A stretch of DNA of 64,000 nucleotides, from contig JAFYQF010000015.1 in the NCBI GenBank assembly GCA_017559905.1, positions 124,001 through 188,000 of the forward strand, given 5' to 3'. The stretch comes from a bacterium. GTDB lineage: Bacteria; Cyanobacteriota; Vampirovibrionia; Gastranaerophilales; Gastranaerophilaceae. Shown here in pieces: positions 1 through 64,000 of this stretch. The notes under the pieces are model-generated. The model did no database searches and was not told the origin of the DNA. It worked only from the letters and a program-made list of their open reading frames with translations. The position numbers were made by a program, and so were the translations under genes. Within the stretch, counting starts at the first letter, position 1. The number at the start of each line of letters is the position of its first letter.

Positions 1-1367
1 GCAGAAGCAATTCTGTGTTGAATATTTATGCCTTCTTTGATTTCAACCGCATCAACCCCCAACTGCTCTAATGTTTTCATTGCAAGGCAAGTTGGCTCTG
101 ATGTTAGCGCTAGTAACATATGCTCGGATTCTATACGTGTTTTGTTTTCGTTTTTTGCAAGTTCCCAAGCTTTTTCTAAAACTCTTTTTGCACGTTTTGT
201 AAAAACAATTTCTTTATCGAAATATTCGTTTCCAAATCCTATAATTTGCTCAACTTCTTTGCGTGCATCTTTTATATTGATTTCCAGTTCATTCAATACT
301 TGAGCCCCAAGTCCTTGAGCTTCTCCGATAATGCCAAGTAAAAACATTTCTGTACCGACAATATTTCTGCCAAGCCTTCTTGCTTCTTCTTTTGCTAGTC
401 GCAATATTGTCAAAGTTTCTGGCATTTGCTTTTCGATAGGCTTGATAATTGAGTGTGCAACATCATCGTCGTTAATTTTCAATTCTTTAAGAATATCGTA
501 TGCAATGCCTTTTTTTGCTTTAAGTACTCCTAACACAATATGTTCAGGTAATACGACTGAAGAACCAAGTTCTTTTGCTGTTTGAAGCGCCAAATTCATT
601 GTTCTAAAAGCATTTGGTGTGAAAATTATTTGGCGGTTTTCGTATTCAGCTTGTCTCGATTGGATGCCTGAAAGTTTTTCTTCAAATTTGTCGGCTGTAA
701 TTCCGTAATCTGATAAAATTTGCGATAGTTGAGAGTTTTTGTCTTCTAAAATAGAAGAAATTATTTGCTCTGTGCCTAAAATTTCGTAATTTGATGCTGA
801 TAATTTAGCGACAGCACGTTCAAAAACTTTGATGGATTCTTCGCTATCGAAAATTGCATCAGTTTTTGCTGAATTGTTTGGTTCTATTTCTTTGTTGTCG
901 TCAACTTCAGGGTGATATAACCCTTTTGACTTTCTTTGTACTAACTTTTCAAGAAGAATTTTTGATTTTACAACATCAAAACCTAATTTCTCTAAGATTC
1001 TAACATTGTTCGATTTTCTATCGTTTACGACAGAAAGGAATAAATGTTCGTACAGAATTGTCTGGTTGCCAGATTTGTTAGCCAAATCAAGTGCATTCTT
1101 AAGCAACTCTTTCAAGTGAAGACTGAACACAGGCGTTTTATCAGTGCTGATATTTTTGTTAATATTCAGACTTTCTTTTATTTCTGCTAATAAGTCGTCG
1201 TATTCAATATTGTAGCTTTTGAATATCTTTTGCGGAACACCTTTTGCCTCTATAAATAATGCTAATAACAGGTGCTCTGAAACTATATTCGCAGAATGCA
1301 TTTCATTCGCACATTTTTGCGCTGTACTAACTACATTTATTGCCTTTTCCGTAAACTTTTCTAACAA
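1..1367 (-). CDS. clpC: ClpC-like protein, N-terminal part with three tandem Clp_N modules (runs off the left edge)
   Basis: I translated the minus strand by hand from a TTG start at 1367, which follows a GAGG ribosome site by 8 bases. The start aligns with the conserved ClpC beginning (M-F/L-E-R/K-F-T-E-K-A). About 455 codons are visible with no stop. They contain not one but three Clp_N-type double repeats, roughly residues 1-145, 178-310 and 311 onward. The third is the most ClpC-like (AKEEARRLG, then GTE-x-x-LLGIIGE). Family knowledge: Clp_N domains bind substrates and adaptors for a AAA+ unfoldase that feeds ClpP. The AAA+ modules are not in the window, so a non-ATPase Clp_N protein cannot be excluded. 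It is the last visible gene of a minus-strand operon, 27 bases after the DUF1292 gene. Confidence 0.85.
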   Translation of the reverse strand, partial: MLEKFTEKAINVVSTAQKCANEMHSANIVSEHLLLALFIEAKGVPQKIFKSYNIEYDDLLAEIKESLNINKNISTDKTPVFSLHLKELLKNALDLANKSGNQTILYEHLFLSVVNDRKSNNVRILEKLGFDVVKSKILLEKLVQRKSKGLYHPEVDDNKEIEPNNSAKTDAIFDSEESIKVFERAVAKLSASNYEILGTEQIISSILEDKNSQLSQILSDYGITADKFEEKLSGIQSRQAEYENRQIIFTPNAFRTMNLALQTAKELGSSVVLPEHIVLGVLKAKKGIAYDILKELKINDDDVAHSIIKPIEKQMPETLTILRLAKEEARRLGRNIVGTEMFLLGIIGEAQGLGAQVLNELEINIKDARKEVEQIIGFGNEYFDKEIVFTKRAKRVLEKAWELAKNENKTRIESEHMLLALTSEPTCLAMKTLEQLGVDAVEIKEGINIQHRIAS

Positions 1368-1393
1368 AATTTCTTCCTCTTTGTTTGTGAATA

Positions 1394-1687
1394 CTAAACT
1401 GTTAAACCGTCATCTTCGTCTTCATCTTCTTCTAAAGATTGGATGTAAGCTTCAACTTTATCGAATTCTTCATCATCTTCGATAGTTTCGAATAGATAGT
1501 CTTCACCATCTTTAGTTAATCTCATAAGAACGATTTCACCATCTTCACTGTTTTCTTCTTCAGCTTCAGCAGGAAGTAATAGTGCGTATTCTTTGCCTTC
1601 AACTTCTACGATGTCATAAAGTTCAAAGTTGATTACGTTCCCGTCTTCGTCAACTGTTTCAATTAATTGTCTTTCTTCGTTTTCCAT
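1394..1687 (-). CDS. DUF1292 family protein (YrzB-like)
   Basis: A 97-residue, very acidic protein. The pattern D-E-D-G-N, a beta-rich core with V-E-V-E-G-K-E-Y-A-L-L-L-P and a C-terminal run of Asp and Glu is typical of DUF1292. In Firmicutes this family sits beside ruvX (yrrK-yrzB), as it does here, 23 bases downstream of ruvX. Its function is unknown. The ribosome site AAGGAG precedes the ATG. The acidic C-terminus (EEDEDEDDG) could mimic nucleic acid or contact a Clp partner, but that is speculation. Confidence 0.85.
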   Translation of the reverse strand: MENEERQLIETVDEDGNVINFELYDIVEVEGKEYALLLPAEAEEENSEDGEIVLMRLTKDGEDYLFETIEDDEEFDKVEAYIQSLEEDEDEDDGLTV

Positions 1688-1710
1688 TGTTTTCTCCTTT
1701 ATGTTTTTGT

Positions 1711-2115
1711 TTATCTTTTACGACTAAGGTATTGTTCCAGTATAATACAAGCACTCTCAATATCAACCAAACCTTTGTTTTTTTTGAAATCAATTTTCTT
1801 ATTTCGTAAATTTTCTTCTGCCGTGTCAGAGGTTAATCTTTCATCTTCAAAAATTATTTCAAATCCTTGAATTTTTGATGCAAAGGTTTTGCAGTCTTCA
1901 GCTTGAGAGCCTTGAGTGCCATCCATGTTGTATGGAACTCCTACAACGATTTTTTCTACACGATTTTCTTTTGCTATTTTTATTATTTCTTCTATAGCTT
2001 TTTCTTCTGGTTGACGTTGAATGCAAGAATGCCCGTTTGCAAGCATTAAAAGAAAGTCGCTTAAGGCAACTCCAATTCTTTTTGTACCTACATCTAACGC
2101 CATAACTTTATACAT
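1711..2115 (-). CDS. ruvX: Putative pre-16S rRNA nuclease / Holliday junction resolvase RuvX (YqgF)
   Basis: 134 residues, the normal length for RuvX. Visible motifs are the N-terminal D-V-G-x-K-R-I-G-V-A-x-S-D, G-V-P-x-x-M-D-G-x-x-G near residue 58, D-E-R-L-T-S near 92 and the C-terminal D-x-x-x-A/S acidic site. The family has an RNase H fold; it was named as a Holliday junction resolvase homologue and acts in maturation of the 16S rRNA 5' end. The start overlaps the stop of the upstream 533-codon gene by 8 bases, so translational coupling is likely. Confidence 0.93.
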   Translation of the reverse strand: MYKVMALDVGTKRIGVALSDFLLMLANGHSCIQRQPEEKAIEEIIKIAKENRVEKIVVGVPYNMDGTQGSQAEDCKTFASKIQGFEIIFEDERLTSDTAEENLRNKKIDFKKNKGLVDIESACIILEQYLSRKR

Positions 2116-3709
2116 TTTGCACCCACCTGTTTTCGATTAGTTTGATAATGTAATCAAGTTCATTCAAGCTGAATTTCCCGTTATTTAGTTCAGTGTTGAA
2201 TTTTAGTGCAAAATAGTATTCATATATGCTTCTTTTCAAAATGTTTTTGAAAAATTCTTGTTTCATATCTTCGTTGTTATAAAGTGCAAAAATAAGTTCA
2301 GCTTCTTGTTTTCTATCTGTTAAAAGTTTTAGATATGCACACATAATAAGTCTTTCACTCCAAATTTTATATTCTTCTTCATAAAATATTGTGTGCAAGT
2401 TATCTTCAACAACTTTGTCAAAATCAAGTTTGTATTCTTGTTTGAGAAGTTTTGAATTTAGTGAATTGAACATATTTTCGGTTTCGTCGCTATAGTTGTA
2501 ATCCAAAAACCAATGTTGGGTGAACTCGTCATTTGTTAATGTTTCAAGTTCTTTGGTTGTTAGTTCAATATTTTTGATATTTTTAGTAACGTTCTGTTTT
2601 AAATCTGTATCGTCAGGTTCGATATCTGCTAATAAGTTTTTCCAGCAAATATATTCATAAGGGAATTTGTCTGACAATCTTTCAGCATTAATTAAAATAG
2701 CCTTCAGAGCTTCTGGTGAAATCTTTAAAACAGGTTCATCCTGATAAAATCTTTCAATAATTTTGTCGCATTCGAATTTCGAAATATCGTTAAATCCGAA
2801 ACAATCTTTAATTCCGTTGTAATCATCAATTACTACCGCAACAAATTGTATTCTTTCGTTATCTTTTTCTCTTGTGAATATAAGAGCTTGATTTCCGTGT
2901 CCGTCAGGATATGTTAGACAAAATACGTAGGGTTTAGTGTCTGATAGCAATTTTTTATAAAACTCGTGGGTGTTATCTTCTCTAATCCCTGCAAGTTTTA
3001 GTTTTGAAAGATTTCTCTTTATTGCGGGTTGAATATCTTCTTTTGCATATTTTATAGATGCATCTAGTGCGTGATATGCTAGTTGTGAACGACTGTCGCC
3101 TAATAGTTCTAGTGCAGTTTTGCCTTCTTCAGAATAAGGGTTAGCCAAAAATACTGGCGCTAAAATGTTTGCAAGGGCATCTTCTGTGTAGTCGTTGCCT
3201 AATGATTTTAGCAATGTTATTTTATCATTAGGGTTAAGTGAGTTTACAAAATCTAAAAAATCTATCTGAACTTCAGGGTTAATAATTGCGTTTGCAAGTA
3301 ATAATTGAGTGTCATGATCAATCAGTTCTTCTTCGTTTTGTAAAAATTGCCCGCATTCATCGTAAGAAAGATTTGAATCTAAATCTCTTAAAAAATTAAG
3401 TGCAACAATTTTTGTTTCGTTTGAAACGTGATTGTTTTTTAGTAAATTCCAAAGGTGTGCTGTTAACTCCTCTTTTGGCGCAAATCTTTCTAATAAAATT
3501 CTTAAAATGTATTCATTTGAGTTGTTTGCGTTGTAAAGCTCTTTGTAAAGAATTTTTGTTATAGTTTTTTTGTCAATTTGCGCATCAAGCACTTCAACAT
3601 TAAGGTTTTTCAAATCAGCAATATCTTTTAGGTCGCTGAATCTTTTAATAATGTTTAGAATTAATGTCTTGAGTTCAAATGGATTTAATTGTTTTCCAAT
3701 GTCTGTCAT
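2108..3709 (-). CDS. Uncharacterised helical (HEAT-like) protein in the clp-ruvX operon
   Basis: 533 residues, not recognised. Residues 1-250 are a succession of leucine-rich amphipathic helices that resemble HEAT or ARM repeats. Around 262-345 there is a more beta-like module containing Y-P-D-G-H-G-N-Q-A and D-D-Y-N-G-I-K-D-C-F-G. The C-terminal third is again helical and acidic. There is no signal peptide or membrane segment, so it should be cytoplasmic. It overlaps the zinc-finger gene upstream by 4 bases and ruvX downstream by 8 bases, which ties its expression to both. A scaffold or adaptor role would suit helical repeats, but no function can be assigned from sequence. Confidence 0.8.
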   Translation of the reverse strand: MTDIGKQLNPFELKTLILNIIKRFSDLKDIADLKNLNVEVLDAQIDKKTITKILYKELYNANNSNEYILRILLERFAPKEELTAHLWNLLKNNHVSNETKIVALNFLRDLDSNLSYDECGQFLQNEEELIDHDTQLLLANAIINPEVQIDFLDFVNSLNPNDKITLLKSLGNDYTEDALANILAPVFLANPYSEEGKTALELLGDSRSQLAYHALDASIKYAKEDIQPAIKRNLSKLKLAGIREDNTHEFYKKLLSDTKPYVFCLTYPDGHGNQALIFTREKDNERIQFVAVVIDDYNGIKDCFGFNDISKFECDKIIERFYQDEPVLKISPEALKAILINAERLSDKFPYEYICWKNLLADIEPDDTDLKQNVTKNIKNIELTTKELETLTNDEFTQHWFLDYNYSDETENMFNSLNSKLLKQEYKLDFDKVVEDNLHTIFYEEEYKIWSERLIMCAYLKLLTDRKQEAELIFALYNNEDMKQEFFKNILKRSIYEYYFALKFNTELNNGKFSLNELDYIIKLIENRWVQNV

Positions 3710-3984
3710 CTTCTAGCTTTCCCCCAGAATGCATCAAGTATCTGTTGTGCATCTGCTGATGGCATTCTGTCATTAAGTATTAAGTATTGTACAGCTATCA
3801 TTGCGCATTCTGAACAAATGTTAACGCCTGGACCTTTTACCATTTTTAATACTTGGGTATTTGGTCTTCCGCAGAAACTACAGTAAACAGCTTCGAAATC
3901 TTTAGAATTGTCTTTGCTGTCTTCTTTTGATTTTTGTGAATGTTCGCGTTTTCCGCCTAATTTGATTACTTTTTCTTCAGACAT
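3706..3984 (-). CDS. Stand-alone ClpX-type zinc-binding domain protein
   Basis: 92 residues. Residues 32-70 match the ClpX N-terminal zinc-binding domain: C-S-F-C-G-R-P, then a V-x-x-M-V-x-G-P-G-V stretch, then I-C-S-E-C, giving a C4 zinc site. Authentic ClpX is about 420 residues with a AAA+ module; here the chain ends about 25 residues after the zinc domain. A lysine-rich leader precedes the domain. The ribosome site AGGAGA lies 7 bases before the ATG. It is the first gene of the operon that leads to the ClpC-like gene. In ClpX this domain dimerises and binds adaptors and substrates; an adaptor role here is an inference. Confidence 0.85.
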   Translation of the reverse strand: MSEEKVIKLGGKREHSQKSKEDSKDNSKDFEAVYCSFCGRPNTQVLKMVKGPGVNICSECAMIAVQYLILNDRMPSADAQQILDAFWGKARR

Positions 3985-4102
3985 TGTTTGTCTCCTGTGT
4001 TTGTCGAAACATGTTTATTTTGAGATAAACCATTACCAACTAAAATAGTTTACATGGACGGTTTATATTTTATATGTTAATTGTAACTTAAATTTATAAA
4101 AT

Positions 4103-4131
4103 TTGCCAAATATTTATGGTTAATTTATAAT
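4103..4131 (+). promoter_or_regulatory. Sigma-70 type promoter for the TPR lipoprotein-lgt unit
   Basis: TTGCCA at 4103-4108, a 17-base spacer and a consensus TATAAT at 4126-4131, about 38 bases upstream of the ATG at 4170. The region between 3985 and 4169 is AT-rich and must also hold the divergent promoter of the zinc-finger operon, which I could not place with confidence. Confidence 0.7.
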
Positions 4132-4169
4132 TACATTTACAACAGTTAATATAAGAGGACAAAGAGCAG

Positions 4170-4769
4170 ATGAAAAAAGCACTATTATTGGTTAGTGTAT
4201 TATTTATTTCAGTCGTTTCAACGGCATGTATTAACAAGTTTGCAGTTCAGGAACTTAACAATAAAGCTAAATCATATATTGAACAGGGTGATTACCAAAA
4301 CGCTATAGAACGTTTGAAGTCTAGCGTTGATTTGGATGAAACTGTTTTTGAAACACATTACAATCTAGCCGTAGCTTATACTCAAGCTGAAGACTACGAA
4401 AAAGCTATTACTTCATATAAAAAGGCGATTGAGCTTAAACCAGATTTTGCAGATGCTTATTATTCTTTAGCAGTTGCTCAAGAAAATTGCGCTGCTGATT
4501 TGGCTAAAGGTAGATTGAAAGTTAATGGAGATCTTACAATTGTAAAAGTTTCAGATGAAGAATTGTCTAAAATGGACAAATTGTCTTATAACGAACAAAC
4601 TGAATCTACGATTGTAGCTTTAATGGCTGATTCTGTTAAAAATTATAATTTATACCTTGAAAAAGGTCAGAATGTTTCTGATAAAGACGAAGTTAGTGAA
4701 AAAATTAAGTCATTAATTGAAGAAACCGAGTCTGGTAAATATTTACAAACTGATAAAGTTGTGAGATAG
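4170..4769 (+). CDS. TPR-repeat lipoprotein
   Basis: 199 residues. The N-terminus is a lipoprotein signal: M-K-K, a hydrophobic stretch and the lipobox V-S-T-A-C with Cys at about residue 20. Two clear TPR units follow (N-x-A-x-x-Y-I-E-Q-G-D-Y-x-x-A, then Y-x-L-A-x-A-Y near 65-110), then a helical tail. It should be a membrane-anchored scaffold outside the inner membrane. It is 3 bases from lgt, the enzyme that lipidates such proteins, which suggests a shared transcript. The ribosome site AGAGGA lies 12 bases before the ATG. The specific partner is unknown. Confidence 0.85.
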   Translation: MKKALLLVSVLFISVVSTACINKFAVQELNNKAKSYIEQGDYQNAIERLKSSVDLDETVFETHYNLAVAYTQAEDYEKAITSYKKAIELKPDFADAYYSLAVAQENCAADLAKGRLKVNGDLTIVKVSDEELSKMDKLSYNEQTESTIVALMADSVKNYNLYLEKGQNVSDKDEVSEKIKSLIEETESGKYLQTDKVVR

Positions 4770-4772
4770 CTT

Positions 4773-5573
4773 ATGATTTTTGCTTCACCTGGAGATGTCG
4801 CATTTAATGTGTTTGGATTTCCAGTGTATTATTATGGTATTATTCTAGCTGTTTCGTGCCTTTTAGCAGTGGTTGTTGCTAGATATTTGTATCAGTTTAT
4901 ATATTCTGATAATAAGGCTCAAAAGTTATGGGATGTTGCGCCGTTTGTTGTTATTCTAGGGATTTTGGGTGCAAGATTATATTATTGCCTTTTGAATGTT
5001 GGAGATTATATAGCTAATCCACTTGGTATTTTTATGATTAGAGAAGGTGGATTATCTATTCATGGCGGTATTATTGCAGGTGTTTTAGGGTTGTATATAG
5101 CTTCAAAAAGATATGAGATACCTTTTTTGCGTTTATTAGATGTGTTTTCTGTTGGGACTATTCTTGCACAGAGTTTAGGCCGTTGGGGAAATTTTTTCAA
5201 TAATGAAGCTTTTGGTATCCCTACTGATGGTTGGTTAAAGTTGTATATTCCCGAAGCTTCAAGACCTGAATATTTTGCGAAGTTTGAATATTTTCATCCA
5301 ACTTTTTTGTATGAAAGTGTTTTGAATTTTTTACTATTTGTTATTTTGATTTTTGTTATAAAAAGATTTGGCGTAAAATTTGAGGGGCTAACTTTCGGGT
5401 TATATTTGGCTTTGTATTCTTTAATAAGATTTTTTATTGAGGGTATAAGATTGGATAGCGCATTGAATGTTGGCGATTTTCATATAGCACAGATTATTTC
5501 TGTGTTGATATTCGTGGTTTCGTTGCTTTTTCTAGTGTGTTTGTTGGTTAAATCAAGAAATCTTTCAGATTGA
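4773..5573 (+). CDS. lgt: Prolipoprotein diacylglyceryl transferase
   Basis: 266 residues, the usual Lgt length. It moves the diacylglyceryl group of phosphatidylglycerol onto the lipobox Cys of prolipoproteins in the inner membrane. About seven hydrophobic segments are visible. Family signatures are G-G-L-S-I-H-G-G near residue 90 and G-R-W-G-N-F-F-N-N-E near 135 (family form G-R-x-G-N-F-x-N), plus L-I-R-F-F-I-E-G-I-R towards the C-terminus, which carries a conserved Arg. Only a weak ribosome site precedes the ATG, which lies 3 bases after the upstream stop, so translation probably follows from the lipoprotein gene. Confidence 0.96.
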   Translation: MIFASPGDVAFNVFGFPVYYYGIILAVSCLLAVVVARYLYQFIYSDNKAQKLWDVAPFVVILGILGARLYYCLLNVGDYIANPLGIFMIREGGLSIHGGIIAGVLGLYIASKRYEIPFLRLLDVFSVGTILAQSLGRWGNFFNNEAFGIPTDGWLKLYIPEASRPEYFAKFEYFHPTFLYESVLNFLLFVILIFVIKRFGVKFEGLTFGLYLALYSLIRFFIEGIRLDSALNVGDFHIAQIISVLIFVVSLLFLVCLLVKSRNLSD

Positions 5574-5597
5574 TTTTTGGCGGTTTTGTTTTATAAT
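5570..5597 (+). promoter_or_regulatory. Promoter placing the start site at or beside the MFS start codon
   Basis: TTGATT at 5570-5575 overlaps the lgt stop codon. A 16-base spacer leads to TATAAT at 5592-5597. Only seven bases separate the -10 element from the ATG at 5605, so transcription would begin at about the start codon and give a leaderless mRNA. No Shine-Dalgarno sequence is present there. Confidence 0.6.
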
Positions 5598-5604
5598 TCT
5601 GCTT

Positions 5605-6777
5605 ATGAAAGACGCCGAAATGAAAAAGAACCCCATATTGTGGCTTGACGGTGCACATTTTATTAATGATGTGTATACTGGTATGCTTAACCCTATAATG
5701 CCGTTTATTGCTACAAAATTGTCAATATCGATGGCTTTTGCTACGATAATATTAAGTTTGTCACATATATGCGCCTCACTTCTTCAACCGTTGTTTGGTT
5801 TTTGGGCAGACAACATTGTAAAGAGAATTTTTATATTTTGGGGGTTAATATTTACTTCGATTTTTATATCAATTGCGCCTGCTTCAAATGAGATATTTAT
5901 ACTCATATTGTGTGTTATTCTTGGTAGTTTAGGTTCTAGTTTTTTTCACCCGCAGGCGTTAGGGTTAGTTGTTCGATTTGCAGAGAATGACGTTGCTAAA
6001 ACTATGGGAATATTCATTGCGTTAGGTTCTATAGGTTTTTCTATAGGCCCATTAATGTCAGCGGCTGTGGCCCAATACTGGGGACTTTCTCAAATGCCGG
6101 TTTTGTGTTTGCCAGGTTTGGCAGTTGCTTTATTGATGTTTAAATTTGTTCCTAAAATTAGAGTTTCTGAAAATGATAAGTCTGATTTGAAATTTATGGC
6201 TGCCTTAACTGATATTTGTAAAAATAGGAAGTTAAGACTTTTAATTGTAATGGCAATGTTGAAAACTTTGATTTCTACCTCGTGTTTGATATTGTTACCT
6301 TTCTTGTGGCAAGGTCTCGGATATGAACCTTTTTATATTGGCTGTATTTTGTTCGCTTTTATTTTTGCTGGTGGAATTGGGTCTTTTTTAAGCAGATCTT
6401 TAGAGAAGAAATTAGGAACTCAAAATGTGTTTTATATTTCAATGATTTCAACTTTACCATTAATGTTTTTGTTTGCTTTGACATATAAAAATTTGCCTGT
6501 AATGTCTGAAATTATATTCGTTCTTATTGGATTTCTTACTATGCTTGCACAACCTGTTATGATGGTTATGGCACAGAGTGTTTTGCCTCAATATAAAAGC
6601 ATTATGGGTGGATTCATAAATGGTTTTTCTTGGGGTGTTGTTGCTATTTTGATGTCAGTAATTGGTTTTGTTGCGCAGGCAAAAGGTATTGTTCCAGTAT
6701 TGTTGGTTATTTCTGTTATACCAGCAGTATTGTCGTTCTTTGTAATAAAACACCTATTCAAGAAAGTTGATGAATAG
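5605..6777 (+). CDS. MFS transporter, fosmidomycin-resistance (Fsr)-like
   Basis: 390 residues with about 12 predicted membrane spans. Signatures resemble the Fsr branch of the major facilitator superfamily: an early H-F-I-N-D, then S-L-L-Q-P-L-F-G-F-W-A-D at the loop 2-3 position, and G-S-L-G-S-S-F-F-H-P-Q-A near residue 110. It is probably a proton-driven efflux pump of the inner membrane; the substrate is unknown. An in-frame ATG at 5620 is an alternative start, but it has no ribosome site either. A terminator hairpin overlaps the 3' end of the reading frame. Confidence 0.85.
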   Translation: MKDAEMKKNPILWLDGAHFINDVYTGMLNPIMPFIATKLSISMAFATIILSLSHICASLLQPLFGFWADNIVKRIFIFWGLIFTSIFISIAPASNEIFILILCVILGSLGSSFFHPQALGLVVRFAENDVAKTMGIFIALGSIGFSIGPLMSAAVAQYWGLSQMPVLCLPGLAVALLMFKFVPKIRVSENDKSDLKFMAALTDICKNRKLRLLIVMAMLKTLISTSCLILLPFLWQGLGYEPFYIGCILFAFIFAGGIGSFLSRSLEKKLGTQNVFYISMISTLPLMFLFALTYKNLPVMSEIIFVLIGFLTMLAQPVMMVMAQSVLPQYKSIMGGFINGFSWGVVAILMSVIGFVAQAKGIVPVLLVISVIPAVLSFFVIKHLFKKVDE

Positions 6778-6799
6778 GTGCTTTATTGTTTTATTTTTT
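6751..6799 (+). terminator. Terminator overlapping the end of the MFS gene
   Basis: The arms CACCTATTC and GAATAGGTG flank a 12-base loop at 6751-6780 and are followed by a T-rich tract to 6799. The stem lies inside the last codons and the stop of the MFS gene. Confidence 0.75.
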
Positions 6800-6808
6800 T
6801 ACTAAACA

Positions 6809-7084
6809 CTACGCAAAGGTATTAAAAGAGTTTTTGATTTCCATTTCTTGATGCTTTTTAGCCCATTTTTCTTGTAGGCTTGCTAATTTGTAAAGCAAAC
6901 TGTGTGATGCCAAGTCTAAACTTAATTTTTTATCCATGGCATGTAACATTGTTAAATTGTTTTCTCCCCCAAACGTATTGTTAGAAACTGCGTTGCTCAT
7001 TTGTGAGTAACTTTGCATAATGCCAAACGCAGCATTGTTCATGCTTTTTGCCGCATTAAATCTAGCAATAGATGAAACTAACAT
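6809..7084 (-). CDS. Small lineage-specific protein of unknown function
   Basis: 91 residues, not recognised. It begins M-L-V-S-S-I and is rich in Asn, Ser, Ala and Met, with A-A-F-G at residue 18 and N-N-T-F-G-G at 36. A helical, charged C-terminal half ends in N-S-F-N-T-F-A. A good ribosome site (GAGGG) lies just before the ATG. There is no signal peptide. A short hairpin (GTGTTC, loop, GAACAT) lies in its leader at about 7103-7122. The Asn-rich N-terminus with F-G motifs resembles other unknown proteins in this window. Confidence 0.65.
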   Translation of the reverse strand: MLVSSIARFNAAKSMNNAAFGIMQSYSQMSNAVSNNTFGGENNLTMLHAMDKKLSLDLASHSLLYKLASLQEKWAKKHQEMEIKNSFNTFA

Positions 7085-7386
7085 TTACCCTCACTAACCG
7101 AATGTTCCCCCGAACACTCAAAAACCATGTCTTACCTTAATAAATATTTTATATGATTCGTTTTTATATTGCAAGTAGTTAAAAAGGATTATTTTTTATA
7201 TTAACTTTTGTAACGAAATTATTAATCACTGAAATTAGGTAAAATTTATATACTTTATATATATGTAAGACAACTTTAAATATCACGAGGATATTAAAAG
7301 AGAGATTATCCGTTTAAAAGAGAGAGAAATTCCTTCCTTCCTAAAAAGAATTTGCCCCTATATAAAATATAGGGGCTTTTTTTTTA
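7085..7386. other. Intergenic region with a probable untranslated plus-strand transcript
   Basis: 302 bases between two minus-strand genes. The left part is the leader and promoter zone of the small gene ending at 6809. The right part, 7246-7385 on the plus strand, has a promoter-like AT element (7246-7264), a purine-rich segment with two AAAGAGAGA-like copies, a pyrimidine run CCTTCCTTCCT at 7332-7342 and a strong terminator. No ATG, GTG or TTG opens a usable frame there. The frame after the TAA at 7264-7266 stays open for about 35 plausible codons but lacks a standard start. Confidence 0.5.
7354..7385 (+). terminator. Rho-independent terminator with no recognised upstream gene
   Basis: The hairpin GCCCCTATA/TATAGGGGC at 7354-7376 is followed by nine T residues on the plus strand. 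The same hairpin read on the minus strand has a poor T tract, so it may serve pyk only weakly. Its strength and orientation imply plus-strand transcription of 7265-7353. Confidence 0.8.
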
Positions 7387-8823
7387 TTATAATGAACCTA
7401 TTTCATGAACTTTGATGAAGTTTGTTCCACCTAGCAATAATTCAGGGACTGAACCTGTTAGTATTATGTTATCGCCGATGTTGAATTTTAGTTGTTCAAC
7501 GAAAAATTTATCCATTTTTTGAAGAGTCGGTGTATCAATTTTCCCCTCAAAATCGACTGGGATTGGGTAAACTCCTCTGTATAGTTTTATGTATCTACAA
7601 ATATCTATTTGTGGACAACAAGCATATATAGGTACGCTCAAACGCCCTTCGGATAGAAATTTTGGAGTGTAACCGCTTGCAGTTAGGGCTACAACAGCTT
7701 TTATGTTCATTTTTTTAGCCATATCAGCGATTGACATTGCAATAGCCATTGCTTGGCTATCTTTTTCGTCTTCAATCATTTTTCTTGGAAATTTGTTTTT
7801 TCTCATAAATATTGAGTTTTCGACTTCGTCTGCAATTTTTCTCATCATTGCAACTGCTTCTACAGGGTATGAACCTGCTGCGGTTTCACCTGAAAGCATA
7901 ATTGCATCTGTTCCGTCTAAAATAGCGTTAGCAACGTCACTTGTTTCAGCTCGTGTTGGGATTGGGTTTTCAATCATGCTCTCTAGCATCTGGGTTGCAA
8001 CGATTACTACTTTACTCTTGCTACAAGCTTTTCTGATTATTGTCTTTTGTACGATTGGAACTTTTTCTGTTGATATTTCTATGCCTAAATCACCTCTTGC
8101 AACCATTATGCCGTCTGAAATTTCGATTATTGAATCAATATTTTCTACTGCTTGAGGTTTTTCTATTTTAGATATAATTTTAACATTTTCATTGTTATGA
8201 GATTTTAATATGTTTTTTAACTGAATTACGTCTTGCGCTTCTCTAACAAAAGAAAGCCCTACGTAATCTATATTATTCTTTGCGGCAAATTCAACAAAAA
8301 TCAAATCTCTTTCTGTTAATACATCGATGCTTCCTGTTGAGCCTGGAATATTAATCCCTTTTCTCTGTTTTAGAAGTCCGTTTGTTAAGGCTTTTGCGTA
8401 AATAATTTGGTTTTCAACTTTTTGAACTTCAAATTGAATTTTGCCGTCATCAATTAAAATTAATTCTCCAGTGTGAACGTCTTCAGACATGCCTTTGTAA
8501 TCAACAGGGATTATGTCATCTGTTTTTTCTGGTTGATGGCGGAATTTTAAAATGTCACCTTTCGATAATTCAATAGGTTTATCTAGTGTTCCTATTCTGA
8601 TTTTTGGACCTTGAAGGTCTAATAATACTGGAATAAGCGTGTTTTCTTCTTCTTCAATTTCTCTAATCCAATTTAGGTTTTGTTTGTGAATATTAACATC
8701 TCCGTGAGATGAGTTTATTCTAAACATTGTCACGCCAGTTTTGAATAATGTTCTAATCATTTCTTTTGAACTTGATACTGGGCCTAATGTTGCGACAATC
8801 TTTGTCATGTTGAAATTTTGCAT
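7387..8823 (-). CDS. pyk: Pyruvate kinase
   Basis: 478 residues, typical of the family. It makes pyruvate and ATP from phosphoenolpyruvate and ADP in glycolysis. Visible signatures are T-K-I-V-A-T-L-G-P at the N-terminus, F-R-I-N-S-S-H-G-D near 35, the active-site I-S-K-I-E-K-P near 220, the M-V-A-R-G-D-L-G-I-E loop near 240, and A-T-Q-M-L-E-S-M followed by P-T-R-A-E-T-S-D-V-A-N-A. A C-terminal regulatory domain (A-L-T-A-S-G-Y-T) is present. In this cluster of fermentative genes it sits at the PEP-pyruvate-oxaloacetate node, together with the oxaloacetate decarboxylase at 41 kb. Confidence 0.97.
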   Translation of the reverse strand: MQNFNMTKIVATLGPVSSSKEMIRTLFKTGVTMFRINSSHGDVNIHKQNLNWIREIEEEENTLIPVLLDLQGPKIRIGTLDKPIELSKGDILKFRHQPEKTDDIIPVDYKGMSEDVHTGELILIDDGKIQFEVQKVENQIIYAKALTNGLLKQRKGINIPGSTGSIDVLTERDLIFVEFAAKNNIDYVGLSFVREAQDVIQLKNILKSHNNENVKIISKIEKPQAVENIDSIIEISDGIMVARGDLGIEISTEKVPIVQKTIIRKACSKSKVVIVATQMLESMIENPIPTRAETSDVANAILDGTDAIMLSGETAAGSYPVEAVAMMRKIADEVENSIFMRKNKFPRKMIEDEKDSQAMAIAMSIADMAKKMNIKAVVALTASGYTPKFLSEGRLSVPIYACCPQIDICRYIKLYRGVYPIPVDFEGKIDTPTLQKMDKFFVEQLKFNIGDNIILTGSVPELLLGGTNFIKVHEIGSL

Positions 8824-8895
8824 AATATATTTTCTCCCATGGGTAAAGTGTTTTTTTATATAACTATCAAGAATTTTATTTAATTTGTAAAGGTC

Positions 8896-8924
8896 TTTAC
8901 AAAAATTTTTATCTTACTTATAAT
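8896..8924 (+). promoter_or_regulatory. Promoter of the SLH-domain gene
   Basis: TTTACA at 8896-8901, exactly 17 bases of spacer and TATAAT at 8919-8924, about 50 bases before the ATG. The near-consensus layout fits strong expression of an envelope protein. Confidence 0.8.
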
Positions 8925-8975
8925 TATTTATCATAAATAAAAATAGTTTACTAGTAAAGATGAGGAATTGGATTT

Positions 8976-10241
8976 ATGAAAAATTTATTCGCAAGCATGG
9001 TAACTGCTGTATGTTTGGCTGCATTCACTGTTGTTCCTGCTTTTGCAGCAGAAATTGCTGACGTTAGTGGAAACTATTGGGCTAATGCTGAAATCGTTGA
9101 CGTTGTAACTCATGACGTTATGGGTCTTGATGCTGACAACAATTTCAGACCAGAAGACAAAGTTTCAAGAATTTGTTTCGTTAAATCACTTTTAAAAGTG
9201 CTTTCTAATGAAAACTTGAACGTTGCTATCTCTAATCAATTTTCTGACGTAGCTGCTGATGATGCAAACTATGCAAATATTTTGCGTTCTCAACAATTAG
9301 GTCTTGTTTATGGTTACCCAGATGGTACATTCAAAGCTTCAAAATTGATGACAAGAGCTGAAGCTCAATCTGTAATCAGCCATATCACTCAAGACAAAGT
9401 TTCTGATACAACTGTATTGGCTGCTTTCAGTGATTATGAAGAAATTCCAGCTTGGGCAACTCAGGTTTATGCAAAAACTCTTGAATATGGTATTTTTGTA
9501 AACCACCCAAATGTTGATGAACTTCGTCCAAATGATGAGTTGACTAGAGCTGAAGCTGCAGTTCTTCTTGCTAGATTAAGAGCTAAATTGAACCTTGTTA
9601 AAAAAGAATTCAAAGGTGAAGGTATTGAGCACTTATCAGTAAAAAGAAATGCTCCAAACAATGAAGTTTACGTTCTTGAAAACGCTAACATCATTAAAGA
9701 AGGAAACGTTTTAGAAGTTGCATTTACAGATGCATTCAAATCTGAGTTAGCTGCTTCTGGTGATTCTGTTTACTTCGTTGCTGAAGAACCTATCTACACT
9801 GAAGAAGGTACTTTGATTATCCCTGCTGGTTCTAAATTCTGTGGTACAGTAGTTGATATTCAAAAAGAAAGATGGTTCAACAAAAATGCTAGAGTTTACG
9901 TTCAAATCACTGAAATTGTTACTCCAGATGGACAATCTTCAGATATTAACGCTAAACCATTCTACAAAAACTATGAACTTAAAGAAGGTCCATGGATGAC
10001 TGCTGGTAAATTGTTATTGTACACTACAACTGGTGCTGCTATCGGTACTGGTGCTGGTGTAGGTTTGTCATTCATTCCTGATCCAAACAAAGTTGGTACT
10101 GGTATTGCTATCGGTGCTCCAGTTGGTGCAGGTCTTGGTTTAATTACTGGTCTTGTTACTCCTGGTTTGAAATACCACGCAAAAGCTGGTGAAGATATTT
10201 ATGTTATCTTACTTGACGATGCTGCAGTTTCAAAACAATAG
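8976..10241 (+). CDS. SLH-domain envelope protein
   Basis: 421 residues. A signal peptide ends near A-F-A-A at residue 24. Three S-layer-homology repeats follow over about 27-205. They are recognisable by D-V-x-x-x-Y-W-A at the start, G-Y-P-D-G-T-F and R-P-N-D-E-L endings, and two copies of T-R-A-E-A. A beta-rich domain (about 215-335) contains I-P-A-G-S-K-F-C-G-T-V, which resembles domains in trans-envelope proteins. A Gly-rich segment with G-x-x-x-G zippers near 345-385 could enter the membrane. SLH domains bind secondary cell-wall polymers or peptidoglycan, so this protein probably links the outer layer to the wall. Strong promoter and terminator, and it stands alone. Confidence 0.88.
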   Translation: MKNLFASMVTAVCLAAFTVVPAFAAEIADVSGNYWANAEIVDVVTHDVMGLDADNNFRPEDKVSRICFVKSLLKVLSNENLNVAISNQFSDVAADDANYANILRSQQLGLVYGYPDGTFKASKLMTRAEAQSVISHITQDKVSDTTVLAAFSDYEEIPAWATQVYAKTLEYGIFVNHPNVDELRPNDELTRAEAAVLLARLRAKLNLVKKEFKGEGIEHLSVKRNAPNNEVYVLENANIIKEGNVLEVAFTDAFKSELAASGDSVYFVAEEPIYTEEGTLIIPAGSKFCGTVVDIQKERWFNKNARVYVQITEIVTPDGQSSDINAKPFYKNYELKEGPWMTAGKLLLYTTTGAAIGTGAGVGLSFIPDPNKVGTGIAIGAPVGAGLGLITGLVTPGLKYHAKAGEDIYVILLDDAAVSKQ

Positions 10242-10260
10242 TTTGTAGAAACAGTATTGA

Positions 10261-10294
10261 AAAAGAGTCCGAATAATTCGGGCTCTTTTTTTAT
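10261..10294 (+). terminator. Terminator of the SLH gene
   Basis: The GAGTCCGAA and TTCGGGCTC arms with a three-base loop are followed by seven T residues, 20 bases after the stop. Confidence 0.9.
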
Positions 10295-10420
10295 TGGTTA
10301 AATTGTCTAGCCAATTGAGGCTATTTAGTTAGTAATTCTGGTGTTTGAAAAGATTTTAAAACTTTTATAATGTAATTGTGAACATAAGTTATACACCTTA
10401 AAATAAAGGAGTTTTAAAGT

Positions 10421-10726
10421 ATGAAAAAGTTATTTATGACACTAGGATTGGTTGGTTTGTTATTTGTTGTTGCTCCAGAGGCAAAGGCTTGGGATGCAAG
10501 TTATCTGAACCCTTTGCCATATATGGGTATTGGTTGTAACCGTACCTCTTTTAGCTTGAATCCGTTTACTGGTTTCAAAAATTGTAATCCTTGTAAATGC
10601 AAGGTTGAAAAGAAAAAAGACTGTGACCCTTGTAGACAGAGAGTTTCTCAAAAACGTTGCGATAGTTGCGTTAAGGCATTTCCAAAACAACCTTGTTCTA
10701 CCTGTCGAGTTTATTATGAATATTAA
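10421..10726 (+). CDS. Small secreted cysteine-rich protein
   Basis: 101 residues, not recognised. A classical signal peptide (M-K-K, hydrophobic core, cleavage after A-K-A near residue 23) leads to a mature part of about 78 residues with 12 cysteines. These are grouped in C-x-x-C pairs: C-N-P-C-K-C, C-D-P-C, C-D-S-C and C-S-T-C. The spacing suggests metal binding or disulphide cross-linking in the envelope. It has its own ribosome site (AAGGAG) and a strong terminator. TATAAT occurs about 45 bases upstream. Confidence 0.75.
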   Translation: MKKLFMTLGLVGLLFVVAPEAKAWDASYLNPLPYMGIGCNRTSFSLNPFTGFKNCNPCKCKVEKKKDCDPCRQRVSQKRCDSCVKAFPKQPCSTCRVYYEY

Positions 10727-10733
10727 ATTAGAA

Positions 10734-10762
10734 AAAGCGGGATTTTTAAAGTCCCGCTTTCT
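10734..10762. terminator. Shared terminator between convergent genes
   Basis: AAAGCGGGA and TCCCGCTTT arms at 10734-10760. A-rich sequence on the left and T-rich sequence on the right allow use from both directions: by the Cys-rich gene (plus) and the kinase gene (minus). Confidence 0.8.
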
Positions 10763-10763
10763 A

Positions 10764-11600
10764 TTAGTATTCGATTTCTTGTAATGTTTTAAAGATTTTG
10801 TCTGTAATTTGTTGGATGTATTCTTGGCTAACCATTCCGTTGATTACGGCATCTGCTATTTGGTAAGCTGGTCTGATGTATTCTTGAGCCGTTCTGTTGA
10901 CATCCGCAAATTGTAAATCGGCTGCAGCGCCTGTCTTTCCTCTCAATGCTGCTCTTTTATACCAACGGTCTTTTATAACATCTAATGGTGTAAATACATA
11001 AACTTTTACATCCATAATATCTCTAACTTCTTTGTTTAGCACGTATAAACCTTCGGTTAAAATAACTTTTGCAGGTTTTTTTAGTTCTCCATCAGGATCG
11101 CTTTCGCAGGTAACAAAGTTGTATCTTGGTGATTTAATTTCTTTACCTTGTTTAAGTTTAAGAAGATGTTCTTTCATTAGTTCAAGGTTGATTACGTCTG
11201 GAGTGTCAAAGCTGAAACCTGTTTTGAATAATTCCTCATAACTTCCAGCTTCTTGAAGTTCTTTTGAAGTGTCTTTGTAGTAGTCATCGCAGCGAATTAC
11301 TGTATAGATACCTTCTTTTTTGTCTTTTACGCAGGCTTTTATTGTGTTGTCTACGAATACAGTTTTGCCAGATGCGCTTTCGCCTGTGATACCAATTAAA
11401 AATGTCTTTTTCTTTTCTTGAACAACCATTCTGGCAATGTTAAGAATAAGATTGTCTGATGTCTTTAGAAACAGAGGCTGTGGGTGAAGTTTGTCTTCTT
11501 CCAAAATCTTCTTCAGAGCTTCTACTATTGTTGAGATTACTTCCATATCTCTTCTGCTTGAGTAGTAGTCGTAACTTGTTAGATGAAAATCTGTTTGCAT
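10764..11600 (-). CDS. Uridine kinase / phosphoribulokinase-family P-loop kinase
   Basis: 278 residues, longer than typical uridine kinases of about 210 because of an N-terminal extension of about 70 residues. The Walker A motif G-I-T-G-E-S-A-S-G-K-T lies near 73-83, followed by the substrate Asp pair R-C-D-D-Y-Y near 107 and F-D-T-P-D-V near 134. An I-L-T-E-G-L-Y motif is close to 185. The family phosphorylates uridine/cytidine or related nucleosides; the exact substrate cannot be told from sequence. It is the only gene between two terminated units. Confidence 0.82.
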   Translation of the reverse strand: MQTDFHLTSYDYYSSRRDMEVISTIVEALKKILEEDKLHPQPLFLKTSDNLILNIARMVVQEKKKTFLIGITGESASGKTVFVDNTIKACVKDKKEGIYTVIRCDDYYKDTSKELQEAGSYEELFKTGFSFDTPDVINLELMKEHLLKLKQGKEIKSPRYNFVTCESDPDGELKKPAKVILTEGLYVLNKEVRDIMDVKVYVFTPLDVIKDRWYKRAALRGKTGAAADLQFADVNRTAQEYIRPAYQIADAVINGMVSQEYIQQITDKIFKTLQEIEY

Positions 11601-11768
11601 GTTTCCACTATCCTTATAAAAAATAAAAATCCATTATCCTTACATTTTACTTTAAACTATTTCATTTTTCCGCTAATTATAAATTTTGTAACAATATTAT
11701 TTGAAAAATTAAAGTTTTGGGAAAGATATCCGTAAGAGTATATGTAAAGTTAATTGGAGTATGTAAAT

Positions 11769-11942
11769 ATGTATCGTGATGAAATTTTTGAAAACGCACT
11801 ACGTGAAAGAAATGAGGGTGCTTACTCTGAACTAAAATCCGAAATTTCAGGTATGGAGTTGGCAATTGAGAAATTCTTAAACAACGTTTTAGAATGTACA
11901 ACTTTTATCTCTGAAAGAGACTTTAACGTAACAACACTATAG
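11769..11942 (+). CDS. Small acidic helical protein of unknown function
   Basis: 57 residues from the ATG at 11769. An upstream TTG at 11754 overlaps the GGAG ribosome site and is not preferred. The sequence is acidic and predicted helical (Y-R-D-E-I-F-E-N-A-L-R-E-R). There is no signal, no membrane segment and no recognised family. Its reality is supported by the ribosome site at 9 bases and by a perfect terminator whose stem begins at the stop codon. Confidence 0.65.
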   Translation: MYRDEIFENALRERNEGAYSELKSEISGMELAIEKFLNNVLECTTFISERDFNVTTL

Positions 11943-11965
11943 CGCACGCTATAGTGTTGTTTTTT
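11931..11965 (+). terminator. Perfect 14-bp hairpin terminator over the stop codon
   Basis: The 14-base arms at 11931-11944 and 11947-11960 are perfectly complementary and are followed by T residues to 11965. The TAG stop of the 57-codon gene (11940-11942) is inside the stem. Confidence 0.9.
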
Positions 11966-11993
11966 AAGCACATCTATTTTTGGAATAAATTTT

Positions 11994-13496
11994 TTAAACT
12001 GTTAAATTCATTGTATTCATATTTGTTGGCATCATAAAAGGATTAAAGCTGCTAAACGTATTTGTTGGATTAAATGCGTTGAAAGAGTTGTTCAAACCTA
12101 TTCCATTAGAGGGTGATAGGTTGAAGTTATCAATCCCAGCTGGTATTGCCAATGCTGTAGTTGAGGTTGGTGTGTATAAACCATTTGTGTAATATGATGT
12201 CATTGAATTTGCATATGATTCAAGCTGTTTAATTGTTTCAGAATAATCGTTACTTAAAGTCTGTTCTTTAGGACTATTTGTTTTAGTCTGTGTTGTTGGA
12301 GTTTCAATTACTACAACAGGTGTTTCTGGTGTTGAAGTAGTTGAGGTTTGTGTTGGTTTATCATTTTCGTATGCTGCTTTAATATTAAATATAGAATCTC
12401 TTACAGCCTTGGTTTTGTCAGTATCTTCTCCGTTATTTTGTTTTATTTCTTCGTTGTGAACGCTTACTGCTTGGTTTATGATTTGAGTACGTAATTCAGC
12501 GTTTTCGGTAGCTTCTTCGGCTATTCTGTCTGTTGCTTGTTCTAATTCTGATTTGCCAAATAAGCCTTCTCCTGCTAGTCCTGCAAGATATGCTCCTGCA
12601 AATCCGCATGCGACACCAATTACTGTGCCTATAGCAGTCCCAATACCTGGAGCTACACAGGTTCCTATGCTAGCACCTATTTTTGCACCTAATAAAGAGC
12701 CAGCTTTTGCTCCTATAGCGTAACCTGCTACCTTAATGCCAGCAGTTTTAACTTCACGTTTAGCTTGTCTTATAGCAGCTTCTTCTCCTAGTTTCTGTTT
12801 TGTTTCATAGACTTCCATACCGCCTACAAGAAGTGTATCCACTGCAACTGCTGCTAAGGCATTTGATTTTGCAAATTTAGAAACTCCTGTGACAATTTTT
12901 CTTGTTTTACTTGAAGTTACAAGGGCTTCTTTTCCTATTGATTTACCTTTATTAATTATAGTTTTAGCTTTTTGGGTAAGCTTTCCACGTCTTGTAGTTG
13001 GTTGTCTGTTAGCGTTAGTAGCTACTTTTTTATTATGAGTGTCTAAATTAATTCTTCTTGTTTCTAGTTCTATATCATCAAGTTTTTGGGCAAACGCTTT
13101 TGCATCAAGTTTTTCTGTTTGCGCAAGTGTTTGTTTTACTTTGTTTATGTATTTTCTTTTTTCGCAGTCAATTGCTGCATCTAGTTGGGCTTTGCTTAAG
13201 TTTCTTGCTTTTAAGTTTTTGATTTCAGCATTAAGCTGACGCTTGTAAGCGTTTTCTATGTCATTAATTCTTTTGTAATTTGTGTAACCTTTTAATCCTT
13301 CTCTAGTTGCTTTGTATGCTTCTCTATTTTCCTTACTAAAAATTATTCTGCCACCGTCTATAGCTTTTTCAGTCCCTACAGCAAGAGCAAAGTCTGAATA
13401 CCCATAAGGTAAGCTTGGGTCTTCAATATCAGCACTATGTGTTGCATAGCGTACAATTCTTCGCATATCTTGATTTAGACTAATGCTATCTGTCAT
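11994..13496 (-). CDS. Large glycine-zipper protein of unknown function
   Basis: 500 residues, not recognised. Residues 1-170 are charged and helical (probable coiled coil). Residues 175-215 are Lys-rich. About 250-310 is a strongly hydrophobic Gly/Ala segment with repeated G-x-x-x-G (G-A-K-A-G-S-L-L-G-A-K-I-G), ending in G-L-F-G-K-S-E-L-E-Q-A. After about 375 the chain is low-complexity Thr/Pro/Asn/Ser-rich and finishes N-M-N-T-M-N-L-T-V. There is no signal peptide. Glycine-zipper hairpins occur in pore-forming toxins and in membrane-inserting effectors, but no catalytic or immunity partner is visible. The gene 13638-14468 has a related zipper and tail. An AT element matching other sites precedes the start. 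Confidence 0.7.
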   Translation of the reverse strand: MTDSISLNQDMRRIVRYATHSADIEDPSLPYGYSDFALAVGTEKAIDGGRIIFSKENREAYKATREGLKGYTNYKRINDIENAYKRQLNAEIKNLKARNLSKAQLDAAIDCEKRKYINKVKQTLAQTEKLDAKAFAQKLDDIELETRRINLDTHNKKVATNANRQPTTRRGKLTQKAKTIINKGKSIGKEALVTSSKTRKIVTGVSKFAKSNALAAVAVDTLLVGGMEVYETKQKLGEEAAIRQAKREVKTAGIKVAGYAIGAKAGSLLGAKIGASIGTCVAPGIGTAIGTVIGVACGFAGAYLAGLAGEGLFGKSELEQATDRIAEEATENAELRTQIINQAVSVHNEEIKQNNGEDTDKTKAVRDSIFNIKAAYENDKPTQTSTTSTPETPVVVIETPTTQTKTNSPKEQTLSNDYSETIKQLESYANSMTSYYTNGLYTPTSTTALAIPAGIDNFNLSPSNGIGLNNSFNAFNPTNTFSSFNPFMMPTNMNTMNLTV

Positions 13497-13560
13497 AGTT
13501 TTCCCTTAATTTTTCCCGTGTTATTTATATAAAGTATTTTTTTGTTACTAAATTGCCTTT

Positions 13561-13600
13561 TAAATTGAAAAAGTGATAAGTTTTGTAAACTTATCACTTT
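13561..13600 (-). terminator. Minus-strand terminator of the 276-codon gene
   Basis: AAAGTGATAAGTTT and AAACTTATCACTTT arms flank a three-base loop at 13570-13600. On the minus strand the stem is followed by TTTTTCAATTTA. It separates the two glycine-zipper genes into distinct transcripts. Confidence 0.8.
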
Positions 13601-13637
13601 ACCCCAAGGGTTGCAGGGGATTTGGAGTATATTTTTT

Positions 13638-14468
13638 TTAAGCTAAAGTATCTACTTTTTTGTTTGCGTTAGTTGGGGATGTTTGGGGTATTGTATAATT
13701 CATAAAATTCATACTTTCAGGATTTGTGGCTTGCATATAAGCGTTTTGAAGTTTTTGAAATTCTTCATCATTTACAGTTCCACCACCGAATGGGATTTGT
13801 GATGTATCTACTTTAAATTCTTGTGGGTTAGCTTGAGCTGTTTGTGGGTTTTGGGCTTCAGCTTGTTTTTCAGAATAAGATTTACCTACTATGAATTGAC
13901 CAATCTTATCGCCTACCCAATAACCAACAAGTGCTCCTAAAAATGGAACAGGAATTAACGCTGAACCAATTGCGCCTCCTACTGCGCCTGTACCTAGTCG
14001 AACAGCTGTTTTGCCAGCTTCGCCTGCACCTGTTAGAACACCTTCGTTCCAAGTCGCTTTGGCAATATTTGGGAGTTCAAATGCAAGAGTTAATGCCGCA
14101 CCTATAAGTGGCATTCTTTTGCCTAAAACTTTAAATACGGATTTTGTTTGTGCCCATAATCTTGAAAGAGTTGATGCGTTTTTTGCTTTTGCTATCCAAC
14201 CTGCACTTTTTACACCGTTTTTTATATCTGGGAAAATGCTTTTAAAGTCATTCAGCATATTCTTAAAGAAACCGCCATTTTTTGCAACTGCAGCTTCGTG
14301 AGCTTTTACTCCTGTTTCAAAGGCATCACCAATTTGTGTGCCCATATTTTTCCAACCATGGAGTTTTTTAGAGTTTCGTAGTGTTTCACCCATTAACTCT
14401 GCTTGCGTACCAAAAATAAACCCAGGCATTGCCTTTGTGTATCTCCACGCTGTTGCTCCGATACTCAT
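13638..14468 (-). CDS. Glycine-zipper membrane protein of unknown function
   Basis: 276 residues, not recognised. The N-terminal half is basic and helical. Around 120-195 it carries two hydrophobic stretches, including G-T-G-A-V-G-G-A-I-G-S-A and F-L-G-A-L-V-G-Y-W-V-G-D-K-I-G, ending G-K-S-Y-S-E-K-Q-A. The C-terminal 70 residues are Asn/Gln/Pro/Thr-rich. The order of zipper, then G-K-S-x-x-E-x-Q-A, then polar tail, is shared with the 500-residue neighbour, so they may be divergent members of one group. No signal peptide. Membrane insertion is inferred only. Confidence 0.7.
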   Translation of the reverse strand: MSIGATAWRYTKAMPGFIFGTQAELMGETLRNSKKLHGWKNMGTQIGDAFETGVKAHEAAVAKNGGFFKNMLNDFKSIFPDIKNGVKSAGWIAKAKNASTLSRLWAQTKSVFKVLGKRMPLIGAALTLAFELPNIAKATWNEGVLTGAGEAGKTAVRLGTGAVGGAIGSALIPVPFLGALVGYWVGDKIGQFIVGKSYSEKQAEAQNPQTAQANPQEFKVDTSQIPFGGGTVNDEEFQKLQNAYMQATNPESMNFMNYTIPQTSPTNANKKVDTLA

Positions 14469-14580
14469 AATTTAACCTACCTTAAATTTTTCTACCTAAC
14501 CTTACTTATATAAAAAAATCTTTCTTAAATTAATTGACTAAATTTTTTTGTTTGTTAACTTTTCTTAATGTTTTTATAAG

Positions 14581-14609
14581 TTTACTTTGAGTTTTTAGAG
14601 TTGTATAAT
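14581..14609 (+). promoter_or_regulatory. Promoter of the isocitrate/isopropylmalate dehydrogenase-family gene
   Basis: TTTACT at 14581-14586, a 17-base spacer and TATAAT at 14604-14609, 40 bases before the chosen ATG. Confidence 0.75.
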
Positions 14610-14649
14610 CTTTTCTAACATAGATTATCATTGAATAGGAGAGATGTTT

Positions 14650-15642
14650 ATGCATAATTTAACGTTAATTAATGGTGACGGTATTGGACCTGAAATTTCT
14701 GATGCTGTCGTAAAAATTCTTGATGCTAGTGGTGTTGAAATTAATTGGGATGTTCAAACTGCTGGAGAAGATGTGATTGCAACAGAAGGAGTTCCTCTAC
14801 CGAACAGAGTTTTAGAGTCTATTAAAAAGAATAAGGTTGCTTTGAAAGCTCCTGTAACTACTCCTATAGGAAAAGGTTTTAGGTCTGTGAATGTTCAACT
14901 CCGTAAGGATTTAGATTTGTATGCAAATTTGCGACCTTGTAAAAACTTACCAAATGTTAAAACTCGTTTTGAAGGGGTTGATATTGTTGTGGTGAGAGAA
15001 AATACAGAAGATTTATATGCAGGTATTGAACGCCAAGTTGATGAAAATACCGCAGAAAGTATTAAAATAATTACTCGCAATGCTTCTGAAAGAATTTGCA
15101 AATTTGCGTTTGATTATGCTGTTAAAAATGGACGTAAGGAAGTTTGTGTTGTAACAAAAGCAAATATTATGAAGCTTTCTGATGGGCTTTTTCTTGATGT
15201 TTATAGGGAAGTTGGAAAGTCTTATCCACAAATTAAGCAAAGAGAAATCCTTGTCGATAATTTGTGTATGCAATTAGTACAAAATCCAAACCAGTTTGAC
15301 GTTTTAGTATTACCAAATCTATATGGTGATATTGTTTCCGATTTATGTGCTGGTTTAATCGGAGGGTTGGGTGTTGCGCAAGGTGCAAACATTGGTTTAG
15401 AGTGTGCCGTTTTTGAACCTGTTCACGGTTCAGCTCCTGATATTAAAGGGCAAAATAAGGCAAATCCAACAGCATTATTACTATCTGCAATTGAAATGCT
15501 TAAGTATATTAATGAGTTTGATGCTGCTGAAAAGATTGAAAAAGCTCTGTTTAAAACCCTTGAGGATGGCACTTGTACTGCTGATTTAGGTGGCAAGTTA
15601 GGAACAAAAGAATTCGCAGATGCAATAATTGCAAATTTATAA
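14650..15642 (+). CDS. NAD-dependent isocitrate dehydrogenase-like enzyme (isocitrate/isopropylmalate dehydrogenase family)
   Basis: 330 residues from the ATG at 14650, which lies 8 bases after AGGAG; the ATG at 14644 is too close to the ribosome site. Family features are G-D-G-I-G-P-E at the N-terminus, N-V-Q-L-R-K-D-L-D-L-Y-A-N-L-R-P near 80, V-R-E-N-T-E-D-L-Y-A-G-I-E near 115, and the metal-binding N-L-Y-G-D-I-V-S-D-L near 220. The region before L-Y-A-N-L-R-P and the T-E-D-L-Y-A-G-I-E loop favour isocitrate (or homoisocitrate) over isopropylmalate. It would oxidatively decarboxylate isocitrate to 2-oxoglutarate, a precursor of glutamate. Possible upstream partners lie at 49.7 and 52.0 kb. 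Confidence 0.85.
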   Translation: MHNLTLINGDGIGPEISDAVVKILDASGVEINWDVQTAGEDVIATEGVPLPNRVLESIKKNKVALKAPVTTPIGKGFRSVNVQLRKDLDLYANLRPCKNLPNVKTRFEGVDIVVVRENTEDLYAGIERQVDENTAESIKIITRNASERICKFAFDYAVKNGRKEVCVVTKANIMKLSDGLFLDVYREVGKSYPQIKQREILVDNLCMQLVQNPNQFDVLVLPNLYGDIVSDLCAGLIGGLGVAQGANIGLECAVFEPVHGSAPDIKGQNKANPTALLLSAIEMLKYINEFDAAEKIEKALFKTLEDGTCTADLGGKLGTKEFADAIIANL

Positions 15643-15654
15643 TAAACTTTATAC

Positions 15655-15682
15655 AAAAAAGCCCATCTTTGATGGGCTTTTT
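15655..15682. terminator. Bidirectional terminator between the dehydrogenase gene and thrC
   Basis: AAAAAAGCCCATC and GATGGGCTTTTT arms with a three-base loop. A runs on one side and T runs on the other serve both convergent genes. Confidence 0.9.
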
Positions 15683-15687
15683 AATTA

Positions 15688-16740
15688 TTAAATGTTCATT
15701 GCTCTTAAAATCTCTGTCATATCTGAAGTTGTCTTTTTGACATCAGCATTTGAGTATTTAATTGCATTGTCTGGGTCTTTCAATCCATTTCCTGTTAAGA
15801 TACAGACAATTTTAGAGCCTTCTTTGATTTGGTCTTTAACTTTGATTAGGCCTGCAACTGAAGCTGCACTAGCCGGTTCTGCAAGAACGCCTTCGGTTGA
15901 TGCTAAAAGTTTATAAGCTTGAACAATTTCCTCATCTGTTACAAAGTTAATCATACCGTTACTTTCATCTCTAGCCGCTTCTGCTTGTTTCCAGCTTGCA
16001 GGGTTGCCAATACGAATAGCAGTTGCTAGAGTTTCAGGTTTTAAAATTCTTTCGCCTTTTACGATAGCGGCAGCTCCTTCTGCTTCAAATCCCATCATTT
16101 TAGGTAGTGCAGAAATTTTACCAAGATTAAACCATTCTTTGTAACCTTTCCAGTATGCTGTAATGTTACCGGCATTTCCAACCGGTATAAAATGATAATC
16201 AGGAGCTTGTCCTAATGCGTTGATTATTTCGAAAGCACCAGTTTTTTGACCTTCAATTCTGTAAGGGTTAACAGAGTTTACAAGTGTAATTGGGTATTCG
16301 TCAGCTATTTTTCTTACAAGTTCTAGCGCTTCATCAAAGTTTCCTTGAATAGCTATAATTTCTGCGCCATACATCATTGCTTGAGAAAGTTTGCCAAGTG
16401 CAATGTAGCCGTCAGGGATTAGTACGAAAGTTCTTAAGCCTGCTTTTGCACCATAAGCCGCTGCTGAAGCTGATGTGTTGCCAGTTGAAGCACAAATGAT
16501 TGCTCCAGAGCCTGCTTCTTTGGCTTTAGTTACAGCCATTGTCATACCACGGTCTTTGAAACTTCCTGTTGGGTTACAGCCTTCAAATTTTAAATAAATT
16601 TCAGCTTCTACTCCAATTTTTTTAGCTAGGTTTTCTGCTTTAATTAAAGGAGTGTTACCTTCGTTTAATGTTACAACGGGTGTTGTATCGCTTACTGGTA
16701 GGTATTCTCTAAATGTATTTATTAATCCTTGATAGTACAT
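15688..16740 (-). CDS. thrC: Threonine synthase
   Basis: 350 residues, a typical short bacterial ThrC. It is a PLP enzyme that converts O-phosphohomoserine to threonine. The PLP lysine lies in [10 protein letters not shown] near residue 60, and G-N-A-G-N-I-T-A-Y near 188 binds the cofactor phosphate. It lies 14 bases downstream of hom, so the two threonine-branch steps are co-transcribed. Homoserine kinase is not in the window. Confidence 0.96.
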
Positions 16741-16754
16741 TATAACCTCTTTTC

Positions 16755-18032
16755 TTATACTTGAACCCTAATTAGGCTGTTAACTTTGTTGATATATTCA
16801 TCTTCTTCAAATTCTCTAACTGCTTTTTGAAGACTTTTTTCCAATGCAAGTTCTGTGATAACTGTAATATTTGCAGTGTTATCTTCATCTACTCCTCGTT
16901 GAACGATACTTGCAAGGCTTATTTCATTTTCTGCACAAATTCTACCGATAGTGCCGATTACGCCTTTGTTATTCTTTGCGTTGATTGATAGATAGTATTT
17001 GTTCATAGTGTCGTTAATATCAATATTTACGGCGTCTTCTTCGTGCAAGCATCTCATCATAGGAAGCATATAATCAGTTGTTCCAAGTTCTGATACAATT
17101 GATAAAACATCCCCTACAACAGAACTCGCAGTCGGAAATTCGCCTGCTCCAGGTCCTGAAAGCGTGATGTCACCAACCGGATGACCAGAAAGACTCACTG
17201 CATTAGTTACGTAATCAATGTGAGCAAGGGTTGATTTTTTTGAAACTAACATTGGGTGAACTCTAACGTCAGCTCTGTCTTGTTCGTCAATTGTTGCTGA
17301 TGCCACAAGTTTAATTTTATAACCTAAATCGTTTGCAGCTTTCATATCTTGCGCTCTGATTTTTGTAATTCCTTCACGGTAAACATTTTCTAATTTAATT
17401 CGTTTTCTAAATGCAATTGTTGCAAGAGTCGTAATTTTGTAAGCTGCATCAAAACCTTCAACATCTCCAGTAGGATCAGTTTCTGCGTATCCCAATTCCT
17501 GTGCCTCTTTTAAAACATCAGCGTATGATGCACCTTGAGCATCCATTTTTGTTAGAATGTAGTTTGTTGTTCCGTTCAAAATAGCTTCAAGTTTGTTAAT
17601 TTTATTTCCCGCTAATATTGTTTTAATTGGCATAATTAGAGGAATGCCACCAGCGATAGCTGCTTCATAAAGAACGACTTTGTTGTGCTTTTCTGCAAAT
17701 ATGAAAAGTTCTTCTCCGTGTTTTGCAAGAAGTTCTTTGTTTGCAGTTACAATATGTTTGCCGTTTTGAATTGCAGTTTTAATCAGATCAAATGCGGGTT
17801 CAACTCCGCCAATAAGTTCACAAACAATATCAATTTCAGGGTCATTAACAACTGCATAACAATCATCTGTTAATATTGAATTGTCAAAATTTTCAATATT
17901 GCGAGGTTTGTTAATGTTTTTGACAGCAATTTTTGTAATTTCAATGTTTTCATAAGGTTTAAGAGTTTTGTAAACTCCTGTTCCTACGGTTCCAAGACCA
18001 ATTAATCCTATTTTAATAATTTTCTTTTCCAT
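16755..18032 (-). CDS. hom: Homoserine dehydrogenase
   Basis: 425 residues with the NAD(P) fold [12 protein letters not shown] at the N-terminus, V-T-A-N-K-E-L-L-A near 100, the catalytic-domain pattern [11 protein letters not shown] near 155, then [16 protein letters not shown]. The C-terminal ACT domain (about 345-420) suggests feedback control by threonine. It reduces aspartate semialdehyde to homoserine. It lies between hydG and thrC on the minus strand, 22 bases after the hydG stop. Confidence 0.96.
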
Positions 18033-18054
18033 TTTCCTATATTACCATTATTTC

Positions 18055-19473
18055 TTAAAATTTAAAATCTCTTTCACCGTTGTGAATTTTTTCTAAATTT
18101 TCGATTACGATTTCTTTTACATTTTTGTTTTCTAAAGTTTCAACTTCCTTTTTAATCAATTCAATACCGACTTTTTGAGTGGCGTCAGAAGCGTAATCTT
18201 CCAAGTATTCTTTTAATGTCATTATTGCATTAGGGTGGCAGAAGTTGTGAATTTGTTGTTGCTTACAAAGTTCCATAAATCTATCGCCAGTTCTTCCGCT
18301 TCCGTAGCAAGCTGTGCAGAAACTAGGTAAGTAACCAAGTTCCATTAACCATTTAATAACTTCATCAAGTGGACGTCTATCTGAAATGTCGAATTGAGCG
18401 GAATCTTCGTTCTCTTGCATTGGGTTGAAATATCCGCCAACGCTAGTTTTTGAACCACCTGAAATTTGCGAAACGCCAAGATGTAAAACTTTTGCACGAC
18501 ATTCTTCACTTTCTCTTGTTGACACAATCATGCCTGTGTATGGAACTGAAATTCTTATACAAGCAACAATTTTTGCAAAAATGTCATCATCAATGCCGTT
18601 ATCAAATGCACTAGGGTCAATATCGTCAGCTTTTCTGATACGTGGAACACTTATTGTGTGTGGGCCGACTCCGTATACAGCTTCCAAGTGCTCTGCGTGC
18701 ATTAATAGCCCTGCAAATTCATATTTGTAACTCTCGAGTCCAAACAATACCCCTAGTCCTACATCATCAATTCCACCTTGCATAGCTCTATCCATAGCTT
18801 CTGTATGGTATTTGTAATTATGTTTTGGTCCTGTTGGGTGTAATTTTTCGTAAGATTCTTTGTTGTATGTTTCTTGGAATAGAATGTATGTTCCAATTCC
18901 TGCTTCGTGTAATTTTTTGTAGTTTTCTACTGTGGTCGCTGCAATATTAACGTTTACACGTCTAATCGCACCGTTTTTATGTTTAATCCCGTAAATTGTC
19001 TCAATTGATTCAAGAATATATTCAATAGGATTGTTAACAGGGTCTTCGCCTGCTTCTAAAGCAAGTCTTTTATGTCCCATATCTTGAAGTGCAATTACTT
19101 CTCTTTTTATTTCTTCTTGAGTTAGTTTTTTACGAGGGATAGTTGTGTTTTGTTTGTGATAAGGGCAGTAAACACAGCCGTTTACGCAATAGTTTGAAAG
19201 ATATAACGGTGCAAACAGTACGATTCTGTTTCCGTAGTAGTCTTGTTTTATTTTTTCAGCAAGCTTAAATATCTCTGCGTTTTTCTCTTCATTTTCACAT
19301 GCCAGTAAGACTGATGCCTCTCTATGCGTTAAACCTTTACCTTTTTTAGCTTTATTTAAAATTTCTTCAACTAAAGAAATGTTATTTTTATTATCTTCTG
19401 CGTATTTTAGAGTTTCTAAAATTTCTTCATGAGAAATAAATTCTTCTGCTTGTTGTGATTTTGGATTATACAT
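18055..19473 (-). CDS. hydG: [FeFe]-hydrogenase maturase HydG (radical SAM tyrosine lyase)
   Basis: 472 residues, the usual HydG length. It makes the CO and CN ligands of the hydrogenase H-cluster from tyrosine. The radical-SAM cluster motif C-V-N-G-C-V-Y-C (C-x3-C-x2-C) lies near residue 96. The second, C-terminal cluster site is visible as C-T-A-C-Y-G-S-G-R-T-G-D-R-F near 387, with the later Cys in N-F-C-H-P. It implies an [FeFe] hydrogenase and HydE/HydF elsewhere. The ribosome site GGGAGAGG is close to the ATG. It precedes hom-thrC on the same strand with no visible terminator, which is an unusual pairing. Confidence 0.95.
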   Translation of the reverse strand: MYNPKSQQAEEFISHEEILETLKYAEDNKNNISLVEEILNKAKKGKGLTHREASVLLACENEEKNAEIFKLAEKIKQDYYGNRIVLFAPLYLSNYCVNGCVYCPYHKQNTTIPRKKLTQEEIKREVIALQDMGHKRLALEAGEDPVNNPIEYILESIETIYGIKHKNGAIRRVNVNIAATTVENYKKLHEAGIGTYILFQETYNKESYEKLHPTGPKHNYKYHTEAMDRAMQGGIDDVGLGVLFGLESYKYEFAGLLMHAEHLEAVYGVGPHTISVPRIRKADDIDPSAFDNGIDDDIFAKIVACIRISVPYTGMIVSTRESEECRAKVLHLGVSQISGGSKTSVGGYFNPMQENEDSAQFDISDRRPLDEVIKWLMELGYLPSFCTACYGSGRTGDRFMELCKQQQIHNFCHPNAIMTLKEYLEDYASDATQKVGIELIKKEVETLENKNVKEIVIENLEKIHNGERDFKF

Positions 19474-19527
19474 AATTACCTCTCCCTAATATTATGATAA
19501 TGCCGTGAAAAATAATTGTAAACCGTT

Positions 19528-20583
19528 CTAAATTCTTTTTACAAAGCCACCACCGATTAAGTGTCCATCTTCAATGTCATATATAACTCCTGATTGACCG
19601 TTTGTTATGGAGTTTACAGGTTCGCAAAATTCTATTGAAACAGTGTCACCTATTTTAATTCGGGCCTTTTTATGTGGCATATTATATCGGATTTTAACGA
19701 GCGCATCAAATTCACTGATTTTTGGTTCATAACTCCAGTTAACATCTGTAATGGTAAGTTTTGAACCATAATTGTCTTCTTCTTTGCCAACATAAACTAT
19801 GTTCTTACTTGCGTCAATGTCGATTACGTATAATGGATATGGGGCAGCTATTCCAATCCCTTTTCTTTGACCAATTGTGTATTGGTAAAATCCGTTGTGA
19901 GTACCCCATTTTTTGCCAGTAGTATAATCTATAAAATCGCCTTTTTGTTCGCCAAATTTGTTTATCAAATAGGTTTTAGTTGTGGTAGGTTTTTGTATGA
20001 AACAAATATCTTGGCTTTCTTTAGAATCTTTTGGTGGAAGATTAAATTTATGTGCGATTTCCCTGACTTCATCTTTTGTGTATTCGTAAAGTGGGAATAC
20101 AGTTTTAGAAAGTTGTTTTTGACCAAGTCTATATAAGAAATATAATTGGTCTTTAAGTGAATCTTTAGCTGGATAAAGTTTGTAAGTGTTATTTTCGCAT
20201 TTTATGTTAGCATAATGACCTGTTGCAAATATATCTGCGTTGAGTTCTTCTATAGCATAATCAAACAGAATTCCCCATTTAATATATTCATTGCACATTA
20301 TGCAAGGGTTTGGTGTGAACCCATTCTTGTATGAATTTTCAAAATAATCAGTAACTTTTTCTTTAAAAACTTTTGTTGCATCAAAAACTACGTGTTGAAT
20401 TCCTAATTTGTCTGCAACACGTTTTGCATTATTAATAATGGTATTAGTGGCTTCTGAATTTATCATTTTGCCAGTCAAACCAATTACTTCATACCCCTGT
20501 TGTTGAAGTAATAATGCGGTTACAGAGCTATCTATACCACCACTTAATGCAACTATAGCTTTTTTCTTATTGTGTTCATTCAT
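19528..20583 (-). CDS. mnmA: tRNA-specific 2-thiouridylase MnmA
   Basis: 351 residues. It thiolates U34 of Glu, Gln and Lys tRNAs. The PP-loop S-G-G-I-D-S-S lies near residue 14. The catalytic cysteines are in N-P-C-I-M-C-N near 97 and D-I-C-F-I near 193, and G-Q-R-K-G-I-G lies near 240. It sits 54 bases upstream of hydG on the same strand, so it may share a transcript with it. A sulphur-relay cysteine desulphurase is not in the window. Confidence 0.96.
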   Translation of the reverse strand: MNEHNKKKAIVALSGGIDSSVTALLLQQQGYEVIGLTGKMINSEATNTIINNAKRVADKLGIQHVVFDATKVFKEKVTDYFENSYKNGFTPNPCIMCNEYIKWGILFDYAIEELNADIFATGHYANIKCENNTYKLYPAKDSLKDQLYFLYRLGQKQLSKTVFPLYEYTKDEVREIAHKFNLPPKDSKESQDICFIQKPTTTKTYLINKFGEQKGDFIDYTTGKKWGTHNGFYQYTIGQRKGIGIAAPYPLYVIDIDASKNIVYVGKEEDNYGSKLTITDVNWSYEPKISEFDALVKIRYNMPHKKARIKIGDTVSIEFCEPVNSITNGQSGVIYDIEDGHLIGGGFVKRI

Positions 20584-20616
20584 ATAAAGATTTTAGCATA
20601 AAATAATAAATTAGCC

Positions 20617-20645
20617 TTGCAATTTATTGAATTATTGGTTAGAAT
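20617..20645 (+). promoter_or_regulatory. Promoter of the amidohydrolase-like/yjbQ unit
   Basis: TTGCAA at 20617-20622, a 17-base spacer and TAGAAT at 20640-20645, 32 bases before the ATG at 20678. It lies in the divergent gap with mnmA. Confidence 0.75.
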
Positions 20646-20677
20646 AAATCTTGTAGACATTAGGGGTAATAGACATC

Positions 20678-21994
20678 ATGAAGTGTTATAAATCGAAATG
20701 GATATTAACATCAGAAGGCGAAATTCTAGAAGATTACGCAATTGTTGTAGACGAGGGTAAGATTGTTAATATTTTGCCTAATAGCGAAGTTAAGTTTGAT
20801 GATGAAGAAAAAATCGTCAAAGAACTTGGTAATGCTGTTATTACGCCTGGGTTTATTGATTTGTTTACGCAATATCAATATACAGATGTGTCTTCTTCAA
20901 AACCAAAATGTGCTAAAAACAAAGTTAAGAAGTTTTTTCAAACTATTGCCAAAAATTACACTTTTGTTGGCGTAAAGTCTGACAATTATTCTTTGAAATG
21001 GGCAAATATTTTGAGTGATTATTTTGCAATGGATAGAAATGAAAAAATTTCTTCATTCAAAACTGGTATTATTGAATCAATAAAACAAGGAACGACTTGT
21101 ATTGCTCAAGTATCACGTGAATACAAATATTTTGATATTATTAACAAAGCTCCAATTAAGAATTATCTGTTCTTTGAAGTTTACGCTGATAGTTCTGATA
21201 AAAGTAAGAAAAAATTCAAAGATTTAAGAGCTAAAGTTGAGGATTTAATTTATCATAAAGGTGAAAATACTCATATCGGCATAATGTTGCATTCAATTTC
21301 TAGCGTGCACAAAAAATTATGGGAATTGTTCTCAAAATATTGTCGTAAACATAATATGATTGTTATGACAAGATTTGCTGAATCTCAAGATGAAATCGAA
21401 TGGATTAATTATGGATTTTCGGATATAGATTTGTTGCACAAGTTTATGGGATTTAGAAAAATCACTCCTTATGCGAAAGGTGTTTCGCCTGTTGAATACT
21501 TGAATAATTTGAAAGTGTTGTCTAAAAAAGTTGTTACAGCAAACGCCAATTATGCAACAGAAGATGAGTTAGCAGCTTTGGCTGAAACAGAAGTTAAATA
21601 TGTATATCAACCACTTTATTCTGAAGAAATATGTAATAAAAAACTTCCGTTTGAAACTGTGTTGAAATATTTTAAAGGTAATTTTGGATTTTCAACACAA
21701 AGTTTTAAAACTGAAAAGTCTTTCAGCTTGTTAAAGTTAGCAAATGAGGCTAACGCTGAAGCTAATTTGCCTATTGATGAATTGATTAAGTACCTAACAA
21801 TATACCCAGCAAAAATTTTAAGATTAGACAATACTACAGGGTCTATAAAAATAGGTAAGGATGCTGATTTCAATGTGTTTAAATTGCCAGAAGGTGCAGA
21901 TTATAATGCGTTGAAAGATTTGGTAACTCCCTACTCAACATATTCTAAAGGTAGAAAGCTTATTAAAGCTGGTAACGTAAGGTTTTCTCTATGA
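20678..21994 (+). CDS. Amidohydrolase-superfamily protein lacking metal ligands (probable pseudoenzyme)
   Basis: 438 residues, full length for the MtaD/SsnA/chlorohydrolase branch. The N-terminal beta domain (D-E-G-K-I-V-N-I, then V-I-T-P-G-F-I-D) and the C-terminal signature (Y-P-A-K-I-L, then T-G-S-I-K-I-G-K-D-A-D-F) are intact. Where active members have H-x-H after P-G-F-I-D, this protein reads L-F-T-Q-Y-Q-Y. The strand that normally carries H-x-H before A-E reads M-T-R-F-A-E. The later A-H site is A-N-A-N-Y, and the Asp of the T-D-G/S motif is replaced (F-S-T-Q-S). All metal positions therefore appear lost while the frame stays open. It overlaps yjbQ by 4 bases. Confidence 0.8.
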   Translation: MKCYKSKWILTSEGEILEDYAIVVDEGKIVNILPNSEVKFDDEEKIVKELGNAVITPGFIDLFTQYQYTDVSSSKPKCAKNKVKKFFQTIAKNYTFVGVKSDNYSLKWANILSDYFAMDRNEKISSFKTGIIESIKQGTTCIAQVSREYKYFDIINKAPIKNYLFFEVYADSSDKSKKKFKDLRAKVEDLIYHKGENTHIGIMLHSISSVHKKLWELFSKYCRKHNMIVMTRFAESQDEIEWINYGFSDIDLLHKFMGFRKITPYAKGVSPVEYLNNLKVLSKKVVTANANYATEDELAALAETEVKYVYQPLYSEEICNKKLPFETVLKYFKGNFGFSTQSFKTEKSFSLLKLANEANAEANLPIDELIKYLTIYPAKILRLDNTTGSIKIGKDADFNVFKLPEGADYNALKDLVTPYSTYSKGRKLIKAGNVRFSL

Positions 21995-22407
21995 CAATAA
22001 TTAATGAAAAATTCAGTGTTCACACGAAAGGTAATACTCATGTTATTGATGTTACTCGTCAGGTGCAGAATGCTGTTTACAGGCATAATTTGCAAAATGC
22101 TGTTGTGCATGTTTATGTCGCAGGGAGTACGGTTTCTATCACAAATATTGAGTATGAACCAGGTTTGTTGAAAGATTTGCCTGAAGCTTTAGATAAGTTC
22201 GCTCCAGTTGATAAAGAATACCATCATGATGAAACTTGGCATGATGGAAATGGGTATGCACATTTAAGAGCTTCTATTGTTGGAAATAGTACAATGGTTC
22301 CGTTAATGGATGGCGCTTTGGTTTTGGGTCAGTGGCAACAGATAGTTCTTATTGATTTTGACAACAAAGCTCGTACTAGAACCGTTTATGTTCAAATTGT
22401 TTATTAA
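21991..22407 (+). CDS. yjbQ: YjbQ family protein (UPF0047)
   Basis: 138 residues, family-typical. Conserved patterns are Y-H-H-D-E, W-H-D-G-N-G-Y-A-H-L-R-A near 84-95, P-L-M-D-G-A-L-V-L-G-Q-W-Q-Q-I near 103-118, and a C-terminal R-T-R-T-V-Y-V-Q. The His-rich pocket suggests metal or phosphate binding. Weak thiamine-phosphate synthase activity has been reported for the family, but the physiological role is unsettled. Its ATG overlaps the stop of the amidohydrolase-like gene (ATGA), so the two are translationally coupled. Confidence 0.93.
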   Translation: MTIINEKFSVHTKGNTHVIDVTRQVQNAVYRHNLQNAVVHVYVAGSTVSITNIEYEPGLLKDLPEALDKFAPVDKEYHHDETWHDGNGYAHLRASIVGNSTMVPLMDGALVLGQWQQIVLIDFDNKARTRTVYVQIVY

Positions 22408-22420
22408 TATTAAATTTCTC

Positions 22421-22449
22421 TTGTTTTTGTTTTATGTTCCTGTTAAAAT
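22421..22449 (+). promoter_or_regulatory. Promoter of gpmI
   Basis: TTGTTT at 22421-22426, a 17-base spacer and TAAAAT at 22444-22449 with a TG extension just upstream of the -10 element. Confidence 0.65.
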
Positions 22450-22485
22450 TTTTTAAGTGTAGAAATATAGATAGGGATTTAGATT

Positions 22486-24018
22486 ATGACAACAAATAAG
22501 AGAGTTTTACTTTGTATTATGGATGGTTGGGGAATTAGCAAATCTCATCCTGAATATGATGCAACAAAATTAGCAAATCCAGTTAATGTTGACCGTTTAC
22601 TTAAAGAAGAAAAATCAATCGCAATTCATGCAGAAGGTGAATATGTTGGACTTCCTGAAGGTCAAATGGGTAACAGTGAAGTTGGTCACTTGAACCTTGG
22701 TGCTGGTAGAATTGTATACCAAGAATTGTCAAAAATTAACAATGCAATCAAAAGTGGTGACTTCTTCCAAAGAAAAGCTTTTCTTGATGCTGTAAAACAC
22801 GTTAAAGAAAATGATAGTGCTTTGCATATCTATGGTTTGGCATCAGATGGTGGTGTTCACTCTGCATTAGGTCATATTTTAGCGTTAGTAAAATTGGCCG
22901 CGGATAATGGTTTGAAAAAAGTATATGTTCACGCATTTTTGGATGGTAGAGATACTCCTCCTCAAAGTGCAATGACTTTCTTGCAACCAATTGAAGACGA
23001 ATTGAAAAAATACGGTTTACCTCAAATCGCAACTGTTTCTGGTAGATATTATGCAATGGACAGAGATAATCGTTGGGATAGAGTTGAAAAAGCCTATAAC
23101 GCATTATTGTTAGGTGAAGGTGAAGTTGCATCTTCTGCAGATGAAGCTATTTCAAATTCTTATGCTAAAGGTGAAAATGATGAGTTCGTTTTACCAACAA
23201 TTATCGGTGGTGAAGAATCAAGAATTCATGACAACGATGCTGTGATTTTCTGGAACTTCCGTCCAGACCGTGCAAGAGAAATCACTAAAGCAGTAAACTT
23301 TGTTGATTTTGACGGCTTTGAAAGAAAAGCTGTTAGAAAAAATCTATTCTATGTTTGTATGACTCAATATGATGAAACATTTGAATATCCTGTTGCTTTC
23401 GGTAAAGAACGTATGGCAAATATCTTGGGCGACGTTTTAGAAGCAAATGGCGTGAAACAGTTCAGAACTGCTGAAACTGAAAAATATGCGCACGTAACTT
23501 TCTTCTTTAATGGTGGTGTTGAAGAACCTGCTGAACACGAAACAAGAGTACTTGTTGCATCTCCAAAAGTTGCGACTTACGATTTGCAACCTGAAATGAG
23601 TGCTAGAGAAGTTTGTGAAAAAGTACTTGAAGCAATTGAAGATACTCAATATGGTTTTATTTTGGTTAACTTTGCAAACCCTGACATGGTAGGTCATACA
23701 GGAATTATTGAAGCTGCAGTTAAGGCTGACAAAGTTGTTGACGAATGCGTTGGCAAAATTGCTGAAGCTTGCAAAGCAAATGATATTATTATGTTATTAA
23801 CTGCTGACCATGGTAATTCAGAAGTAATGGTAAACCCTGAAACTGGAAAACCAATGACAGCTCATACTACAAACGAAGTTCCGTTTGCATTGATTAATGC
23901 TCCTGCTAATGTTGAATTGAAAGAAAGCGGTGCATTATGTAATATTGCCCCTACAATCCTTGATTTAATGGGTATTGAAAAACCTGCTGAAATGGATTGT
24001 GAATCGTTAATTAAATAA
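22486..24018 (+). CDS. gpmI: 2,3-bisphosphoglycerate-independent phosphoglycerate mutase
   Basis: 510 residues. It interconverts 3- and 2-phosphoglycerate in glycolysis with two Mn ions. Visible features are M-D-G-W-G near residue 11 (metal Asp), the catalytic Ser in G-N-S-E-V-G-H-L near 64, H-A-F-L-D-G-R-D-T-P-P near 148, and the second metal cluster T-A-D-H-G-N-S-E near 440. It is a single-gene unit bounded by its own promoter and a terminator. Confidence 0.97.
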   Translation: MTTNKRVLLCIMDGWGISKSHPEYDATKLANPVNVDRLLKEEKSIAIHAEGEYVGLPEGQMGNSEVGHLNLGAGRIVYQELSKINNAIKSGDFFQRKAFLDAVKHVKENDSALHIYGLASDGGVHSALGHILALVKLAADNGLKKVYVHAFLDGRDTPPQSAMTFLQPIEDELKKYGLPQIATVSGRYYAMDRDNRWDRVEKAYNALLLGEGEVASSADEAISNSYAKGENDEFVLPTIIGGEESRIHDNDAVIFWNFRPDRAREITKAVNFVDFDGFERKAVRKNLFYVCMTQYDETFEYPVAFGKERMANILGDVLEANGVKQFRTAETEKYAHVTFFFNGGVEEPAEHETRVLVASPKVATYDLQPEMSAREVCEKVLEAIEDTQYGFILVNFANPDMVGHTGIIEAAVKADKVVDECVGKIAEACKANDIIMLLTADHGNSEVMVNPETGKPMTAHTTNEVPFALINAPANVELKESGALCNIAPTILDLMGIEKPAEMDCESLIK

Positions 24019-24025
24019 GTAAAAT

Positions 24026-24062
24026 AGGAGAGTAAAATCTTTTATGGCTTTACTCTCCTTTT
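24026..24062 (+). terminator. Terminator of gpmI
   Basis: AGGAGAGTAAA and TTTACTCTCCT arms with a 12-base loop, followed by a short T run. The next gene begins only 14 bases later. Confidence 0.8.
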
Positions 24063-24075
24063 GATAAGGAATTTT

Positions 24076-27045
24076 ATGGCTGATACAAAGAATTTTGATA
24101 TAGATTTTTCATTTAAAAAGAATAATGTTGATGAATTGTTTTTTAACTTGTCTGAAAACCCTGACGGGTTTAAAAATAAAGACTTTAGATATACATTGAG
24201 TCTTATTTATCAAACAGTTGAAGATGAATTTAAGGATGTATTTTTAAGCCCTTATACACCAGCAAGAAATACAAACTTCTTTTTGGTTAATGAAAATGAC
24301 AAATTGTCTTTCTTTGTTACGCCGACTAACAATTTTGAATATTATTTGAAGTCAAAAGGTTCTCTGTTTAGATTCCGTTCTCAAGTAATGGGTAAACACA
24401 TTGGTTACCCTATGAGTTTGGATTTAGTAATGGATTATTTTGGTGGTTTCGGTGATGTGATTGATTTAGACGCTGTTACTCCGACATTCATTTATATGAA
24501 CAATTTGACTCATTTTGTAATGAAATTGATTGAAAAATTATATTTTATTCCTGTTGTAAAAAAACGTGGAACAATGTTCCGTATCGTTTATGAACCAATT
24601 ATTTCAAATCAGCAATTGGCAAGAATTATAAATACTTTTGAAGAAAATATTCCAGAAGATTTATTTATCAAAGGTGAAAAACCAAAGAATTTTGTAAATG
24701 ATTTCATTTATAATTATTTGAATTATGTTATTTACAAATTTTTGGGTATTAAGGCTTATAAGTTTAAAGATGTCAAATCTGGAACTTATATGATTAAGGA
24801 TTTGGAACAGCGTGCGCAAATGAAAGGTGCTGACATTGCTGAAAACTTTGCACAATGGTTTGATGAACTTTATCTTGGTAAATATGATGTAATTCCTTTC
24901 TTCAAAATTGAAAGAGTGGAAGATGAATTATTCCGTCTAAAAGTGCACATTAAAAATAGAAAAACTGACGAAAGTGTTTTGATTGATGATTTGTATGTAA
25001 AAGAAGAAATTTTTGGTGCTAATTCTTCTGATATTGCTCGAATAGTTGAAAAACAGTTGAATTATGCTATTCGTTATATGCCAGAATTGGAAGATTTATT
25101 TGAAGACGAATCTAAACTTGCGCTAGATTTGAATTTGAATGAAGTTTACAAAATTATTACTCAAACTGCATATTATTTACAAAAGGCGCAAATTGAAGTT
25201 ATTCTGCCAAAAGAATTAGTTAATATTGTTGTTCCTAGAGCTTCAATAAATGCTAAAGTTAAAGCTTCACGTTCAAAAGATTTGGCTGATATTTTCAATA
25301 ATACGTCATCATCAAAAATTGCGCTTGATGATATCTTGGAATTCTCTTACGAAATTGCTATTGGTAACGAAAAAATTTCATTAGAAGAATTCAACAAACT
25401 TGTTGAAGGTTCAAATGGTTTAATTAAGTATAAAAATAAATACGTGCTAGTGGACAAGGATGAAAGTAAAAAGATTTTCGAACAAATTGCAAAATCAAAC
25501 TTGAAATCATTGTCTAGAATGGAATTAATTCATGCTTCAATGTCGGGACAATTGGCACAGTATGACTTTGATTACGATGCAGCTTTTGCAAAAATTATTC
25601 AAGATTTCACAAAGCCCGTTGATGTTACCATTCCTGCAGAATTGAAAGGAGAATTACGTCCTTATCAGATGACAGGTTTAAAATGGTTATGGACTAATAT
25701 CTCAAAAGGTTTTGGTGTGTGTATGGCTGACGATATGGGATTGGGTAAAACAATTCAGGTTATCAGCTTGATATTGAAAATGAAAGAAGAAGGCAAGCTA
25801 ACAAAACCCGTTCTTGTAATCTGTCCAACAACTTTGATGGGTAACTGGATGAAAGAATTGCAAATGTTTGCGCCATCTCTTGATGCCGTTGTATATCACG
25901 GTGCAGAGCGTGAGTTGGATGTAAAACACGATATTATTTTAACAACTTATGCGATTATGAGAATAGATGTTGAAGAATTGAAAAAACATACTTGGGGTAT
26001 GATTATTGTTGATGAAGCTCAAAATATTAAAAACCCTGATACTGCTCAAACTCTAGCTATCAAAATGCTTAAGTCTGAAGTAAAAGTTGCTATGACAGGT
26101 ACTCCTGTTGAAAATAGGTTAACGGAGTTGTGGAGTATTTTTGATTTCATAAATCACGGTTATCTAGGCAATTTAAGAGATTTCCAAAAAAGTTATGCGA
26201 TACCTATTGAGAGATTTAAGGAAAATTCTCGTGCTTCAAAATTGAAAATGTCAATTTCTCCGTTTGTATTAAGACGTTTAAAAACAGACAAGCACGTTAT
26301 TACAGACTTGCCTGAAAAAATGGTTCTTAATGATTACTGTTACTTGTCAAAATCTCAAGCAGTACTTTATGAAAAAACTCTTAATGAGATGATGGAAAAA
26401 ATCAGTGGATTTACTGGAATCAATCGTCGTGGAAATATTTTCAAACTTATTACTGCGCTTAAACAAATCTGTAACCACCCATATCAATTCCTTAAAGGTG
26501 GCGAGATGGGCAGAGATTTGTCAGGTAAGATGGATAAATGTATTTCAACCGTACAAAATATCCTTGATAATGGTGAAAAAACGCTTATCTTTACTCAATA
26601 TAAAGAGATGGGTGATATTTTATGCAAGGTTATCAATGATGAGTGTGGAACAGAGCCATTGTTCTTCCACGGTTCTTTGACTGTACCTCAACGTGAGGAT
26701 TTAATTAATAGATTCCAAAATGATGATGATGCGAAAGTTATGATATTGTCATTGAAAGCTGGTGGTACAGGTTTGAACTTAACAAGTGCAACAAATGTTA
26801 TCCACTACGATTTATGGTGGAACCCTGCGGTTGAAGATCAAGCAACAGACAGAACTTACCGTATTGGTCAAGATAAGAATGTTATGGTTCACCGTATGAT
26901 TACATTAGGTACTTTTGAAGAAAAAATTGATGAAATGCTAAAAGCGAAAAAAGAACTTGCTGATTTGGCAGTTTACGAAGGTGAAAAAATCATTACAGAA
27001 CTTTCTGATGATGAAATTTACCAAATTTTCACTTTGTCAGCATAA
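24076..27045 (+). CDS. SNF2-family DNA-dependent ATPase/helicase
   Basis: 989 residues from the ATG at 24076, which follows AAGGA by five bases; an in-frame TTG at 24061 lies inside the gpmI terminator and is rejected. The first 520 residues are a poorly conserved accessory region. The C-terminal half is a complete Swi2/Snf2 motor: D-D-M-G-L-G-K-T (Walker A, about 560), V-D-E-A-Q (DExx box), M-T-G-T-P-V-E-N-R, then in the second lobe F-H-G-S-L, L-S-L-K-A-G-G-T-G-L-N-L and D-R-T-Y-R-I-G-Q. Family members translocate on duplex DNA to remodel protein-DNA complexes. The target here is unknown and no methylase or nuclease partner is adjacent. Confidence 0.93.
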   Translation: MADTKNFDIDFSFKKNNVDELFFNLSENPDGFKNKDFRYTLSLIYQTVEDEFKDVFLSPYTPARNTNFFLVNENDKLSFFVTPTNNFEYYLKSKGSLFRFRSQVMGKHIGYPMSLDLVMDYFGGFGDVIDLDAVTPTFIYMNNLTHFVMKLIEKLYFIPVVKKRGTMFRIVYEPIISNQQLARIINTFEENIPEDLFIKGEKPKNFVNDFIYNYLNYVIYKFLGIKAYKFKDVKSGTYMIKDLEQRAQMKGADIAENFAQWFDELYLGKYDVIPFFKIERVEDELFRLKVHIKNRKTDESVLIDDLYVKEEIFGANSSDIARIVEKQLNYAIRYMPELEDLFEDESKLALDLNLNEVYKIITQTAYYLQKAQIEVILPKELVNIVVPRASINAKVKASRSKDLADIFNNTSSSKIALDDILEFSYEIAIGNEKISLEEFNKLVEGSNGLIKYKNKYVLVDKDESKKIFEQIAKSNLKSLSRMELIHASMSGQLAQYDFDYDAAFAKIIQDFTKPVDVTIPAELKGELRPYQMTGLKWLWTNISKGFGVCMADDMGLGKTIQVISLILKMKEEGKLTKPVLVICPTTLMGNWMKELQMFAPSLDAVVYHGAERELDVKHDIILTTYAIMRIDVEELKKHTWGMIIVDEAQNIKNPDTAQTLAIKMLKSEVKVAMTGTPVENRLTELWSIFDFINHGYLGNLRDFQKSYAIPIERFKENSRASKLKMSISPFVLRRLKTDKHVITDLPEKMVLNDYCYLSKSQAVLYEKTLNEMMEKISGFTGINRRGNIFKLITALKQICNHPYQFLKGGEMGRDLSGKMDKCISTVQNILDNGEKTLIFTQYKEMGDILCKVINDECGTEPLFFHGSLTVPQREDLINRFQNDDDAKVMILSLKAGGTGLNLTSATNVIHYDLWWNPAVEDQATDRTYRIGQDKNVMVHRMITLGTFEEKIDEMLKAKKELADLAVYEGEKIITELSDDEIYQIFTLSA

Positions 27046-27068
27046 GTTAGGTATAATAGGAATAAGAT

Positions 27069-27554
27069 ATGAACGTACAATTTACTCCATATAGTCAAAC
27101 TAGGTCTAATGTCTGTTTTTCAGGGTTTGGCAGTTGGCTTAAAAAAGCTGATGATAAACTCGGAAAAATCTTATTGCCTAGACCAATGTTGACTGAAAAT
27201 AATCAGAAAATGGTCGATACAGTCCAAATTTTGGCAACCAACAAGGCAAAGCGTGCTTTTACTAATATTGCGAATTTGAGTGTTAAAAATGGTAGTAAAG
27301 AGTTTATTTATAATTTTAAAAATACTCCGTGGCAACATTTTCGATTAATCAAAAAAGGTAGAGAAGTTTGTAGTTTTGATGTTTTACATATTATGGGCTC
27401 TAAAAATTACGATTTTTATACAACTGGAGCTTATGTAGCTAGATTGAGCGATAAAAAATCTCAAAGGAAATATAATGATGTTCTAGAAGAATGGTTGCCA
27501 AAGCTAATTAAACGTACTGAAAAGCTTGATAAAAATGCAAAAAAAGGCTTGTAA
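27069..27554 (+). CDS. Lineage-specific protein with an N-terminal F-S-G-F-G leader
   Basis: 161 residues, not recognised. It starts M-N-V-Q-F-T-P-Y-S-Q-T-R-S-N-V, then C-F-S-G-F-G, and continues with a basic, mixed alpha/beta sequence. There is no signal peptide or membrane span. TATAAT at 27052-27057 is only 11 bases before the ATG, inside the tail of the helicase unit, so the leader would be very short; AGGA is the only ribosome-site-like sequence. The polar leader ending in F-S-G matches a pattern found on several unrelated unknown proteins in this window. Confidence 0.7.
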   Translation: MNVQFTPYSQTRSNVCFSGFGSWLKKADDKLGKILLPRPMLTENNQKMVDTVQILATNKAKRAFTNIANLSVKNGSKEFIYNFKNTPWQHFRLIKKGREVCSFDVLHIMGSKNYDFYTTGAYVARLSDKKSQRKYNDVLEEWLPKLIKRTEKLDKNAKKGL

Positions 27555-27598
27555 TGAATGATATTTAGAGTAATGTTCCCTCTAAAATCAAGTAGGGC

Positions 27599-27627
27599 TT
27601 GAAATTTTAAAAAGTTTGATTTATAAT
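27599..27627 (+). promoter_or_regulatory. Promoter of rpsU
   Basis: TTGAAA at 27599-27604, a 17-base spacer and TATAAT at 27622-27627; the ATG of rpsU is 48 bases further on. Confidence 0.8.
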
Positions 27628-27675
27628 TCGAATATAGACACAAAATACAAGACCATAAAGGTGGTGAAAAACAAA

Positions 27676-27849
27676 ATGGCAGAAGTTAAAGTTGGCGAAA
27701 ACGAATCAATTGAAAGCGCATTAAGACGTTTTAAGAAAAAGATTCAAAAAGCTGGTATCCTTTCAGAAGTTAAAAAACGTGAAAGATATGAAAAACCAAG
27801 CGTAAAAAGAAAACGCAAATCAGAAGCTGCTCGTAAACGTAAAGTTTAA
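27676..27849 (+). CDS. rpsU: 30S ribosomal protein S21
   Basis: 57 residues from the ATG at 27676, preceded by AAGGTGG. The N-terminus [16 protein letters not shown] matches S21, and the tail is strongly basic ([13 protein letters not shown]). An upstream in-frame TTG at 27616 overlaps the promoter -10 element and is rejected. S21 binds the platform of the 30S subunit near the anti-Shine-Dalgarno end of 16S rRNA. Single-gene unit with promoter and terminator. Confidence 0.97.
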
Positions 27850-27868
27850 TCAGCTATATATAAGATTT

Positions 27869-27899
27869 AAGGCAGAAGATTTAGTTCTTCTGCCTTTTT
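27869..27899 (+). terminator. Terminator of rpsU
   Basis: AAGGCAGAAGA and TTCTTCTGCCTT arms, then five T residues. Confidence 0.9.
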
Positions 27900-27913
27900 A
27901 AATTGTTTATATA

Positions 27914-27942
27914 AAAAAAGAGGTGAATTACACCTCTTTTCT
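27914..27942. terminator. Terminator of the DUF2229-like gene (minus), usable in both directions
   Basis: AAAAGAGGTG and CACCTCTTTT arms at 27917-27940. A long A tract on its left becomes a T tract on the minus strand directly after the gene ending at 27950. Confidence 0.8.
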
Positions 27943-27949
27943 ATTTTAA

Positions 27950-29026
27950 TTATTTTGTTTCAATAAAGTTTGTGTTAGGTATGTAACTGCTTTTTGAATC
28001 TTCGATTTCGATGTTATTGATAATGCTTGCACGTTTTTTGCGGAATAGCATATCAACAAAAGCCTCTAATCTCGTAATGAAACCAGCTTCACCAGTTTGT
28101 TCATCAATTGTTAAGTGAAGTAGCGGTTTGTTGAAGTGTTTTGCACGACGTTGAATTCTTTCAACCATCAAAGAGTCAGGCCCACAACCAAACGCAGTTA
28201 GTGTAATAATACCATCTATGCGGTGGTCTTTAAGATAATGACCTGCAGTGCCTGTCATTTCGTGTTCGTTAGCCCAGTATTTAACTTCACCAAGTGTGTT
28301 AATACCTTCATCCATTTGCTCATTAGATAATTGAAGTGAAGATACAACTCTAACATCCATTGCTTCAAGCTTTTCAATAATCTTCATTGAAGTTCTTTCG
28401 TCGTAAATGTTATATCCGTGAGAAACCAAAGCTACTGAAATTGGGTATTCTTTAGTTTGATTTTCGATGAAGATTTTGCCTTGAAGTGCGTAATTCATTG
28501 CTTTTTTGTAGCTCATTCCTGATTTAGTCATTATAAAGAAGTTGTTGTAACATCTCCAACCAGCTTTAGAAGCTTTTTTAATAACTTTTTCATCAGTAAT
28601 ATCAAAATAAGCAGCGATTTCTTTTAAGAATTCATACAAGCCTTGATTTTTTTCTGATTTATCAAGAGTTGCTTCAACAAGAGTAAAATCTTTTTTAACA
28701 ACATTTCTAACTAAATCAGGCAAACCTCTGATTTTAGAGCAGTTGTAAATTTTTGGAGCAATTGATTGTATTGATGGTACAAAAATTTTATCAACACCTT
28801 TGTCCAATAAGTTCAAGATATGTCCAATATAAACTTTAATCGGAAGACAAGTTTCAGTTACAACTAAAGCTGAACCACGTGACATGGTTTGTTTTGTTGT
28901 AACGTCTGAAAGAACAATTTTGATGCCCAAGTCTGTAAAAAATCCATAATAAAACGGATAATTGTTATAAAATGACATGGCACGGGGTATTCCGATAACC
29001 TTTTCGTTTTTTTGTATATTTTCCAC
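27950..29026 (-). CDS. DUF2229 / acyl-CoA dehydratase activase-related protein
   Basis: 358 residues. It begins I-G-I-P-R-A-M-S-F-Y, typical of the DUF2229 module found fused to, or beside, BadF/HgdC-type activases. Candidate cluster cysteines are in E-T-C-L-P-I-K near 79, Y-N-C-S-K near 114 and F-G-C-G-P-D-S near 291. Active homologues pass ATP-energised electrons to 2-hydroxyacyl-CoA dehydratase-like enzymes; stand-alone proteins of this type have no assigned substrate. No activase domain (BadF-type ATPase) is present here. It forms a single-gene unit with its own terminator. Confidence 0.8.
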   Translation of the reverse strand: MENIQKNEKVIGIPRAMSFYNNYPFYYGFFTDLGIKIVLSDVTTKQTMSRGSALVVTETCLPIKVYIGHILNLLDKGVDKIFVPSIQSIAPKIYNCSKIRGLPDLVRNVVKKDFTLVEATLDKSEKNQGLYEFLKEIAAYFDITDEKVIKKASKAGWRCYNNFFIMTKSGMSYKKAMNYALQGKIFIENQTKEYPISVALVSHGYNIYDERTSMKIIEKLEAMDVRVVSSLQLSNEQMDEGINTLGEVKYWANEHEMTGTAGHYLKDHRIDGIITLTAFGCGPDSLMVERIQRRAKHFNKPLLHLTIDEQTGEAGFITRLEAFVDMLFRKKRASIINNIEIEDSKSSYIPNTNFIETK

Positions 29027-29174
29027 GATAATCTCCCAATTGGTTTTTAGTTGAAATTTCTACTACCAAAATAATACTTCAAAAACAAATAAAAATCTAG
29101 TTATTTAATTAAATTTTAATATTTATTTTCAATAAGAACTTTTTATTGTAAAATCAAATTTGAAAGGAATAAGA

Positions 29175-29912
29175 ATGCCACATTTTTTTATTAATTCAAG
29201 TTCTGTAGAACAAGATATTATAAGGGTTTCAGATAAAGATAATTACAATCATATAGCAAAATCTTTGCGTACAAGAACTGGTGAAAAATTGCTTCTGATT
29301 GACGAAAATAGAATTCAATATGAGACGATTGTGTCTGAAATTTCTTCAAAAGAAATTGTTTGTAAAATAGAGAAAAAATATAAATCTGAAAGAGATTTAA
29401 AATTCAATTTGTATTTGTTACAAAGCCCATTAAGAAGTGATGCTCAAAGTTTTGTAGTAGAAAAAGCTACAGAATTGGGTGTTAGGGCGGTTATTCCTGT
29501 GTTAACAGATAATTGTGCTTTAAATAAATCTGTTGTTGAAAAAAAGTTAGAGCGTTGGAATAAAATTATGTTAGAATCTTCTAAACAATGTGAGCGTGCC
29601 GTTATTCCTACTTGTGAAAATCCAATGTCTATTGCAGAACTTTTTAATTCAGGTAGATTTGATAAAATAATTGCATTTTGTGAGCGTAGAACTCAAAAAA
29701 CATTAAGAGAATTTTTTAATTCAACACCAATTCTTGAAGGTGAAAATGTCGCAGTTATTATTGGGCCGGAAGGTGGATTTTCTGAAAGAGAATTTGAATT
29801 TTTTGAGAAAAATTCTATTCCAATGTTGACGTTAGGTGATTTGATATTAAGAGCAGAAACTGCTGTTACGGTTGCGTTAGGAAATATTGTTTATGAATTT
29901 GCAAATAATTAA
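29175..29912 (+). CDS. rsmE: 16S rRNA (uracil1498-N3)-methyltransferase RsmE
   Basis: 245 residues from the ATG at 29175, five bases after AAAGGA; the TTG at 29160 is upstream of that site and rejected. The N-terminal PUA-like domain contains N-H-I-A-K-S-L-R. The SPOUT methyltransferase knot carries I-I-G-P-E-G-G-F-S-E-R-E near 195 and L-G-D-L-I-L-R-A-E-T-A near 222, which binds S-adenosylmethionine. It overlaps the next gene by 20 bases. Confidence 0.95.
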   Translation: MPHFFINSSSVEQDIIRVSDKDNYNHIAKSLRTRTGEKLLLIDENRIQYETIVSEISSKEIVCKIEKKYKSERDLKFNLYLLQSPLRSDAQSFVVEKATELGVRAVIPVLTDNCALNKSVVEKKLERWNKIMLESSKQCERAVIPTCENPMSIAELFNSGRFDKIIAFCERRTQKTLREFFNSTPILEGENVAVIIGPEGGFSEREFEFFEKNSIPMLTLGDLILRAETAVTVALGNIVYEFANN

Positions 29913-31287
29913 ATCAGATGAAATTTTAAATAAAATTATCGCTAATTTTGACGAAGAAATTTATCTTGTTGGTGGGTCTGTTCGAGATTTGTTTTTTGAG
30001 AAAATTTCTCACGATAGAGATTTGATTGTAATAAATTCTGATGCAAGAGATTTTTCGTTAAAAGTTGCAGAAATTTTTGATGGTAGTTTCGTTCCTTTGG
30101 ATGAAGAAAATAAAATTTATCGTGTTGTTATGCCAGACAAAATCAATTATCTTGATATAACAAATCCGATCGAAAATGACTTGAGTAAGGATTTACAAAG
30201 ACGTGATTTGACAATAAATGCGATTGCGCTAAATCTTCGTACTCTTGAAATAATCGACCCTACTGGTGGTATTCATGATTTAGAGAATAAAATAATACGT
30301 CAAATTTCAGAGAAAAACTTTTTAGAAGATTCATTAAGATTGTTGAGAGTATATAGATTTTTGGCAAAAACAGGGTTTGAACTTGATGTTGAAACGCTTA
30401 AAAGCGTTGAAAAACATATTGATTTAATTTCAAAACCAGCAATTGAAAGAATCGTTTATGAAATAATGCATCTATTTGATGCGCCATATTCAGATAAAGC
30501 TTTGTTGATGATGAACGAAGTGGGTTTGTTAGAAAAGTTATTTTCGTTTGTTGTTGAATTAAAAAAAGTTCCTCCAAATACTCATCATCATTTGCCGTTA
30601 TTGAACCATTGCATAGAAACAGTAAGAAATATCCAAAATCTGTATGAAAATTCAGATACTGAAGTTAGGGAACATTTGGATAAGATTGATTTTGGTGGAT
30701 ATAGACGATTAGCTCATTTGAAGCTTGCTGGTTTTATGCATGACATTGGTAAGTTTTCAACTTGGACTATTGAACAAGACACAGGGCGTCATCGTTTTAT
30801 TAAACATGATGATGTAGGGGCTAAAATGTCTGTTCCAATTCTAAAGAAAATGTCTTTTTCTAACAAGCAGGTTGAATATATTTCAAAAATGATTAAAAAT
30901 CATATTTATCCGTCATCTGTTGTTTCGGCGCCTGATTTGAATGAAAAAATAATGATGCGTTATATTCGAAAAATGGATATGGATTCAATTGATGCAATTG
31001 TTCTTGCAAAAGCAGATAGATTATCCGCATTAGGCCCTGCAATTACTCAAGAATTGGTTGAAAATAATATTTCTATGTTGGGTAAGCTTATGCAATTCTA
31101 TTTAGATGTCAGAGATACTCTAGAACCTTTGCCAAAACTTCTGGATGGTGGTGAAATCATGAATATTTTAAACATTATGCCATCGCCAAAACTTGGTGAA
31201 ATTATTAATGCTTTGCATGAAGCTCAAATCAATGGTGATGTTTTAACAAAAGAGCATGCTGTTGATTTTGTCATAAATTATAAATAG
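29893..31287 (+). CDS. cca: CCA tRNA nucleotidyltransferase / poly(A) polymerase-family protein with HD domain
   Basis: 464 residues from the ATG at 29893; the TTG at 29887 is less likely. The nucleotidyltransferase motif Y-L-V-G-G-S-V-R-D-L is followed by the D-R-D metal pair in S-H-D-R-D-L. R-R-D-L-T-I-N-A-I-A lies near 108 and L-L-R-V-Y-R-F near 150. An HD hydrolase domain (G-F-M-H-D-I-G-K near 283, and H-R-F-I-K-H-D-D) occupies the C-terminal half. The enzyme adds or repairs the CCA end of tRNA; the HD domain gives phosphatase or phosphodiesterase activity in some members. Coupled to rsmE by overlap. Confidence 0.9.
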   Translation: MNLQIIKSDEILNKIIANFDEEIYLVGGSVRDLFFEKISHDRDLIVINSDARDFSLKVAEIFDGSFVPLDEENKIYRVVMPDKINYLDITNPIENDLSKDLQRRDLTINAIALNLRTLEIIDPTGGIHDLENKIIRQISEKNFLEDSLRLLRVYRFLAKTGFELDVETLKSVEKHIDLISKPAIERIVYEIMHLFDAPYSDKALLMMNEVGLLEKLFSFVVELKKVPPNTHHHLPLLNHCIETVRNIQNLYENSDTEVREHLDKIDFGGYRRLAHLKLAGFMHDIGKFSTWTIEQDTGRHRFIKHDDVGAKMSVPILKKMSFSNKQVEYISKMIKNHIYPSSVVSAPDLNEKIMMRYIRKMDMDSIDAIVLAKADRLSALGPAITQELVENNISMLGKLMQFYLDVRDTLEPLPKLLDGGEIMNILNIMPSPKLGEIINALHEAQINGDVLTKEHAVDFVINYK

Positions 31288-31585
31288 TATATCTTTATGA
31301 TATCTGTTTAGCTAAAAATAAATGTATGCTTTACAATTATTTACAAAATAGAGTTATGTTAATTCTCTTGAAAATTAATCAATATTTTGATTTGCAAGTT
31401 AGAAAAAAAGCTTGTTTTTAGTGTTTTTCAGAAAAGAATTCAATTTATAGAAAAATAATCAAAGTTTAATCTTTACATCTCCTTAACATTTAAAGTGATT
31501 TGCGCAATTTTTTTTATGTCTGACTTTTAATATTATTGTGCTATTGTTATAATATGTGTGTGAAGTTTAAGACCAGACAATTTTT
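31288..31585. other. 298-base AT-rich intergenic region
   Basis: It holds no coding frame that I can support. Near the right end TGTTATAAT at 31545-31553 is an extended -10 promoter for the following gene. Runs of A and T dominate the rest. There is no tRNA-like sequence and no clear terminator after cca. Confidence 0.6.
31545..31553 (+). promoter_or_regulatory. Extended -10 promoter upstream of the paralogue pair
   Basis: TGTTATAAT combines the TG extension with a consensus -10 hexamer, 32 bases before the ATG at 31586. No good -35 is visible at the right distance, which is normal for extended -10 promoters. Confidence 0.55.
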
Positions 31586-33346
31586 ATGATAGAAAAAGTC
31601 AATATAAGTAGTGTAAATAAAAAAAATACCCCGAAACGTCAAATGAATGATGTTTCGTTGAGTTCTCAACCTTCATTTAAAGGCGGATTGGTTGACGGGC
31701 TTATTTGGGGTGTTCAACAGTGCGAAAAGCATCCAATGATAAATGTTTCAGTGCTTGACTTGTCTACAGCAATTATTCCTAGAACAATTGTTGAAACTAC
31801 AGCTGGTTCTAAACAAAAAGACGAAGAAGGTAACGAAAAACGTAATTGGAATTTCTTCGGTGGATTCGAGGCTTTCAGACGTGAAGCTTCTGGATTAATT
31901 GTAAACTGTTTAATTCCAGGCTTTATTGTTCAGGGTGCAGCTAAATTGTTTAAATCCCCAATAATGGGTGATTTCAAAAAGTCTAACTTGACTTCAGTTT
32001 GGGCAAATGCTGAAGCTTACGATAAAATTAAAAAATTCTATAAAAATGGTGAAGCCACAAAAGATAGCTTTAAAGATTTCTTCAAACGCTCAATCCTTTC
32101 TCTTGAAGGTGTTGATGGAAATGCTTATGAAAAAGGTGGAATTAAGCGTTTTGCTGAATTATTAGCAGAAAATCCTGAAGAATTAAAAGGTTTGAATACA
32201 ATTGATGAGATTACAAGCAAAATCAAATTGAGCGCAAACGCTGAAAAAGCAATTAATGATTTGGCTGATGCTGCATTCAATGAAAACTTCAAAAAAGCGA
32301 ATGTTGCTTATAAATCTCTTGTAGATATGACTCATATTTCTGAAAATATCAGATTTATAGGAGAAGAAAAATATTTATCAAATAGTTTGGAATCATTCTG
32401 TGTTGATACTCCTCGTGTATTAAGTGGTATCAAAAAAGAGGGTATCAAAGACGTTGAACATCTAGCTAAATATTTTGAAAAAGCGCAAAAATTAGTAAAT
32501 GTTAAGAGTATCGCGGGCTTAGGTTTAATTATACCTTTAGCTATATCAATGCAACCTATTAATAGATGGATTACTCGCAAAATGTCAGGTCGTAAAGGTG
32601 CACCAATTTATAACGATTTTGCAGACAGAAAAGAAGATAGAGAATTAACTCCAAAAGAAAAAGCAGCTTTGCTTAAACAAAAATTTATTTCAGTTGGTTC
32701 TATGTGTGGAGTAGCTGCATTGTCTATGTTCATGGACAAACCTAGTTTGAAATCACTGTTCCAGTTTAAAGGTATTTTCCCAACAATGGATCAGGCTCGT
32801 ATAATTTCAACAGCTACATTTGCAAGTAGAATGGCAGCTTCTGAAGATGCAAACGAATTGCGTGAAGCAACAATAAGAGATATTGCAACTTTTGCAAGTT
32901 TCTATTTCTTGGGCGATTACGCTGCAAAAGCTCTTGCAACTGGTATTGAATATACTAACAAAGATGCAAAATTAATAAATAGATTTAAACAGTCCAAACC
33001 AGATGATAATGTATTGAAAAAATTATGGAATTGGGCAAAACATACTTCTCTAAAATCTAGTGATGAATTAGCTACAGCTGGTGACAAACGTTTAAGAACT
33101 ATTTGTCAAATCGGTAATTTGGCATTCTCATTGGTTTCATTGGGTATTTTTATACCATTATATACAAGAACACAAACAAACAAGAAAAAAGCACAACAAG
33201 ATCTTGCGCAATTAAATAATGCAAGAACGAATACAACCCCTACCGGCGGCGCCGGTAGTTCGGCTGCGACTTCGTCGTCGACAGTATTGTCGTCTTCAGG
33301 TCATGCGGCCGCAAAAACATCGTTCAGCGCATTTATTAATTCGTAA
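31586..33346 (+). CDS. Unknown membrane-associated protein, paralogue A of a tandem pair
   Basis: 586 residues, not recognised. A polar leader of about 27 residues ends Q-P-S-F-K-G-G. A core follows with I-I-P-R-T-I-V-E-T near 61 and F-R-R-E-A-S-G near 91, then a long charged helical region. Hydrophobic stretches lie near 98-118 and 305-330 (ending M-Q-P-I-N-R-W-I-T-R-K-M), with others near 365-385 and 505-530. F-Q-F-K-G-I-F-P-T-M near 392 and N-E-L-R-E-A near 430 are shared with the next gene. The Ser/Thr/Ala/Gly-rich tail is encoded by unusually GC-rich DNA (33234-33322) and ends S-F-S-A-F-I-N-S. No Shine-Dalgarno precedes the ATG. Confidence 0.75.
   Translation: MIEKVNISSVNKKNTPKRQMNDVSLSSQPSFKGGLVDGLIWGVQQCEKHPMINVSVLDLSTAIIPRTIVETTAGSKQKDEEGNEKRNWNFFGGFEAFRREASGLIVNCLIPGFIVQGAAKLFKSPIMGDFKKSNLTSVWANAEAYDKIKKFYKNGEATKDSFKDFFKRSILSLEGVDGNAYEKGGIKRFAELLAENPEELKGLNTIDEITSKIKLSANAEKAINDLADAAFNENFKKANVAYKSLVDMTHISENIRFIGEEKYLSNSLESFCVDTPRVLSGIKKEGIKDVEHLAKYFEKAQKLVNVKSIAGLGLIIPLAISMQPINRWITRKMSGRKGAPIYNDFADRKEDRELTPKEKAALLKQKFISVGSMCGVAALSMFMDKPSLKSLFQFKGIFPTMDQARIISTATFASRMAASEDANELREATIRDIATFASFYFLGDYAAKALATGIEYTNKDAKLINRFKQSKPDDNVLKKLWNWAKHTSLKSSDELATAGDKRLRTICQIGNLAFSLVSLGIFIPLYTRTQTNKKKAQQDLAQLNNARTNTTPTGGAGSSAATSSSTVLSSSGHAAAKTSFSAFINS
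33234..33322 (+). other. GC-rich, rare-codon patch inside an AT-rich gene
   Basis: About 89 bases encode the Gly/Ser/Ala tail of paralogue A with GCG, TCG, GCC and GGC codons that are rare elsewhere in the window. It includes a near-perfect palindrome at 33240-33258 (arms CTACCGGC and GCCGGTAG) and the octamer GCGGCCGC. The reading frame is kept throughout. Confidence 0.8.
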
Positions 33347-33360
33347 GGAGAATAATTATT

Positions 33361-35034
33361 ATGAAAATTCAAAATATACACTACCAACAACAAAAAGCCG
33401 AAAACAAAAACAATAGCAATAATAACGTACAATTTGGAAGTGCGTTAGATACTTTGACATTAGGATTAAGATTTTTAGATACAAACCAAGCAATTGGTGC
33501 TAACGCTGTTGACTTATGTTCTATGGTAATTCCTAGAACTACTGTAGACTTCGTTAATAGAGGTCCTGCAGCAGGTGTGGAAACAGCTAGAAGAGAAGCG
33601 TCTGGGACTATCAACCATTCATTGTTTGGTTTATATGGTTCTTTAGCGGCATTAGCTTTTGCTATGACATTAAACAATACGTTTGGAATCAGAGCTGATA
33701 AGATTTTTGCTGATAATGAAACTTTTGATATTGTAGGTAAGATTTATCATAATAAGATTCATGATCCAAATGTATCAGATGAAATTGGAGAAACTTTAAA
33801 AGAAGTATTCAAATCTATTTCAACTTCAAATGGTGTTGACGAAAAAGCTTTGAATGAAAATGAAGTTGACAATGTTGTTGAAGCTATGAAAAAAGCCTTA
33901 GCTAAACAAACTAAAAAAGGCAAAGGTATTGATAAAGAATCAAAACAATATCTTGTTAACTACATTATGCAGTCAACAGGTTCTGAATCAAATTACAAGT
34001 TAAAAGGTGGTAACAAAGAAACAATTTCTAATTTACCAACATTTATTGAAAACTTATTTAAGGTTTCAAAAGCCTTGACTGCTGATAAAGTTGTTGAAGC
34101 ATTTAAAAATGAAGCTAACTTTGATAATAATTCATTTATTAAAGGTATCAAAAAAATAAACAAAGGCCGTACAATTTTAGGTGTGGCTATAGGTTCTTTG
34201 GTTGGTATGTCTATTCAACCTTTGAATATTTACATTACAAAGAAAAAGACTGGTAGCGATGGTTTTGTAGGCGTAGAAGGTCGTGAAAAAGATAAATCTA
34301 AAGAGTTCTTTGCTTTGAAATCTGCAGCAGCAGGTATTTTTACAGGTTCTGTTGTTGCTGATTTGGCAACTCAAAAAGGTGGTTTCTACAAAAACTTACA
34401 ATTCAAAGGCATGATACCAACAATTAGCCAATTAAAATTGGTTTATGGTTTAACAATTGCTTCAAGATTTATGTCTGCTAGGGATAAGGATGAATTAAGA
34501 GAAGCTGTTGTAAAAGATACTTTAGGATTTTTAAACTGGCTTGTGCTTGGTAACATCGTGGCTAAAGGTGTTGCCCTAGGACTTGATAAAGATAAGTCTT
34601 TATTGAAAAACCCTGCAGAAACTTCATTCTTTAAGAAAACATTAAAAACTCGTGATGAAGTTATGATGGAAGCTTTGAAGAAAATGCACTTGTCTTCAGT
34701 TACTGCTGATGGAAAGGCATTAGATTTCAAAGAAATGTTGAAAAAATTGCCAGCGGGTGAAAATAGTAAAGCGGTTAGAAAACAGTTACGAGTATTGAAT
34801 ATTGCACAAGCTGCTGGATATTTATATTCATGTTTAATACTTGGTGTAGGTTTACCAAAATTGAATATTTATATGACTAACAAGTCTGAAGAAAAACGCC
34901 AAGCTAAACTAGCAGCTCAAAAAGCTCAACAAAAATTGCAAGAACAAATTCAAGAACAACAAAATAAACCAACAATTGTTCAGGCTCAAACTGTAATGCC
35001 ACAAGCTGGTATGAATGCTTTTCTTGCAAGATAG
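33361..35034 (+). CDS. Unknown membrane-associated protein, paralogue B of a tandem pair
   Basis: 557 residues, clearly related to the preceding protein. The two share M-V-I-P-R-T-T-V near 55, R-R-E-A-S-G-T near 78, M-S-I-Q-P-L-N-I-Y-I-T-K-K near 285, L-Q-F-K-G-M-I-P-T-I near 345 and K-D-E-L-R-E-A-V near 375. The leader is Asn/Gln/Lys-rich and ends N-N-N-V-Q-F-G-S. Several hydrophobic segments suggest membrane association, and the tail is Gln-rich (possible coiled coil) and ends G-M-N-A-F-L-A-R. The ribosome site AAGGAG lies 11 bases before the ATG. It is 14 bases after paralogue A, so one transcript is likely. Function unknown. Confidence 0.78.
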   Translation: MKIQNIHYQQQKAENKNNSNNNVQFGSALDTLTLGLRFLDTNQAIGANAVDLCSMVIPRTTVDFVNRGPAAGVETARREASGTINHSLFGLYGSLAALAFAMTLNNTFGIRADKIFADNETFDIVGKIYHNKIHDPNVSDEIGETLKEVFKSISTSNGVDEKALNENEVDNVVEAMKKALAKQTKKGKGIDKESKQYLVNYIMQSTGSESNYKLKGGNKETISNLPTFIENLFKVSKALTADKVVEAFKNEANFDNNSFIKGIKKINKGRTILGVAIGSLVGMSIQPLNIYITKKKTGSDGFVGVEGREKDKSKEFFALKSAAAGIFTGSVVADLATQKGGFYKNLQFKGMIPTISQLKLVYGLTIASRFMSARDKDELREAVVKDTLGFLNWLVLGNIVAKGVALGLDKDKSLLKNPAETSFFKKTLKTRDEVMMEALKKMHLSSVTADGKALDFKEMLKKLPAGENSKAVRKQLRVLNIAQAAGYLYSCLILGVGLPKLNIYMTNKSEEKRQAKLAAQKAQQKLQEQIQEQQNKPTIVQAQTVMPQAGMNAFLAR

Positions 35035-35049
35035 TATAAAAATAAAAGA

Positions 35050-35982
35050 CTAACCTATTTGAGCATTAGCACCAGAAACAACTTCAATGATTTCTTGTGT
35101 AATGGCAAATTGGCGTGTCTTGTTGTATTCTGTTGAAAGTTCTTTAAGCATTTTGTCGGCGTTACTTGTTGCAGCTGACATCGCTGTCATTCTGCTAGCA
35201 AGTTCACTAGCTTGAGCTTCTAGCAACGCTTGGAATATAATATTAGCAATATACATTGGTACAACTTTTTGCAAAATATGGTGCATGTCTGGTGAAAATT
35301 CCATCATAGGTTCAATGATATTGTCGTGTAATCTGTCGTGATCATCATTAATACCTTTTAGTGGTAGAACTTCCCAATTCTCGATAAAATAACTCATCAT
35401 ATTTTTAAATCTTGTTGTGATGATTTCAATTTTATCAATTTTTTCATTAACAAAATATTCTGCAATGTCTTCTACAATTGCACTTGCTCTTTCGCCAGTA
35501 GGGTTGTTGGCAACAGCGTGGTATGTTTTGGCAATTTCGCAATCAAAATCTTTGCAACGTTTTTTGAGGGTGCTAATCCCTTTTTGACCTACAATAAACA
35601 GGATAGTTTTAATGCCTTTATCATTGTAATCTTTGATTGTTTGGATTGTTTTTTTAATAATGTTACTGTTGTAAGCTCCTGCTAAACCTTTGTTTGAAGT
35701 AATAACCAAAAGTCCTGCTGTTTTTGTTTCTCTAACTTGCAATAATGCAGGATAATTATCTATGGCAGACTTAATTTTTAGTGTGTGTACAGAGTAAGTG
35801 CCTACAGAATTTAATAGTTTTTTAAACATAGCATTTAATTCTGCTGTAAATGGTCGTGACATTTTTACAGTTGTTTCCGCTTTTTTTACTTTTGCAGCTG
35901 CAACCATTTTCATTGCACGTGTAATCTTTTTTGTGCTTTGAACACTTTGTATTCTGTTTTTTATATCTTTTAAGTTTGCCAT
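35050..35982 (-). CDS. atpG: ATP synthase gamma subunit
   Basis: 310 residues. This is the central rotor shaft of F1. The N-terminal helix (L-K-D-I-K-N-R-I-Q-S-V-Q-S-T-K-K-I-T-R-A-M-K-M-V) and the C-terminal helix (A-S-E-L-A-S-R-M-T-A-M, then N-K-T-R-Q-A-I/F-T-Q-E-I-I-E-V) are canonical. The insertion of about 35 residues that photosynthetic cyanobacteria and chloroplasts carry between the central strands and the C-terminal helix is not present. Last gene of the operon, 14 bases after a zinc-finger protein gene. Confidence 0.96.
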   Translation of the reverse strand: MANLKDIKNRIQSVQSTKKITRAMKMVAAAKVKKAETTVKMSRPFTAELNAMFKKLLNSVGTYSVHTLKIKSAIDNYPALLQVRETKTAGLLVITSNKGLAGAYNSNIIKKTIQTIKDYNDKGIKTILFIVGQKGISTLKKRCKDFDCEIAKTYHAVANNPTGERASAIVEDIAEYFVNEKIDKIEIITTRFKNMMSYFIENWEVLPLKGINDDHDRLHDNIIEPMMEFSPDMHHILQKVVPMYIANIIFQALLEAQASELASRMTAMSAATSNADKMLKELSTEYNKTRQFAITQEIIEVVSGANAQIG

Positions 35983-35996
35983 TTTAGTTTTCCATA

Positions 35997-36353
35997 TTAT
36001 TTAACTTGTAATTTTCTAGCACTGTTTAGTATTGCAAAACCCAATGCCACAAAGATAAGGCTGATTACTAATGTGAAAATATCTCTCATTAATAATGAAA
36101 CGATAGTTCCAGCAAGCCCTGGAGCAAAGAATAGAAATCCTAGAATAACTGACATAACCTTGTGACTTTTTGAATAAGTTGAACCAATGTTTGAATAAGA
36201 TATATTAATCAACTTTGAACGGTCTTTGCAAGCTGGATTATTTTTACATTTTACAATATTGCTTGATGCATCAATACATTCAAGGCACAAAGCTTTTCCG
36301 CAGGCTTGGCAAACCCCGAAAGCATCTCTGTCATGGTGATTATAGCATTTCAT
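35997..36353 (-). CDS. Zinc-finger membrane protein inside the ATP synthase operon
   Basis: 118 residues. Residues 1-45 form a B-box-like or treble-clef zinc site: M-K-C-Y-N-H-H, then G-V-C-Q-A-C-G-K-A-L-C-L-E-C and a further C-x-x-N-x-x-C. Residues 65-112 are two hydrophobic segments around M-R-D, so the protein is probably a two-span membrane protein with a cytoplasmic zinc head. It lies between atpA (16 bases) and atpG (14 bases) on the same strand. Such a gene is not part of the standard operon. An assembly or regulatory role in ATP synthase is an inference from position only. Confidence 0.8.
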   Translation of the reverse strand: MKCYNHHDRDAFGVCQACGKALCLECIDASSNIVKCKNNPACKDRSKLINISYSNIGSTYSKSHKVMSVILGFLFFAPGLAGTIVSLLMRDIFTLVISLIFVALGFAILNSARKLQVK

Positions 36354-36369
36354 ATTTCAAATCTCCTTA

Positions 36370-37881
36370 CTAAAATGATTTTTTAAATTCTTCTATACTG
36401 TTTCTTAATTCAGTTTTGTCGTCTTCAGACAAAGCGCTTCCGTCATTCAAATTATCAGAAAGTGCCTTTAGATTTGCACCTAAATGAATGAACCAGTCTT
36501 TTTTAAATTTTGCAATTTGATTATTTGGAATATCGTCTAACAACCCTTCGTTTGCTGCAAACAAAATTGAAACTTGTTCTGCAACACTTAAAGGTGCATA
36601 TTGAGGCTGTTTTAGTACCTCTGTAAGTTTTTGACCTCTCAATAATTGATTTTTGGTTGCTTGGTCAAGGTCTGATGCAAATTGTGCGAATGCTTCCAAT
36701 TCTCTAAATTGAGCAAGGTCAAGTCTTAATTTACCAGCTACCTGCTTAATCGCTTTAGTTTGAGCGGCACCACCTACACGTGAAACAGAAATACCTGCAT
36801 TAATAGCAGGTCTTACACCCGCATTGAATAAGTTTGATTCCAAGAAAATTTGTCCGTCAGTAATAGAAATTACGTTAGTTGGAATGTATGCTGATACGTC
36901 GCCAGCTTGTGTTTCGATAATAGGAAGTGCTGTAATGCTTCCTCCGCCTAATTCATCGCTTAACTTAACTGCACGTTCAAGAAGTCTTGAGTGAAGATAG
37001 AATACGTCTCCAGGGTAAGCTTCACGTCCCGGTGGCCTTTTTAATAACAAACTCATGGCACGGTAAGCTTGTGCGTGTTTGCTCAAGTCGTCATAAATAA
37101 TCAAGACGTCTTTTCCTTGTTCCATAAATTCTTCACCAATTGCAACACCTGCAAATGGTGCGATATATTGAAGTGGTGCACTTTCGTTAGCTGTCGCTGA
37201 AACTATAAGTGAATATTCTAAAGCTCCGTGTTCTTCTAAAGTTTTAGCTAAATGAGCAACGGTTGATGCTTTTTGTCCTATTGCAACGTATATACAAATA
37301 ACGTTTTGACCTTTTTGATTTAAGATAGTGTCAATTGCAATTGCAGTTTTGCCTGTTTGTCTGTCACCGATAATAAGTTCACGTTGACCTCTACCGATTG
37401 GAGTAAGAGCATCAATCGCAGTTAAACCAGTTTGGAGTGGTTGGTGTACAGATTTTCTTGCAACAATACCTGGCGCAACACGTTCAATTGGGCGTGTTTT
37501 TTCAGAATATATTTCACCTTTGCCGTCAATAGGTTTACCTGTCGGGTCTACAATTCTACCGATTAAGTTATCACCTACAGGAACAGACGCAATTCTTCCA
37601 GTTGTTTTAACTGTCATACCTTCTTTGATGTGAGTATATTCGCCTAAAATTACAATACCAACGTTGTCTTCTTCTAGGTTAAGGGTGATACCTAGCGTAT
37701 CTTTGCCGTCTTCAAATACAACAAGCTCGTTTGACATAACGTTTCGAAGACCATAAACACGAGCAATACCGTCACCAATCTCGATTACAGTTCCTGTGTT
37801 TGCGATTTCTGTTTGAATATCGTAATTTTCAATTTTGCTTTTAATTATTGAACTAATTTCATCAGGTTTTATTAGTGCCAT
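36370..37881 (-). CDS. atpA: ATP synthase alpha subunit
   Basis: 503 residues, the usual length. Non-catalytic nucleotide-binding subunit of F1. Visible motifs are the P-loop G-D-R-Q-T-G-K-T near 170, the [10 protein letters not shown] Walker B region near 265, [13 protein letters not shown] near 287 and the arginine-finger segment I-S-V-S-R-V-G-G-A near 368. Ten bases downstream of atpH. The beta subunit gene is absent from this operon, as in Cyanobacteria. Confidence 0.98.
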
Positions 37882-37891
37882 TATTTCCCCT

Positions 37892-38437
37892 TTATCTAAT
37901 TATATTTTTACTTAAACTTGTAATTTTATTCAAAATGCTCATGTCAATAATATCATTATGGATTTGAATAAATAGTCCGCCAAGAATTTCACTGTTAATA
38001 TTCCAAGTCGGTAGTACTTTTTTCTGTAATTTTTTTTCAAGAATTGATGTTATTCTGAATTTTTCGTCTATATCAAGCTCTATTGCTGATGTGATTACTA
38101 TTTCAATTTCGTTTTTTAATTCTTGAATTTTTAATTTTAGTGCTTCAATTATGTTTTCAAATTCGTTAAAACGTTGTTTATCTATTAATATTTTCAAAAT
38201 ATTAATTTCTTGTTCGCTTAACTCTGATTGAAAAATTGTGTTGATGATTTCAATTTTCTTTTGAAAAGCTATTGATGGGTTATTAAGAACTTCACGCAAA
38301 TCGTTTGATTGCATTAAGTAATTTTGTATATTTTGCAAATTAAATAATATAGACTCTGCTTTTTGAATATCGCCAGCAGAATAATCTATTATGCCATTTG
38401 CGTAAGTTTTTGCAATTGTTGAGATTTGTATGTTCAT
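37892..38437 (-). CDS. atpH: ATP synthase delta subunit
   Basis: 181 residues. It joins F1 to the peripheral b/b' stalk. The N-terminal helical domain ([12 protein letters not shown]) and the C-terminal [15 protein letters not shown] segment fit the OSCP/delta family, although divergence is high, as is normal for delta. Its ATG shares a base with the stop of atpF (TAATG). Confidence 0.93.
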
Positions 38438-38946
38438 TAGAAATTAATCCTGTCTAATTCTTCAATGCTTTCATTAATAAATTTTTTGTGTAGTTCCCTG
38501 TTATTTTCAAGACGTTGCTTTATATGGTCAGTCGCAAGCGCAATAGCTACTGTCGCTGTTTGCCTTGAAAGTGTTGCCGAAATAGTTTTTTCTTCAGATT
38601 CAATTCGTCTTGAAATTCCTTCTTCTATTTTTTTTGCTTTTTTGCCAGCTTCTTTCAATATTTCTTCTGAGATAGCAGTTGAATTTTCTTTAGCCTTATT
38701 TATTCTAGAAGATATTTCTTCTTCAAGGTGTTCGACTTCATTTCTAGCACTGGAAAGAATTTTTGCAGCTTCTTCTTTTTTTAGCTGTGCAGATTCAATT
38801 GCTTTAATGATATCTTTTTTTAGATTTTCTAATTTTTCATCAATATTTAATTTGCTTGCAACTACTGCAACTAGAATAAGTAAAATTGCAAAATTGAAGG
38901 TATTTGATTTAACGATTATGTCCCAGATTTTGATTATTTCGTCCAT
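38437..38946 (-). CDS. atpF: ATP synthase b subunit
   Basis: 169 residues from the ATG at 38946, just after the stop of the b' gene. A longer frame exists from a TTG at 38967, but it overlaps b' by 20 bases and has no ribosome site. One N-terminal membrane helix (about 12-32) is followed by a long Lys/Glu-rich coiled coil. It pairs with b' as the peripheral stalk that holds F1 against rotation. Confidence 0.9.
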   Translation of the reverse strand: MDEIIKIWDIIVKSNTFNFAILLILVAVVASKLNIDEKLENLKKDIIKAIESAQLKKEEAAKILSSARNEVEHLEEEISSRINKAKENSTAISEEILKEAGKKAKKIEEGISRRIESEEKTISATLSRQTATVAIALATDHIKQRLENNRELHKKFINESIEELDRINF

Positions 38947-38947
38947 A

Positions 38948-39415
38948 TTAAACAAGTATCCTGTCAATTAGTTCGTGGTTGATGTTTTCTATGTGAGTTT
39001 CCTCTTTTAGTACTTTTGAGGCAATTGTTTCCGCAAGCTCTTTAACTTTTGCTTTTAACTCGGCTTGAGAAGATTCCATTTCAGTTTGCAAATTAGTTTT
39101 AGCGTCTTCTACTCTCAATTGAGCTTGGCGTTTTGCTTCGTTTGCAAGCTCTTGGCTTTTTAAATTTGCATCGTTAGTAGCAGAAGTTATTATTTTTCTT
39201 GTTTCTTCTGCTGTTTTTTGTAGTGACTCTTCTTTGTTTTTCAAAAGTTCGCTTGCGATATTTTTAGAATTTTCAGCATCACTAATCGCACCTCTTATAA
39301 AATCTTCTCTTTCGTCAATGATTTCGGTAAGTGGTTTGTAAAATATTGCATTCATGATTAATGTGAATGCTACAAAACTTATTACAGATACAAAAAATGT
39401 TGCGTTAAATTCCAT
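38948..39415 (-). CDS. ATP synthase b' subunit (second b-type subunit)
   Basis: 155 residues. N-terminal membrane helix (F-F-V-S-V-I-S-F-V-A-F-T-L-I-M-N-A-I-F-Y), then K-P-L-T-E-I-I-D-E-R-E, which is the classical membrane-exit signature of b-type subunits, then an Ala/Glu/Lys coiled coil. Having separate b' and b genes in tandem between c and delta is a hallmark of cyanobacteria, chloroplasts and some other photosynthetic lineages. The ribosome site GAGG precedes the ATG closely. Confidence 0.92.
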   Translation of the reverse strand: MEFNATFFVSVISFVAFTLIMNAIFYKPLTEIIDEREDFIRGAISDAENSKNIASELLKNKEESLQKTAEETRKIITSATNDANLKSQELANEAKRQAQLRVEDAKTNLQTEMESSQAELKAKVKELAETIASKVLKEETHIENINHELIDRILV

Positions 39416-39439
39416 TGGTACCTCAAAAATTTTAAATTA

Positions 39440-39682
39440 TTATTTTCCAAGTAATTGGAATGCGATTACGAATGCGTACAATGCACAAGCTTCTGATAAT
39501 GCAGCACCTAACAAGAAGAAACCAAATGCTTTACCTGCTACTTCTGGTTGACGAGAAACAGCATCCATCAAACCTTTTGTTGCAAATCCGATACCTAATC
39601 CAGCACCAATTGCGCCGAAACCAATAGCGATACCTGCACCTAAATGTGCCATTTGTGAAATTTGTTCAGTTGCTTCAATCAT
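39440..39682 (-). CDS. atpE: ATP synthase c subunit
   Basis: 80 residues, two membrane helices and the R-Q-P loop near 44-46. The first helix has a glycine motif (G-A-I-G-A-G-L-G-I-G-F-A). The ion-binding Glu lies in A-L-S-E-A-C-A-L-Y near residue 64. Na+-type c subunits carry a Gln in the first helix and E-S in the second. Here the Gln position is Ile and the residue after Glu is Ala, so proton binding is more likely. It forms the rotor ring. Confidence 0.97.
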   Translation of the reverse strand: MIEATEQISQMAHLGAGIAIGFGAIGAGLGIGFATKGLMDAVSRQPEVAGKAFGFFLLGAALSEACALYAFVIAFQLLGK

Positions 39683-39722
39683 AATTTTCTCCTTTATTTA
39701 AACTGTTATTAATTAAATCATT

Positions 39723-40421
39723 TTAATGAGCTTCACTGCTTGCTGATGAAACGTATGCAATGGTCAGCATCATAAATACTGTTGCTTGAATGAATGATAC
39801 TAAAATCTCAAACAACATGATTGGTAGTGGCAAAAAATATGCTGCTAAACCAAGTGCTATTGTAACTAGAATTTCGCCAGCAAATACGTTTGCGAAAAGA
39901 CGTATTGCTAAGCTTAAAGGTCTTGTTACCATCTCTAACAATTCTACAAGTGCCATAACTATACCTGTAAAACTAATTTCGTGTAAAAAGAATTTAGCAC
40001 CTTTTGCTTTCAACCCTGCTACAACGTAATAAATTAAAACTATTACAGCAAGTGCACCTGTTAGGTTTATGTCATTTGTTGGAGAAGCTAATTCTCCAGA
40101 TTTTAAATGAATTATGCGTAGTGGTAATTGTCCCATTAAATTTGCAATTAATATAAACAAAAATAGCGATGCAACAAGCGGAACGTGTTGTCTGTTTTTG
40201 CAGGGCATCATTGTATCTAGTGTTCCCCAGAAAAATTTCAGAATATTTTCACACAATGCCTGTAATTTATTCGGGAACATTGATAATTTCCTTGTTGCTA
40301 TAATTGCGAAAATAATGACAACAGCCATTGCAAACCACATTGTAAATATTGTATCTAGGTTGAACGTCAAATCACGTCCAGAAACGCTTAATGTGTATGT
40401 CCAATGACCTATTCCACTCAT
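39723..40421 (-). CDS. atpB: ATP synthase a subunit
   Basis: 232 residues, about five membrane spans. The stator Arg essential for ion transfer lies in R-P-L-S-L-A-I-R-L-F-A-N near residue 172. The P-L-V-A-S-L-F-L-F-I-L-I-A-N-L-M-G-Q-L-P stretch is typical. First gene of the operon; no atpI is found in front of it. Confidence 0.97.
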   Translation of the reverse strand: MSGIGHWTYTLSVSGRDLTFNLDTIFTMWFAMAVVIIFAIIATRKLSMFPNKLQALCENILKFFWGTLDTMMPCKNRQHVPLVASLFLFILIANLMGQLPLRIIHLKSGELASPTNDINLTGALAVIVLIYYVVAGLKAKGAKFFLHEISFTGIVMALVELLEMVTRPLSLAIRLFANVFAGEILVTIALGLAAYFLPLPIMLFEILVSFIQATVFMMLTIAYVSSASSEAH

Positions 40422-40445
40422 AAATATCTCTCCCCTTGCATATTT

Positions 40446-40474
40446 ATTCTAGCACTATGAAAAAAAAATCGCAA
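40446..40474 (-). promoter_or_regulatory. Promoter of the ATP synthase operon
   Basis: Read on the minus strand: TTGCGA (40474-40469), a 17-base spacer with a poly-T stretch, then TAGAAT (40451-40446) with a TG extension. It lies about 25 bases before the atpB ATG. The same 109-base gap must drive birA on the other strand. Confidence 0.75.
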
Positions 40475-40530
40475 ATTTTTTTTGTTTGTAATAAAATTAT
40501 TCTATATAAAGAAATTTTAGAGAGGGGAAT

Positions 40531-41253
40531 ATGGAATTTCTATACCTCGATGAGGTAAATTCTACCAACTTATATGGTAAGAGTAATATTGACTTACTAG
40601 CTGATGAAACTGTTATTGTAGCAAATCGTCAATCTGCTGGTAGAGGTAGGCTTTCACGAGCTTGGTTGGATTTGGGTGAAGGTAATTTATTTGTATCAAT
40701 TGTGTTAAAACCCTCAAACAAATTTGATGAAAAATTCGCAAATCTTACCCAATATTTATCTGTAGTTTTGTGTAAAGTTTTTGAAGAGTATGGATTAAAA
40801 CCTCAAATCAAATGGCCAAATGATGTTCTTATTAATGGGAAAAAAATCTCTGGCATATTATGTGAAACCGTCATGCAAGGAAGCTCTTTTAAAGGCTTAG
40901 TTTTAGGGTTTGGTGTTAATATTACTGCTGGCGGAAATGATGTTGAAAAAGTTGTAGATAAATCAGTAACATCATTGGCTTTGGAAACAAATTTTCAGCA
41001 CAAAGATAAAGATGAATTTTTGAAAAAAGTTATAAATTTATTTTTTAAGGAGTATAATAAATTTTTGGATAGTGGCTTTGAATTTATAAAGCATGAATAT
41101 ATTAACAGAGCATGCTTCCTTGAAAAAGAAGTTTGTATACAAGTATTTGATGAAGTGAAAACTGGTATAGCAAAATCCGTTAGTGATAGTGGAGCTTTGC
41201 TTTTAGAGAATGTTAATGAGAAGTTTGTACTTACAATAGGAGATATATTATGA
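40531..41253 (+). CDS. birA: Biotin-protein ligase (no DNA-binding domain)
   Basis: 240 residues. It activates biotin with ATP and attaches it to the Lys of carrier domains. Visible motifs are S-A-G-R-G-R-L-S-R-A-W near 36-46, K-W-P-N-D-V-L-I near 88 and G-L-V-L-G-F-G-V-N near 120. The N-terminal winged-helix repressor domain of BirA is absent, so it is a type I enzyme that does not itself regulate biotin genes. Its stop overlaps the start of oadG, which places it in the operon of its probable client OadA. Confidence 0.95.
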   Translation: MEFLYLDEVNSTNLYGKSNIDLLADETVIVANRQSAGRGRLSRAWLDLGEGNLFVSIVLKPSNKFDEKFANLTQYLSVVLCKVFEEYGLKPQIKWPNDVLINGKKISGILCETVMQGSSFKGLVLGFGVNITAGGNDVEKVVDKSVTSLALETNFQHKDKDEFLKKVINLFFKEYNKFLDSGFEFIKHEYINRACFLEKEVCIQVFDEVKTGIAKSVSDSGALLLENVNEKFVLTIGDIL

Positions 41254-41495
41254 ATCCACAATCAATTCAATTATTGACACAAGGCCTTGGGCTTATGGGA
41301 ATAGGCATGGGCTTTGTATTTTCATTTTTGGTTATTATGATTTTTTCAATGGGTGGAATGGCAAGAATTATTAAAGTTTTGAATGAGCTGTTCCCTGAAG
41401 AGGTTAAAGTGGTTGAAAAACCTGGCAAACGAGCAAATGTTTCTGAAGATGAAGCAATTGCTGTTGCTATTGCGGTTGCTAAATCACGTGGTTAG
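41250..41495 (+). CDS. oadG: Oxaloacetate decarboxylase gamma-type small membrane subunit
   Basis: 81 residues. One N-terminal membrane helix (about 10-35, G-L-G-L-M-G-I-G-M-G-F-V-F), then a cytoplasmic tail with E-D-E-A-I-A-V-A-I-A-V-A, as in OadG/MmdD subunits. It anchors the alpha subunit to the membrane beta subunit and stabilises the complex. Position between birA and oadA, with ATGA overlap, supports the call. Confidence 0.85.
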   Translation: MNPQSIQLLTQGLGLMGIGMGFVFSFLVIMIFSMGGMARIIKVLNELFPEEVKVVEKPGKRANVSEDEAIAVAIAVAKSRG

Positions 41496-41525
41496 AAATT
41501 TTACTTATTACGAAAGGATATAATT

Positions 41526-43316
41526 ATGGGAAAAAAACTTATCAAGGTTATGGATACCTCATTCAGAGATGGTTTCCAATCAGTTTACGGGGCAAGAGTA
41601 TTTGTAGATGATTTTATTCCTGCTTTGCAATCAGCAGTTGATGCTGGTATCAGACACTTTGAAGTTGCAGGTGGTGCTAGATTCCAATCACCAATTTTCT
41701 ATTGCAATGAAAATGCGTTTGAAACAATGGATAAAATCAGAGCTGCAGTTGGCCCAGATATTAACTTACAATCATTAGCTCGTGGGGTTAACGTTGTAGG
41801 TCTTGATTCTCAACCAAGAGATATCATCAACTTACATGCTAAAATGTTCAAAAAACATGGCGTTACTACAATTAGAAACTTTGATGCGTTGAACGATGTA
41901 AACAACTTAATTTACTCTGGTCAATGCATTCGTGATAATGGTTTGAAACACGAAGTAACTATCACAATGATGGAACTTCCTATCGGTTGTGAAGGCGCTC
42001 ACGATGTTGATTTCTATGAAAAAGTTTTAAGAAATATTCTTGATGCTGGCATTCCATTTGATAGTCTTGCATTCAAAGATGCTTCTGGTACTTCAAATCC
42101 AAGAAAAGTTTACGAAACAATTAAACGTACAAGAGAAATCTTGGGTGCTGATGCTCATATCAGATTCCACTCTCACGAAACAGCAGGTACTGGCTTGGCT
42201 GCTTATCTTGCTGCGCTTGATGGTGGTGCTGATGGTATTGACTTGTCTATGAAACCTGTTTCTGGTGGAACTGCTCAACCTGATATCGTTTCTATGTGGC
42301 ATGCTTTAAAAGGTACTGAATATGATTTGGGTATCGATATTGAAAAAATTCTTGAAACTGAAGAAGTATTTAAAGATTGCATGAAAGATTACTTCTTGCC
42401 ACCTGAAGCATTAGCAGTTAACCCAATGATTATTCAATCTCCACTTCCTGGTGGTGCTTTGACTGCTAATACTCAAATGCTTCGTGATAATAATTTGATG
42501 GATAAATATCCTGAAGTTGTTGCAGCAATGAAAGAAGTTGTAGAAAAAGGTGGTTTCGGTACTTCTGTAACTCCTGTTTCTCAATTCTATTTCCAACAAG
42601 CATTCAACAACGTTATGTTTGGTAAATGGAAGAAAATCGCTGAAGGTTATGGCAAAATGGTTCTTGGATATTTCGGTAAAACTCCTTGTGAACCAGATGC
42701 AGAAATCGTTAAAATCGCTGCTGAACAACTTAATCTTCAACCAACTACAGAAACTGTTGTTGACTTGAACGACAAAGATCCTAACAAAGGTATTGAAGCT
42801 GCTAGAAAAATGCTTAAAGATGCAAATCTTGAAGAAACTGAAGAAAATATCTTTATCGCTGCAGCTTGTAAAGAAAAAGGTATCTTGTTCCTTGAAGGTA
42901 AAGCTACAATCGGTGTTAGAAAAAATGAAGCTACTTCTAATGAACCAAAAGAAGAATCTTCAAATGGTTACACAGTAACTGTTAACGGTAAAAAATATGC
43001 TGTTGCTTTAGAAGGTAACAAAGCTACTGTAAACGGCAAATTATATGATATTAATGTAAAAGCTGGTATTGAAGCAAATCAAGCTTCTGCTGGTGACGGT
43101 GAAGGTACTCCAATCAAAGCAGCGCTTCCTGGTACAGTATTGAAAGTATTAGTTGGTGTTGGTGATAGCATTCAAGAAGGCGATGTTCTTGCTGTTGTTG
43201 AAGCTATGAAAATGGAAACTGAAATCAAATCTCCTGTTACTGGTGTTGTTAAATCAGTTGAAATCGAAGTTGGTAACCAAGTTAAAACTGGTCAAGAATT
43301 GGTAGTAATTGGTTAG
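41526..43316 (+). CDS. oadA: Oxaloacetate decarboxylase alpha subunit (carboxyltransferase plus biotin carrier)
   Basis: 596 residues, full length. The N-terminal carboxyltransferase barrel shows D-T-S-F-R-D-G-F-Q-S near 10-19 (metal Asp), F-K-D-A-S-G near 182 (active-site Lys) and the metal ligands H-S-H near 216. A PYC_OADA domain follows to about 450. After a short linker the carrier domain has V-V-E-A-M-K-M-E-T-E near 560, whose Lys is biotinylated. It takes CO2 from oxaloacetate onto biotin. Pyruvate-carboxylase-like or methylmalonyl-CoA use is less likely, because oadB and oadG flank it and no biotin carboxylase is present. Confidence 0.93.
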   Translation: MGKKLIKVMDTSFRDGFQSVYGARVFVDDFIPALQSAVDAGIRHFEVAGGARFQSPIFYCNENAFETMDKIRAAVGPDINLQSLARGVNVVGLDSQPRDIINLHAKMFKKHGVTTIRNFDALNDVNNLIYSGQCIRDNGLKHEVTITMMELPIGCEGAHDVDFYEKVLRNILDAGIPFDSLAFKDASGTSNPRKVYETIKRTREILGADAHIRFHSHETAGTGLAAYLAALDGGADGIDLSMKPVSGGTAQPDIVSMWHALKGTEYDLGIDIEKILETEEVFKDCMKDYFLPPEALAVNPMIIQSPLPGGALTANTQMLRDNNLMDKYPEVVAAMKEVVEKGGFGTSVTPVSQFYFQQAFNNVMFGKWKKIAEGYGKMVLGYFGKTPCEPDAEIVKIAAEQLNLQPTTETVVDLNDKDPNKGIEAARKMLKDANLEETEENIFIAAACKEKGILFLEGKATIGVRKNEATSNEPKEESSNGYTVTVNGKKYAVALEGNKATVNGKLYDINVKAGIEANQASAGDGEGTPIKAALPGTVLKVLVGVGDSIQEGDVLAVVEAMKMETEIKSPVTGVVKSVEIEVGNQVKTGQELVVIG

Positions 43317-43334
43317 TTGAGGGAGGAATTGTAA

Positions 43335-44570
43335 ATGAGTATTAGTTTAGAACAAGGTTTACAAGAACTTTGGAACTCAACTGGGATTATGGGCTTTGCA
43401 AACGCTGCACAAAGAGCATTCTCTCCTGAATCAGGATTGACTGGTGTTGACCAACTTTTGCAAGCTCATGGTCAATGGATAATGATTTTAATTTGTTTAT
43501 TCCTACTTTGGTTAGGTATTAAAAAACAATTTGAACCATTGCTATTAGTTCCTATTGCGTTTGGTGGATTGTTATCAAACATTCCTATGCCATTAGGTGA
43601 AGAAATCGCTGGTCCAAACGGGTTCTTGGGTATTATATTTGAAGCAGGTATTCACAAAGGGTTGTTCCCATTGATTATCTTTATGGGTGTTGGTGCGATG
43701 ACTGACTTCGGTCCGTTGATTGCTAACCCTAAAACTGCTCTATTAGGTGGTGCGGCTCAATTCGGTATTTTCGGTGCATTATTGATGGCATTCTGTTGTT
43801 TTGGTTTTACATTGCCAGAAGCTGGTGCTATCGGTATTATTGGTGGGGCAGATGGTCCTACATCAATCTACGTAACTAATAAATTGGCTTCACACTTGCT
43901 TGGACCTATTGCCGTAGCTGCTTATTCTTATATGGCATTGGTTCCTGTAATTCAGCCACCAATTATGAAGTTGTTAACTTCTAAAGCTGAACGTCAAATC
44001 GAAATGGTTCAATTGAGAGAAGTAACTAAAAGAGAAAAAATTGTATTCCCATTAATGATTTTAATTCTTTGTATTATTTTCTTACCAAGTGCATGTCCAC
44101 TTTTAGGTGCGTTATGTTTTGGTAACTTATGTAAAGAATGTGGTGTTGTAGACAGACTTTCAGACACTATGCAAAATGCTTTAATCAATATCGTTACAAT
44201 TTTCCTTGGACTTTCTGTTGGTTCAAAACTTTCAGCAGAGCAATTCTTAAATGTGCAAACAATATTTATTCTTATATTAGGTATAATTGCATTCTCATTT
44301 GCAACTGCTGGTGGTTTATTGATGGCTAAATTGATGAATTTTATCACTAATACAATTAATAAAATTACAGGTTCAAATATTCCACCAATCAACCCATTAA
44401 TTGGTTCTGCTGGTGTATCTGCTGTACCTATGGCAGCACGTGTTGCTAACAAGGTTGGTTTAGAGGCTAACCCTCAAAACTTCTTGTTAATGCACGCAAT
44501 GGGACCTAACGTGTCTGGTGTAATCGGTTCTGCGGTTGCGGCTGGTATATTGTTAGCTCTTTGTGGTTAA
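43335..44570 (+). CDS. oadB: Na+-translocating decarboxylase beta subunit
   Basis: 411 residues, about nine or more membrane spans. It decarboxylates carboxybiotin on OadA and exports Na+. Family regions are visible: [13 protein letters not shown] near 118, G-G-A-D-G-P-T-S-I near 173 (the functional Asp in G-x-x-D-G-P-T) and the C-terminal [17 protein letters not shown]. The ribosome site GGAGG precedes the ATG. A terminator 15 bases downstream ends the operon. Confidence 0.95.
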
Positions 44571-44585
44571 TAGATAATTATTATA

Positions 44586-44616
44586 AAAAAAGACCACTTT
44601 ATAAAGTGGTCTTTTT
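44586..44616 (+). terminator. Terminator of the birA-oad operon
   Basis: AAAAAGACCACTTT and AAAGTGGTCTTTTT arms with a three-base loop. It also faces the end of the minus-strand gene at 44615 and could work both ways. Confidence 0.92.
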
Positions 44617-44983
44617 ATTTCTTGTAATTAATTAATTTTTTTATTGTAATTTCTTCCCCATACAATTTTTTTGCATTTTCAATGACCTTTTGTTTGTATA
44701 TTGGGTGTAAATAGTCGGCTTTTTCTATAAATCTTTCTAGTTGAGGAATTTGGCTTAATAAGTGGTTAATTACTTTTTTAGTTTCTTTATTGAATGCAAT
44801 GTTATCAGGTTGCATTAATGCTTTGTGTTGTTCTTTTGTTATAAAAGATATAGAACGTATAAAGTTTATACTGTCTGCTTTTCGCATGTTGTTCTGTATA
44901 ATGAAATTTATTACGGTTTCTGTTGAATATCTGTTTGCTTTAAAAGATTGTGTTGAAAAATTTTGTCTAGAATTAATTAGCAT
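44615..44983 (-). CDS. Small lineage-specific protein with N-terminal S-F-K-A leader
   Basis: 122 residues, not recognised. Starts M-L-I-N-S-R-Q-N-F-S-T-Q, then S-F-K-A-N, followed by a basic, all-helical sequence without signal or membrane segment. A strong ribosome site AAAGGAG precedes the ATG by 6-7 bases. The leader resembles those of the proteins at 27069, 31586, 33361 and 50981. Confidence 0.7.
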   Translation of the reverse strand: MLINSRQNFSTQSFKANRYSTETVINFIIQNNMRKADSINFIRSISFITKEQHKALMQPDNIAFNKETKKVINHLLSQIPQLERFIEKADYLHPIYKQKVIENAKKLYGEEITIKKLINYKK

Positions 44984-45078
44984 AATTACTCCTTTGTTTA
45001 ATTAAAACTGCTAAAAATATTTTTTGCTATTAAAACTGTAGTTTTTGTATTAATATATTTCAAAATGGAGGAATTGTT

Positions 45079-45696
45079 ATGAAAAAAATAGCAATATTGA
45101 GCTCTGATAGAGGTGTAAATCTTGAAGCAATCGTTGAGCATTTCAGGGGTTTAGAAAATTATGAAATTGATATTACATTATTAACAGATAATGTAAATTC
45201 TGAAGTCTTGAAGAAAGCTCAAAATTTAGGGTTAAAATTTAGATATTTACCTTATGAAGAAAACTCTGTTTATTTTGCTAGTGCAAATTATGATTTAATT
45301 GCTATTGATGATTATAAAAGAGAATTGAAGCCAAATGTTTTAGAATTTGGACGTTTTATAAATATTCATTCTTCATTACTACCAGCTTTTAAGGGGGATG
45401 ATGCATTAGCAAGAGCTTTTTCTGCGGGTGTAAAAGTTAGTGGTATTACTGTTCATTGGTGTACAAATGAAATTGATGGTGGAAAAATAATTGCACAATA
45501 TCCGCTTTTAATTGGAAACTTAATGCATTTTGATGAATTTAAAACAGCGATTGAGAATTTGCAAAACCATCTTTATCCAATTGTTATTGAAAAAGTTTTA
45601 GATGATAAAGTTTTTGATTTTCAGGATTTGTTTGATTCCTATAAAAAATCTTGTTCAGGGAATTGTGATTCTTGTGGCGGGTGTGAAAATCAATAA
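45079..45696 (+). CDS. Formyltransferase-fold protein (PurN-like) with Cys-rich tail
   Basis: 205 residues. The glycinamide ribonucleotide formyltransferase fold is recognisable: the N-terminus (K-K-I-A-I-L-S-S-D-R-G-V-N-L-E-A-I), the catalytic Asn-His in I-N-I-H-S-S-L-L-P-A-F-K-G near 95, and the catalytic Asp in N-E-I-D-G-G-K-I-I-A-Q near 134. The Pro usual in I-H-P-S-L-L is Ser. A C-terminal tail C-S-G-N-C-D-S-C-G-G-C-E-N-Q is not part of PurN and could bind metal. No other purine genes flank it. It may be true PurN or a related transformylase. GGAGG precedes the ATG. Confidence 0.75.
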   Translation: MKKIAILSSDRGVNLEAIVEHFRGLENYEIDITLLTDNVNSEVLKKAQNLGLKFRYLPYEENSVYFASANYDLIAIDDYKRELKPNVLEFGRFINIHSSLLPAFKGDDALARAFSAGVKVSGITVHWCTNEIDGGKIIAQYPLLIGNLMHFDEFKTAIENLQNHLYPIVIEKVLDDKVFDFQDLFDSYKKSCSGNCDSCGGCENQ

Positions 45697-45770
45697 ATTT
45701 TTCTTAATTTACGTGCATTTTTTTATTTTGTGATGTATAATTTTCTAATAGAAATGAAAGTGGGGTTTGT

Positions 45771-47006
45771 ATGTCAATTGATGATGCATTAGTAATGATT
45801 TTAGCAGGTGGAGAAGGTAAAAGACTTTATCCTTTAACAAGAGATAGAGCGAAACCTGCAGTTCCTTTTGGTGGTCGTTATCGCATAGTTGACTTTGTTT
45901 TGAATAACTTTATAAACTCTGGCTTTTTTAAAATAAAAGTTTTGACACAATATAAATCAGACTCTTTAAATAAACATATTACTAGAGGGTGGGCTTTGTC
46001 TCCGTTTTTAAATCAGTATGTTGATTTGGCACCAGCTCAAATGAGGACTGGCTCTGATTGGTATCGAGGAACAGCAGATGCTATTTATCAAAATATTTTC
46101 CATATAAACGATGAAAACCCAAAGCATGTTTGTATTTTTGGTGGTGACCATATTTACAAAATGGATGTTACTCAAATGTTGGATTTTCACAAAGTTAATA
46201 TCGCAGATTTAACTATTTCTGCAATTCCAATCCCAATTGAAGAAGCTCACGAATTTGGTATTATCGAAGTTGACGAAAATTGGAGATTAACTAATTTTGT
46301 CGAAAAACCAAAAGAAAAACCAAAATCAATTCCAGGTAATCCAAATTACTGTTTGGCGTCAATGGGAAATTATATTTTCGATAAAGAGGTTTTGTTAAAA
46401 GCACTTGAACAAGATGCCGCAATACAAACTTCAAGCCATGATTTTGGTAAAAATGTAATACCGATGCTGTTAGATCAAGGTAAGAGAATTTACATATACA
46501 ACTTTGCATCTAATACATTCCCAGGTATAACAGATGCTGAAAAAGGTTACTGGAGAGATGTAGGAAGTATTGATGCATATTGGCAAGCTAATATGGACTT
46601 GTTAAACAGTAATCCTGAATTGAATTTATATTCTAGAGAATGGCCATTAAGGACATTCAACTACAATTATCCTCCTGCTAAATTTATTTGGTCAGAGGGC
46701 GATAGGGTTGGTATGGCAACAAACTCTATGGTATCCGAAGGTTGTGTGGTTTCAGGTGGTGGACTTTCAAAATGTGTATTGTCACCAAGGGTTAGAGTAA
46801 ACAGTTACTCTCAAATCTCTGAAAGTATCTTGATGGAAAATGTTGAAATTGGACGCTATTCAAGAATTAGACGTGCTATTATTGATAAAAACGTTCACAT
46901 ACCACCTCATACAAGAATTGGTTTCAGTAGAGAAGAAGATGAAAAAAGAGGATTCTATGTTTCTCCAAATGGAGTGACTGTTGTTCCAAAAGGTGCAATT
47001 CTCTAA
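45771..47006 (+). CDS. glgC: Glucose-1-phosphate adenylyltransferase
   Basis: 411 residues. It makes ADP-glucose, the donor for glycogen synthesis. Signatures are [13 protein letters not shown] near 13, [16 protein letters not shown] near 27, G-D-H-I-Y-K-M-D near 127, and V-E-K-P-K-E with [12 protein letters not shown] in the sugar site. A C-terminal left-handed beta-helix domain follows. TATAAT lies about 35 bases upstream. Two terminators in tandem follow. Confidence 0.96.
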
Positions 47007-47021
47007 TAGTTATATCAAATA

Positions 47022-47081
47022 AAAATGGCATTCTTAAATTTAAAGAATGCCATTTTAAATTACCCATGTGGGTAATTTTTT
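47022..47081 (+). terminator. Tandem terminators after glgC
   Basis: Hairpin 1 at 47022-47056 pairs AAAATGGCATTCTT with AAGAATGCCATTTT. Hairpin 2 at 47057-47078 pairs AAATTACCC with GGGTAATTT and is followed by a T run. They directly abut. Confidence 0.85.
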
Positions 47082-47157
47082 GTAAAATTTTTGTAATAAT
47101 GTTACTTATATGGGCAATTTTACCCCTTGATTGTCTTTATGGATTTGGGTAAGAATC

Positions 47158-47757
47158 ATGTTAGGTATCAATATATCAAATACAGCTTTTTATAGGACCG
47201 CCAAAGCGGGCGGACAACGTGTTCAACAAGCTTTTTATGATTGCTTGCCAAATTCTGTTGTAGGAAGTGAGAAATGGCAAAAGAGAATTAAGTGGATTGG
47301 GTCTGAAATTTCTTCCCCAGAAAATAGGTTGATTTTAGGTGCTACGGCGCTTATGTCACAACCGTTTATTGATGCCAAAAACAAAGCTGTTGATGAAGAT
47401 ACCCGAAAAGTTTCTGTTTGCAGAACTGTTGCAAAAATTATTGCTGGTACAACTACAGGGTTTCTAATAAGAAAAGGTTGTATTTCTGCTATTAAGAATT
47501 GGTCTAAACTACCTTCTTCCGTTGATAAAAATGGAGTAAGAGTTAAACTTACAAAATTGAATACTTTATTCTCACCGTCAAAAGCTGGTTCAGATATTTC
47601 TGAAGCTTTCAAACAATATCAAAACGCTATTGGTACTATTTTAGCATTAGTCGTGATGATGTTTACTAACTTCTTAATTGATGCTCCTTTAACAAAATTT
47701 CTTACTAATAAATTTGTAAAACATTCAGGAGGTGTAAACAATGAAACCTCTAAATAA
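47158..47757 (+). CDS. Unknown membrane protein, first of an overlapping pair
   Basis: 199 residues from the ATG at 47158; an upstream TTG at 47131 is not supported. The leader is M-L-G-I-N-I-S-N-T-A-F-Y. The central pattern is L-I-L-G-A-T-A-L-M-S-Q-P-F-I-D, then D-E-D-T-R-K-V-S-V-C-R-T-V-A-K-I-I-A-G-T-T-T-G. A hydrophobic segment lies near 160-182. Two or three membrane helices are plausible. A small GC-rich stretch occurs at 47198-47215. Not a recognised family; the P-x-I/R followed by an R-K/R box is loosely like the paralogues at 31.6-35 kb. Overlaps the next gene by 17 bases. Confidence 0.7.
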   Translation: MLGINISNTAFYRTAKAGGQRVQQAFYDCLPNSVVGSEKWQKRIKWIGSEISSPENRLILGATALMSQPFIDAKNKAVDEDTRKVSVCRTVAKIIAGTTTGFLIRKGCISAIKNWSKLPSSVDKNGVRVKLTKLNTLFSPSKAGSDISEAFKQYQNAIGTILALVVMMFTNFLIDAPLTKFLTNKFVKHSGGVNNETSK

Positions 47758-48400
47758 TGTTGCTGAATTTATGTCAAAACAGTTTATGAATGTAAAGAAT
47801 TATCTTTACAAAAATTACGGTGAAGCTCCAGGCAAAATGCTTGTTCATACTGGTGTTTTGGGTTGGATTTTGTCTTCTGCTGCGCAGGTTACTGCCGTAA
47901 TGTTTAATGATAAAATATCTGCAAAGGAAAAATTGTTTTTAATTCCTCAAGAATGTGCTGATGCTGGTGTTAATATTATTTCTTTTTATCTAGTTACAAA
48001 TACTCTAAAAAATATTGGTTCAAAGTTGGTTTCTACAGGTAAGTTAGTTACTCCAAAAATTAAACAGTATATTAAACAAAACAATTTGACTGAAGAAATT
48101 GGGAAAATAACTACTGATATTAAAAAAGGGATGACCGGTGATATCAGAGAACATTATACTGATTTTAAAAATGGTGTTGATGTTATAACTAGCACAACAG
48201 GCGCAATCTTGTCTTGCAATATAATTACTCCAGTTTTAAGAAATCAGTATGCTGCAAATAAACAAAAAGAGGTCCTTGCAAAGAAAAATGCTAATATCAA
48301 ATCACCTAGTCTTGAATATACTTCATTCCATAAGCCTTTGAGAATGACTGATTATCAGTTGAATGCTTATTCAAAATATAGTTCAAATATGAAAATTTAA
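47741..48400 (+). CDS. Unknown membrane protein, second of an overlapping pair
   Basis: 219 residues, not recognised. Hydrophobic segments lie near 33-52 (G-V-L-G-W-I-L-S-S-A-A-Q-V) and 70-92, and another near 148-165. The charged tail ends in Y-S-K-Y-S-S-N-M-K-I. GGAGG is placed well before the ATG, inside the preceding gene. The short overlap implies that the two products act together. The 3' end overlaps the convergent anti-sigma gene by 4 bases. Confidence 0.7.
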   Translation: MKPLNNVAEFMSKQFMNVKNYLYKNYGEAPGKMLVHTGVLGWILSSAAQVTAVMFNDKISAKEKLFLIPQECADAGVNIISFYLVTNTLKNIGSKLVSTGKLVTPKIKQYIKQNNLTEEIGKITTDIKKGMTGDIREHYTDFKNGVDVITSTTGAILSCNIITPVLRNQYAANKQKEVLAKKNANIKSPSLEYTSFHKPLRMTDYQLNAYSKYSSNMKI

Positions 48401-48951
48401 AGTGGGAAAAAATGGGCGACACCAAGTAAAGTTATTGATATTATAATTGTGAAAAGTATCATTAATAAATAAAAAGGCTCAAGTTTGTGGTTTGTGTTCA
48501 TCGAATAAATGTCGTTTAGAATATTTCTTGAATAATCATTTTTGATTTCGTTTTTTGTTTTAGAAAATGAGGCGTTAATTAATTTTTTGTATGCGTAAAT
48601 GTTTTCTAAATCTTTTCTTGCGATTGGATTTGAAATTGTATATTTTTTCATTCTTAAGCTTTCGTCATCATCAAGCTCATTGTCTATATATGCAGATAGT
48701 TTTGTTTTAAATTCAATGTATCTTTTGTCGTTAAGAATCTCATCTTTGTTAATGTTACTGTCTTCAGAAATCTTTTTAGCAACATCTGAAAAATTATTCA
48801 TAAGATTTGTCATTTTTTTAAATTTTCTGTTGCAGTTTGGGCAAATCCTTAAATGATATTCAATATCTTTTGATAATTGTTTGTTTAATTTATTTTCAAT
48901 GTAATAAGACAAAAGGGATATTACTTGGTTGCATGTTAATTGTTGTTGCAT
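48397..48951 (-). CDS. Membrane-anchored anti-sigma factor with zf-HC2-like domain
   Basis: 184 residues. The N-terminal region has C-N-Q-V, then H-L-R-I-C-P-N-C at about 32-39, matching the H-x3-C-x2-C zinc site of ZAS-type anti-sigma domains. A helical middle leads to one C-terminal membrane helix (about 160-180), so the sigma-binding end is cytoplasmic. It lies 14 bases downstream of a sigma factor gene, which is the usual pair arrangement. The ribosome site AAGGAG is well placed. Confidence 0.85.
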   Translation of the reverse strand: MQQQLTCNQVISLLSYYIENKLNKQLSKDIEYHLRICPNCNRKFKKMTNLMNNFSDVAKKISEDSNINKDEILNDKRYIEFKTKLSAYIDNELDDDESLRMKKYTISNPIARKDLENIYAYKKLINASFSKTKNEIKNDYSRNILNDIYSMNTNHKLEPFYLLMILFTIIISITLLGVAHFFPL

Positions 48952-48965
48952 ATAGACTCCTTTTC

Positions 48966-49565
48966 TTAAATATACGCTTTTAATCCATCTTGAAGTTTAC
49001 ATCTTGCACGAGCAATTCTTGATTTTACTGTGCCAATGCTTGAGTGAGTTGCTTTTGCGATTTCTTCATAGCTTAATCCTTGCAATTCACGAAGTACTAT
49101 TGCTATTCTAAAATGATAAGGAAGATTTTGTATTGCCTCCTTGATTATTTTTTCTAATTCGTTAGAGATACATTTTTCAGCAGGTTTACATTTTTTATCA
49201 GGAATAATCTTTGAAAGATTAATCCCTGTATTTTGGCAAATAGCCTCGTCCATAGAAACAGTTTCGATATCTTTTCCTGATTTCCGAAGTTCATCATAAA
49301 AAAGGTTTGTTATAATTGTATTTACCCAGCTTTTAAAACTTTTGGGTGATTTTAGTTTTTTTATGTTTTTGGCTATTCTTAACAGTGCTTCTTGAGTTAA
49401 GTCTGAAATATTTTCTCTTTTGTTTGTTAGATAAGAAAATGCTGCAAATATATTTTTCTGCTCACGCCTAATTAGTTCTTCTAGCGCTTTAAAATCATCT
49501 TGTTGCGAAAGAATAATCAGTTCTTCTAATGACATTTTTTTGTATTGCAACTTAAAACCAGGCAT
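48966..49565 (-). CDS. ECF-type RNA polymerase sigma factor
   Basis: 199 residues from the ATG at 49565, five bases after AAGGAGA; an upstream start at 49619 lacks such a site. Region 2 has the D-L-T-Q-E-A-L-L-R-I-A core-binding motif near 65, and region 4 has L-R-E-L-Q-G-L-S-Y-E-E-I-A-K-A-T, then S-S-I-G-T-V-K-S-R-I-A-R-A near 160-185. It would be held inactive by the downstream zinc anti-sigma factor. The signal and regulon are unknown. Confidence 0.92.
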   Translation of the reverse strand: MPGFKLQYKKMSLEELIILSQQDDFKALEELIRREQKNIFAAFSYLTNKRENISDLTQEALLRIAKNIKKLKSPKSFKSWVNTIITNLFYDELRKSGKDIETVSMDEAICQNTGINLSKIIPDKKCKPAEKCISNELEKIIKEAIQNLPYHFRIAIVLRELQGLSYEEIAKATHSSIGTVKSRIARARCKLQDGLKAYI

Positions 49566-49663
49566 ATATTTCTCCTTAACATTATGGTAAGGAATTTTTT
49601 GCCTTAATTGCATGTGCAAACGCTTAAAACGAACGGGTTATATTTTTTTTATTAAAACTAGAA

Positions 49664-50905
49664 TTATTTAGCGGAGATGTATCCGTTTAGAGCCGTGTAA
49701 GCGGCAACGTATGGGGATGATAAATAAATATCACCTTTTGTGTTACCCATTCTGCCTTGGAAGTTTCTGTTTTGAGTCGCTAAACAAACTTCTCCGTCCG
49801 CTAGTGTTCCAGCGTGAACTCCAACGCAAGGACCACAACCCGGTGGTAATATAGCAGCGTTTGCTTCAACAAAAATGTTTATAAGACCTTCATCAAGAGC
49901 TTTCAAATAAACTTCTTTAGATGCTGGGCAAATCAACAATCTAACATCAGGGTTTGCAGTTTTGCCTTTTAAAATTTTAGCAACTACTCGCAAGTCTTCT
50001 ATTCTGCCATTTGTGCATGTTCCGATGAAAACTTGATCAACTTTAATTTTATCCAGTTCGTCAACTGTTTTTGTGTTGTCAACTGTATGCGGGCAAGAAA
50101 CAGTATGTTTTACATCTTTCGCATCAATTTTTATAACTCTTTCGTAAATCGCATCAGAGTCAGGCTTAAACGAACGGAATTTATCTTCTCTTCCGTGTTC
50201 TTTTAAATAAGCTTTTGTCTTATCATCAGCAACAAATAATCCTGCTTTTGCGCCAGCTTCAACTGCCATATTTGCTAATGTGAAACGTTCTGACATTTCC
50301 ATATTTTCAATAGTTTCACCACAAAACTCTAAAGCCCTATATGTAGCTCCATCAGCTCCGATTAAACCTATTAAATGTAACATCAAATCTTTTGAACAAA
50401 TGCCTTCGTTGAATTTCCCATTAACTTCTATTTTAAATGTTGAAGGCACTTTTAGCCAAGTTTTTCCTAATGCCATTGCTACTGCTATGTCAGTAGAACC
50501 CATACCTGTAGCGAATGCTCCCAATGCACCTGATGTACAAGTGTGAGAGTCTGCTCCAACAAGAATTTCGCAAGGGTTTACAAATGTTTCGATTAATCTC
50601 TGGTGACAAACACCTGCGCCAACGTCTGATAGCACTGCGCCGTACTCTTTTGAAAATTCTCTCAATACTGTATGCGTATTTGATAATTCTTTTCTTGGAC
50701 TTGGAGATGCGTGGTCAATGAATAATATAGTTCTTTCAGGATTGTTTAATTTTTCTTTGCCAAGTTTCTTGAATTCTTGTACAGTAAGAGGCCCTGTGCC
50801 ATCTTGGACAGCGCAAACATCTACATTTGCTATTACTAATTCACCAGCTTTTACTGCGTGTCCTGCGTGTTCTGAAATAATTTTTTCTGCTAAAGTTTGA
50901 CCCAT
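49664..50905 (-). CDS. leuC: Aconitase-superfamily large subunit (LeuC / homoaconitase type)
   Basis: 413 residues, the length of the short LeuC/HacA large-subunit group. The 4Fe-4S cysteines are visible in F-I-G-T-C-T-N-G-R near 285 and P-P-G-C-G-P-C-V-G near 345. D-S-H-T-C-T-S-G-A-L-G is near 117. It isomerises 2- to 3-isopropylmalate, or homocitrate/citrate to their iso-forms, together with a small subunit that is not in the window. The start codon and its AAGGAG lie inside a long hairpin. Nearby homologues of the preceding and following pathway steps are at 52.0 and 14.6 kb. Confidence 0.85.
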   Translation of the reverse strand: MGQTLAEKIISEHAGHAVKAGELVIANVDVCAVQDGTGPLTVQEFKKLGKEKLNNPERTILFIDHASPSPRKELSNTHTVLREFSKEYGAVLSDVGAGVCHQRLIETFVNPCEILVGADSHTCTSGALGAFATGMGSTDIAVAMALGKTWLKVPSTFKIEVNGKFNEGICSKDLMLHLIGLIGADGATYRALEFCGETIENMEMSERFTLANMAVEAGAKAGLFVADDKTKAYLKEHGREDKFRSFKPDSDAIYERVIKIDAKDVKHTVSCPHTVDNTKTVDELDKIKVDQVFIGTCTNGRIEDLRVVAKILKGKTANPDVRLLICPASKEVYLKALDEGLINIFVEANAAILPPGCGPCVGVHAGTLADGEVCLATQNRNFQGRMGNTKGDIYLSSPYVAAYTALNGYISAK

Positions 50906-50952
50906 GATATCTCCTTTTTGCTATTATTTTAGCATAAAAATATCATGGGTCA
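50898..50952 (-). promoter_or_regulatory. 5' hairpin that would bury the ribosome site of the LeuC-like gene
   Basis: The 13-base arms at 50898-50910 and 50940-50952 are perfectly complementary (TGACCCATGATAT). An inner stem pairs ATGCTA with TAGCA. In the mRNA the 3' arm contains the ATG and abuts AAGGAG. TATAAT copies on the minus strand at 50972-50967 and 50966-50961 would start the transcript at about the first base of the hairpin. There is no T run after the stem, so it is not a terminator. Confidence 0.6.
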
Positions 50953-50980
50953 TTCTTTTTATTATAATTATAAGTTTTTA

Positions 50981-51928
50981 TTAATCTTCTTCTTCTTCTT
51001 TTGCTAATGCAATCACTGTATTTATGTTTGCAAGTTTTGAAGTTTCTCCAGTTTTATCTGTAACAATTACAGAATTGCCTGAACCTTTAGAAAATTCACA
51101 AGTTTTAGAATATGTGCCATCAGCATTTACGTTGTATTGAGAAATAATTCCATTTTCTTGGGCGAATAACATTGAATATATTTTTTCTTTGTATTCTTTA
51201 TCGAACACTCTTACAAGAAGCTTGTTGTCTTTTGATGCTGTTAGTTCCCATTTGCATTCATTTAATGAACCATCAGCTAAAATTGTTGATAAATCCATTA
51301 ATACTTTTCCGTTTTCGTTTCCGTAACCGTTAAGTTTTAGCTGATTAACGGCGCCTGTTTTTTCGTTGCCCCAAGTTATTTGAGCAGGAACTGCATTGTA
51401 AGCAAAACTTCTTGATGCTACGTATTCTTTTGTCGCTGTTTCAGTTGTCAGGCCTAATGTTTTTATAAATTCGATAGCAGCTTTTAATTCTGCTGATTTG
51501 TGTGAATTCGCAGGAATATGAACTGTACTTTCAGAGAAATTTACTTTTCCTAATTTTGTTGTGTCACCATTTTCGTCTATTGTATAGCGAGGCATTGTGA
51601 TTTCAGGAAGAACATAAGTTACGCCTGATTTAATTGTATCAGTGGGGTTGTCTCCGCCGTGGATAGGATCATCATATTTGCAGTCGCCACTGTGATTTGG
51701 GTGTCCACAGTCTTCGCAAATAATTCCGTCATCTTTATTGCAAGATGTGAGTGCTGGCGTAAAAGCAATTGCTGAAGCTAGAGTCAAAGCTTTTAGTGCA
51801 TTATTTAATTTTGTTCTATCTACGCTGTTATCATTACCGCTGAAAGCGATTTGAGGGTTTGTCTGCACTTTGTTTTGTTGCATTGAAGAATGTTGAACTT
51901 TAAGTGCTGAAACAGGCTGTATATTCAT
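50981..51928 (-). CDS. Putative lipoprotein with an unusual N-terminal extension
   Basis: 315 residues, not recognised. Instead of starting with a signal peptide, it has a polar leader of about 32 residues (M-N-I-Q-P-V-S, ending P-Q-I-A-F-S-G-N). Only then does a hydrophobic stretch (about 45-60) lead to the lipobox-like A-L-T-S-C-N-K-D-D near residue 62. A small Cys/His knot follows (I-C-E-D-C-G-H-P-N-H, then C). The rest is beta-rich and ends in an acidic tail. The ribosome site AAGGAGA is well placed at the upstream ATG. The C-N-K-D-D pattern after the lipobox resembles Bacteroidetes surface lipoproteins, so transfer is possible. Confidence 0.7.
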   Translation of the reverse strand: MNIQPVSALKVQHSSMQQNKVQTNPQIAFSGNDNSVDRTKLNNALKALTLASAIAFTPALTSCNKDDGIICEDCGHPNHSGDCKYDDPIHGGDNPTDTIKSGVTYVLPEITMPRYTIDENGDTTKLGKVNFSESTVHIPANSHKSAELKAAIEFIKTLGLTTETATKEYVASRSFAYNAVPAQITWGNEKTGAVNQLKLNGYGNENGKVLMDLSTILADGSLNECKWELTASKDNKLLVRVFDKEYKEKIYSMLFAQENGIISQYNVNADGTYSKTCEFSKGSGNSVIVTDKTGETSKLANINTVIALAKEEEED

Positions 51929-52012
51929 AAAATTCTCCTTATGGTTATGATGTTTCTTTTAAAGTTCTTGAATATTAATTTTTGCGCATATTTTAAGATT
52001 TGTTTACAATTA

Positions 52013-53320
52013 TTAAATAATTCTACCAGGAGCTGTAATTAATCTTGAATCAATTCTTTCTTTCATAGCGCCTGTTGGTTCATAGTATGGAGAAACAGTC
52101 ATTACTTTAGCCGCAATATCTGGGTAATAGTAGATGAATTTTAATTCACTTGTAGTAAGTGGTTGTTGAGTGTGAACGTTAGCGTAGCGAGCAAGTTCAA
52201 GAATGTTGCGCGCTTCGTGTTCGTCTTTGAATTCTATTTCAAGGTTTTCATATACGTTTCTGAAACCTTTGATTCCGCCGTATTCGCCAGTTGTAATCAT
52301 TCTTCCTGTTTCAATGATTTCAGGTTCGCCTCTTCCTAACTCTTCGAAATCATAAAGTTCATAATTCCTTCTATCTTTAAGCGCTCCGTCTGCGTGGATG
52401 CCAGATTCGTGCGCAAAAGCATTATCACCAACTGCAGGTTGGTTTATTGGAATCGGTACTCTAAATGCGTATGCTGTATATTTTGCAAGCTTCCAAATTT
52501 TGCTCAAGTCAATGTTTTCATCAATCTTGTATTTGCTTCTAAAGCCTGCTGATTTAAGAACTGCTAAAAGACAAGATACTAAATCTGCATTTCCAGCTCT
52601 TTCGCCCATACCATTAATAGCGGTGTTGATGTATGCATCAACACCTACGTCTATAGCCGCTTTTGCGCCCATAACTGAACAAGCTGTAGCCATACCTAAA
52701 TCGTTATGGAAATGCATTTCCATAGGCATTTGAACAGCTTTTGCAATTTCAAAAATTCTATCATATGCGGTTTTTGGGTCTTCAAAACCTAATGTGTCGC
52801 AATATCTAAATCTATGAGCACCAGCTTTTTTTGCTTCTTGACCATATTTGATAAGGTAGTTTAAATCACTTCTAGATGCGTCTTCTGCGTTTACGCCAAT
52901 GATTTTAGCGCCGTGTGAAACTGCACATTCAACAGCTTCACAAGTCATATTGATAATGTCTTGAGGGTTTTTCTTGCCCATATATTTGCCATGAATCATT
53001 TGTTCTGAAGTTGATTGTGACAGGTTAACATATTGTAGTTTTGGAACGTTTCTAAATGACAAATCAACGTCAGAAGCTATACCTCTCATCCAACCTGAAA
53101 GTTTTGTTTTTGAGATAACGTTTCTTTCTACTAGTTCTAGGTTCCCATTAAGATAATTTATTTCGTGACTTGTTGTCGGGAAGCCAAACTCTGACTGTGT
53201 AATTCCCATATCATCAAGCATTAAATTGATAATAGTTTTTTGAAGTTTTGCAAGTCCTAATCTTGAAGTTTGAACACCATCTCTGTTTGTTACGTCTACA
53301 AAATAAATTCTGTTATCCAT
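52013..53320 (-). CDS. Homocitrate / 2-isopropylmalate / Re-citrate synthase-family enzyme
   Basis: 435 residues. A DRE-TIM metallolyase barrel: D-V-T-N-R-D-G-V-Q-T-S near residue 9-19, the metal His pair in M-H-F-H-N-D-L-G-M-A near 207-216, and N-G-M-G-E-R-A-G-N near 243. F-A-H-E-S-G-I-H-A-D-G near 307 is typical of the family. The C-terminal LeuA regulatory domain of about 120 residues is absent, which disfavours classical 2-isopropylmalate synthase. It condenses acetyl-CoA with a 2-oxoacid; homocitrate synthase (NifV-like) and Re-citrate synthase cannot be told apart by eye. Confidence 0.85.
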   Translation of the reverse strand: MDNRIYFVDVTNRDGVQTSRLGLAKLQKTIINLMLDDMGITQSEFGFPTTSHEINYLNGNLELVERNVISKTKLSGWMRGIASDVDLSFRNVPKLQYVNLSQSTSEQMIHGKYMGKKNPQDIINMTCEAVECAVSHGAKIIGVNAEDASRSDLNYLIKYGQEAKKAGAHRFRYCDTLGFEDPKTAYDRIFEIAKAVQMPMEMHFHNDLGMATACSVMGAKAAIDVGVDAYINTAINGMGERAGNADLVSCLLAVLKSAGFRSKYKIDENIDLSKIWKLAKYTAYAFRVPIPINQPAVGDNAFAHESGIHADGALKDRRNYELYDFEELGRGEPEIIETGRMITTGEYGGIKGFRNVYENLEIEFKDEHEARNILELARYANVHTQQPLTTSELKFIYYYPDIAAKVMTVSPYYEPTGAMKERIDSRLITAPGRII

Positions 53321-53385
53321 TAAAAAGTACTCCTATCTAAATTTTTTCATCATTATACACTAAATAAATCTAAACAACTTGCTTT

Positions 53386-53413
53386 TTTACATAATCTTAA
53401 TTAAAATGATAAT
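53386..53413 (+). promoter_or_regulatory. Promoter of the TPR gene at 53444
   Basis: TTTACA at 53386-53391, a 16-base spacer and GATAAT at 53408-53413, 30 bases before the ATG. Confidence 0.55.
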
Positions 53414-53443
53414 AGGAACACAGGCTTGGTTTGAAGAGAGATT

Positions 53444-55039
53444 ATGACAACTGATACTAAAATTTTAGAAAAAAAGATTAATAAAGAATACAAAACTGGC
53501 AACGTAAAAAATGCTATTGAATTATGTCAGATTGGTTTGCAGGAAAATCCTACAAATGCGGATTTACATTTGCGTCTTGGAGATTTGTATTTGGCATGGC
53601 ATTTAGATATTTATAATTCAGCTCAATATATTGATGAAGCTATTACTGAGTACCAAAGAGCTTTGGAATCTTATATTGATTCGTCTGAAATCTATTATAA
53701 AATAGGACGTGCTCATTTCTACAAAGGTGATTTAGACAAAGCTATCAATTACCTTGATATGGCAATTTCTAAAAATGAAAAGTTTGCAAAAGCTTATTAT
53801 CTTTTAGCTGAAACTTATACTAAAAAAGCAAGATTTCTTGAGGCTTCTATTAATGCTGAAAAAGCTATTAAATGCAAACCTTTATCAAATTCTTGTGCTC
53901 ACTTTTTATTAGCAAATTTGTATGATTTAACATCAGCGCGTTCATTCAAAAAATGGTTAAAAGCTAAAGGTGAATATGTTTTGTCTTTGTTGACTTTGCC
54001 ATTTGATTTTCAAGCTTTGGAAAATGTTGCAAGAACTGTTTCTTATTTCAAATTCTTTCCAATATTGCTAAAAGGCTTTTATATGGTTCATACAAAAAGT
54101 GTTGAAGATGCAATCGGAATTTATATAGATGCTATAGAAAAAGCTCCAGGATTTGTTCCATTGTATTGCTTATTAGGTGATATTTATAGAAGTTTAGGCA
54201 GATTTGATGATGCTATAACTGAATATAAAATGGCAATATGGCTTGATAGTTTGAATATTCAAGCTTATAGACATCTTTGTCAGGCTTATGAAGAATTAGG
54301 TGATTATGATAGTGCTGTTGATATTTACGAAAAACTAATTCAAATTATGCCAAACATGCCTGATGTCCATTCAAATTTAGCAAATATTTTGTATGTTAAA
54401 GGTGATATTGAGGGGGCAATTTCTCATTTTCAAACTGCAGTAACGCTAAACCCTCGTAAACAATGGACAAGTATCATTAATCAAACTTTAGGATTTGTTT
54501 ATCAGGAATCTAAAAATGATATTAATGCAGCGATTACATCTTATCAAAGCGCATATTTGTTAACTCCTGAAGATATTGATATTTATATTAATTTGGGCAG
54601 TGCATTTTATGATAAAGAAGATTATGCGAATGCTTTGACTGTGTATAGAAATGCGCTTGATTTAGAACCTAAAAATGCAAAAATTCACTGTAATTTAGGC
54701 TTTTTATACTGGGGAAAAGGCGATTTGGACGAAGCTATTAAAGAATATGAAATGTCTATTGAATACGATCCAAATTATGATATTGCATATAATAATTTAG
54801 GCGTAATTTACCTTGATGATTTGGGTAGAGTTAGGAATGCTATAGAATTGTTTAAAAAATCAATTGAATGTAATCCTAACTACGCTTTGGCTCATTTTAA
54901 TTTAGCTCGTGCTATCACAATTACTGGTGATAAGATTGAAGCTGCAAAATTGTATCAAATTGCGCAAGATATAAATAAAGTTACTAACGAAATTGATCCG
55001 CAAGATATTATTGATAAAATAAACGGATTGTTTGAATAA
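53444..55039 (+). CDS. Large TPR-repeat protein
   Basis: 531 residues made almost entirely of tetratricopeptide repeats, about 12 units, recognisable by recurring A-x-x-x-Y-x-x-A-I and L-G-x-x-Y patterns (for example L-G-D-I-Y-R-S-L-G-R-F-D-D-A-I near 245 and N-L-G-F-L-Y-W-G-K-G-D-L near 425). No signal peptide. A less regular segment around 165-215 with hydrophobic residues interrupts the array. A protein-interaction scaffold of unknown partners. It ends 4 bases from the convergent gene. Confidence 0.88.
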   Translation: MTTDTKILEKKINKEYKTGNVKNAIELCQIGLQENPTNADLHLRLGDLYLAWHLDIYNSAQYIDEAITEYQRALESYIDSSEIYYKIGRAHFYKGDLDKAINYLDMAISKNEKFAKAYYLLAETYTKKARFLEASINAEKAIKCKPLSNSCAHFLLANLYDLTSARSFKKWLKAKGEYVLSLLTLPFDFQALENVARTVSYFKFFPILLKGFYMVHTKSVEDAIGIYIDAIEKAPGFVPLYCLLGDIYRSLGRFDDAITEYKMAIWLDSLNIQAYRHLCQAYEELGDYDSAVDIYEKLIQIMPNMPDVHSNLANILYVKGDIEGAISHFQTAVTLNPRKQWTSIINQTLGFVYQESKNDINAAITSYQSAYLLTPEDIDIYINLGSAFYDKEDYANALTVYRNALDLEPKNAKIHCNLGFLYWGKGDLDEAIKEYEMSIEYDPNYDIAYNNLGVIYLDDLGRVRNAIELFKKSIECNPNYALAHFNLARAITITGDKIEAAKLYQIAQDINKVTNEIDPQDIIDKINGLFE

Positions 55040-55042
55040 ATT

Positions 55043-55780
55043 TTATTTATAAATTTTGTTTCCGATTTGAACGCTTGTGACGAGCATATCTTCACAAGCT
55101 CCATAGCCTCTGCTTGTATTATTTTCATCAAATCTTGAAAGGCTAGTTAGGGCTACGGTTTCACCATTTTCTTTGTAGATATCAACTAAATAACCTTCAA
55201 GTTTAACTATATCGTAAGGTTTTATTTTTACTAAAGCTTTTGTAACATTTGAATTCGCTGGAATTATGTGCGTGTGGCTTAAGTGAGAGGAAATATAACT
55301 CCATTCGTGTGGTAATGTATTATAATTTTTTGCTCTGTATTGAAGTTGTCTTGCAAAACCTAAAGTTTTTACTGAACGGAATTTTAGGTGTCTGTTAACA
55401 TATTGTTTAGTCGCAATTTCACCCCAAACTATTCCTAAGTCCATAATGCAAATTTCATCAAAATCAGAGTACAAAACATCTCTCAAGAAAAAGTTAGTAT
55501 TTTTAGCGACAACAAGCCCAGAGAGAATGTATTCAGCTTGAGGTTTTAGTACAAAAATATTGTTTTTATCGCTACTTCTAGTTATTGAAACTTGTTCATC
55601 TTTCGGAATATTGTTTTGGATTGGCATTCCTTGTGTATTAATTAGCTCGGTCGCTGTGCTTGTGATTTTGGGGTTTAAGTGTTGGATTTTGAAAATAAAA
55701 TCTCCCATCATTGAATGAAATATCAATAATATGAGTATCCCTAATGATATATAACAAAGTATCTTGAATTCTTTAAACAT
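55043..55780 (-). CDS. Membrane-anchored protein of unknown function, paired with a histidine kinase
   Basis: 245 residues. An N-terminal membrane anchor (about 7-27) precedes an extracytoplasmic domain. Conserved-looking motifs are D-L-G-I-V-W-G-E near 118, H-T-H-I-I-P-A-N near 172 and S-L-S-R-F-D-E-N, then G-Y-G-A-C-E-D near 215-230. I recall this set (D-x-x-x-x-W-G, H-x-I-P-A-N, S-L-x-R-x-D, G-A-C-E) from widespread proteins of unknown function. It starts 4 bases after the kinase gene stop. A role in signal sensing with the kinase is inferred from position. Confidence 0.75.
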   Translation of the reverse strand: MFKEFKILCYISLGILILLIFHSMMGDFIFKIQHLNPKITSTATELINTQGMPIQNNIPKDEQVSITRSSDKNNIFVLKPQAEYILSGLVVAKNTNFFLRDVLYSDFDEICIMDLGIVWGEIATKQYVNRHLKFRSVKTLGFARQLQYRAKNYNTLPHEWSYISSHLSHTHIIPANSNVTKALVKIKPYDIVKLEGYLVDIYKENGETVALTSLSRFDENNTSRGYGACEDMLVTSVQIGNKIYK

Positions 55781-55784
55781 TGAT

Positions 55785-57581
55785 TTAAATAGTCATTTCT
55801 TCAATTGGTTGAACAGCTTTGATAGGTAACATAAACCCGAAAGTAGAACCTTTTCCTAATTCAGAGTATACAAAAACTTTTCCGCCATGATGTTTTTCGA
55901 TTGCAGTTTGTACCAAGTTTAGTCCTAGTCCAGTGCCTTTAATTGTATGGGTGTTGTTTTCCACTCTGTAAAATCTGTCGAAAATTTTCTTTTGGTGTTC
56001 TGGAGAAATTCCACAACCCTCATCTCTTACCAAAATTTCAACACTGTCGTCTTTATTGTTGATGTTCACGTAAATTGTGCCATTATCAGGTGAGTATTTT
56101 ATTGCATTTGACATCAAATTGGTAAATGCTCTTTCAATACTTGTTTGGTTTAACTCAACTACAGGAACGTTATCTTCTTTTGATATTTGAATTTTAATGT
56201 TTCTTTCTTCAGCTAATACGCTAACTTGATTAGAACAATATTCTACAAGGCTAATTATATCCGAAGGTTCTTTTTCAAGGTATGCATTTGCCTCTAATTT
56301 AGAAAAATCAAGGATATCGTTTACCATATTTTGGAGTCTTATGATTTCTTGGTTAAGCGTTCCGATGAACTCTTTTTGAGTTTCTTTGTCGAATTCATCT
56401 CCGTAGTTGTGGAGTGTATCAATGTAGCTTCTCAAAACTGTAACAGGAGTTCTTAATTCGTGTGAAACGTTAGAGATGAAATGCGTTCTCATCTGTTCCA
56501 TTTCAGCTTCTTTTGTCATATCAATAAGCACAATAATATAGCCTACATAATCTTTGTTTCTTGTAAACATTGGCGAAATAATAGACTTAAGAACCCTTTT
56601 GCCTATGTTGATATTAAATTCAATAGGACGAGATTCAATTATTTCAAGAGGAGTGTCTTTAAATTCTTCAATCTTGTCTTTGAAACAGAAATTACCTTCT
56701 GTGTCTACGTATTGTTGGATTTCAGTATCAAGAAGATTTTCGCTATTAGCTTCAAGTAAGTTTTGGGCATGGTTATTTACAAGTACAACTTTGTCGTTGT
56801 TGTCACATACGACAACTCCATTAGCGATACTCATCAAAACAGCTTCTAGTTTGTTTCTTTCTAACGTTAGTTGTTCAATGTTTTGTTCTTCGTAAATGTG
56901 TAATCTGTTTGACATGTCATTGAATTCGTTAAAGAGTTCTTTGACTTCTGTTGACACATCTTGACCCTCAATTTTGTAACCAAATTCGCCTGTCGAGATT
57001 TTCTTTACACCGTCTTGTAATAGTCTTAATTCTCTTGTAATTAAGTATGTATTTATAAGAATTACAAATGCAAAAACTATCCAAGCGATTGAAAATACAA
57101 ATAGCAAAGACGCTCTAGTGGTTGTTGAAATTTGGTTGATAACATTTCCTGAAAGAGCTACTGTAACACTGCCAATTGTTGTTTCGTTTCTTGTTTTGAG
57201 GTTTGAGTTAACAGGTGATGTTACGGTAATATTCGCACGTTTTGTATTTTTGTGAGAGTTGTTTCTACCTGAATAAACAATATTTCCTTTGTTATCTTTA
57301 AATTCCAAAAGCACAATGTCGTTGTGACTTTTTAAAATGCCGTCAAAGTGTAATTGCAAAGCTTCTTGTGCTTGTGTATTATTCAATCCACGAGTCAATT
57401 CTATAGTTTCGATTGCAAGAATTTTTGAGATAACCTGTCCGAAACTTTTGTAGCCTTCATTAAGTTTTTTCTGAATATTAAATATTGCAAAAATCGCTAT
57501 AAATACTATTAAAAATGTACTTAAAATTAATCCCGAAATGATAAGACGATTTTGCGTTGTCAAACTAACCTTATTTCCCAT
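55785..57581 (-). CDS. Membrane sensor histidine kinase (HAMP-PAS-HisKA-HATPase)
   Basis: 598 residues. Membrane helices near 13-35 and 158-180 enclose an external sensor domain of about 120 residues. They are followed by HAMP (about 182-235), a PAS domain (about 245-355), HisKA with the phospho-His in F-I-S-N-V-S-H-E-L-R-T-P, and HATPase_c with N-L-M-S-N-A-I-K-Y-S (N box), D-E-G-C-G-I-S (G1) and G-T-G-L-G-L (G2). The layout resembles PhoR/WalK. No response regulator lies next to it in the window. The promoter is so close to the ATG that the mRNA is probably leaderless. Confidence 0.95.
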   Translation of the reverse strand: MGNKVSLTTQNRLIISGLILSTFLIVFIAIFAIFNIQKKLNEGYKSFGQVISKILAIETIELTRGLNNTQAQEALQLHFDGILKSHNDIVLLEFKDNKGNIVYSGRNNSHKNTKRANITVTSPVNSNLKTRNETTIGSVTVALSGNVINQISTTTRASLLFVFSIAWIVFAFVILINTYLITRELRLLQDGVKKISTGEFGYKIEGQDVSTEVKELFNEFNDMSNRLHIYEEQNIEQLTLERNKLEAVLMSIANGVVVCDNNDKVVLVNNHAQNLLEANSENLLDTEIQQYVDTEGNFCFKDKIEEFKDTPLEIIESRPIEFNINIGKRVLKSIISPMFTRNKDYVGYIIVLIDMTKEAEMEQMRTHFISNVSHELRTPVTVLRSYIDTLHNYGDEFDKETQKEFIGTLNQEIIRLQNMVNDILDFSKLEANAYLEKEPSDIISLVEYCSNQVSVLAEERNIKIQISKEDNVPVVELNQTSIERAFTNLMSNAIKYSPDNGTIYVNINNKDDSVEILVRDEGCGISPEHQKKIFDRFYRVENNTHTIKGTGLGLNLVQTAIEKHHGGKVFVYSELGKGSTFGFMLPIKAVQPIEEMTI

Positions 57582-57587
57582 GCTTAA

Positions 57588-57616
57588 ATTATATCATTCA
57601 AAAACTATACTATCAA
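57588..57616 (-). promoter_or_regulatory. Promoter giving a probable leaderless histidine kinase mRNA
   Basis: On the minus strand: TTGATA (57616-57611), a 17-base spacer, TATAAT (57593-57588), then only six bases before the ATG at 57581. The start point would fall on or beside the A of the start codon. No Shine-Dalgarno sequence can fit. Confidence 0.75.
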
Positions 57617-57690
57617 GAATGTATTTACTCTTAATATTAAGTGTAGTTTTACCTCTATTTAGATTTGTAAAAGCTAGACTATGACTACAC

Positions 57691-57719
57691 TTGAGATATT
57701 TGTAAAAATATGTTACAAT
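57691..57719 (+). promoter_or_regulatory. Promoter of the phosphodiester glycosidase gene
   Basis: TTGAGA at 57691-57696, a 17-base spacer and TACAAT at 57714-57719 with a TG extension. The start point would leave a leader of about 115 bases. Confidence 0.75.
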
Positions 57720-57725
57720 GATAGT

Positions 57726-57843
57726 AGAGGGGCGATAAAAGCCCTTGAACGTGGACCAATTTACACCCCTTGATGAGTGTTATTCCCCACACCACTCTTA
57801 AATAAAAAAGGTATCCGATACTTCTCAACCTTGAGGAACGCTT
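57726..57843 (+). promoter_or_regulatory. Structured 5' leader with a hairpin on the ribosome site
   Basis: The leader has several short inverted repeats: GGGGC/GCCC near 57730, GAGTG/CACTC at about 57775-57799, GTATC/GATAC near 57812 and CTCAA/TTGAG near 57823-57834. The last one includes the GAGG of the ribosome site. It matches no riboswitch class I can recognise by eye. Confidence 0.4.
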
Positions 57844-59106
57844 ATGGATACACTTATTGCAATGCGCGCGGATATAGACGCCAAAATACTAAAAAGAGTC
57901 GTAACTTTAGCGGTTATAGTAAGTGTTTTGTGTATTCAAGGATTGGGATTATCAAACAAGAGTTTAGCTGACGGAATTAGAATAGCTCATTATTCTGCAC
58001 CAAAATTTGATGTCGAAACAATTAAACAAAAGGTTTTGATTGAAATTTCTCCAGAAGCTAGAAAGCAGAACTTTGACAATAAAATATCTAAAAAGTATCC
58101 CAATGCGATTATTAATGATGTAACTGATGGGGTAAAACATGTGTCTTTAGTAAAGATGTACAAAGGCAAGCCTGTCAGGATTAATCTAATAGAAGTTGAC
58201 CTGAAGGTAGCGGGAAATCTTGAACTTGCTCCCGCTCTTTCAGGTATGAATTCATTAAGCTCAAAACAAAAAATCTCCAAAATCGCAGAAGAAGAAAATG
58301 CGATTGTTGCAGTTAACGGAACATACTTTAAGCCAAAATCAGGTGTTCCTCTTGGTACATTAATGATTGATGGAAAACTTTATACAGGACCTATATATGA
58401 CAGAGTTGCACTTGGTATTTTTGAAGATGGTTTTGATGTTGCAAGGGTTCAGCTAAATGCAAGTTTAAAAAGCAAAAATTATGAACTAAAAGTTGATAAT
58501 ATTAATCAACCTAGAATGCTTTCAACTTATGTTCTTGTTTATACTCCGGAGTGGGGAAAATTTGCTCCAAAGGCTCCGAAGTATGGTATAAGTTTGAGGG
58601 TTGCGGATGGAGTTGTTGAACGTACATCCGCTAACCCGCTCGATATCCCAACTAATGGTTATGTGATATCTGGTCCTAAAAAATTGTTAGAACCTTTATT
58701 GAATGAAAAAAATATAGAGCTGAAGATTAAAACGCAACCTGAATGGAAAAACGTCAAACATATCATAAGCGGTGGCCCGTATCTAGTAAAACACGGTGAA
58801 GTCTATGTAGATATGACTGCACAAAAACTTAATGCTATCGGTGGTCGAAATCCACGAACCGCAGTCGGTTATACTTCTGCCGATAGCTTTATTTTAGTAA
58901 CTGTCGATGGCAGAGAAGGGCGTTCTGTAGGAATGACTCTGATGGAATTGGCTAATTTTATGAAGTCAATTGGTTGTATAAATGCCATTAATCTCGATGG
59001 TGGAGGTTCAACAGTTATGTATGTTAACGGCAAAGTAGTAAATAACCCGCAAGTTAAAGGCGGAATTCCGATATCAAATGCACTCGTAATATCCAAAGCT
59101 CCATAA
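57844..59106 (+). CDS. Phosphodiester glycosidase (NAGPA-like) family protein
   Basis: 420 residues. A signal anchor lies near 18-40, so the catalytic part is outside the cytoplasm. After about 120 residues of linker comes the phosphodiester glycosidase domain (about 130-418): V-A-V-N-G-T-Y-F near 155, G-G-P-Y-L-V-K near 307, N-P-R-T-A-V-G near 335 and the strongly conserved N-L-D-G-G-G-S-T-V-M near 381. Bacterial members are envelope enzymes, some acting on phosphodiester-linked sugars of wall polymers. The ribosome site GAGGA precedes the ATG at 57844; an internal ATG at 57862 is also possible. Confidence 0.88.
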   Translation: MDTLIAMRADIDAKILKRVVTLAVIVSVLCIQGLGLSNKSLADGIRIAHYSAPKFDVETIKQKVLIEISPEARKQNFDNKISKKYPNAIINDVTDGVKHVSLVKMYKGKPVRINLIEVDLKVAGNLELAPALSGMNSLSSKQKISKIAEEENAIVAVNGTYFKPKSGVPLGTLMIDGKLYTGPIYDRVALGIFEDGFDVARVQLNASLKSKNYELKVDNINQPRMLSTYVLVYTPEWGKFAPKAPKYGISLRVADGVVERTSANPLDIPTNGYVISGPKKLLEPLLNEKNIELKIKTQPEWKNVKHIISGGPYLVKHGEVYVDMTAQKLNAIGGRNPRTAVGYTSADSFILVTVDGREGRSVGMTLMELANFMKSIGCINAINLDGGGSTVMYVNGKVVNNPQVKGGIPISNALVISKAP

Positions 59107-59141
59107 TACACAAAGTAATCCTTATTCTTTTCAAAGCACGT

Positions 59142-59172
59142 CCCTGCGCCTCACCTCGCAGGGCTTTTTTTA
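59142..59172 (+). terminator. Terminator of the phosphodiester glycosidase gene
   Basis: CCCTGCG and CGCAGGG arms with an eight-base loop, then seven T residues. The T run overlaps the end of the minus-strand gene. Confidence 0.88.
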
Positions 59173-59577
59173 TCTAACATTATAGCTAATTATGTCAGAT
59201 ACCCAAGGGATTCTTGTGAATTTACCCATAGCAGATGTTCCTGCAAGATAGAATAATAATAGGTATATTGCTGTTTGTATGATTGAAAATCCAAATATTA
59301 TTGGAGCATTAAGTACAAGCGCAATCTGTGCTGCAACTAGGTTTATAAATGGAATTAAACTCAAAATGTTTAACAAAAAGCCTAATACATAGCAAATCAA
59401 AACATACGCTAATGAAATAAAAATTGATTGAAATATATGGTACTGCAAAAACTTTGTCAGGTGAGATTGTCTAATTAAACCAATAATTAACCAAATAAAC
59501 CCTACAAATCCCATAGTAAGATAGCTTGTTACGGCGATTATTCTTTCTATTAAAAAGATTTGACGACTATTTTGCAT
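59170..59577 (-). CDS. Tic20-like small membrane protein
   Basis: 135 residues with about four membrane helices. The start E-R-I-I-A-V-T-S-Y-L, the mid F-L-Q-Y-H-I-F-Q-S-I-F-I-S and the end M-G-K-F-T-R-I-P-W-V-S-D-I correspond to the cyanobacterial/plastid Tic20/Ycf60 pattern (E-R-x-x-A-x-x-S-Y; F-x-Q-x-I/N-x-x-Q-A-I; G-x-Y-x-x-I-P-x-I-S-x-A). Plastid Tic20 is part of the inner-envelope import machinery; the role of bacterial homologues is unsettled. It directly follows a TPR gene (2 bases), so the two are likely co-expressed. Confidence 0.75.
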   Translation of the reverse strand: MQNSRQIFLIERIIAVTSYLTMGFVGFIWLIIGLIRQSHLTKFLQYHIFQSIFISLAYVLICYVLGFLLNILSLIPFINLVAAQIALVLNAPIIFGFSIIQTAIYLLLFYLAGTSAMGKFTRIPWVSDIISYNVR

Positions 59578-59579
59578 AT

Positions 59580-60647
59580 TTATACGCTTTCTATTTCACC
59601 ATTGCGTTTTTTGTCGATGTATTCATCAATTACTTGGATGTAAACAAGTTTGTGTTCATCATTATCAGGTTCAATTTTTATAGCAGCTCTGTATGATGCG
59701 ATAGCTTTTTCGATTTCGCCGTTCAAGTAGTGTGCGTTACCTAAAAGCATGTATGTTTGAGCATCGTTTGGTGCAATTTGTAGTGCTTGTTTATACAAAG
59801 CCATTGCTTCTTCAATTCTGCCAATGTTTGTATATAAGTTTGCTAATAATTGATAAGCATTAACTGCTTTTGGATTTGTTTCAATTGCACGTTTGTACAT
59901 TTCTATAGCAATATCGTTTTCTTTAAATTCAGAAAGTGCAATTGAATAGCAGATGTAAGCTTTGTAATTGTCGCCTTCCATTTTTAAAGCTTTTTCAAAA
60001 TATGAATATGCTTTTTCTCTTTCTTTCATAAGAGTTAATGTGTTACCAATGCAAATCGCAACGATTTTGTTGTCTGGATTAAGTGCAAAAACTCTTTTGT
60101 ACAAATCAAGCGCTGTTGCATAATCAAATAGTTTGAAACAAACATTACCCATGTCTACAAGCGCAGTAATGTTTTCAGGGTCTAAAGACAATGCTTTTTC
60201 GTAATATGCTCTTGCTTCAATATATTCTTCGAAATCTTGATATAAAAGTGCAATTGCATTGTATATTTCAGGGTTTGAAGAATACAAATCAATAGCTCTG
60301 TTATAGTAAAATAAAGCTTTTGAGAAGTTTTTCCATTCAGCAAAGACGTTACCGATATTGTAGTAAATCAGGTAGTTTTTAGGATTGATTTCCAATGCTT
60401 TGTTGTAGTAAGAAAGTGATTTTCTAAAATCTCTTTCATAAAACCACATTGTACCCATGCCAACCAACGCTTCAACATCATTTGGTGCAATAGTTAGCAA
60501 ACTTTCTAATACTGACATTACTTTGTCATAATCTTGTTGTTCAAGATAAAGTCTTGACAAAACGTGATAGTTTTCAGCGTTTTGTGGGTCTTTTGCCATT
60601 TTTAGAATAGCTTCTTCAATCTGTTTATTTAAATCTTTATTTTCCAT
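59580..60647 (-). CDS. TPR-repeat protein upstream of the Tic20-like gene
   Basis: 355 residues, about nine consecutive TPR units (Y-x-x-x-L-x-x-x-Y and A-L-x-x-N-P-x-N patterns; for example Y-Y-N-K-A-L-E-I-N-P-K-N near 80 and A-L-V-D-M-G-N-V-C-F near 160). There is no signal peptide or membrane helix. TPR scaffolds commonly receive unfolded or client proteins, which would suit coupling to a membrane protein, but no partner is proven. Confidence 0.88.
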   Translation of the reverse strand: MENKDLNKQIEEAILKMAKDPQNAENYHVLSRLYLEQQDYDKVMSVLESLLTIAPNDVEALVGMGTMWFYERDFRKSLSYYNKALEINPKNYLIYYNIGNVFAEWKNFSKALFYYNRAIDLYSSNPEIYNAIALLYQDFEEYIEARAYYEKALSLDPENITALVDMGNVCFKLFDYATALDLYKRVFALNPDNKIVAICIGNTLTLMKEREKAYSYFEKALKMEGDNYKAYICYSIALSEFKENDIAIEMYKRAIETNPKAVNAYQLLANLYTNIGRIEEAMALYKQALQIAPNDAQTYMLLGNAHYLNGEIEKAIASYRAAIKIEPDNDEHKLVYIQVIDEYIDKKRNGEIESV

Positions 60648-60731
60648 AATCTCACTCTTTCTTTGATTTAATTCTATACCATTACGTTAGTTTTGTAAAT
60701 CTATTGCGAAATGTAACAGAGCTTAAATATG

Positions 60732-60760
60732 AAAAAAGCCTGATATTAATCAGGCTTTTT
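60732..60760. terminator. Terminator after rsfS (usable from both sides)
   Basis: AAAAAGCCTGAT and ATCAGGCTTTTT arms separated by a short loop; it sits 4 bases beyond the rsfS stop on the minus strand. Confidence 0.88.
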
Positions 60761-60763
60761 CTG

Positions 60764-61159
60764 TTATACGTTATATTTTGAAAACTCTTTGGAATGTTCT
60801 CTCCATTCACTTTCAGGAATACTGAATGCGTTACTCCAAAATTTTTCAATAGCATAAGTTTCACGTTCGTCTTTGTGCAAAATATGGACAACAACATCGC
60901 CATAGTCAAGAAGATTCCAGCGGTTTTTGTTATCATTTTCAAATCGCATTGGTGGTCTGTCTAGTTCTTTTTTTGTACGTTCTTTGACTGTTTCCATCAA
61001 AGCTTTTACGTGAGGAGTAGAGTCTCCTGTTACTATAACGAAATAGTCAGCCAAAGATGAAACGTGGCTTATGTTCAAGATTGAAATTTCTTTGCCTAGT
61101 TTGTCGTCAAGCATTGCTGCTATAATGCAAGCTAATTTGTGTGAAGTTAATTGTTCCAA
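60764..61159 (-). CDS. rsfS: Ribosomal silencing factor RsfS
   Basis: 131 residues. The Iojap/YbeB family binds L14 on the 50S subunit and blocks subunit joining in starvation. Visible motifs are S-L-A-D-Y-F-V-I-V-T-G-D-S near 30, W-N-L-L-D-Y-G-D-V-V-V-H-I near 83-95 and a C-terminal Y-A-I-E-K-F-W. Downstream of rpiB by 11 bases on the same strand. Confidence 0.96.
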   Translation of the reverse strand: MEQLTSHKLACIIAAMLDDKLGKEISILNISHVSSLADYFVIVTGDSTPHVKALMETVKERTKKELDRPPMRFENDNKNRWNLLDYGDVVVHILHKDERETYAIEKFWSNAFSIPESEWREHSKEFSKYNV

Positions 61160-61170
61160 AGTGTTCCGTC

Positions 61171-61605
61171 CTATTCTATAATGTCTACACGGCGTTTGTG
61201 TCTTCCGCCTTCAAATCCTGTTTTCAACCAAATGTCAACGATATCAAGCGCCAAGTGTTCTCCAATAACACGTTCACCTAGACAAAGTACATTTGCGTTG
61301 TTGTGAGCTCTAGAAACTCTTGCTGAATATGTATCTCCGCATAGTGCAGCTCTAATTCCTCGAACTTTGTTAGCTGCAATTGACATACCGATACCTGTTC
61401 CGCAAATCAAGATACCTCTGTTTGATTTGCCTGAAATTACTCTTTCTGCTACTGCACGAGCAATCTCTGGGTAATCACAAGCTTCTCTTGTGTGTGTGCC
61501 CAAATCAACGTAAGGAATATTTCTAGATTTTAGATATTCTATAACTTTCTCTTTATAAATAAACCCACCGTGATCAGACCCAATTGCAACTTTCAAATCT
61601 TCCAT
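61171..61605 (-). CDS. rpiB: Ribose-5-phosphate isomerase B
   Basis: 144 residues from the ATG at 61605, after AAGGTG; the GTG at 61614 is too near the ribosome site. RpiB/LacAB signatures are G-S-D-H-G-G near residue 8, G-T-H near 38 and the active-site Cys in G-I-L-I-C-G-T-G-I-G near 68. H-N-N-A-N-V-L-C-L-G-E lies near 101. It interconverts ribose- and ribulose-5-phosphate. It is co-transcribed with rsfS. Confidence 0.96.
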   Translation of the reverse strand: MEDLKVAIGSDHGGFIYKEKVIEYLKSRNIPYVDLGTHTREACDYPEIARAVAERVISGKSNRGILICGTGIGMSIAANKVRGIRAALCGDTYSARVSRAHNNANVLCLGERVIGEHLALDIVDIWLKTGFEGGRHKRRVDIIE

Positions 61606-61741
61606 AATAAACACCTTCTTTCCTAAAATGCAGGACTAAATCCTTCTATAATTACAAAAATAATTATATAAGTTTTTCCTGAATCTTGCAAACCTTATAC
61701 ACATTTATGTTACAAATATTTTACTCAACAAAATTGATAAA

Positions 61742-62716
61742 TTATCTGTTTTTGATTCTATCTGCTTCCTCTAATACTCTGTCAATATCATCTAGGCTAG
61801 AAAATTCAATAATGTGATTTTTGCCATCTTTGTCTATAAATGGGTAACAATATCTGCCCTTTTCTATTACTACACCGTGCTCTGCACATTTTTTTAAATT
61901 TAGTCTAATATTTTTAATTGTTTCTTCTTTTTGTTTTCTTACTTCGTCAGCAGTTTTGCCAGTAAATTTGATTTTGTTGCCAAGTTCATCTATTACACCT
62001 GCGTAATAGTTTCCTTTGCTGTCTTTAGTTATGCCTTCTTTTTTCAACGCTTCGATTTCAGCTTTTTCTGCAGCAGCTTTTTTAGCTTCTTCTGCTTCTG
62101 CTTTAGCTTTTGCTTCATCAACAGCAGTTGTTTCTGGTTCAACTGGAGTTTCTTCTGTTTGTTCTGTTACAACTTCTTCTTCAACGCCAACAGGATTTGC
62201 TGGCGGTGCAGTTGGATCGGTGTCAACTGTTTCTGCTGGATTTTGAATTTCAGGTTGAGCTTGAGCTGCTTGTGCTGCGTTTTTCATAGCTGTTACTTGG
62301 TCAACTAATCCTTGAAATTTTGTATTTAATTCTTCAAGTGTTTTTTGGTTTTCTTGATATTGTGCGTTAAAACTTTCGTCATTTGTTGTTTGGGCTTTTG
62401 TATCGACCTTTCCTGAGTCACCGCCCCAGAAAGCTTGTGCAAATCCGCCAAATGCAGATAGCGCTGCTAATGCATAGTCACCGAAATTCATTTTATTTTC
62501 ATGCCCGTGACAGCATCCAGCTCCGAAATCTCCGTACATGCCCATATTTGGCATACCGTACATTCCAGCGCCCATACCATAGTTGCCGTAATTCATACCA
62601 AATCCGCCCATTGTGCCATAGTGATTTTGTTCTTTGGCATTAATGTTTAGCATAACAGGTCTTGCGCCCTGTCTGCCTGTTGGGATTATTGGTCTTCCGC
62701 CAACCATGTGTACCAT
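61742..62716 (-). CDS. Gly/Met/Tyr-rich protein of unknown function, paralogue 1
   Basis: 324 residues, not recognised. The N-terminus (about 1-85) has N-I-N-A-K-E-Q-N-H-Y-G near 24, then a run rich in Gly, Met, Tyr and Asn, C-C-H-G-H near 68, and a hydrophobic end A-F-W-G-G near 95. A coiled coil (about 110-145), a Pro/Thr/Val/Glu-rich linker, a Lys/Ala/Glu helix and a small globular end (about 235-324, with two Cys) follow. No signal peptide. It shares its head architecture with the gene at 62750. Its position suggests a structural or surface role, without proof. Confidence 0.7.
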   Translation of the reverse strand: MVHMVGGRPIIPTGRQGARPVMLNINAKEQNHYGTMGGFGMNYGNYGMGAGMYGMPNMGMYGDFGAGCCHGHENKMNFGDYALAALSAFGGFAQAFWGGDSGKVDTKAQTTNDESFNAQYQENQKTLEELNTKFQGLVDQVTAMKNAAQAAQAQPEIQNPAETVDTDPTAPPANPVGVEEEVVTEQTEETPVEPETTAVDEAKAKAEAEEAKKAAAEKAEIEALKKEGITKDSKGNYYAGVIDELGNKIKFTGKTADEVRKQKEETIKNIRLNLKKCAEHGVVIEKGRYCYPFIDKDGKNHIIEFSSLDDIDRVLEEADRIKNR

Positions 62717-62749
62717 TGTTTTTTATACTCCTTTATCAGTAATTGATAT

Positions 62750-63778
62750 TTATTCTGTTTCTGTTTGAGCTTTTGCTGCAGCTTCTTCTGCTGCTTTTTT
62801 AGCTTCTTCTTCTGTACTGAATTGACCATCAATTGGTTTTCCATTTACCAAGCCAACCCAGTGGTCATTTTCTTTTGTTGCTGTGCTTGTAAACATCGTT
62901 GCATTTTGTGCAAGTTCATATTTTGAAGTTTTTACGTCTTCTTGTTTTGCACCGTCAGCAATTTTGAATGTTTTACCGCCTACATTTATCTCTTTTGGAA
63001 GATGAATGTCGCCTTTAGGGAGTGCTTTTCCTTGGAAAATTTCTTCTGCGATTGCTTTAATTTCACTGTGTGTTAGAGCATTACCGTCAGCATCTTTGTA
63101 TAGTCCTGCAACAATGTTATATCCTGTGTATCCAGTTACAGTGCCGTCTTTGTTCTTCGATGCGCTAACGTTAAATGTAAATGTTGTTGTTTCTCCATCG
63201 ACTTTTTTAGTGCCAATTTCAGCTTGAGCTTTGTTTTTATCCTCAACGTCTTCAGCTCCTTCAATACCTTCAGCACCCTCGGCTCCATCTGCATATTGTG
63301 GAGGTACCTCTCCTGTCGTTACAGGTTGTTGTTTAGCTTTTAGTGCCGCAACTTCATCAACTTCTGCGTTGTGATTATCACTTCTTTTATTTTTTGTTTG
63401 TTCTATTAATTGTTTAGTTATTTGCTCCACTTGTTCTTTAAGCGTATCAATGGCTTCTTTTTGTTGTTGTAGCAATTCTTGTTGTTCTGGTGAAAGTTGT
63501 GGTTTTGAATCTACTCCACCAGCACCATCTTCGGCACCGCCCCATATAGCACCGGCAATGCCACCTAGTAGTCCTACTCCCATCATGATTTTGCCAAGCG
63601 TACCCATTCCACCATTGTCACAACCATAGGCGTGTTGACAATAGTTTGCTTGGTAAAAACCATTCATAGGCATCATACCGTAATAATTCTGTTTTTCGAT
63701 ATTGATGTTCACCATCCTCGGCATTGGAGTTCTGCGAGGGTGTCCAGCTATTAAGTGTTGTCTGCCTGCCATGTACAT
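62750..63778 (-). CDS. Gly/Met/Tyr-rich protein of unknown function, paralogue 2
   Basis: 342 residues, not recognised. The head carries V-N-I-N-I-E-K-Q-N-Y-Y-G-M-M near 23-36, a Cys pair (Y-C-Q-H-A-Y-G-C-D) and a glycine-zipper hydrophobic segment ending A-I-W-G-G-A near 83. It then has a Gln/Glu coiled coil (about 95-135) and a short repeat G-A-E-G-A-E-G-I-E-G-A-E near 165. The C-terminal domain is beta-rich and ends in an Ala/Lys/Glu helix. AGGAG is well placed at 9 bases. An AT-rich element at 63807-63825 lies 28 bases before the ATG. Confidence 0.7.
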   Translation of the reverse strand: MYMAGRQHLIAGHPRRTPMPRMVNINIEKQNYYGMMPMNGFYQANYCQHAYGCDNGGMGTLGKIMMGVGLLGGIAGAIWGGAEDGAGGVDSKPQLSPEQQELLQQQKEAIDTLKEQVEQITKQLIEQTKNKRSDNHNAEVDEVAALKAKQQPVTTGEVPPQYADGAEGAEGIEGAEDVEDKNKAQAEIGTKKVDGETTTFTFNVSASKNKDGTVTGYTGYNIVAGLYKDADGNALTHSEIKAIAEEIFQGKALPKGDIHLPKEINVGGKTFKIADGAKQEDVKTSKYELAQNATMFTSTATKENDHWVGLVNGKPIDGQFSTEEEAKKAAEEAAAKAQTETE

Positions 63779-63806
63779 AATCGTGTACTCCTAATTATAC
63801 TATCTT

Positions 63807-63825
63807 ATATATATAAAGTATATAA
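63807..63825 (-). promoter_or_regulatory. AT-rich promoter-like element shared with two other sites
   Basis: The minus strand reads TTATATACTTTATATATAT, identical over 19 bases to 7246-7264 on the plus strand. A shorter match (ATACTTTATATA) occurs on the minus strand at about 13538-13527, 30 bases before the ATG at 13496. Confidence 0.45.
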
Positions 63826-64000
63826 AATGTTATATAATTTCAGTGTTAAGCTTTTTTGTTACAATGCTTAATATATAAGATGTATAAAGTTTATATGCCC
63901 AAAAACAAGTCAAAACAATCGTTTGTGTAAAGCTATATATCAAGTCCTGTAAAAAGTTGTAGGCTTGAGGCAGTGTTAAGTTGAGGGTAATCTTCTATTT

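Follow-up and report, generated by a model that had tools for sequence, protein, structure and literature searches.

A gene at the left edge of the analysed DNA, a stretch of 64,000 nucleotides from a Gastranaerophilaceae genome (hereafter the window), was found to encode an ATPase-free protein of 461 amino acids with three Clp_N modules, which is kept under purifying selection throughout nearly the whole order Gastranaerophilales, non-photosynthetic members of the cyanobacterial lineage that live in the gut. The protein is a putative motor-less accessory of the ClpC/ClpP system, a role to which we give about an even chance.

Extent of the gene and domain composition

The reading frame is open for 455 codons within the window (3–1367, minus strand) and begins with TTG in the ORF translation, with residue 1 being L, M or V among the homologues. 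The original prediction was of a ClpC-like gene with three tandem Clp_N modules, either a ClpC carrying additional modules or a protein lacking AAA+ domains, and it called for the contig to be extended. In the assembly beyond the window the gene closes soon after the window edge and past the third module: its end lies 21 bases outside, the last six codons and the stop occupying G000:C14:123982-124002, and the full gene of 461 amino acids spans G000:C14:123982-125367. At its 3′ end it shares 8 bases with tilS, from the ATG of the latter onwards. The parts of the protein are as follows.

3..1367 (6 codons and stop outside the window), minus strand: ATPase-free triple Clp_N protein, 461 aa (assembly, Pfam, homologues)
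936..1367, minus strand: Clp_N module 1, residues 1–144 (module HMM, model, site alignment)
855..935, minus strand: linker between modules 1 and 2, residues 145–171, mostly of low model confidence (alignment, model)
906..914, minus strand: HPE motif, residues 152–154, invariant in 56/56 homologues (alignment)
432..854, minus strand: Clp_N module 2, residues 172–312, the most divergent from ClpC (HMM, model, tree)
15..431, minus strand: Clp_N module 3, residues 313–451, the most ClpC-like (HMM, site alignment)

Pfam Clp_N matched six stretches of the protein (E 3.1e-52), and in the scan of the organism's own genome each of the six half-repeats singly exceeded the curated Clp_N cut-off. The half-repeats pair into three modules (1–144, 172–312 and 311–451) with iE values of 1.6e-43 to 3.4e-54 against a module HMM, scores which are descriptive rather than independent as this HMM was trained partly on these three modules. 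Both searches thus bear out the prediction of three modules within the visible 455 codons. The prediction that the third alone looks like canonical ClpC also agrees with the result, in that module 3 is the most ClpC-like at 47% identity to the N-domain of the organism's own ClpC, whereas modules 1 and 2 reach 32% and 24%, respectively.

The label of a ClpC-like gene, on the other hand, was wrong. Of the parts that define ClpC, the Clp_N double repeat is present (three times) and the two AAA+ ATPase domains and the middle domain are absent; no AAA+ match was obtained with Pfam in the 461-aa protein and no Walker A pattern in any of 56 homologues. The true clpC lies on a separate contig and encodes 839 aa with Clp_N, two AAA+ regions and a UVR motif, neither of the latter being found in the triple protein. 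A ClpC with extra modules was rejected on extension of the contig, since the gene terminates after module 3, and of the two options the ATPase-free protein is the one that stood. A histone-fold profile also scored above its cut-off at residues 393–421, within module 3, which reads as a chance helical match. An assembly joint or frameshift fusing separate genes was likewise rejected: the homologues, of 447–477 aa, share an identical order of parts throughout Gastranaerophilales, and all 56 that were aligned have the same architecture.

Distribution and evolution of the triple Clp_N protein

A survey of related genomes, also suggested originally, showed that homologues across Gastranaerophilales keep the three-module length and order. 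The best match was below 1e-80 in 186 of 192 genomes of the order, a few of these being cut by contig ends. The six exceptions are G117, where a contig end truncates the locus; G134, whose genome of 1.5 Mb has module 1 alone in a 143-aa gene (L097:2113-2544, minus strand); and G007, G016, G026 and G190, none of which gave a full-length match. G007 has a completeness of 99% and is in the same genus as G013, which carries the gene. The best 80 loci in a named genome collection belong mostly to Candidatus Gastranaerophilales/Melainabacteria, the rest being titled ‘uncultured bacterium’ with a few other titles. Among the matches listed from cyanobacteria and from the other orders of the class that were sampled, none was full length; nearly all were to module 3, at about 38–49% identity and mostly in ClpC-size frames.

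A quick tree built from 87 modules placed module 2 and module 3 each in a single clade with an SH-aLRT support of 100; module 1 formed one group at a support of only 61. The three-module protein is therefore most likely older than the split of the sampled families, as judged from these module clades. The dN/dS ratio was approximately 0.02–0.2 where it could be computed, dS being saturated in many comparisons, and the gene is under purifying selection.

A phage or plasmid origin found no support. No relative was confirmed in the scan of viral contigs, and the tblastn matches to phages and plasmids never reached 60% identity; many fell repeatedly on a single stretch of about 430 bases, and those with an annotation were mostly ClpC genes.

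Predicted structure and ligand-site residues

The AlphaFold2 model (41 sequences; mean pLDDT 77.8, pTM 0.47) shows the modules as helical repeats, with better confidence for modules 1 and 3 than for module 2. The linker at approximately 145–171 is mostly of poor confidence and the relative placement of the modules is uncertain. Helix 300–314 of module 2 is almost continuous with helix 316–331 of module 3. In the model a predicted-flexible linker connects module 1 to a unit of modules 2 and 3 joined by near-continuous helices. The best Foldseek matches in the PDB were ClpC N-domains (A. thaliana ClpC1 and B. subtilis ClpC), with ClpT2 (4y0c) and ClpC2 (8b9o) lower in the list.

For the comparison of ligand sites, B. 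subtilis numbering was placed on the organism's own ClpC by way of known motifs, which we take to correspond. The N-domain of this ClpC then served as the reference for 56 homologues at positions characterised in the ClpC of S. aureus and of B. subtilis (PMC12583610), where the phosphoarginine (pArg) sites and K85 of the N-domain control ClpC activity. It should be noted that many of the 56 homologues are close relatives; 26 alignment rows cover six families of Gastranaerophilales.

In module 1, residues T6, K8 and E31 correspond to T7, R9 and E32 of B. subtilis/S. aureus ClpC; the T7 type and the R9 type (as K) are kept in 56/56 homologues and E32 in 52/56. The second site of this module is degraded, with S or D at the T81 position in most homologues and R83 lost. 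In module 2 the T7 column is a gap, and T81 is retained in all 56. In module 3, T7 is lost (mostly M), position 81 is T or S, R83 and K85 are each found in 55/56, and E106 is E in just 28/56. At the Y80 position every module has F, in 46–56 of the 56 homologues. No module type holds complete T7/E32 and T81/E106 sites across the homologues; by this alignment the site residues appear partitioned, the T7/R9/E32 type in module 1 and the T81/R83/K85 type in module 3. The site glutamates alone say little, because ClpB has them too. Two further motifs were noted. HPE is invariant in a linker whose other positions vary, and a loop of module 3 reads [ILVMT]-G-[FYL] in 47/56 homologues (I/V/L-G-F/Y in most) where the ClpC N-domain has IGR.

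Gene neighbourhood and Clp equipment

Upstream of the triple Clp_N gene, the window contains the following genes.

3706..3984, minus strand: stand-alone ClpX-type C4 zinc finger protein, 92 aa, first gene of the cluster (profile match, context)
2108..3709, minus strand: 533-aa protein (cluster context)
1711..2115, minus strand: RuvX/YqgF Holliday junction resolvase, 134 aa (cluster context)
1394..1687, minus strand: DUF1292 protein, 97 aa, upstream neighbour (cluster context)

In the nearer genera the order is zinc finger, 533-aa protein, ruvX, DUF1292, triple Clp_N gene, tilS and hpt, and most of this order was present at 11 of 31 full-length loci as counted by reading. The 533-aa protein, for which no Pfam or NCBIfam match was obtained, stays beside ruvX across these genera. 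In deeper lineages the triple Clp_N gene has a different gene context, and its function is therefore independent of the ruvX/tilS cluster; no clp gene was present there among the ten neighbouring genes scanned. A defence system was considered and rejected, as PADLOC gave no defence-system profile match.

Aside from ClpC, the genome encodes ClpX and two full-length ClpP proteins, and a ClpB-size frame with two weaker Clp_N matches lies on a third contig. The ClpX-type zinc finger profile matched twice in 20 of 21 sampled genomes, in a frame of approximately 290–450 aa, which fits ClpX, and in one of approximately 90–120 aa. ClpS was detected in none of 26 genomes (the organism's own and 25 relatives), with five control genomes positive, and within the class it was found in families f8 and f13 only. 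Replacement of ClpS by simple complementarity is unsupported, since several families of the class have neither ClpS nor the triple protein. The McsB (arginine kinase) profile matched neither this genome nor any of the control genomes.

Comparison with known Clp_N proteins

Stand-alone Clp_N proteins are already known, namely plant ClpT and mycobacterial ClpC2, and these may be taken by analogy as precedents for motor-less Clp_N accessories. ClpT proteins are plastid proteins with one module per chain, whereas the present protein has three modules and an invariant linker motif. The plant and algal ClpT1/ClpT2 nevertheless resemble it in having the Clp_N fold without AAA+, and they are ClpC/ClpP accessories (PMC7966870, PMC4243950); ClpT1 binds Hsp100 partners and modulates ATPase activity (PMC4243950). 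ClpC2 is similarly an ATPase-free partial ClpC homologue with a ClpC-N-type domain, and sequesters an N-domain ligand (PMC10030653). It differs in combining one Clp_N domain with a dimerising, non-homologous N-terminal four-helix part, which the triple protein lacks, its modules occupying residues 1–451 save for the linker. The protein differs from both in its three diverged modules, in having an invariant motif in the linker and in being retained across the order.

Repeated Clp_N outside ClpABC is also seen in the vWA ternary conflict systems, where ClpN repeats are fused to vWA proteins in conflict operons (PMC7159879); the triple protein is unfused and without a PADLOC match. The poly-Clp_N proteins of family f8 likewise have several modules per chain and no AAA+, but their number varies from 2 to 9 and in the tree they belong to neither the module 2 clade nor the module 3 clade. 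Locus L116 encodes a nine-module chain of 1640 aa and a three-module chain of 548 aa (452-5371 and 5337-6980, minus strand), L118 a chain of 1188 aa with seven modules adjoining clpC (2152-5715, minus strand), and L114 shorter Clp_N-only chains with two modules. No paper on such a protein from Gastranaerophilales came up among the literature results listed, an absence that is weak evidence.

Possible roles of the protein

Clp unfoldase N-domains help to decide which proteins are degraded. As an accessory of ClpC/ClpP, the triple protein would be unable to unfold anything itself, and would present several Clp_N surfaces at once for ClpC-N-type ligands, namely substrates, adaptors or the middle domain of ClpC; bound clients would then be handed to ClpC or withheld from it. 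The original suggestion that extra modules widen the choice of substrates or adaptors remains plausible, with any such effect necessarily in trans because the chain is without a motor. The accessory role is supported by the three motor-less modules, their fold match to ClpC N-domains and, lower in the ranking, to ClpT2 and ClpC2, the precedents of ClpT1 and ClpC2, the conservation across the order, a dN/dS well below 1, the partitioned site residues, and a genome with ClpC, ClpX and two ClpP but no ClpS match. Counting against it are the lack of clp genes among the ten neighbours scanned in deeper lineages, the uncertain module arrangement indicated by the pTM, and the families of the class that are missing ClpS without having the triple protein. 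In the organism's own lineage, the triple Clp_N and ClpX-type zinc finger genes share one cluster. That free-standing ClpC-type and ClpX-type N-domains (the triple protein and the zinc finger proteins of about 90–120 aa) together form a trans adaptor set replacing ClpS-type adaptors in Gastranaerophilales is an unlikely extension of the accessory role.

Whether clients would be delivered or withheld bears on a fairly unlikely alternative, a ClpC2-like decoy or anti-adaptor whose modules would capture those peptides, adaptors or antibiotics which otherwise bind the ClpC N-domain and derail it. Mycobacterial ClpC2 acts in this way (PMC10030653), module 3 is the closest copy of the ClpC N-domain, and F recurs at the Y80 position in every module. 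A decoy would be expected to carry a whole ligand site, yet modules 1, 2 and 3 have each lost part of it, and the dimerising part of ClpC2 is missing from a chain of Clp_N modules and linker only. A delivering adaptor is the more likely of the two, because the modules are not three copies of the ClpC N-domain but have diverged, with different parts of the ligand sites retained in each.

The fold match to ClpT2 and the two full-length ClpP genes would also suit a ClpT-like subunit docking on the ClpP ring and controlling its assembly or ATPase docking through the I/V/L-G-F/Y loop of module 3. The loop tripeptide, in the wider form [ILVMT]-G-[FYL], recurs in 47/56 homologues but is not invariant, and a motif this short easily arises by chance. 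This reading is quite improbable. Somewhat better placed, if still doubtful, is a role outside proteolysis, for instance as a scaffold or regulator reusing the Clp_N fold; ClpN repeats are also known as fusions with vWA proteins in conflict systems (PMC7159879). The neighbours are housekeeping genes which vary by lineage (ruvX, tilS and hpt here; elsewhere cysteinyl-tRNA synthetase, a class II tRNA synthetase, Mur ligase and NIF3), and are consistent with it. The retention of ClpC-type site residues and the lack of a defence-system profile match argue against it.

If the accessory role is correct, the protein would be a novel means of supplying ClpCP or holding it back in nearly a whole order without ClpS in the sampled genomes, and mutations could be aimed directly at its partitioned ligand sites and at the HPE motif of its linker, which is invariant. 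Taken with the longer poly-Clp_N chains of family f8, the protein suggests that the use of detached Clp N-domains extends beyond the single-domain ClpT and ClpC2.

Follow-up and report, generated by a model that had tools for sequence, protein, structure and literature searches.

Why does a gene whose product keeps the fold of a metal-dependent deaminase persist as an open frame when every metal ligand has been replaced? The question was raised by the original prediction for a 64,000-nucleotide stretch of a Gastranaerophilaceae genome (the window), which described a full-length member of the MtaD/SsnA branch. We addressed it computationally, through the fold, the ligand loss, the stepwise series of ligand states in relatives, pathway co-occurrence, purifying selection and a change of charge. 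In our reading, a deaminase of the menaquinone pathway probably outlived that pathway and, while its metal site disappeared step by step, was retained for a role other than the ancestral one, perhaps binding.

Fold and metal site of the window protein

The features referred to throughout are as follows.
20678..21994, + strand: 438-aa protein of amidohydrolase fold, lacking the metal ligands (ATG start, no internal stop)
20864..20872, + strand: former H-x-H on beta-1, now F63-T64-Q65 (alignment; AF2 strand 59-61)
21194..21361, + strand: outer helices alpha-3/alpha-4 (residues 173-228), with most of the charge gain (invariance and charge analyses)
21371..21373, + strand: former beta-5 metal His, now Arg232, in the simplest order the first ligand lost in the series (alignment, tree)
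21380..21382, + strand: Glu235, retained Glu of the HxxE motif (all sequences)
21542..21544, + strand: former beta-6 His, now Asn289 (alignment)
21698..21700, + strand: former beta-8 Asp, now Gln341 (alignment)
21991..21994, + strand: ATGA overlap of the amidohydrolase stop and the yjbQ start (sequence)
21991..22407, + strand: YjbQ (UPF0047), 138 aa, downstream gene (profile match)
22486..24018, + strand: next gene, presumably the phosphoglycerate mutase GpmI (named from translation and recall)

The product matched PF01979 (Amidohydro_1) at E 6e-21 (75.5 bits, cut-off 25), and its AF2 model (pLDDT 94.0, pTM 0.93) was an amidohydrolase barrel with the small beta-sandwich beside it, the combination of (beta/alpha)8 barrel and sandwich that characterizes the superfamily. 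Foldseek matched this model to Zn deaminases, with 4f0r at the top (E 4.9e-28), and aligned it with the Helicobacter pylori aminofutalosine deaminase at TM 0.77/0.81. The open frame and intact scaffold that had been predicted were thereby borne out. Of the residues on which catalysis in the superfamily depends (H-x-H, beta-5 His, beta-6 His and beta-8 Asp), none was retained; the five metal-ligand positions read H63F, H65Q, H232R, H289N and D341Q in the family alignment, and the claim that every one of them is substituted held on alignment to intact relatives. We take these five columns to be the metal ligands of the superfamily, an assignment backed by their invariance in intact relatives. 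In the AF2 model they lie at or just past the ends of strands beta-1, 5, 6 and 8, and the strand order was identical in the model of an intact relative (pLDDT 92.4). Although at least one PF01979 protein occurred in each of 14 control genomes, the ligand-free protein was the only one found in the window's genome, which is 99.96% complete. Genes of this kind would read as metal-dependent hydrolases, a likely annotation error, while the sole PF01979 protein found in this genome has no metal ligands.

Placement in the MtaD/SsnA branch survived for the wider branch and fold but not when the branch is taken narrowly. Among NCBIfam models, the highest-ranking was that of aminofutalosine deaminase, PRK08418, at 103 bits (curated equivalog cut-off 320), whereas the SsnA model gave 26 bits against a cut-off of 444; the window protein thus combines a score below cut-off with a missing metal site. 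Of nine relatives scanned, eight also had PRK08418 as their top model and one had it in second place; the three intact proteins of f3 type among them scored 144-163 bits. The 320-bit cut-off of PRK08418 was reached by no family member scanned, the window protein included. For the AF2 model of an intact relative, the top TM-score was again that of H. pylori aminofutalosine deaminase (0.85/0.86, rmsd 2.8); by Foldseek E-value, MTA/SAH-type deaminases outranked it, as they did for the window protein.

Ligand states and menaquinone genes among relatives

Homologs were matched in 34 of 59 relatives and, within the window's family, in 121 of 383 genomes, from which two weak, partial matches (G111 and G246) were removed to give 119 full-length copies. 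Not one of the 119 had an intact metal site. With the residues at positions 63, 65, 232, 289 and 341 written in order, 50 copies were HHRYN, 64 [FLM]QRNQ, three FQRNE, one HHRHN and one DNENR. The same Q/R/N/Q set in 64/119 copies shows that relatives share the substitutions seen in the window and places the replacement of ligands beyond chance. Intact HHHHD sites were present in 13 sequences, all from other families of the Candidatus Gastranaerophilales/Melainabacteria order, and the two sequences of sister family f7 (HHCHD and HHSHD) lacked the beta-5 His alone. Glu235 was retained in 134/134 sequences. A search of viral contigs for relatives of the window protein returned none.

In a tree computed with IQ-TREE after removal of the ligand columns (83 of 87 rows, those of genus g54 being thinned), the intact HHHHD forms were basal, f7 was sister of the window's family (support 94/96), and the family itself was grouped at 100/100 and split into HHRHN/HHRYN (100/98) and FQRNE/DNENR/[FLM]QRNQ (96/95). 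The loss of ligands, predicted to be uniform, instead goes step by step across relatives, and the simplest order suggested by these sequences would be the beta-5 His, then the beta-8 Asp, the beta-6 His and the H-x-H pair. The single DNENR copy, at 292-1633 of locus L048 from a genome (G066) that is 63% complete, came to lack all the ligands by a path of its own; its placement is unsure because its branch is very long (2.36).

Given the affinity to PRK08418, we compared the ligand states with genes of the futalosine menaquinone pathway. MqnA (PF02621) was detected in 14/59 relatives, comprising 12 of the 13 intact-protein genomes together with G042 and G050, and in none of the 20 genomes carrying a decayed protein. 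MqnC-type matches (E 4e-74 or better) occurred in 13/13 and 0/20 of these genomes, respectively, the decayed-protein genomes returning background radical-SAM matches only; the MqnC cut-off was passed in 11/59 relatives. The one intact-protein genome without MqnA (G056, 80% complete) had a strong MqnC, and G050 encoded MqnA with no homolog of the window protein matched. Across the window's family, MqnA was found in 0/383 genomes, and the window's own genome had none; the aminofutalosine-deaminase-type protein and its pathway thus share a genome in 12 of 13 intact relatives and not in the window's genome. A Fisher test on this co-occurrence takes no account of shared descent, and the pattern reflects one or two evolutionary events rather than 33 independent points. 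In two f2 genomes, a PRK08418-type homolog overlaps mqnA. No mqn gene was recognized beside the intact gene in f3/f4, where most neighbors had no annotation; those named from sequence, which we take to be KdsA, dCMP deaminase and an M16 peptidase, gave no clear function. MenD was above its cut-off in 0/59 relatives. One genome of the window's genus (G007:C4:127561-128769) contains an open frame of 962 aa, part of which resembles MenD at 157 bits (cut-off 244), far above the background matches of its relatives.

These patterns probably reflect a history in which the ancestor was a metal-dependent aminofutalosine deaminase of the futalosine menaquinone pathway, with aminofutalosine as its presumed substrate. 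A gut-adapted lineage would then have lost that pathway, and the orphaned deaminase gene would have been mostly lost while being kept in part of the window's family. There the metal site would have vanished in steps, from the beta-5 His through the beta-8 Asp and beta-6 His to, lastly, the H-x-H, leaving what is now, judging by the lost site, a pseudoenzyme for metal-dependent deamination. Gastranaerophilales are described in PMC4040986 as obligate fermenters without respiration genes, a description that fits the absence of the menaquinone pathway.

Constraint, charge and gene neighborhood

Purifying selection on the amidohydrolase gene is strong. dN/dS was 0.011-0.092 in the 14 closest pairs, with a median of 0.16 over 104 pairs (dS <1.5), compared with medians of 0.087 over 152 YjbQ pairs and 0.052 over 31 GpmI pairs; hence the gene is constrained, yet less so than its neighbors. 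Among aligned rows we defined a QRNQ set (n=52) by the letters Q65, R232, N289 and Q341, each therefore present in 52/52; no other letter combination occurs in this clade, and so the replacements are fixed there. With the fold retained, the catalytic residues gone and selection purifying, the window protein has the hallmarks of a pseudoenzyme. To this extent the proposal of a pseudoenzyme kept for another function stands, and it is as a probable reading of sequence data (0/119 copies intact, low dN/dS in closest pairs, replacements fixed in the clade) that the other function should be taken. That the gene is instead decaying, its frame kept by chance, would agree with its dispensability, since 262/383 family genomes had no match and it is cleanly absent between obg and yjbQ in several of them. 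That account is scarcely credible given the dN/dS of the closest pairs and the long open frames of all 119 full-length copies, and at the level of the entire clade it is refuted, although it could hold for single genomes. A supposed relic of the gene in G311 proved on re-examination to be a chance match.

Charge changed along with the ligands. The intact group in the entropy, constraint, pI and per-element charge analyses comprised 10 of the 13 rows (without G036, G053 and G058). Mean pI was 6.55 in these 10 proteins and 8.98, 8.95, 9.13 and 8.87 in f7, HHRYN, FQRNE and QRNQ, respectively, and pI exceeded 8 in 118/119 family copies compared with 2/13 intact proteins, both of f3 g25. Lys or Arg occupied 12 of the 29 newly invariant positions in QRNQ, compared with 66/428 overall (p=4e-4), and 14/34 in HHRYN (p=8e-5). 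The gain lay mostly in helices 79-95, 173-195 and 212-228, with K177, R184, K194, K213, K220, R223 and K224 newly invariant on alpha-3/alpha-4. The change may have been gradual, because the intact f3 g25/g30 branch, which is closest to the decayed groups, has a near-neutral charge. Genome-wide composition was rejected as the cause since neighbor genes (f8 and genes <200 aa left out) show no such shift: their mean charge per 100 aa was -0.47 in f1+f7 (n=232) and +0.12 in f2+f3+f4 (n=58), whereas that of the amidohydrolase-fold proteins was +2.30 and -1.24, respectively.

Several readings place the present function in the old pocket. The protein might be a rebuilt enzyme that catalyzes a metal-independent reaction with Arg232, Gln65, Gln341, Asn289 and the retained Glu235, and this would agree with the fixed replacements, with the non-ligand pocket residues E235, S146, E148, H211 and S342, invariant across the 52 QRNQ sequences, and with the fixed switches C311Q, S314Y and G339S. 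Mean entropy nevertheless makes such an enzyme unlikely. The pocket rim was more conserved than the opposite barrel end in the intact group (0.64 vs 1.16), a contrast that persisted in HHRYN (0.34 vs 0.70) and was gone in QRNQ (0.56 vs 0.59); constraint was lost over stretches that include residues 62-71, 311-316 and 341-354 and gained over others, including 194-199, 220-224 and 257-261. The strongly conserved rim of HHRYN, including H205 and the CPR motif, would suit a sensor that has kept its binding of the former nucleoside-type ligand and no longer converts it. We hold this distinctly improbable for the window's clade, which retains only 15 of the 32 non-ligand rim positions conserved in the intact enzyme, compared with 48/84 elsewhere, and in which H205 is often Asn. 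A metal site relocated to residues such as D61, E148, D171 and E235 would make use of the acidic D61 and D171, fixed in 52/52 where the intact group mostly has Asn, but with no new His in the rim, and H211 common to intact relatives, we regard it as very improbable.

A further reading makes the protein a dedicated partner or chaperone of YjbQ, the two being produced together by coupled translation as the original prediction had it. The operon overlap is conserved: yjbQ lay directly downstream in 47 of 52 loci, 45 of them with the 4-nt ATGA overlap. Directly upstream of the pair (20678..22407) the window has a divergent mnmA, where most relatives with the pair have obg; because the pair is intact there without the upstream obg, the two genes seem to have moved together. 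Obligate partnership did not hold up, however. There was no nearby yjbQ in five of the 52 loci, GpmI following the amidohydrolase gene directly in five relatives without yjbQ, and YjbQ was present in 21/22 selected genomes without the amidohydrolase, many of whose yjbQ loci have obg directly before the gene. Each gene thus survives without the other, and no yjbQ was seen next to the amidohydrolase gene in the HHRYN, FQRNE or intact-group loci retrieved, which renders a dedicated partnership distinctly doubtful. In intact f3 g33 and HHRYN g42 genomes alike, the gene immediately upstream of the amidohydrolase gene is dCMP-deaminase-like (L149 4466-4982, with equivalents in L095, L096, L055, L057, L062 and L066), possibly the ancestral arrangement.

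The basic shift and the invariant Lys and Arg on the outer helices suggest that the protein binds a polyanion or else an acidic partner. We tentatively propose that a new basic face, formed by alpha-3/alpha-4 and the 79-95 helix, carries the present role in place of chemistry in the old pocket, and this proposal has somewhat less than an even chance of being right. The narrower version, in which loss of the pathway was followed by conversion of the deaminase into a protein that binds RNA, ribosomes or another polyanion, is rather unlikely. As the basic face is already seen in the sister family with one ligand lost, a binding role may precede full loss of the metal site and, if real, may even have driven it.

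Comparison with other amidohydrolases

Aminofutalosine deaminase (MqnF, PRK08418; 7lkj/7lkk from H. pylori and 3v7p, Nis_0429, from Nitratiruptor) shares the fold of the window protein, has the closest family model, and belongs to the pathway whose MqnA and MqnC co-occur with intact relatives. Unlike that enzyme, the window protein is basic, scores far below cut-off, and is without the five ligands and the pathway. MtaD, SsnA and the ATZ/TRZ deaminases belong to the same wider branch and fold, including the top Foldseek match, and differ in having the metal site as well as by the SsnA score.

Pseudoenzymes are already known in this superfamily. The CRMP/DPYSL proteins, animal dihydropyrimidinase-like proteins, act by binding. 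They are amidohydrolase-superfamily pseudoenzymes whose metal ligands were lost, and a His-to-Arg difference near the pocket is described there too (PMC4051505). They differ from the window protein in being eukaryotic members of the dihydropyrimidinase branch, in the two of six ligands that CRMP-4 retains, and in having an active paralog, whereas no second PF01979 protein was found in the window's genome. In Pseudomonas aeruginosa, the ATCase has a pseudo-dihydroorotase, described as an inactive bacterial amidohydrolase kept as a necessary subunit (PMC7053772); it is part of a known enzyme, whereas the window protein has no known partner and its ancestral pathway is gone. With both cases established, the kind is not new. 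What sets the present case apart is the branch, the lack of any other PF01979 protein in the genome, the survival of intermediate states and the connection with a pathway that was lost. Titles and the openings of abstracts in the openly available literature gave no amidohydrolase pseudoenzyme in this lineage, a statement on those texts and not a claim of absence from print.

Pseudoenzymes are usually viewed as end points beside an active paralog. Here, within one gene family and one order, living genomes hold intact proteins as well as proteins short of one, of three or of all ligands, in a series tied to the disappearance of a particular pathway and to a turn from acidic to basic. With these living intermediates, a handful of natural proteins would suffice, once expressed, to test in which order the events took place.

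The remaining PF01979 proteins of two f3 genomes (G047 and G043) were clearly assigned to other models. An f4 genome carries, besides its intact family member, a 5'-deoxyadenosine deaminase above cut-off (564 bits; L281, G038 C72, 236-1630), and four f3/f4 genomes (L277, L280, L284 and L287) encode cytosine-deaminase-like proteins of the uncharacterized family PRK06886 (468-490 bits).
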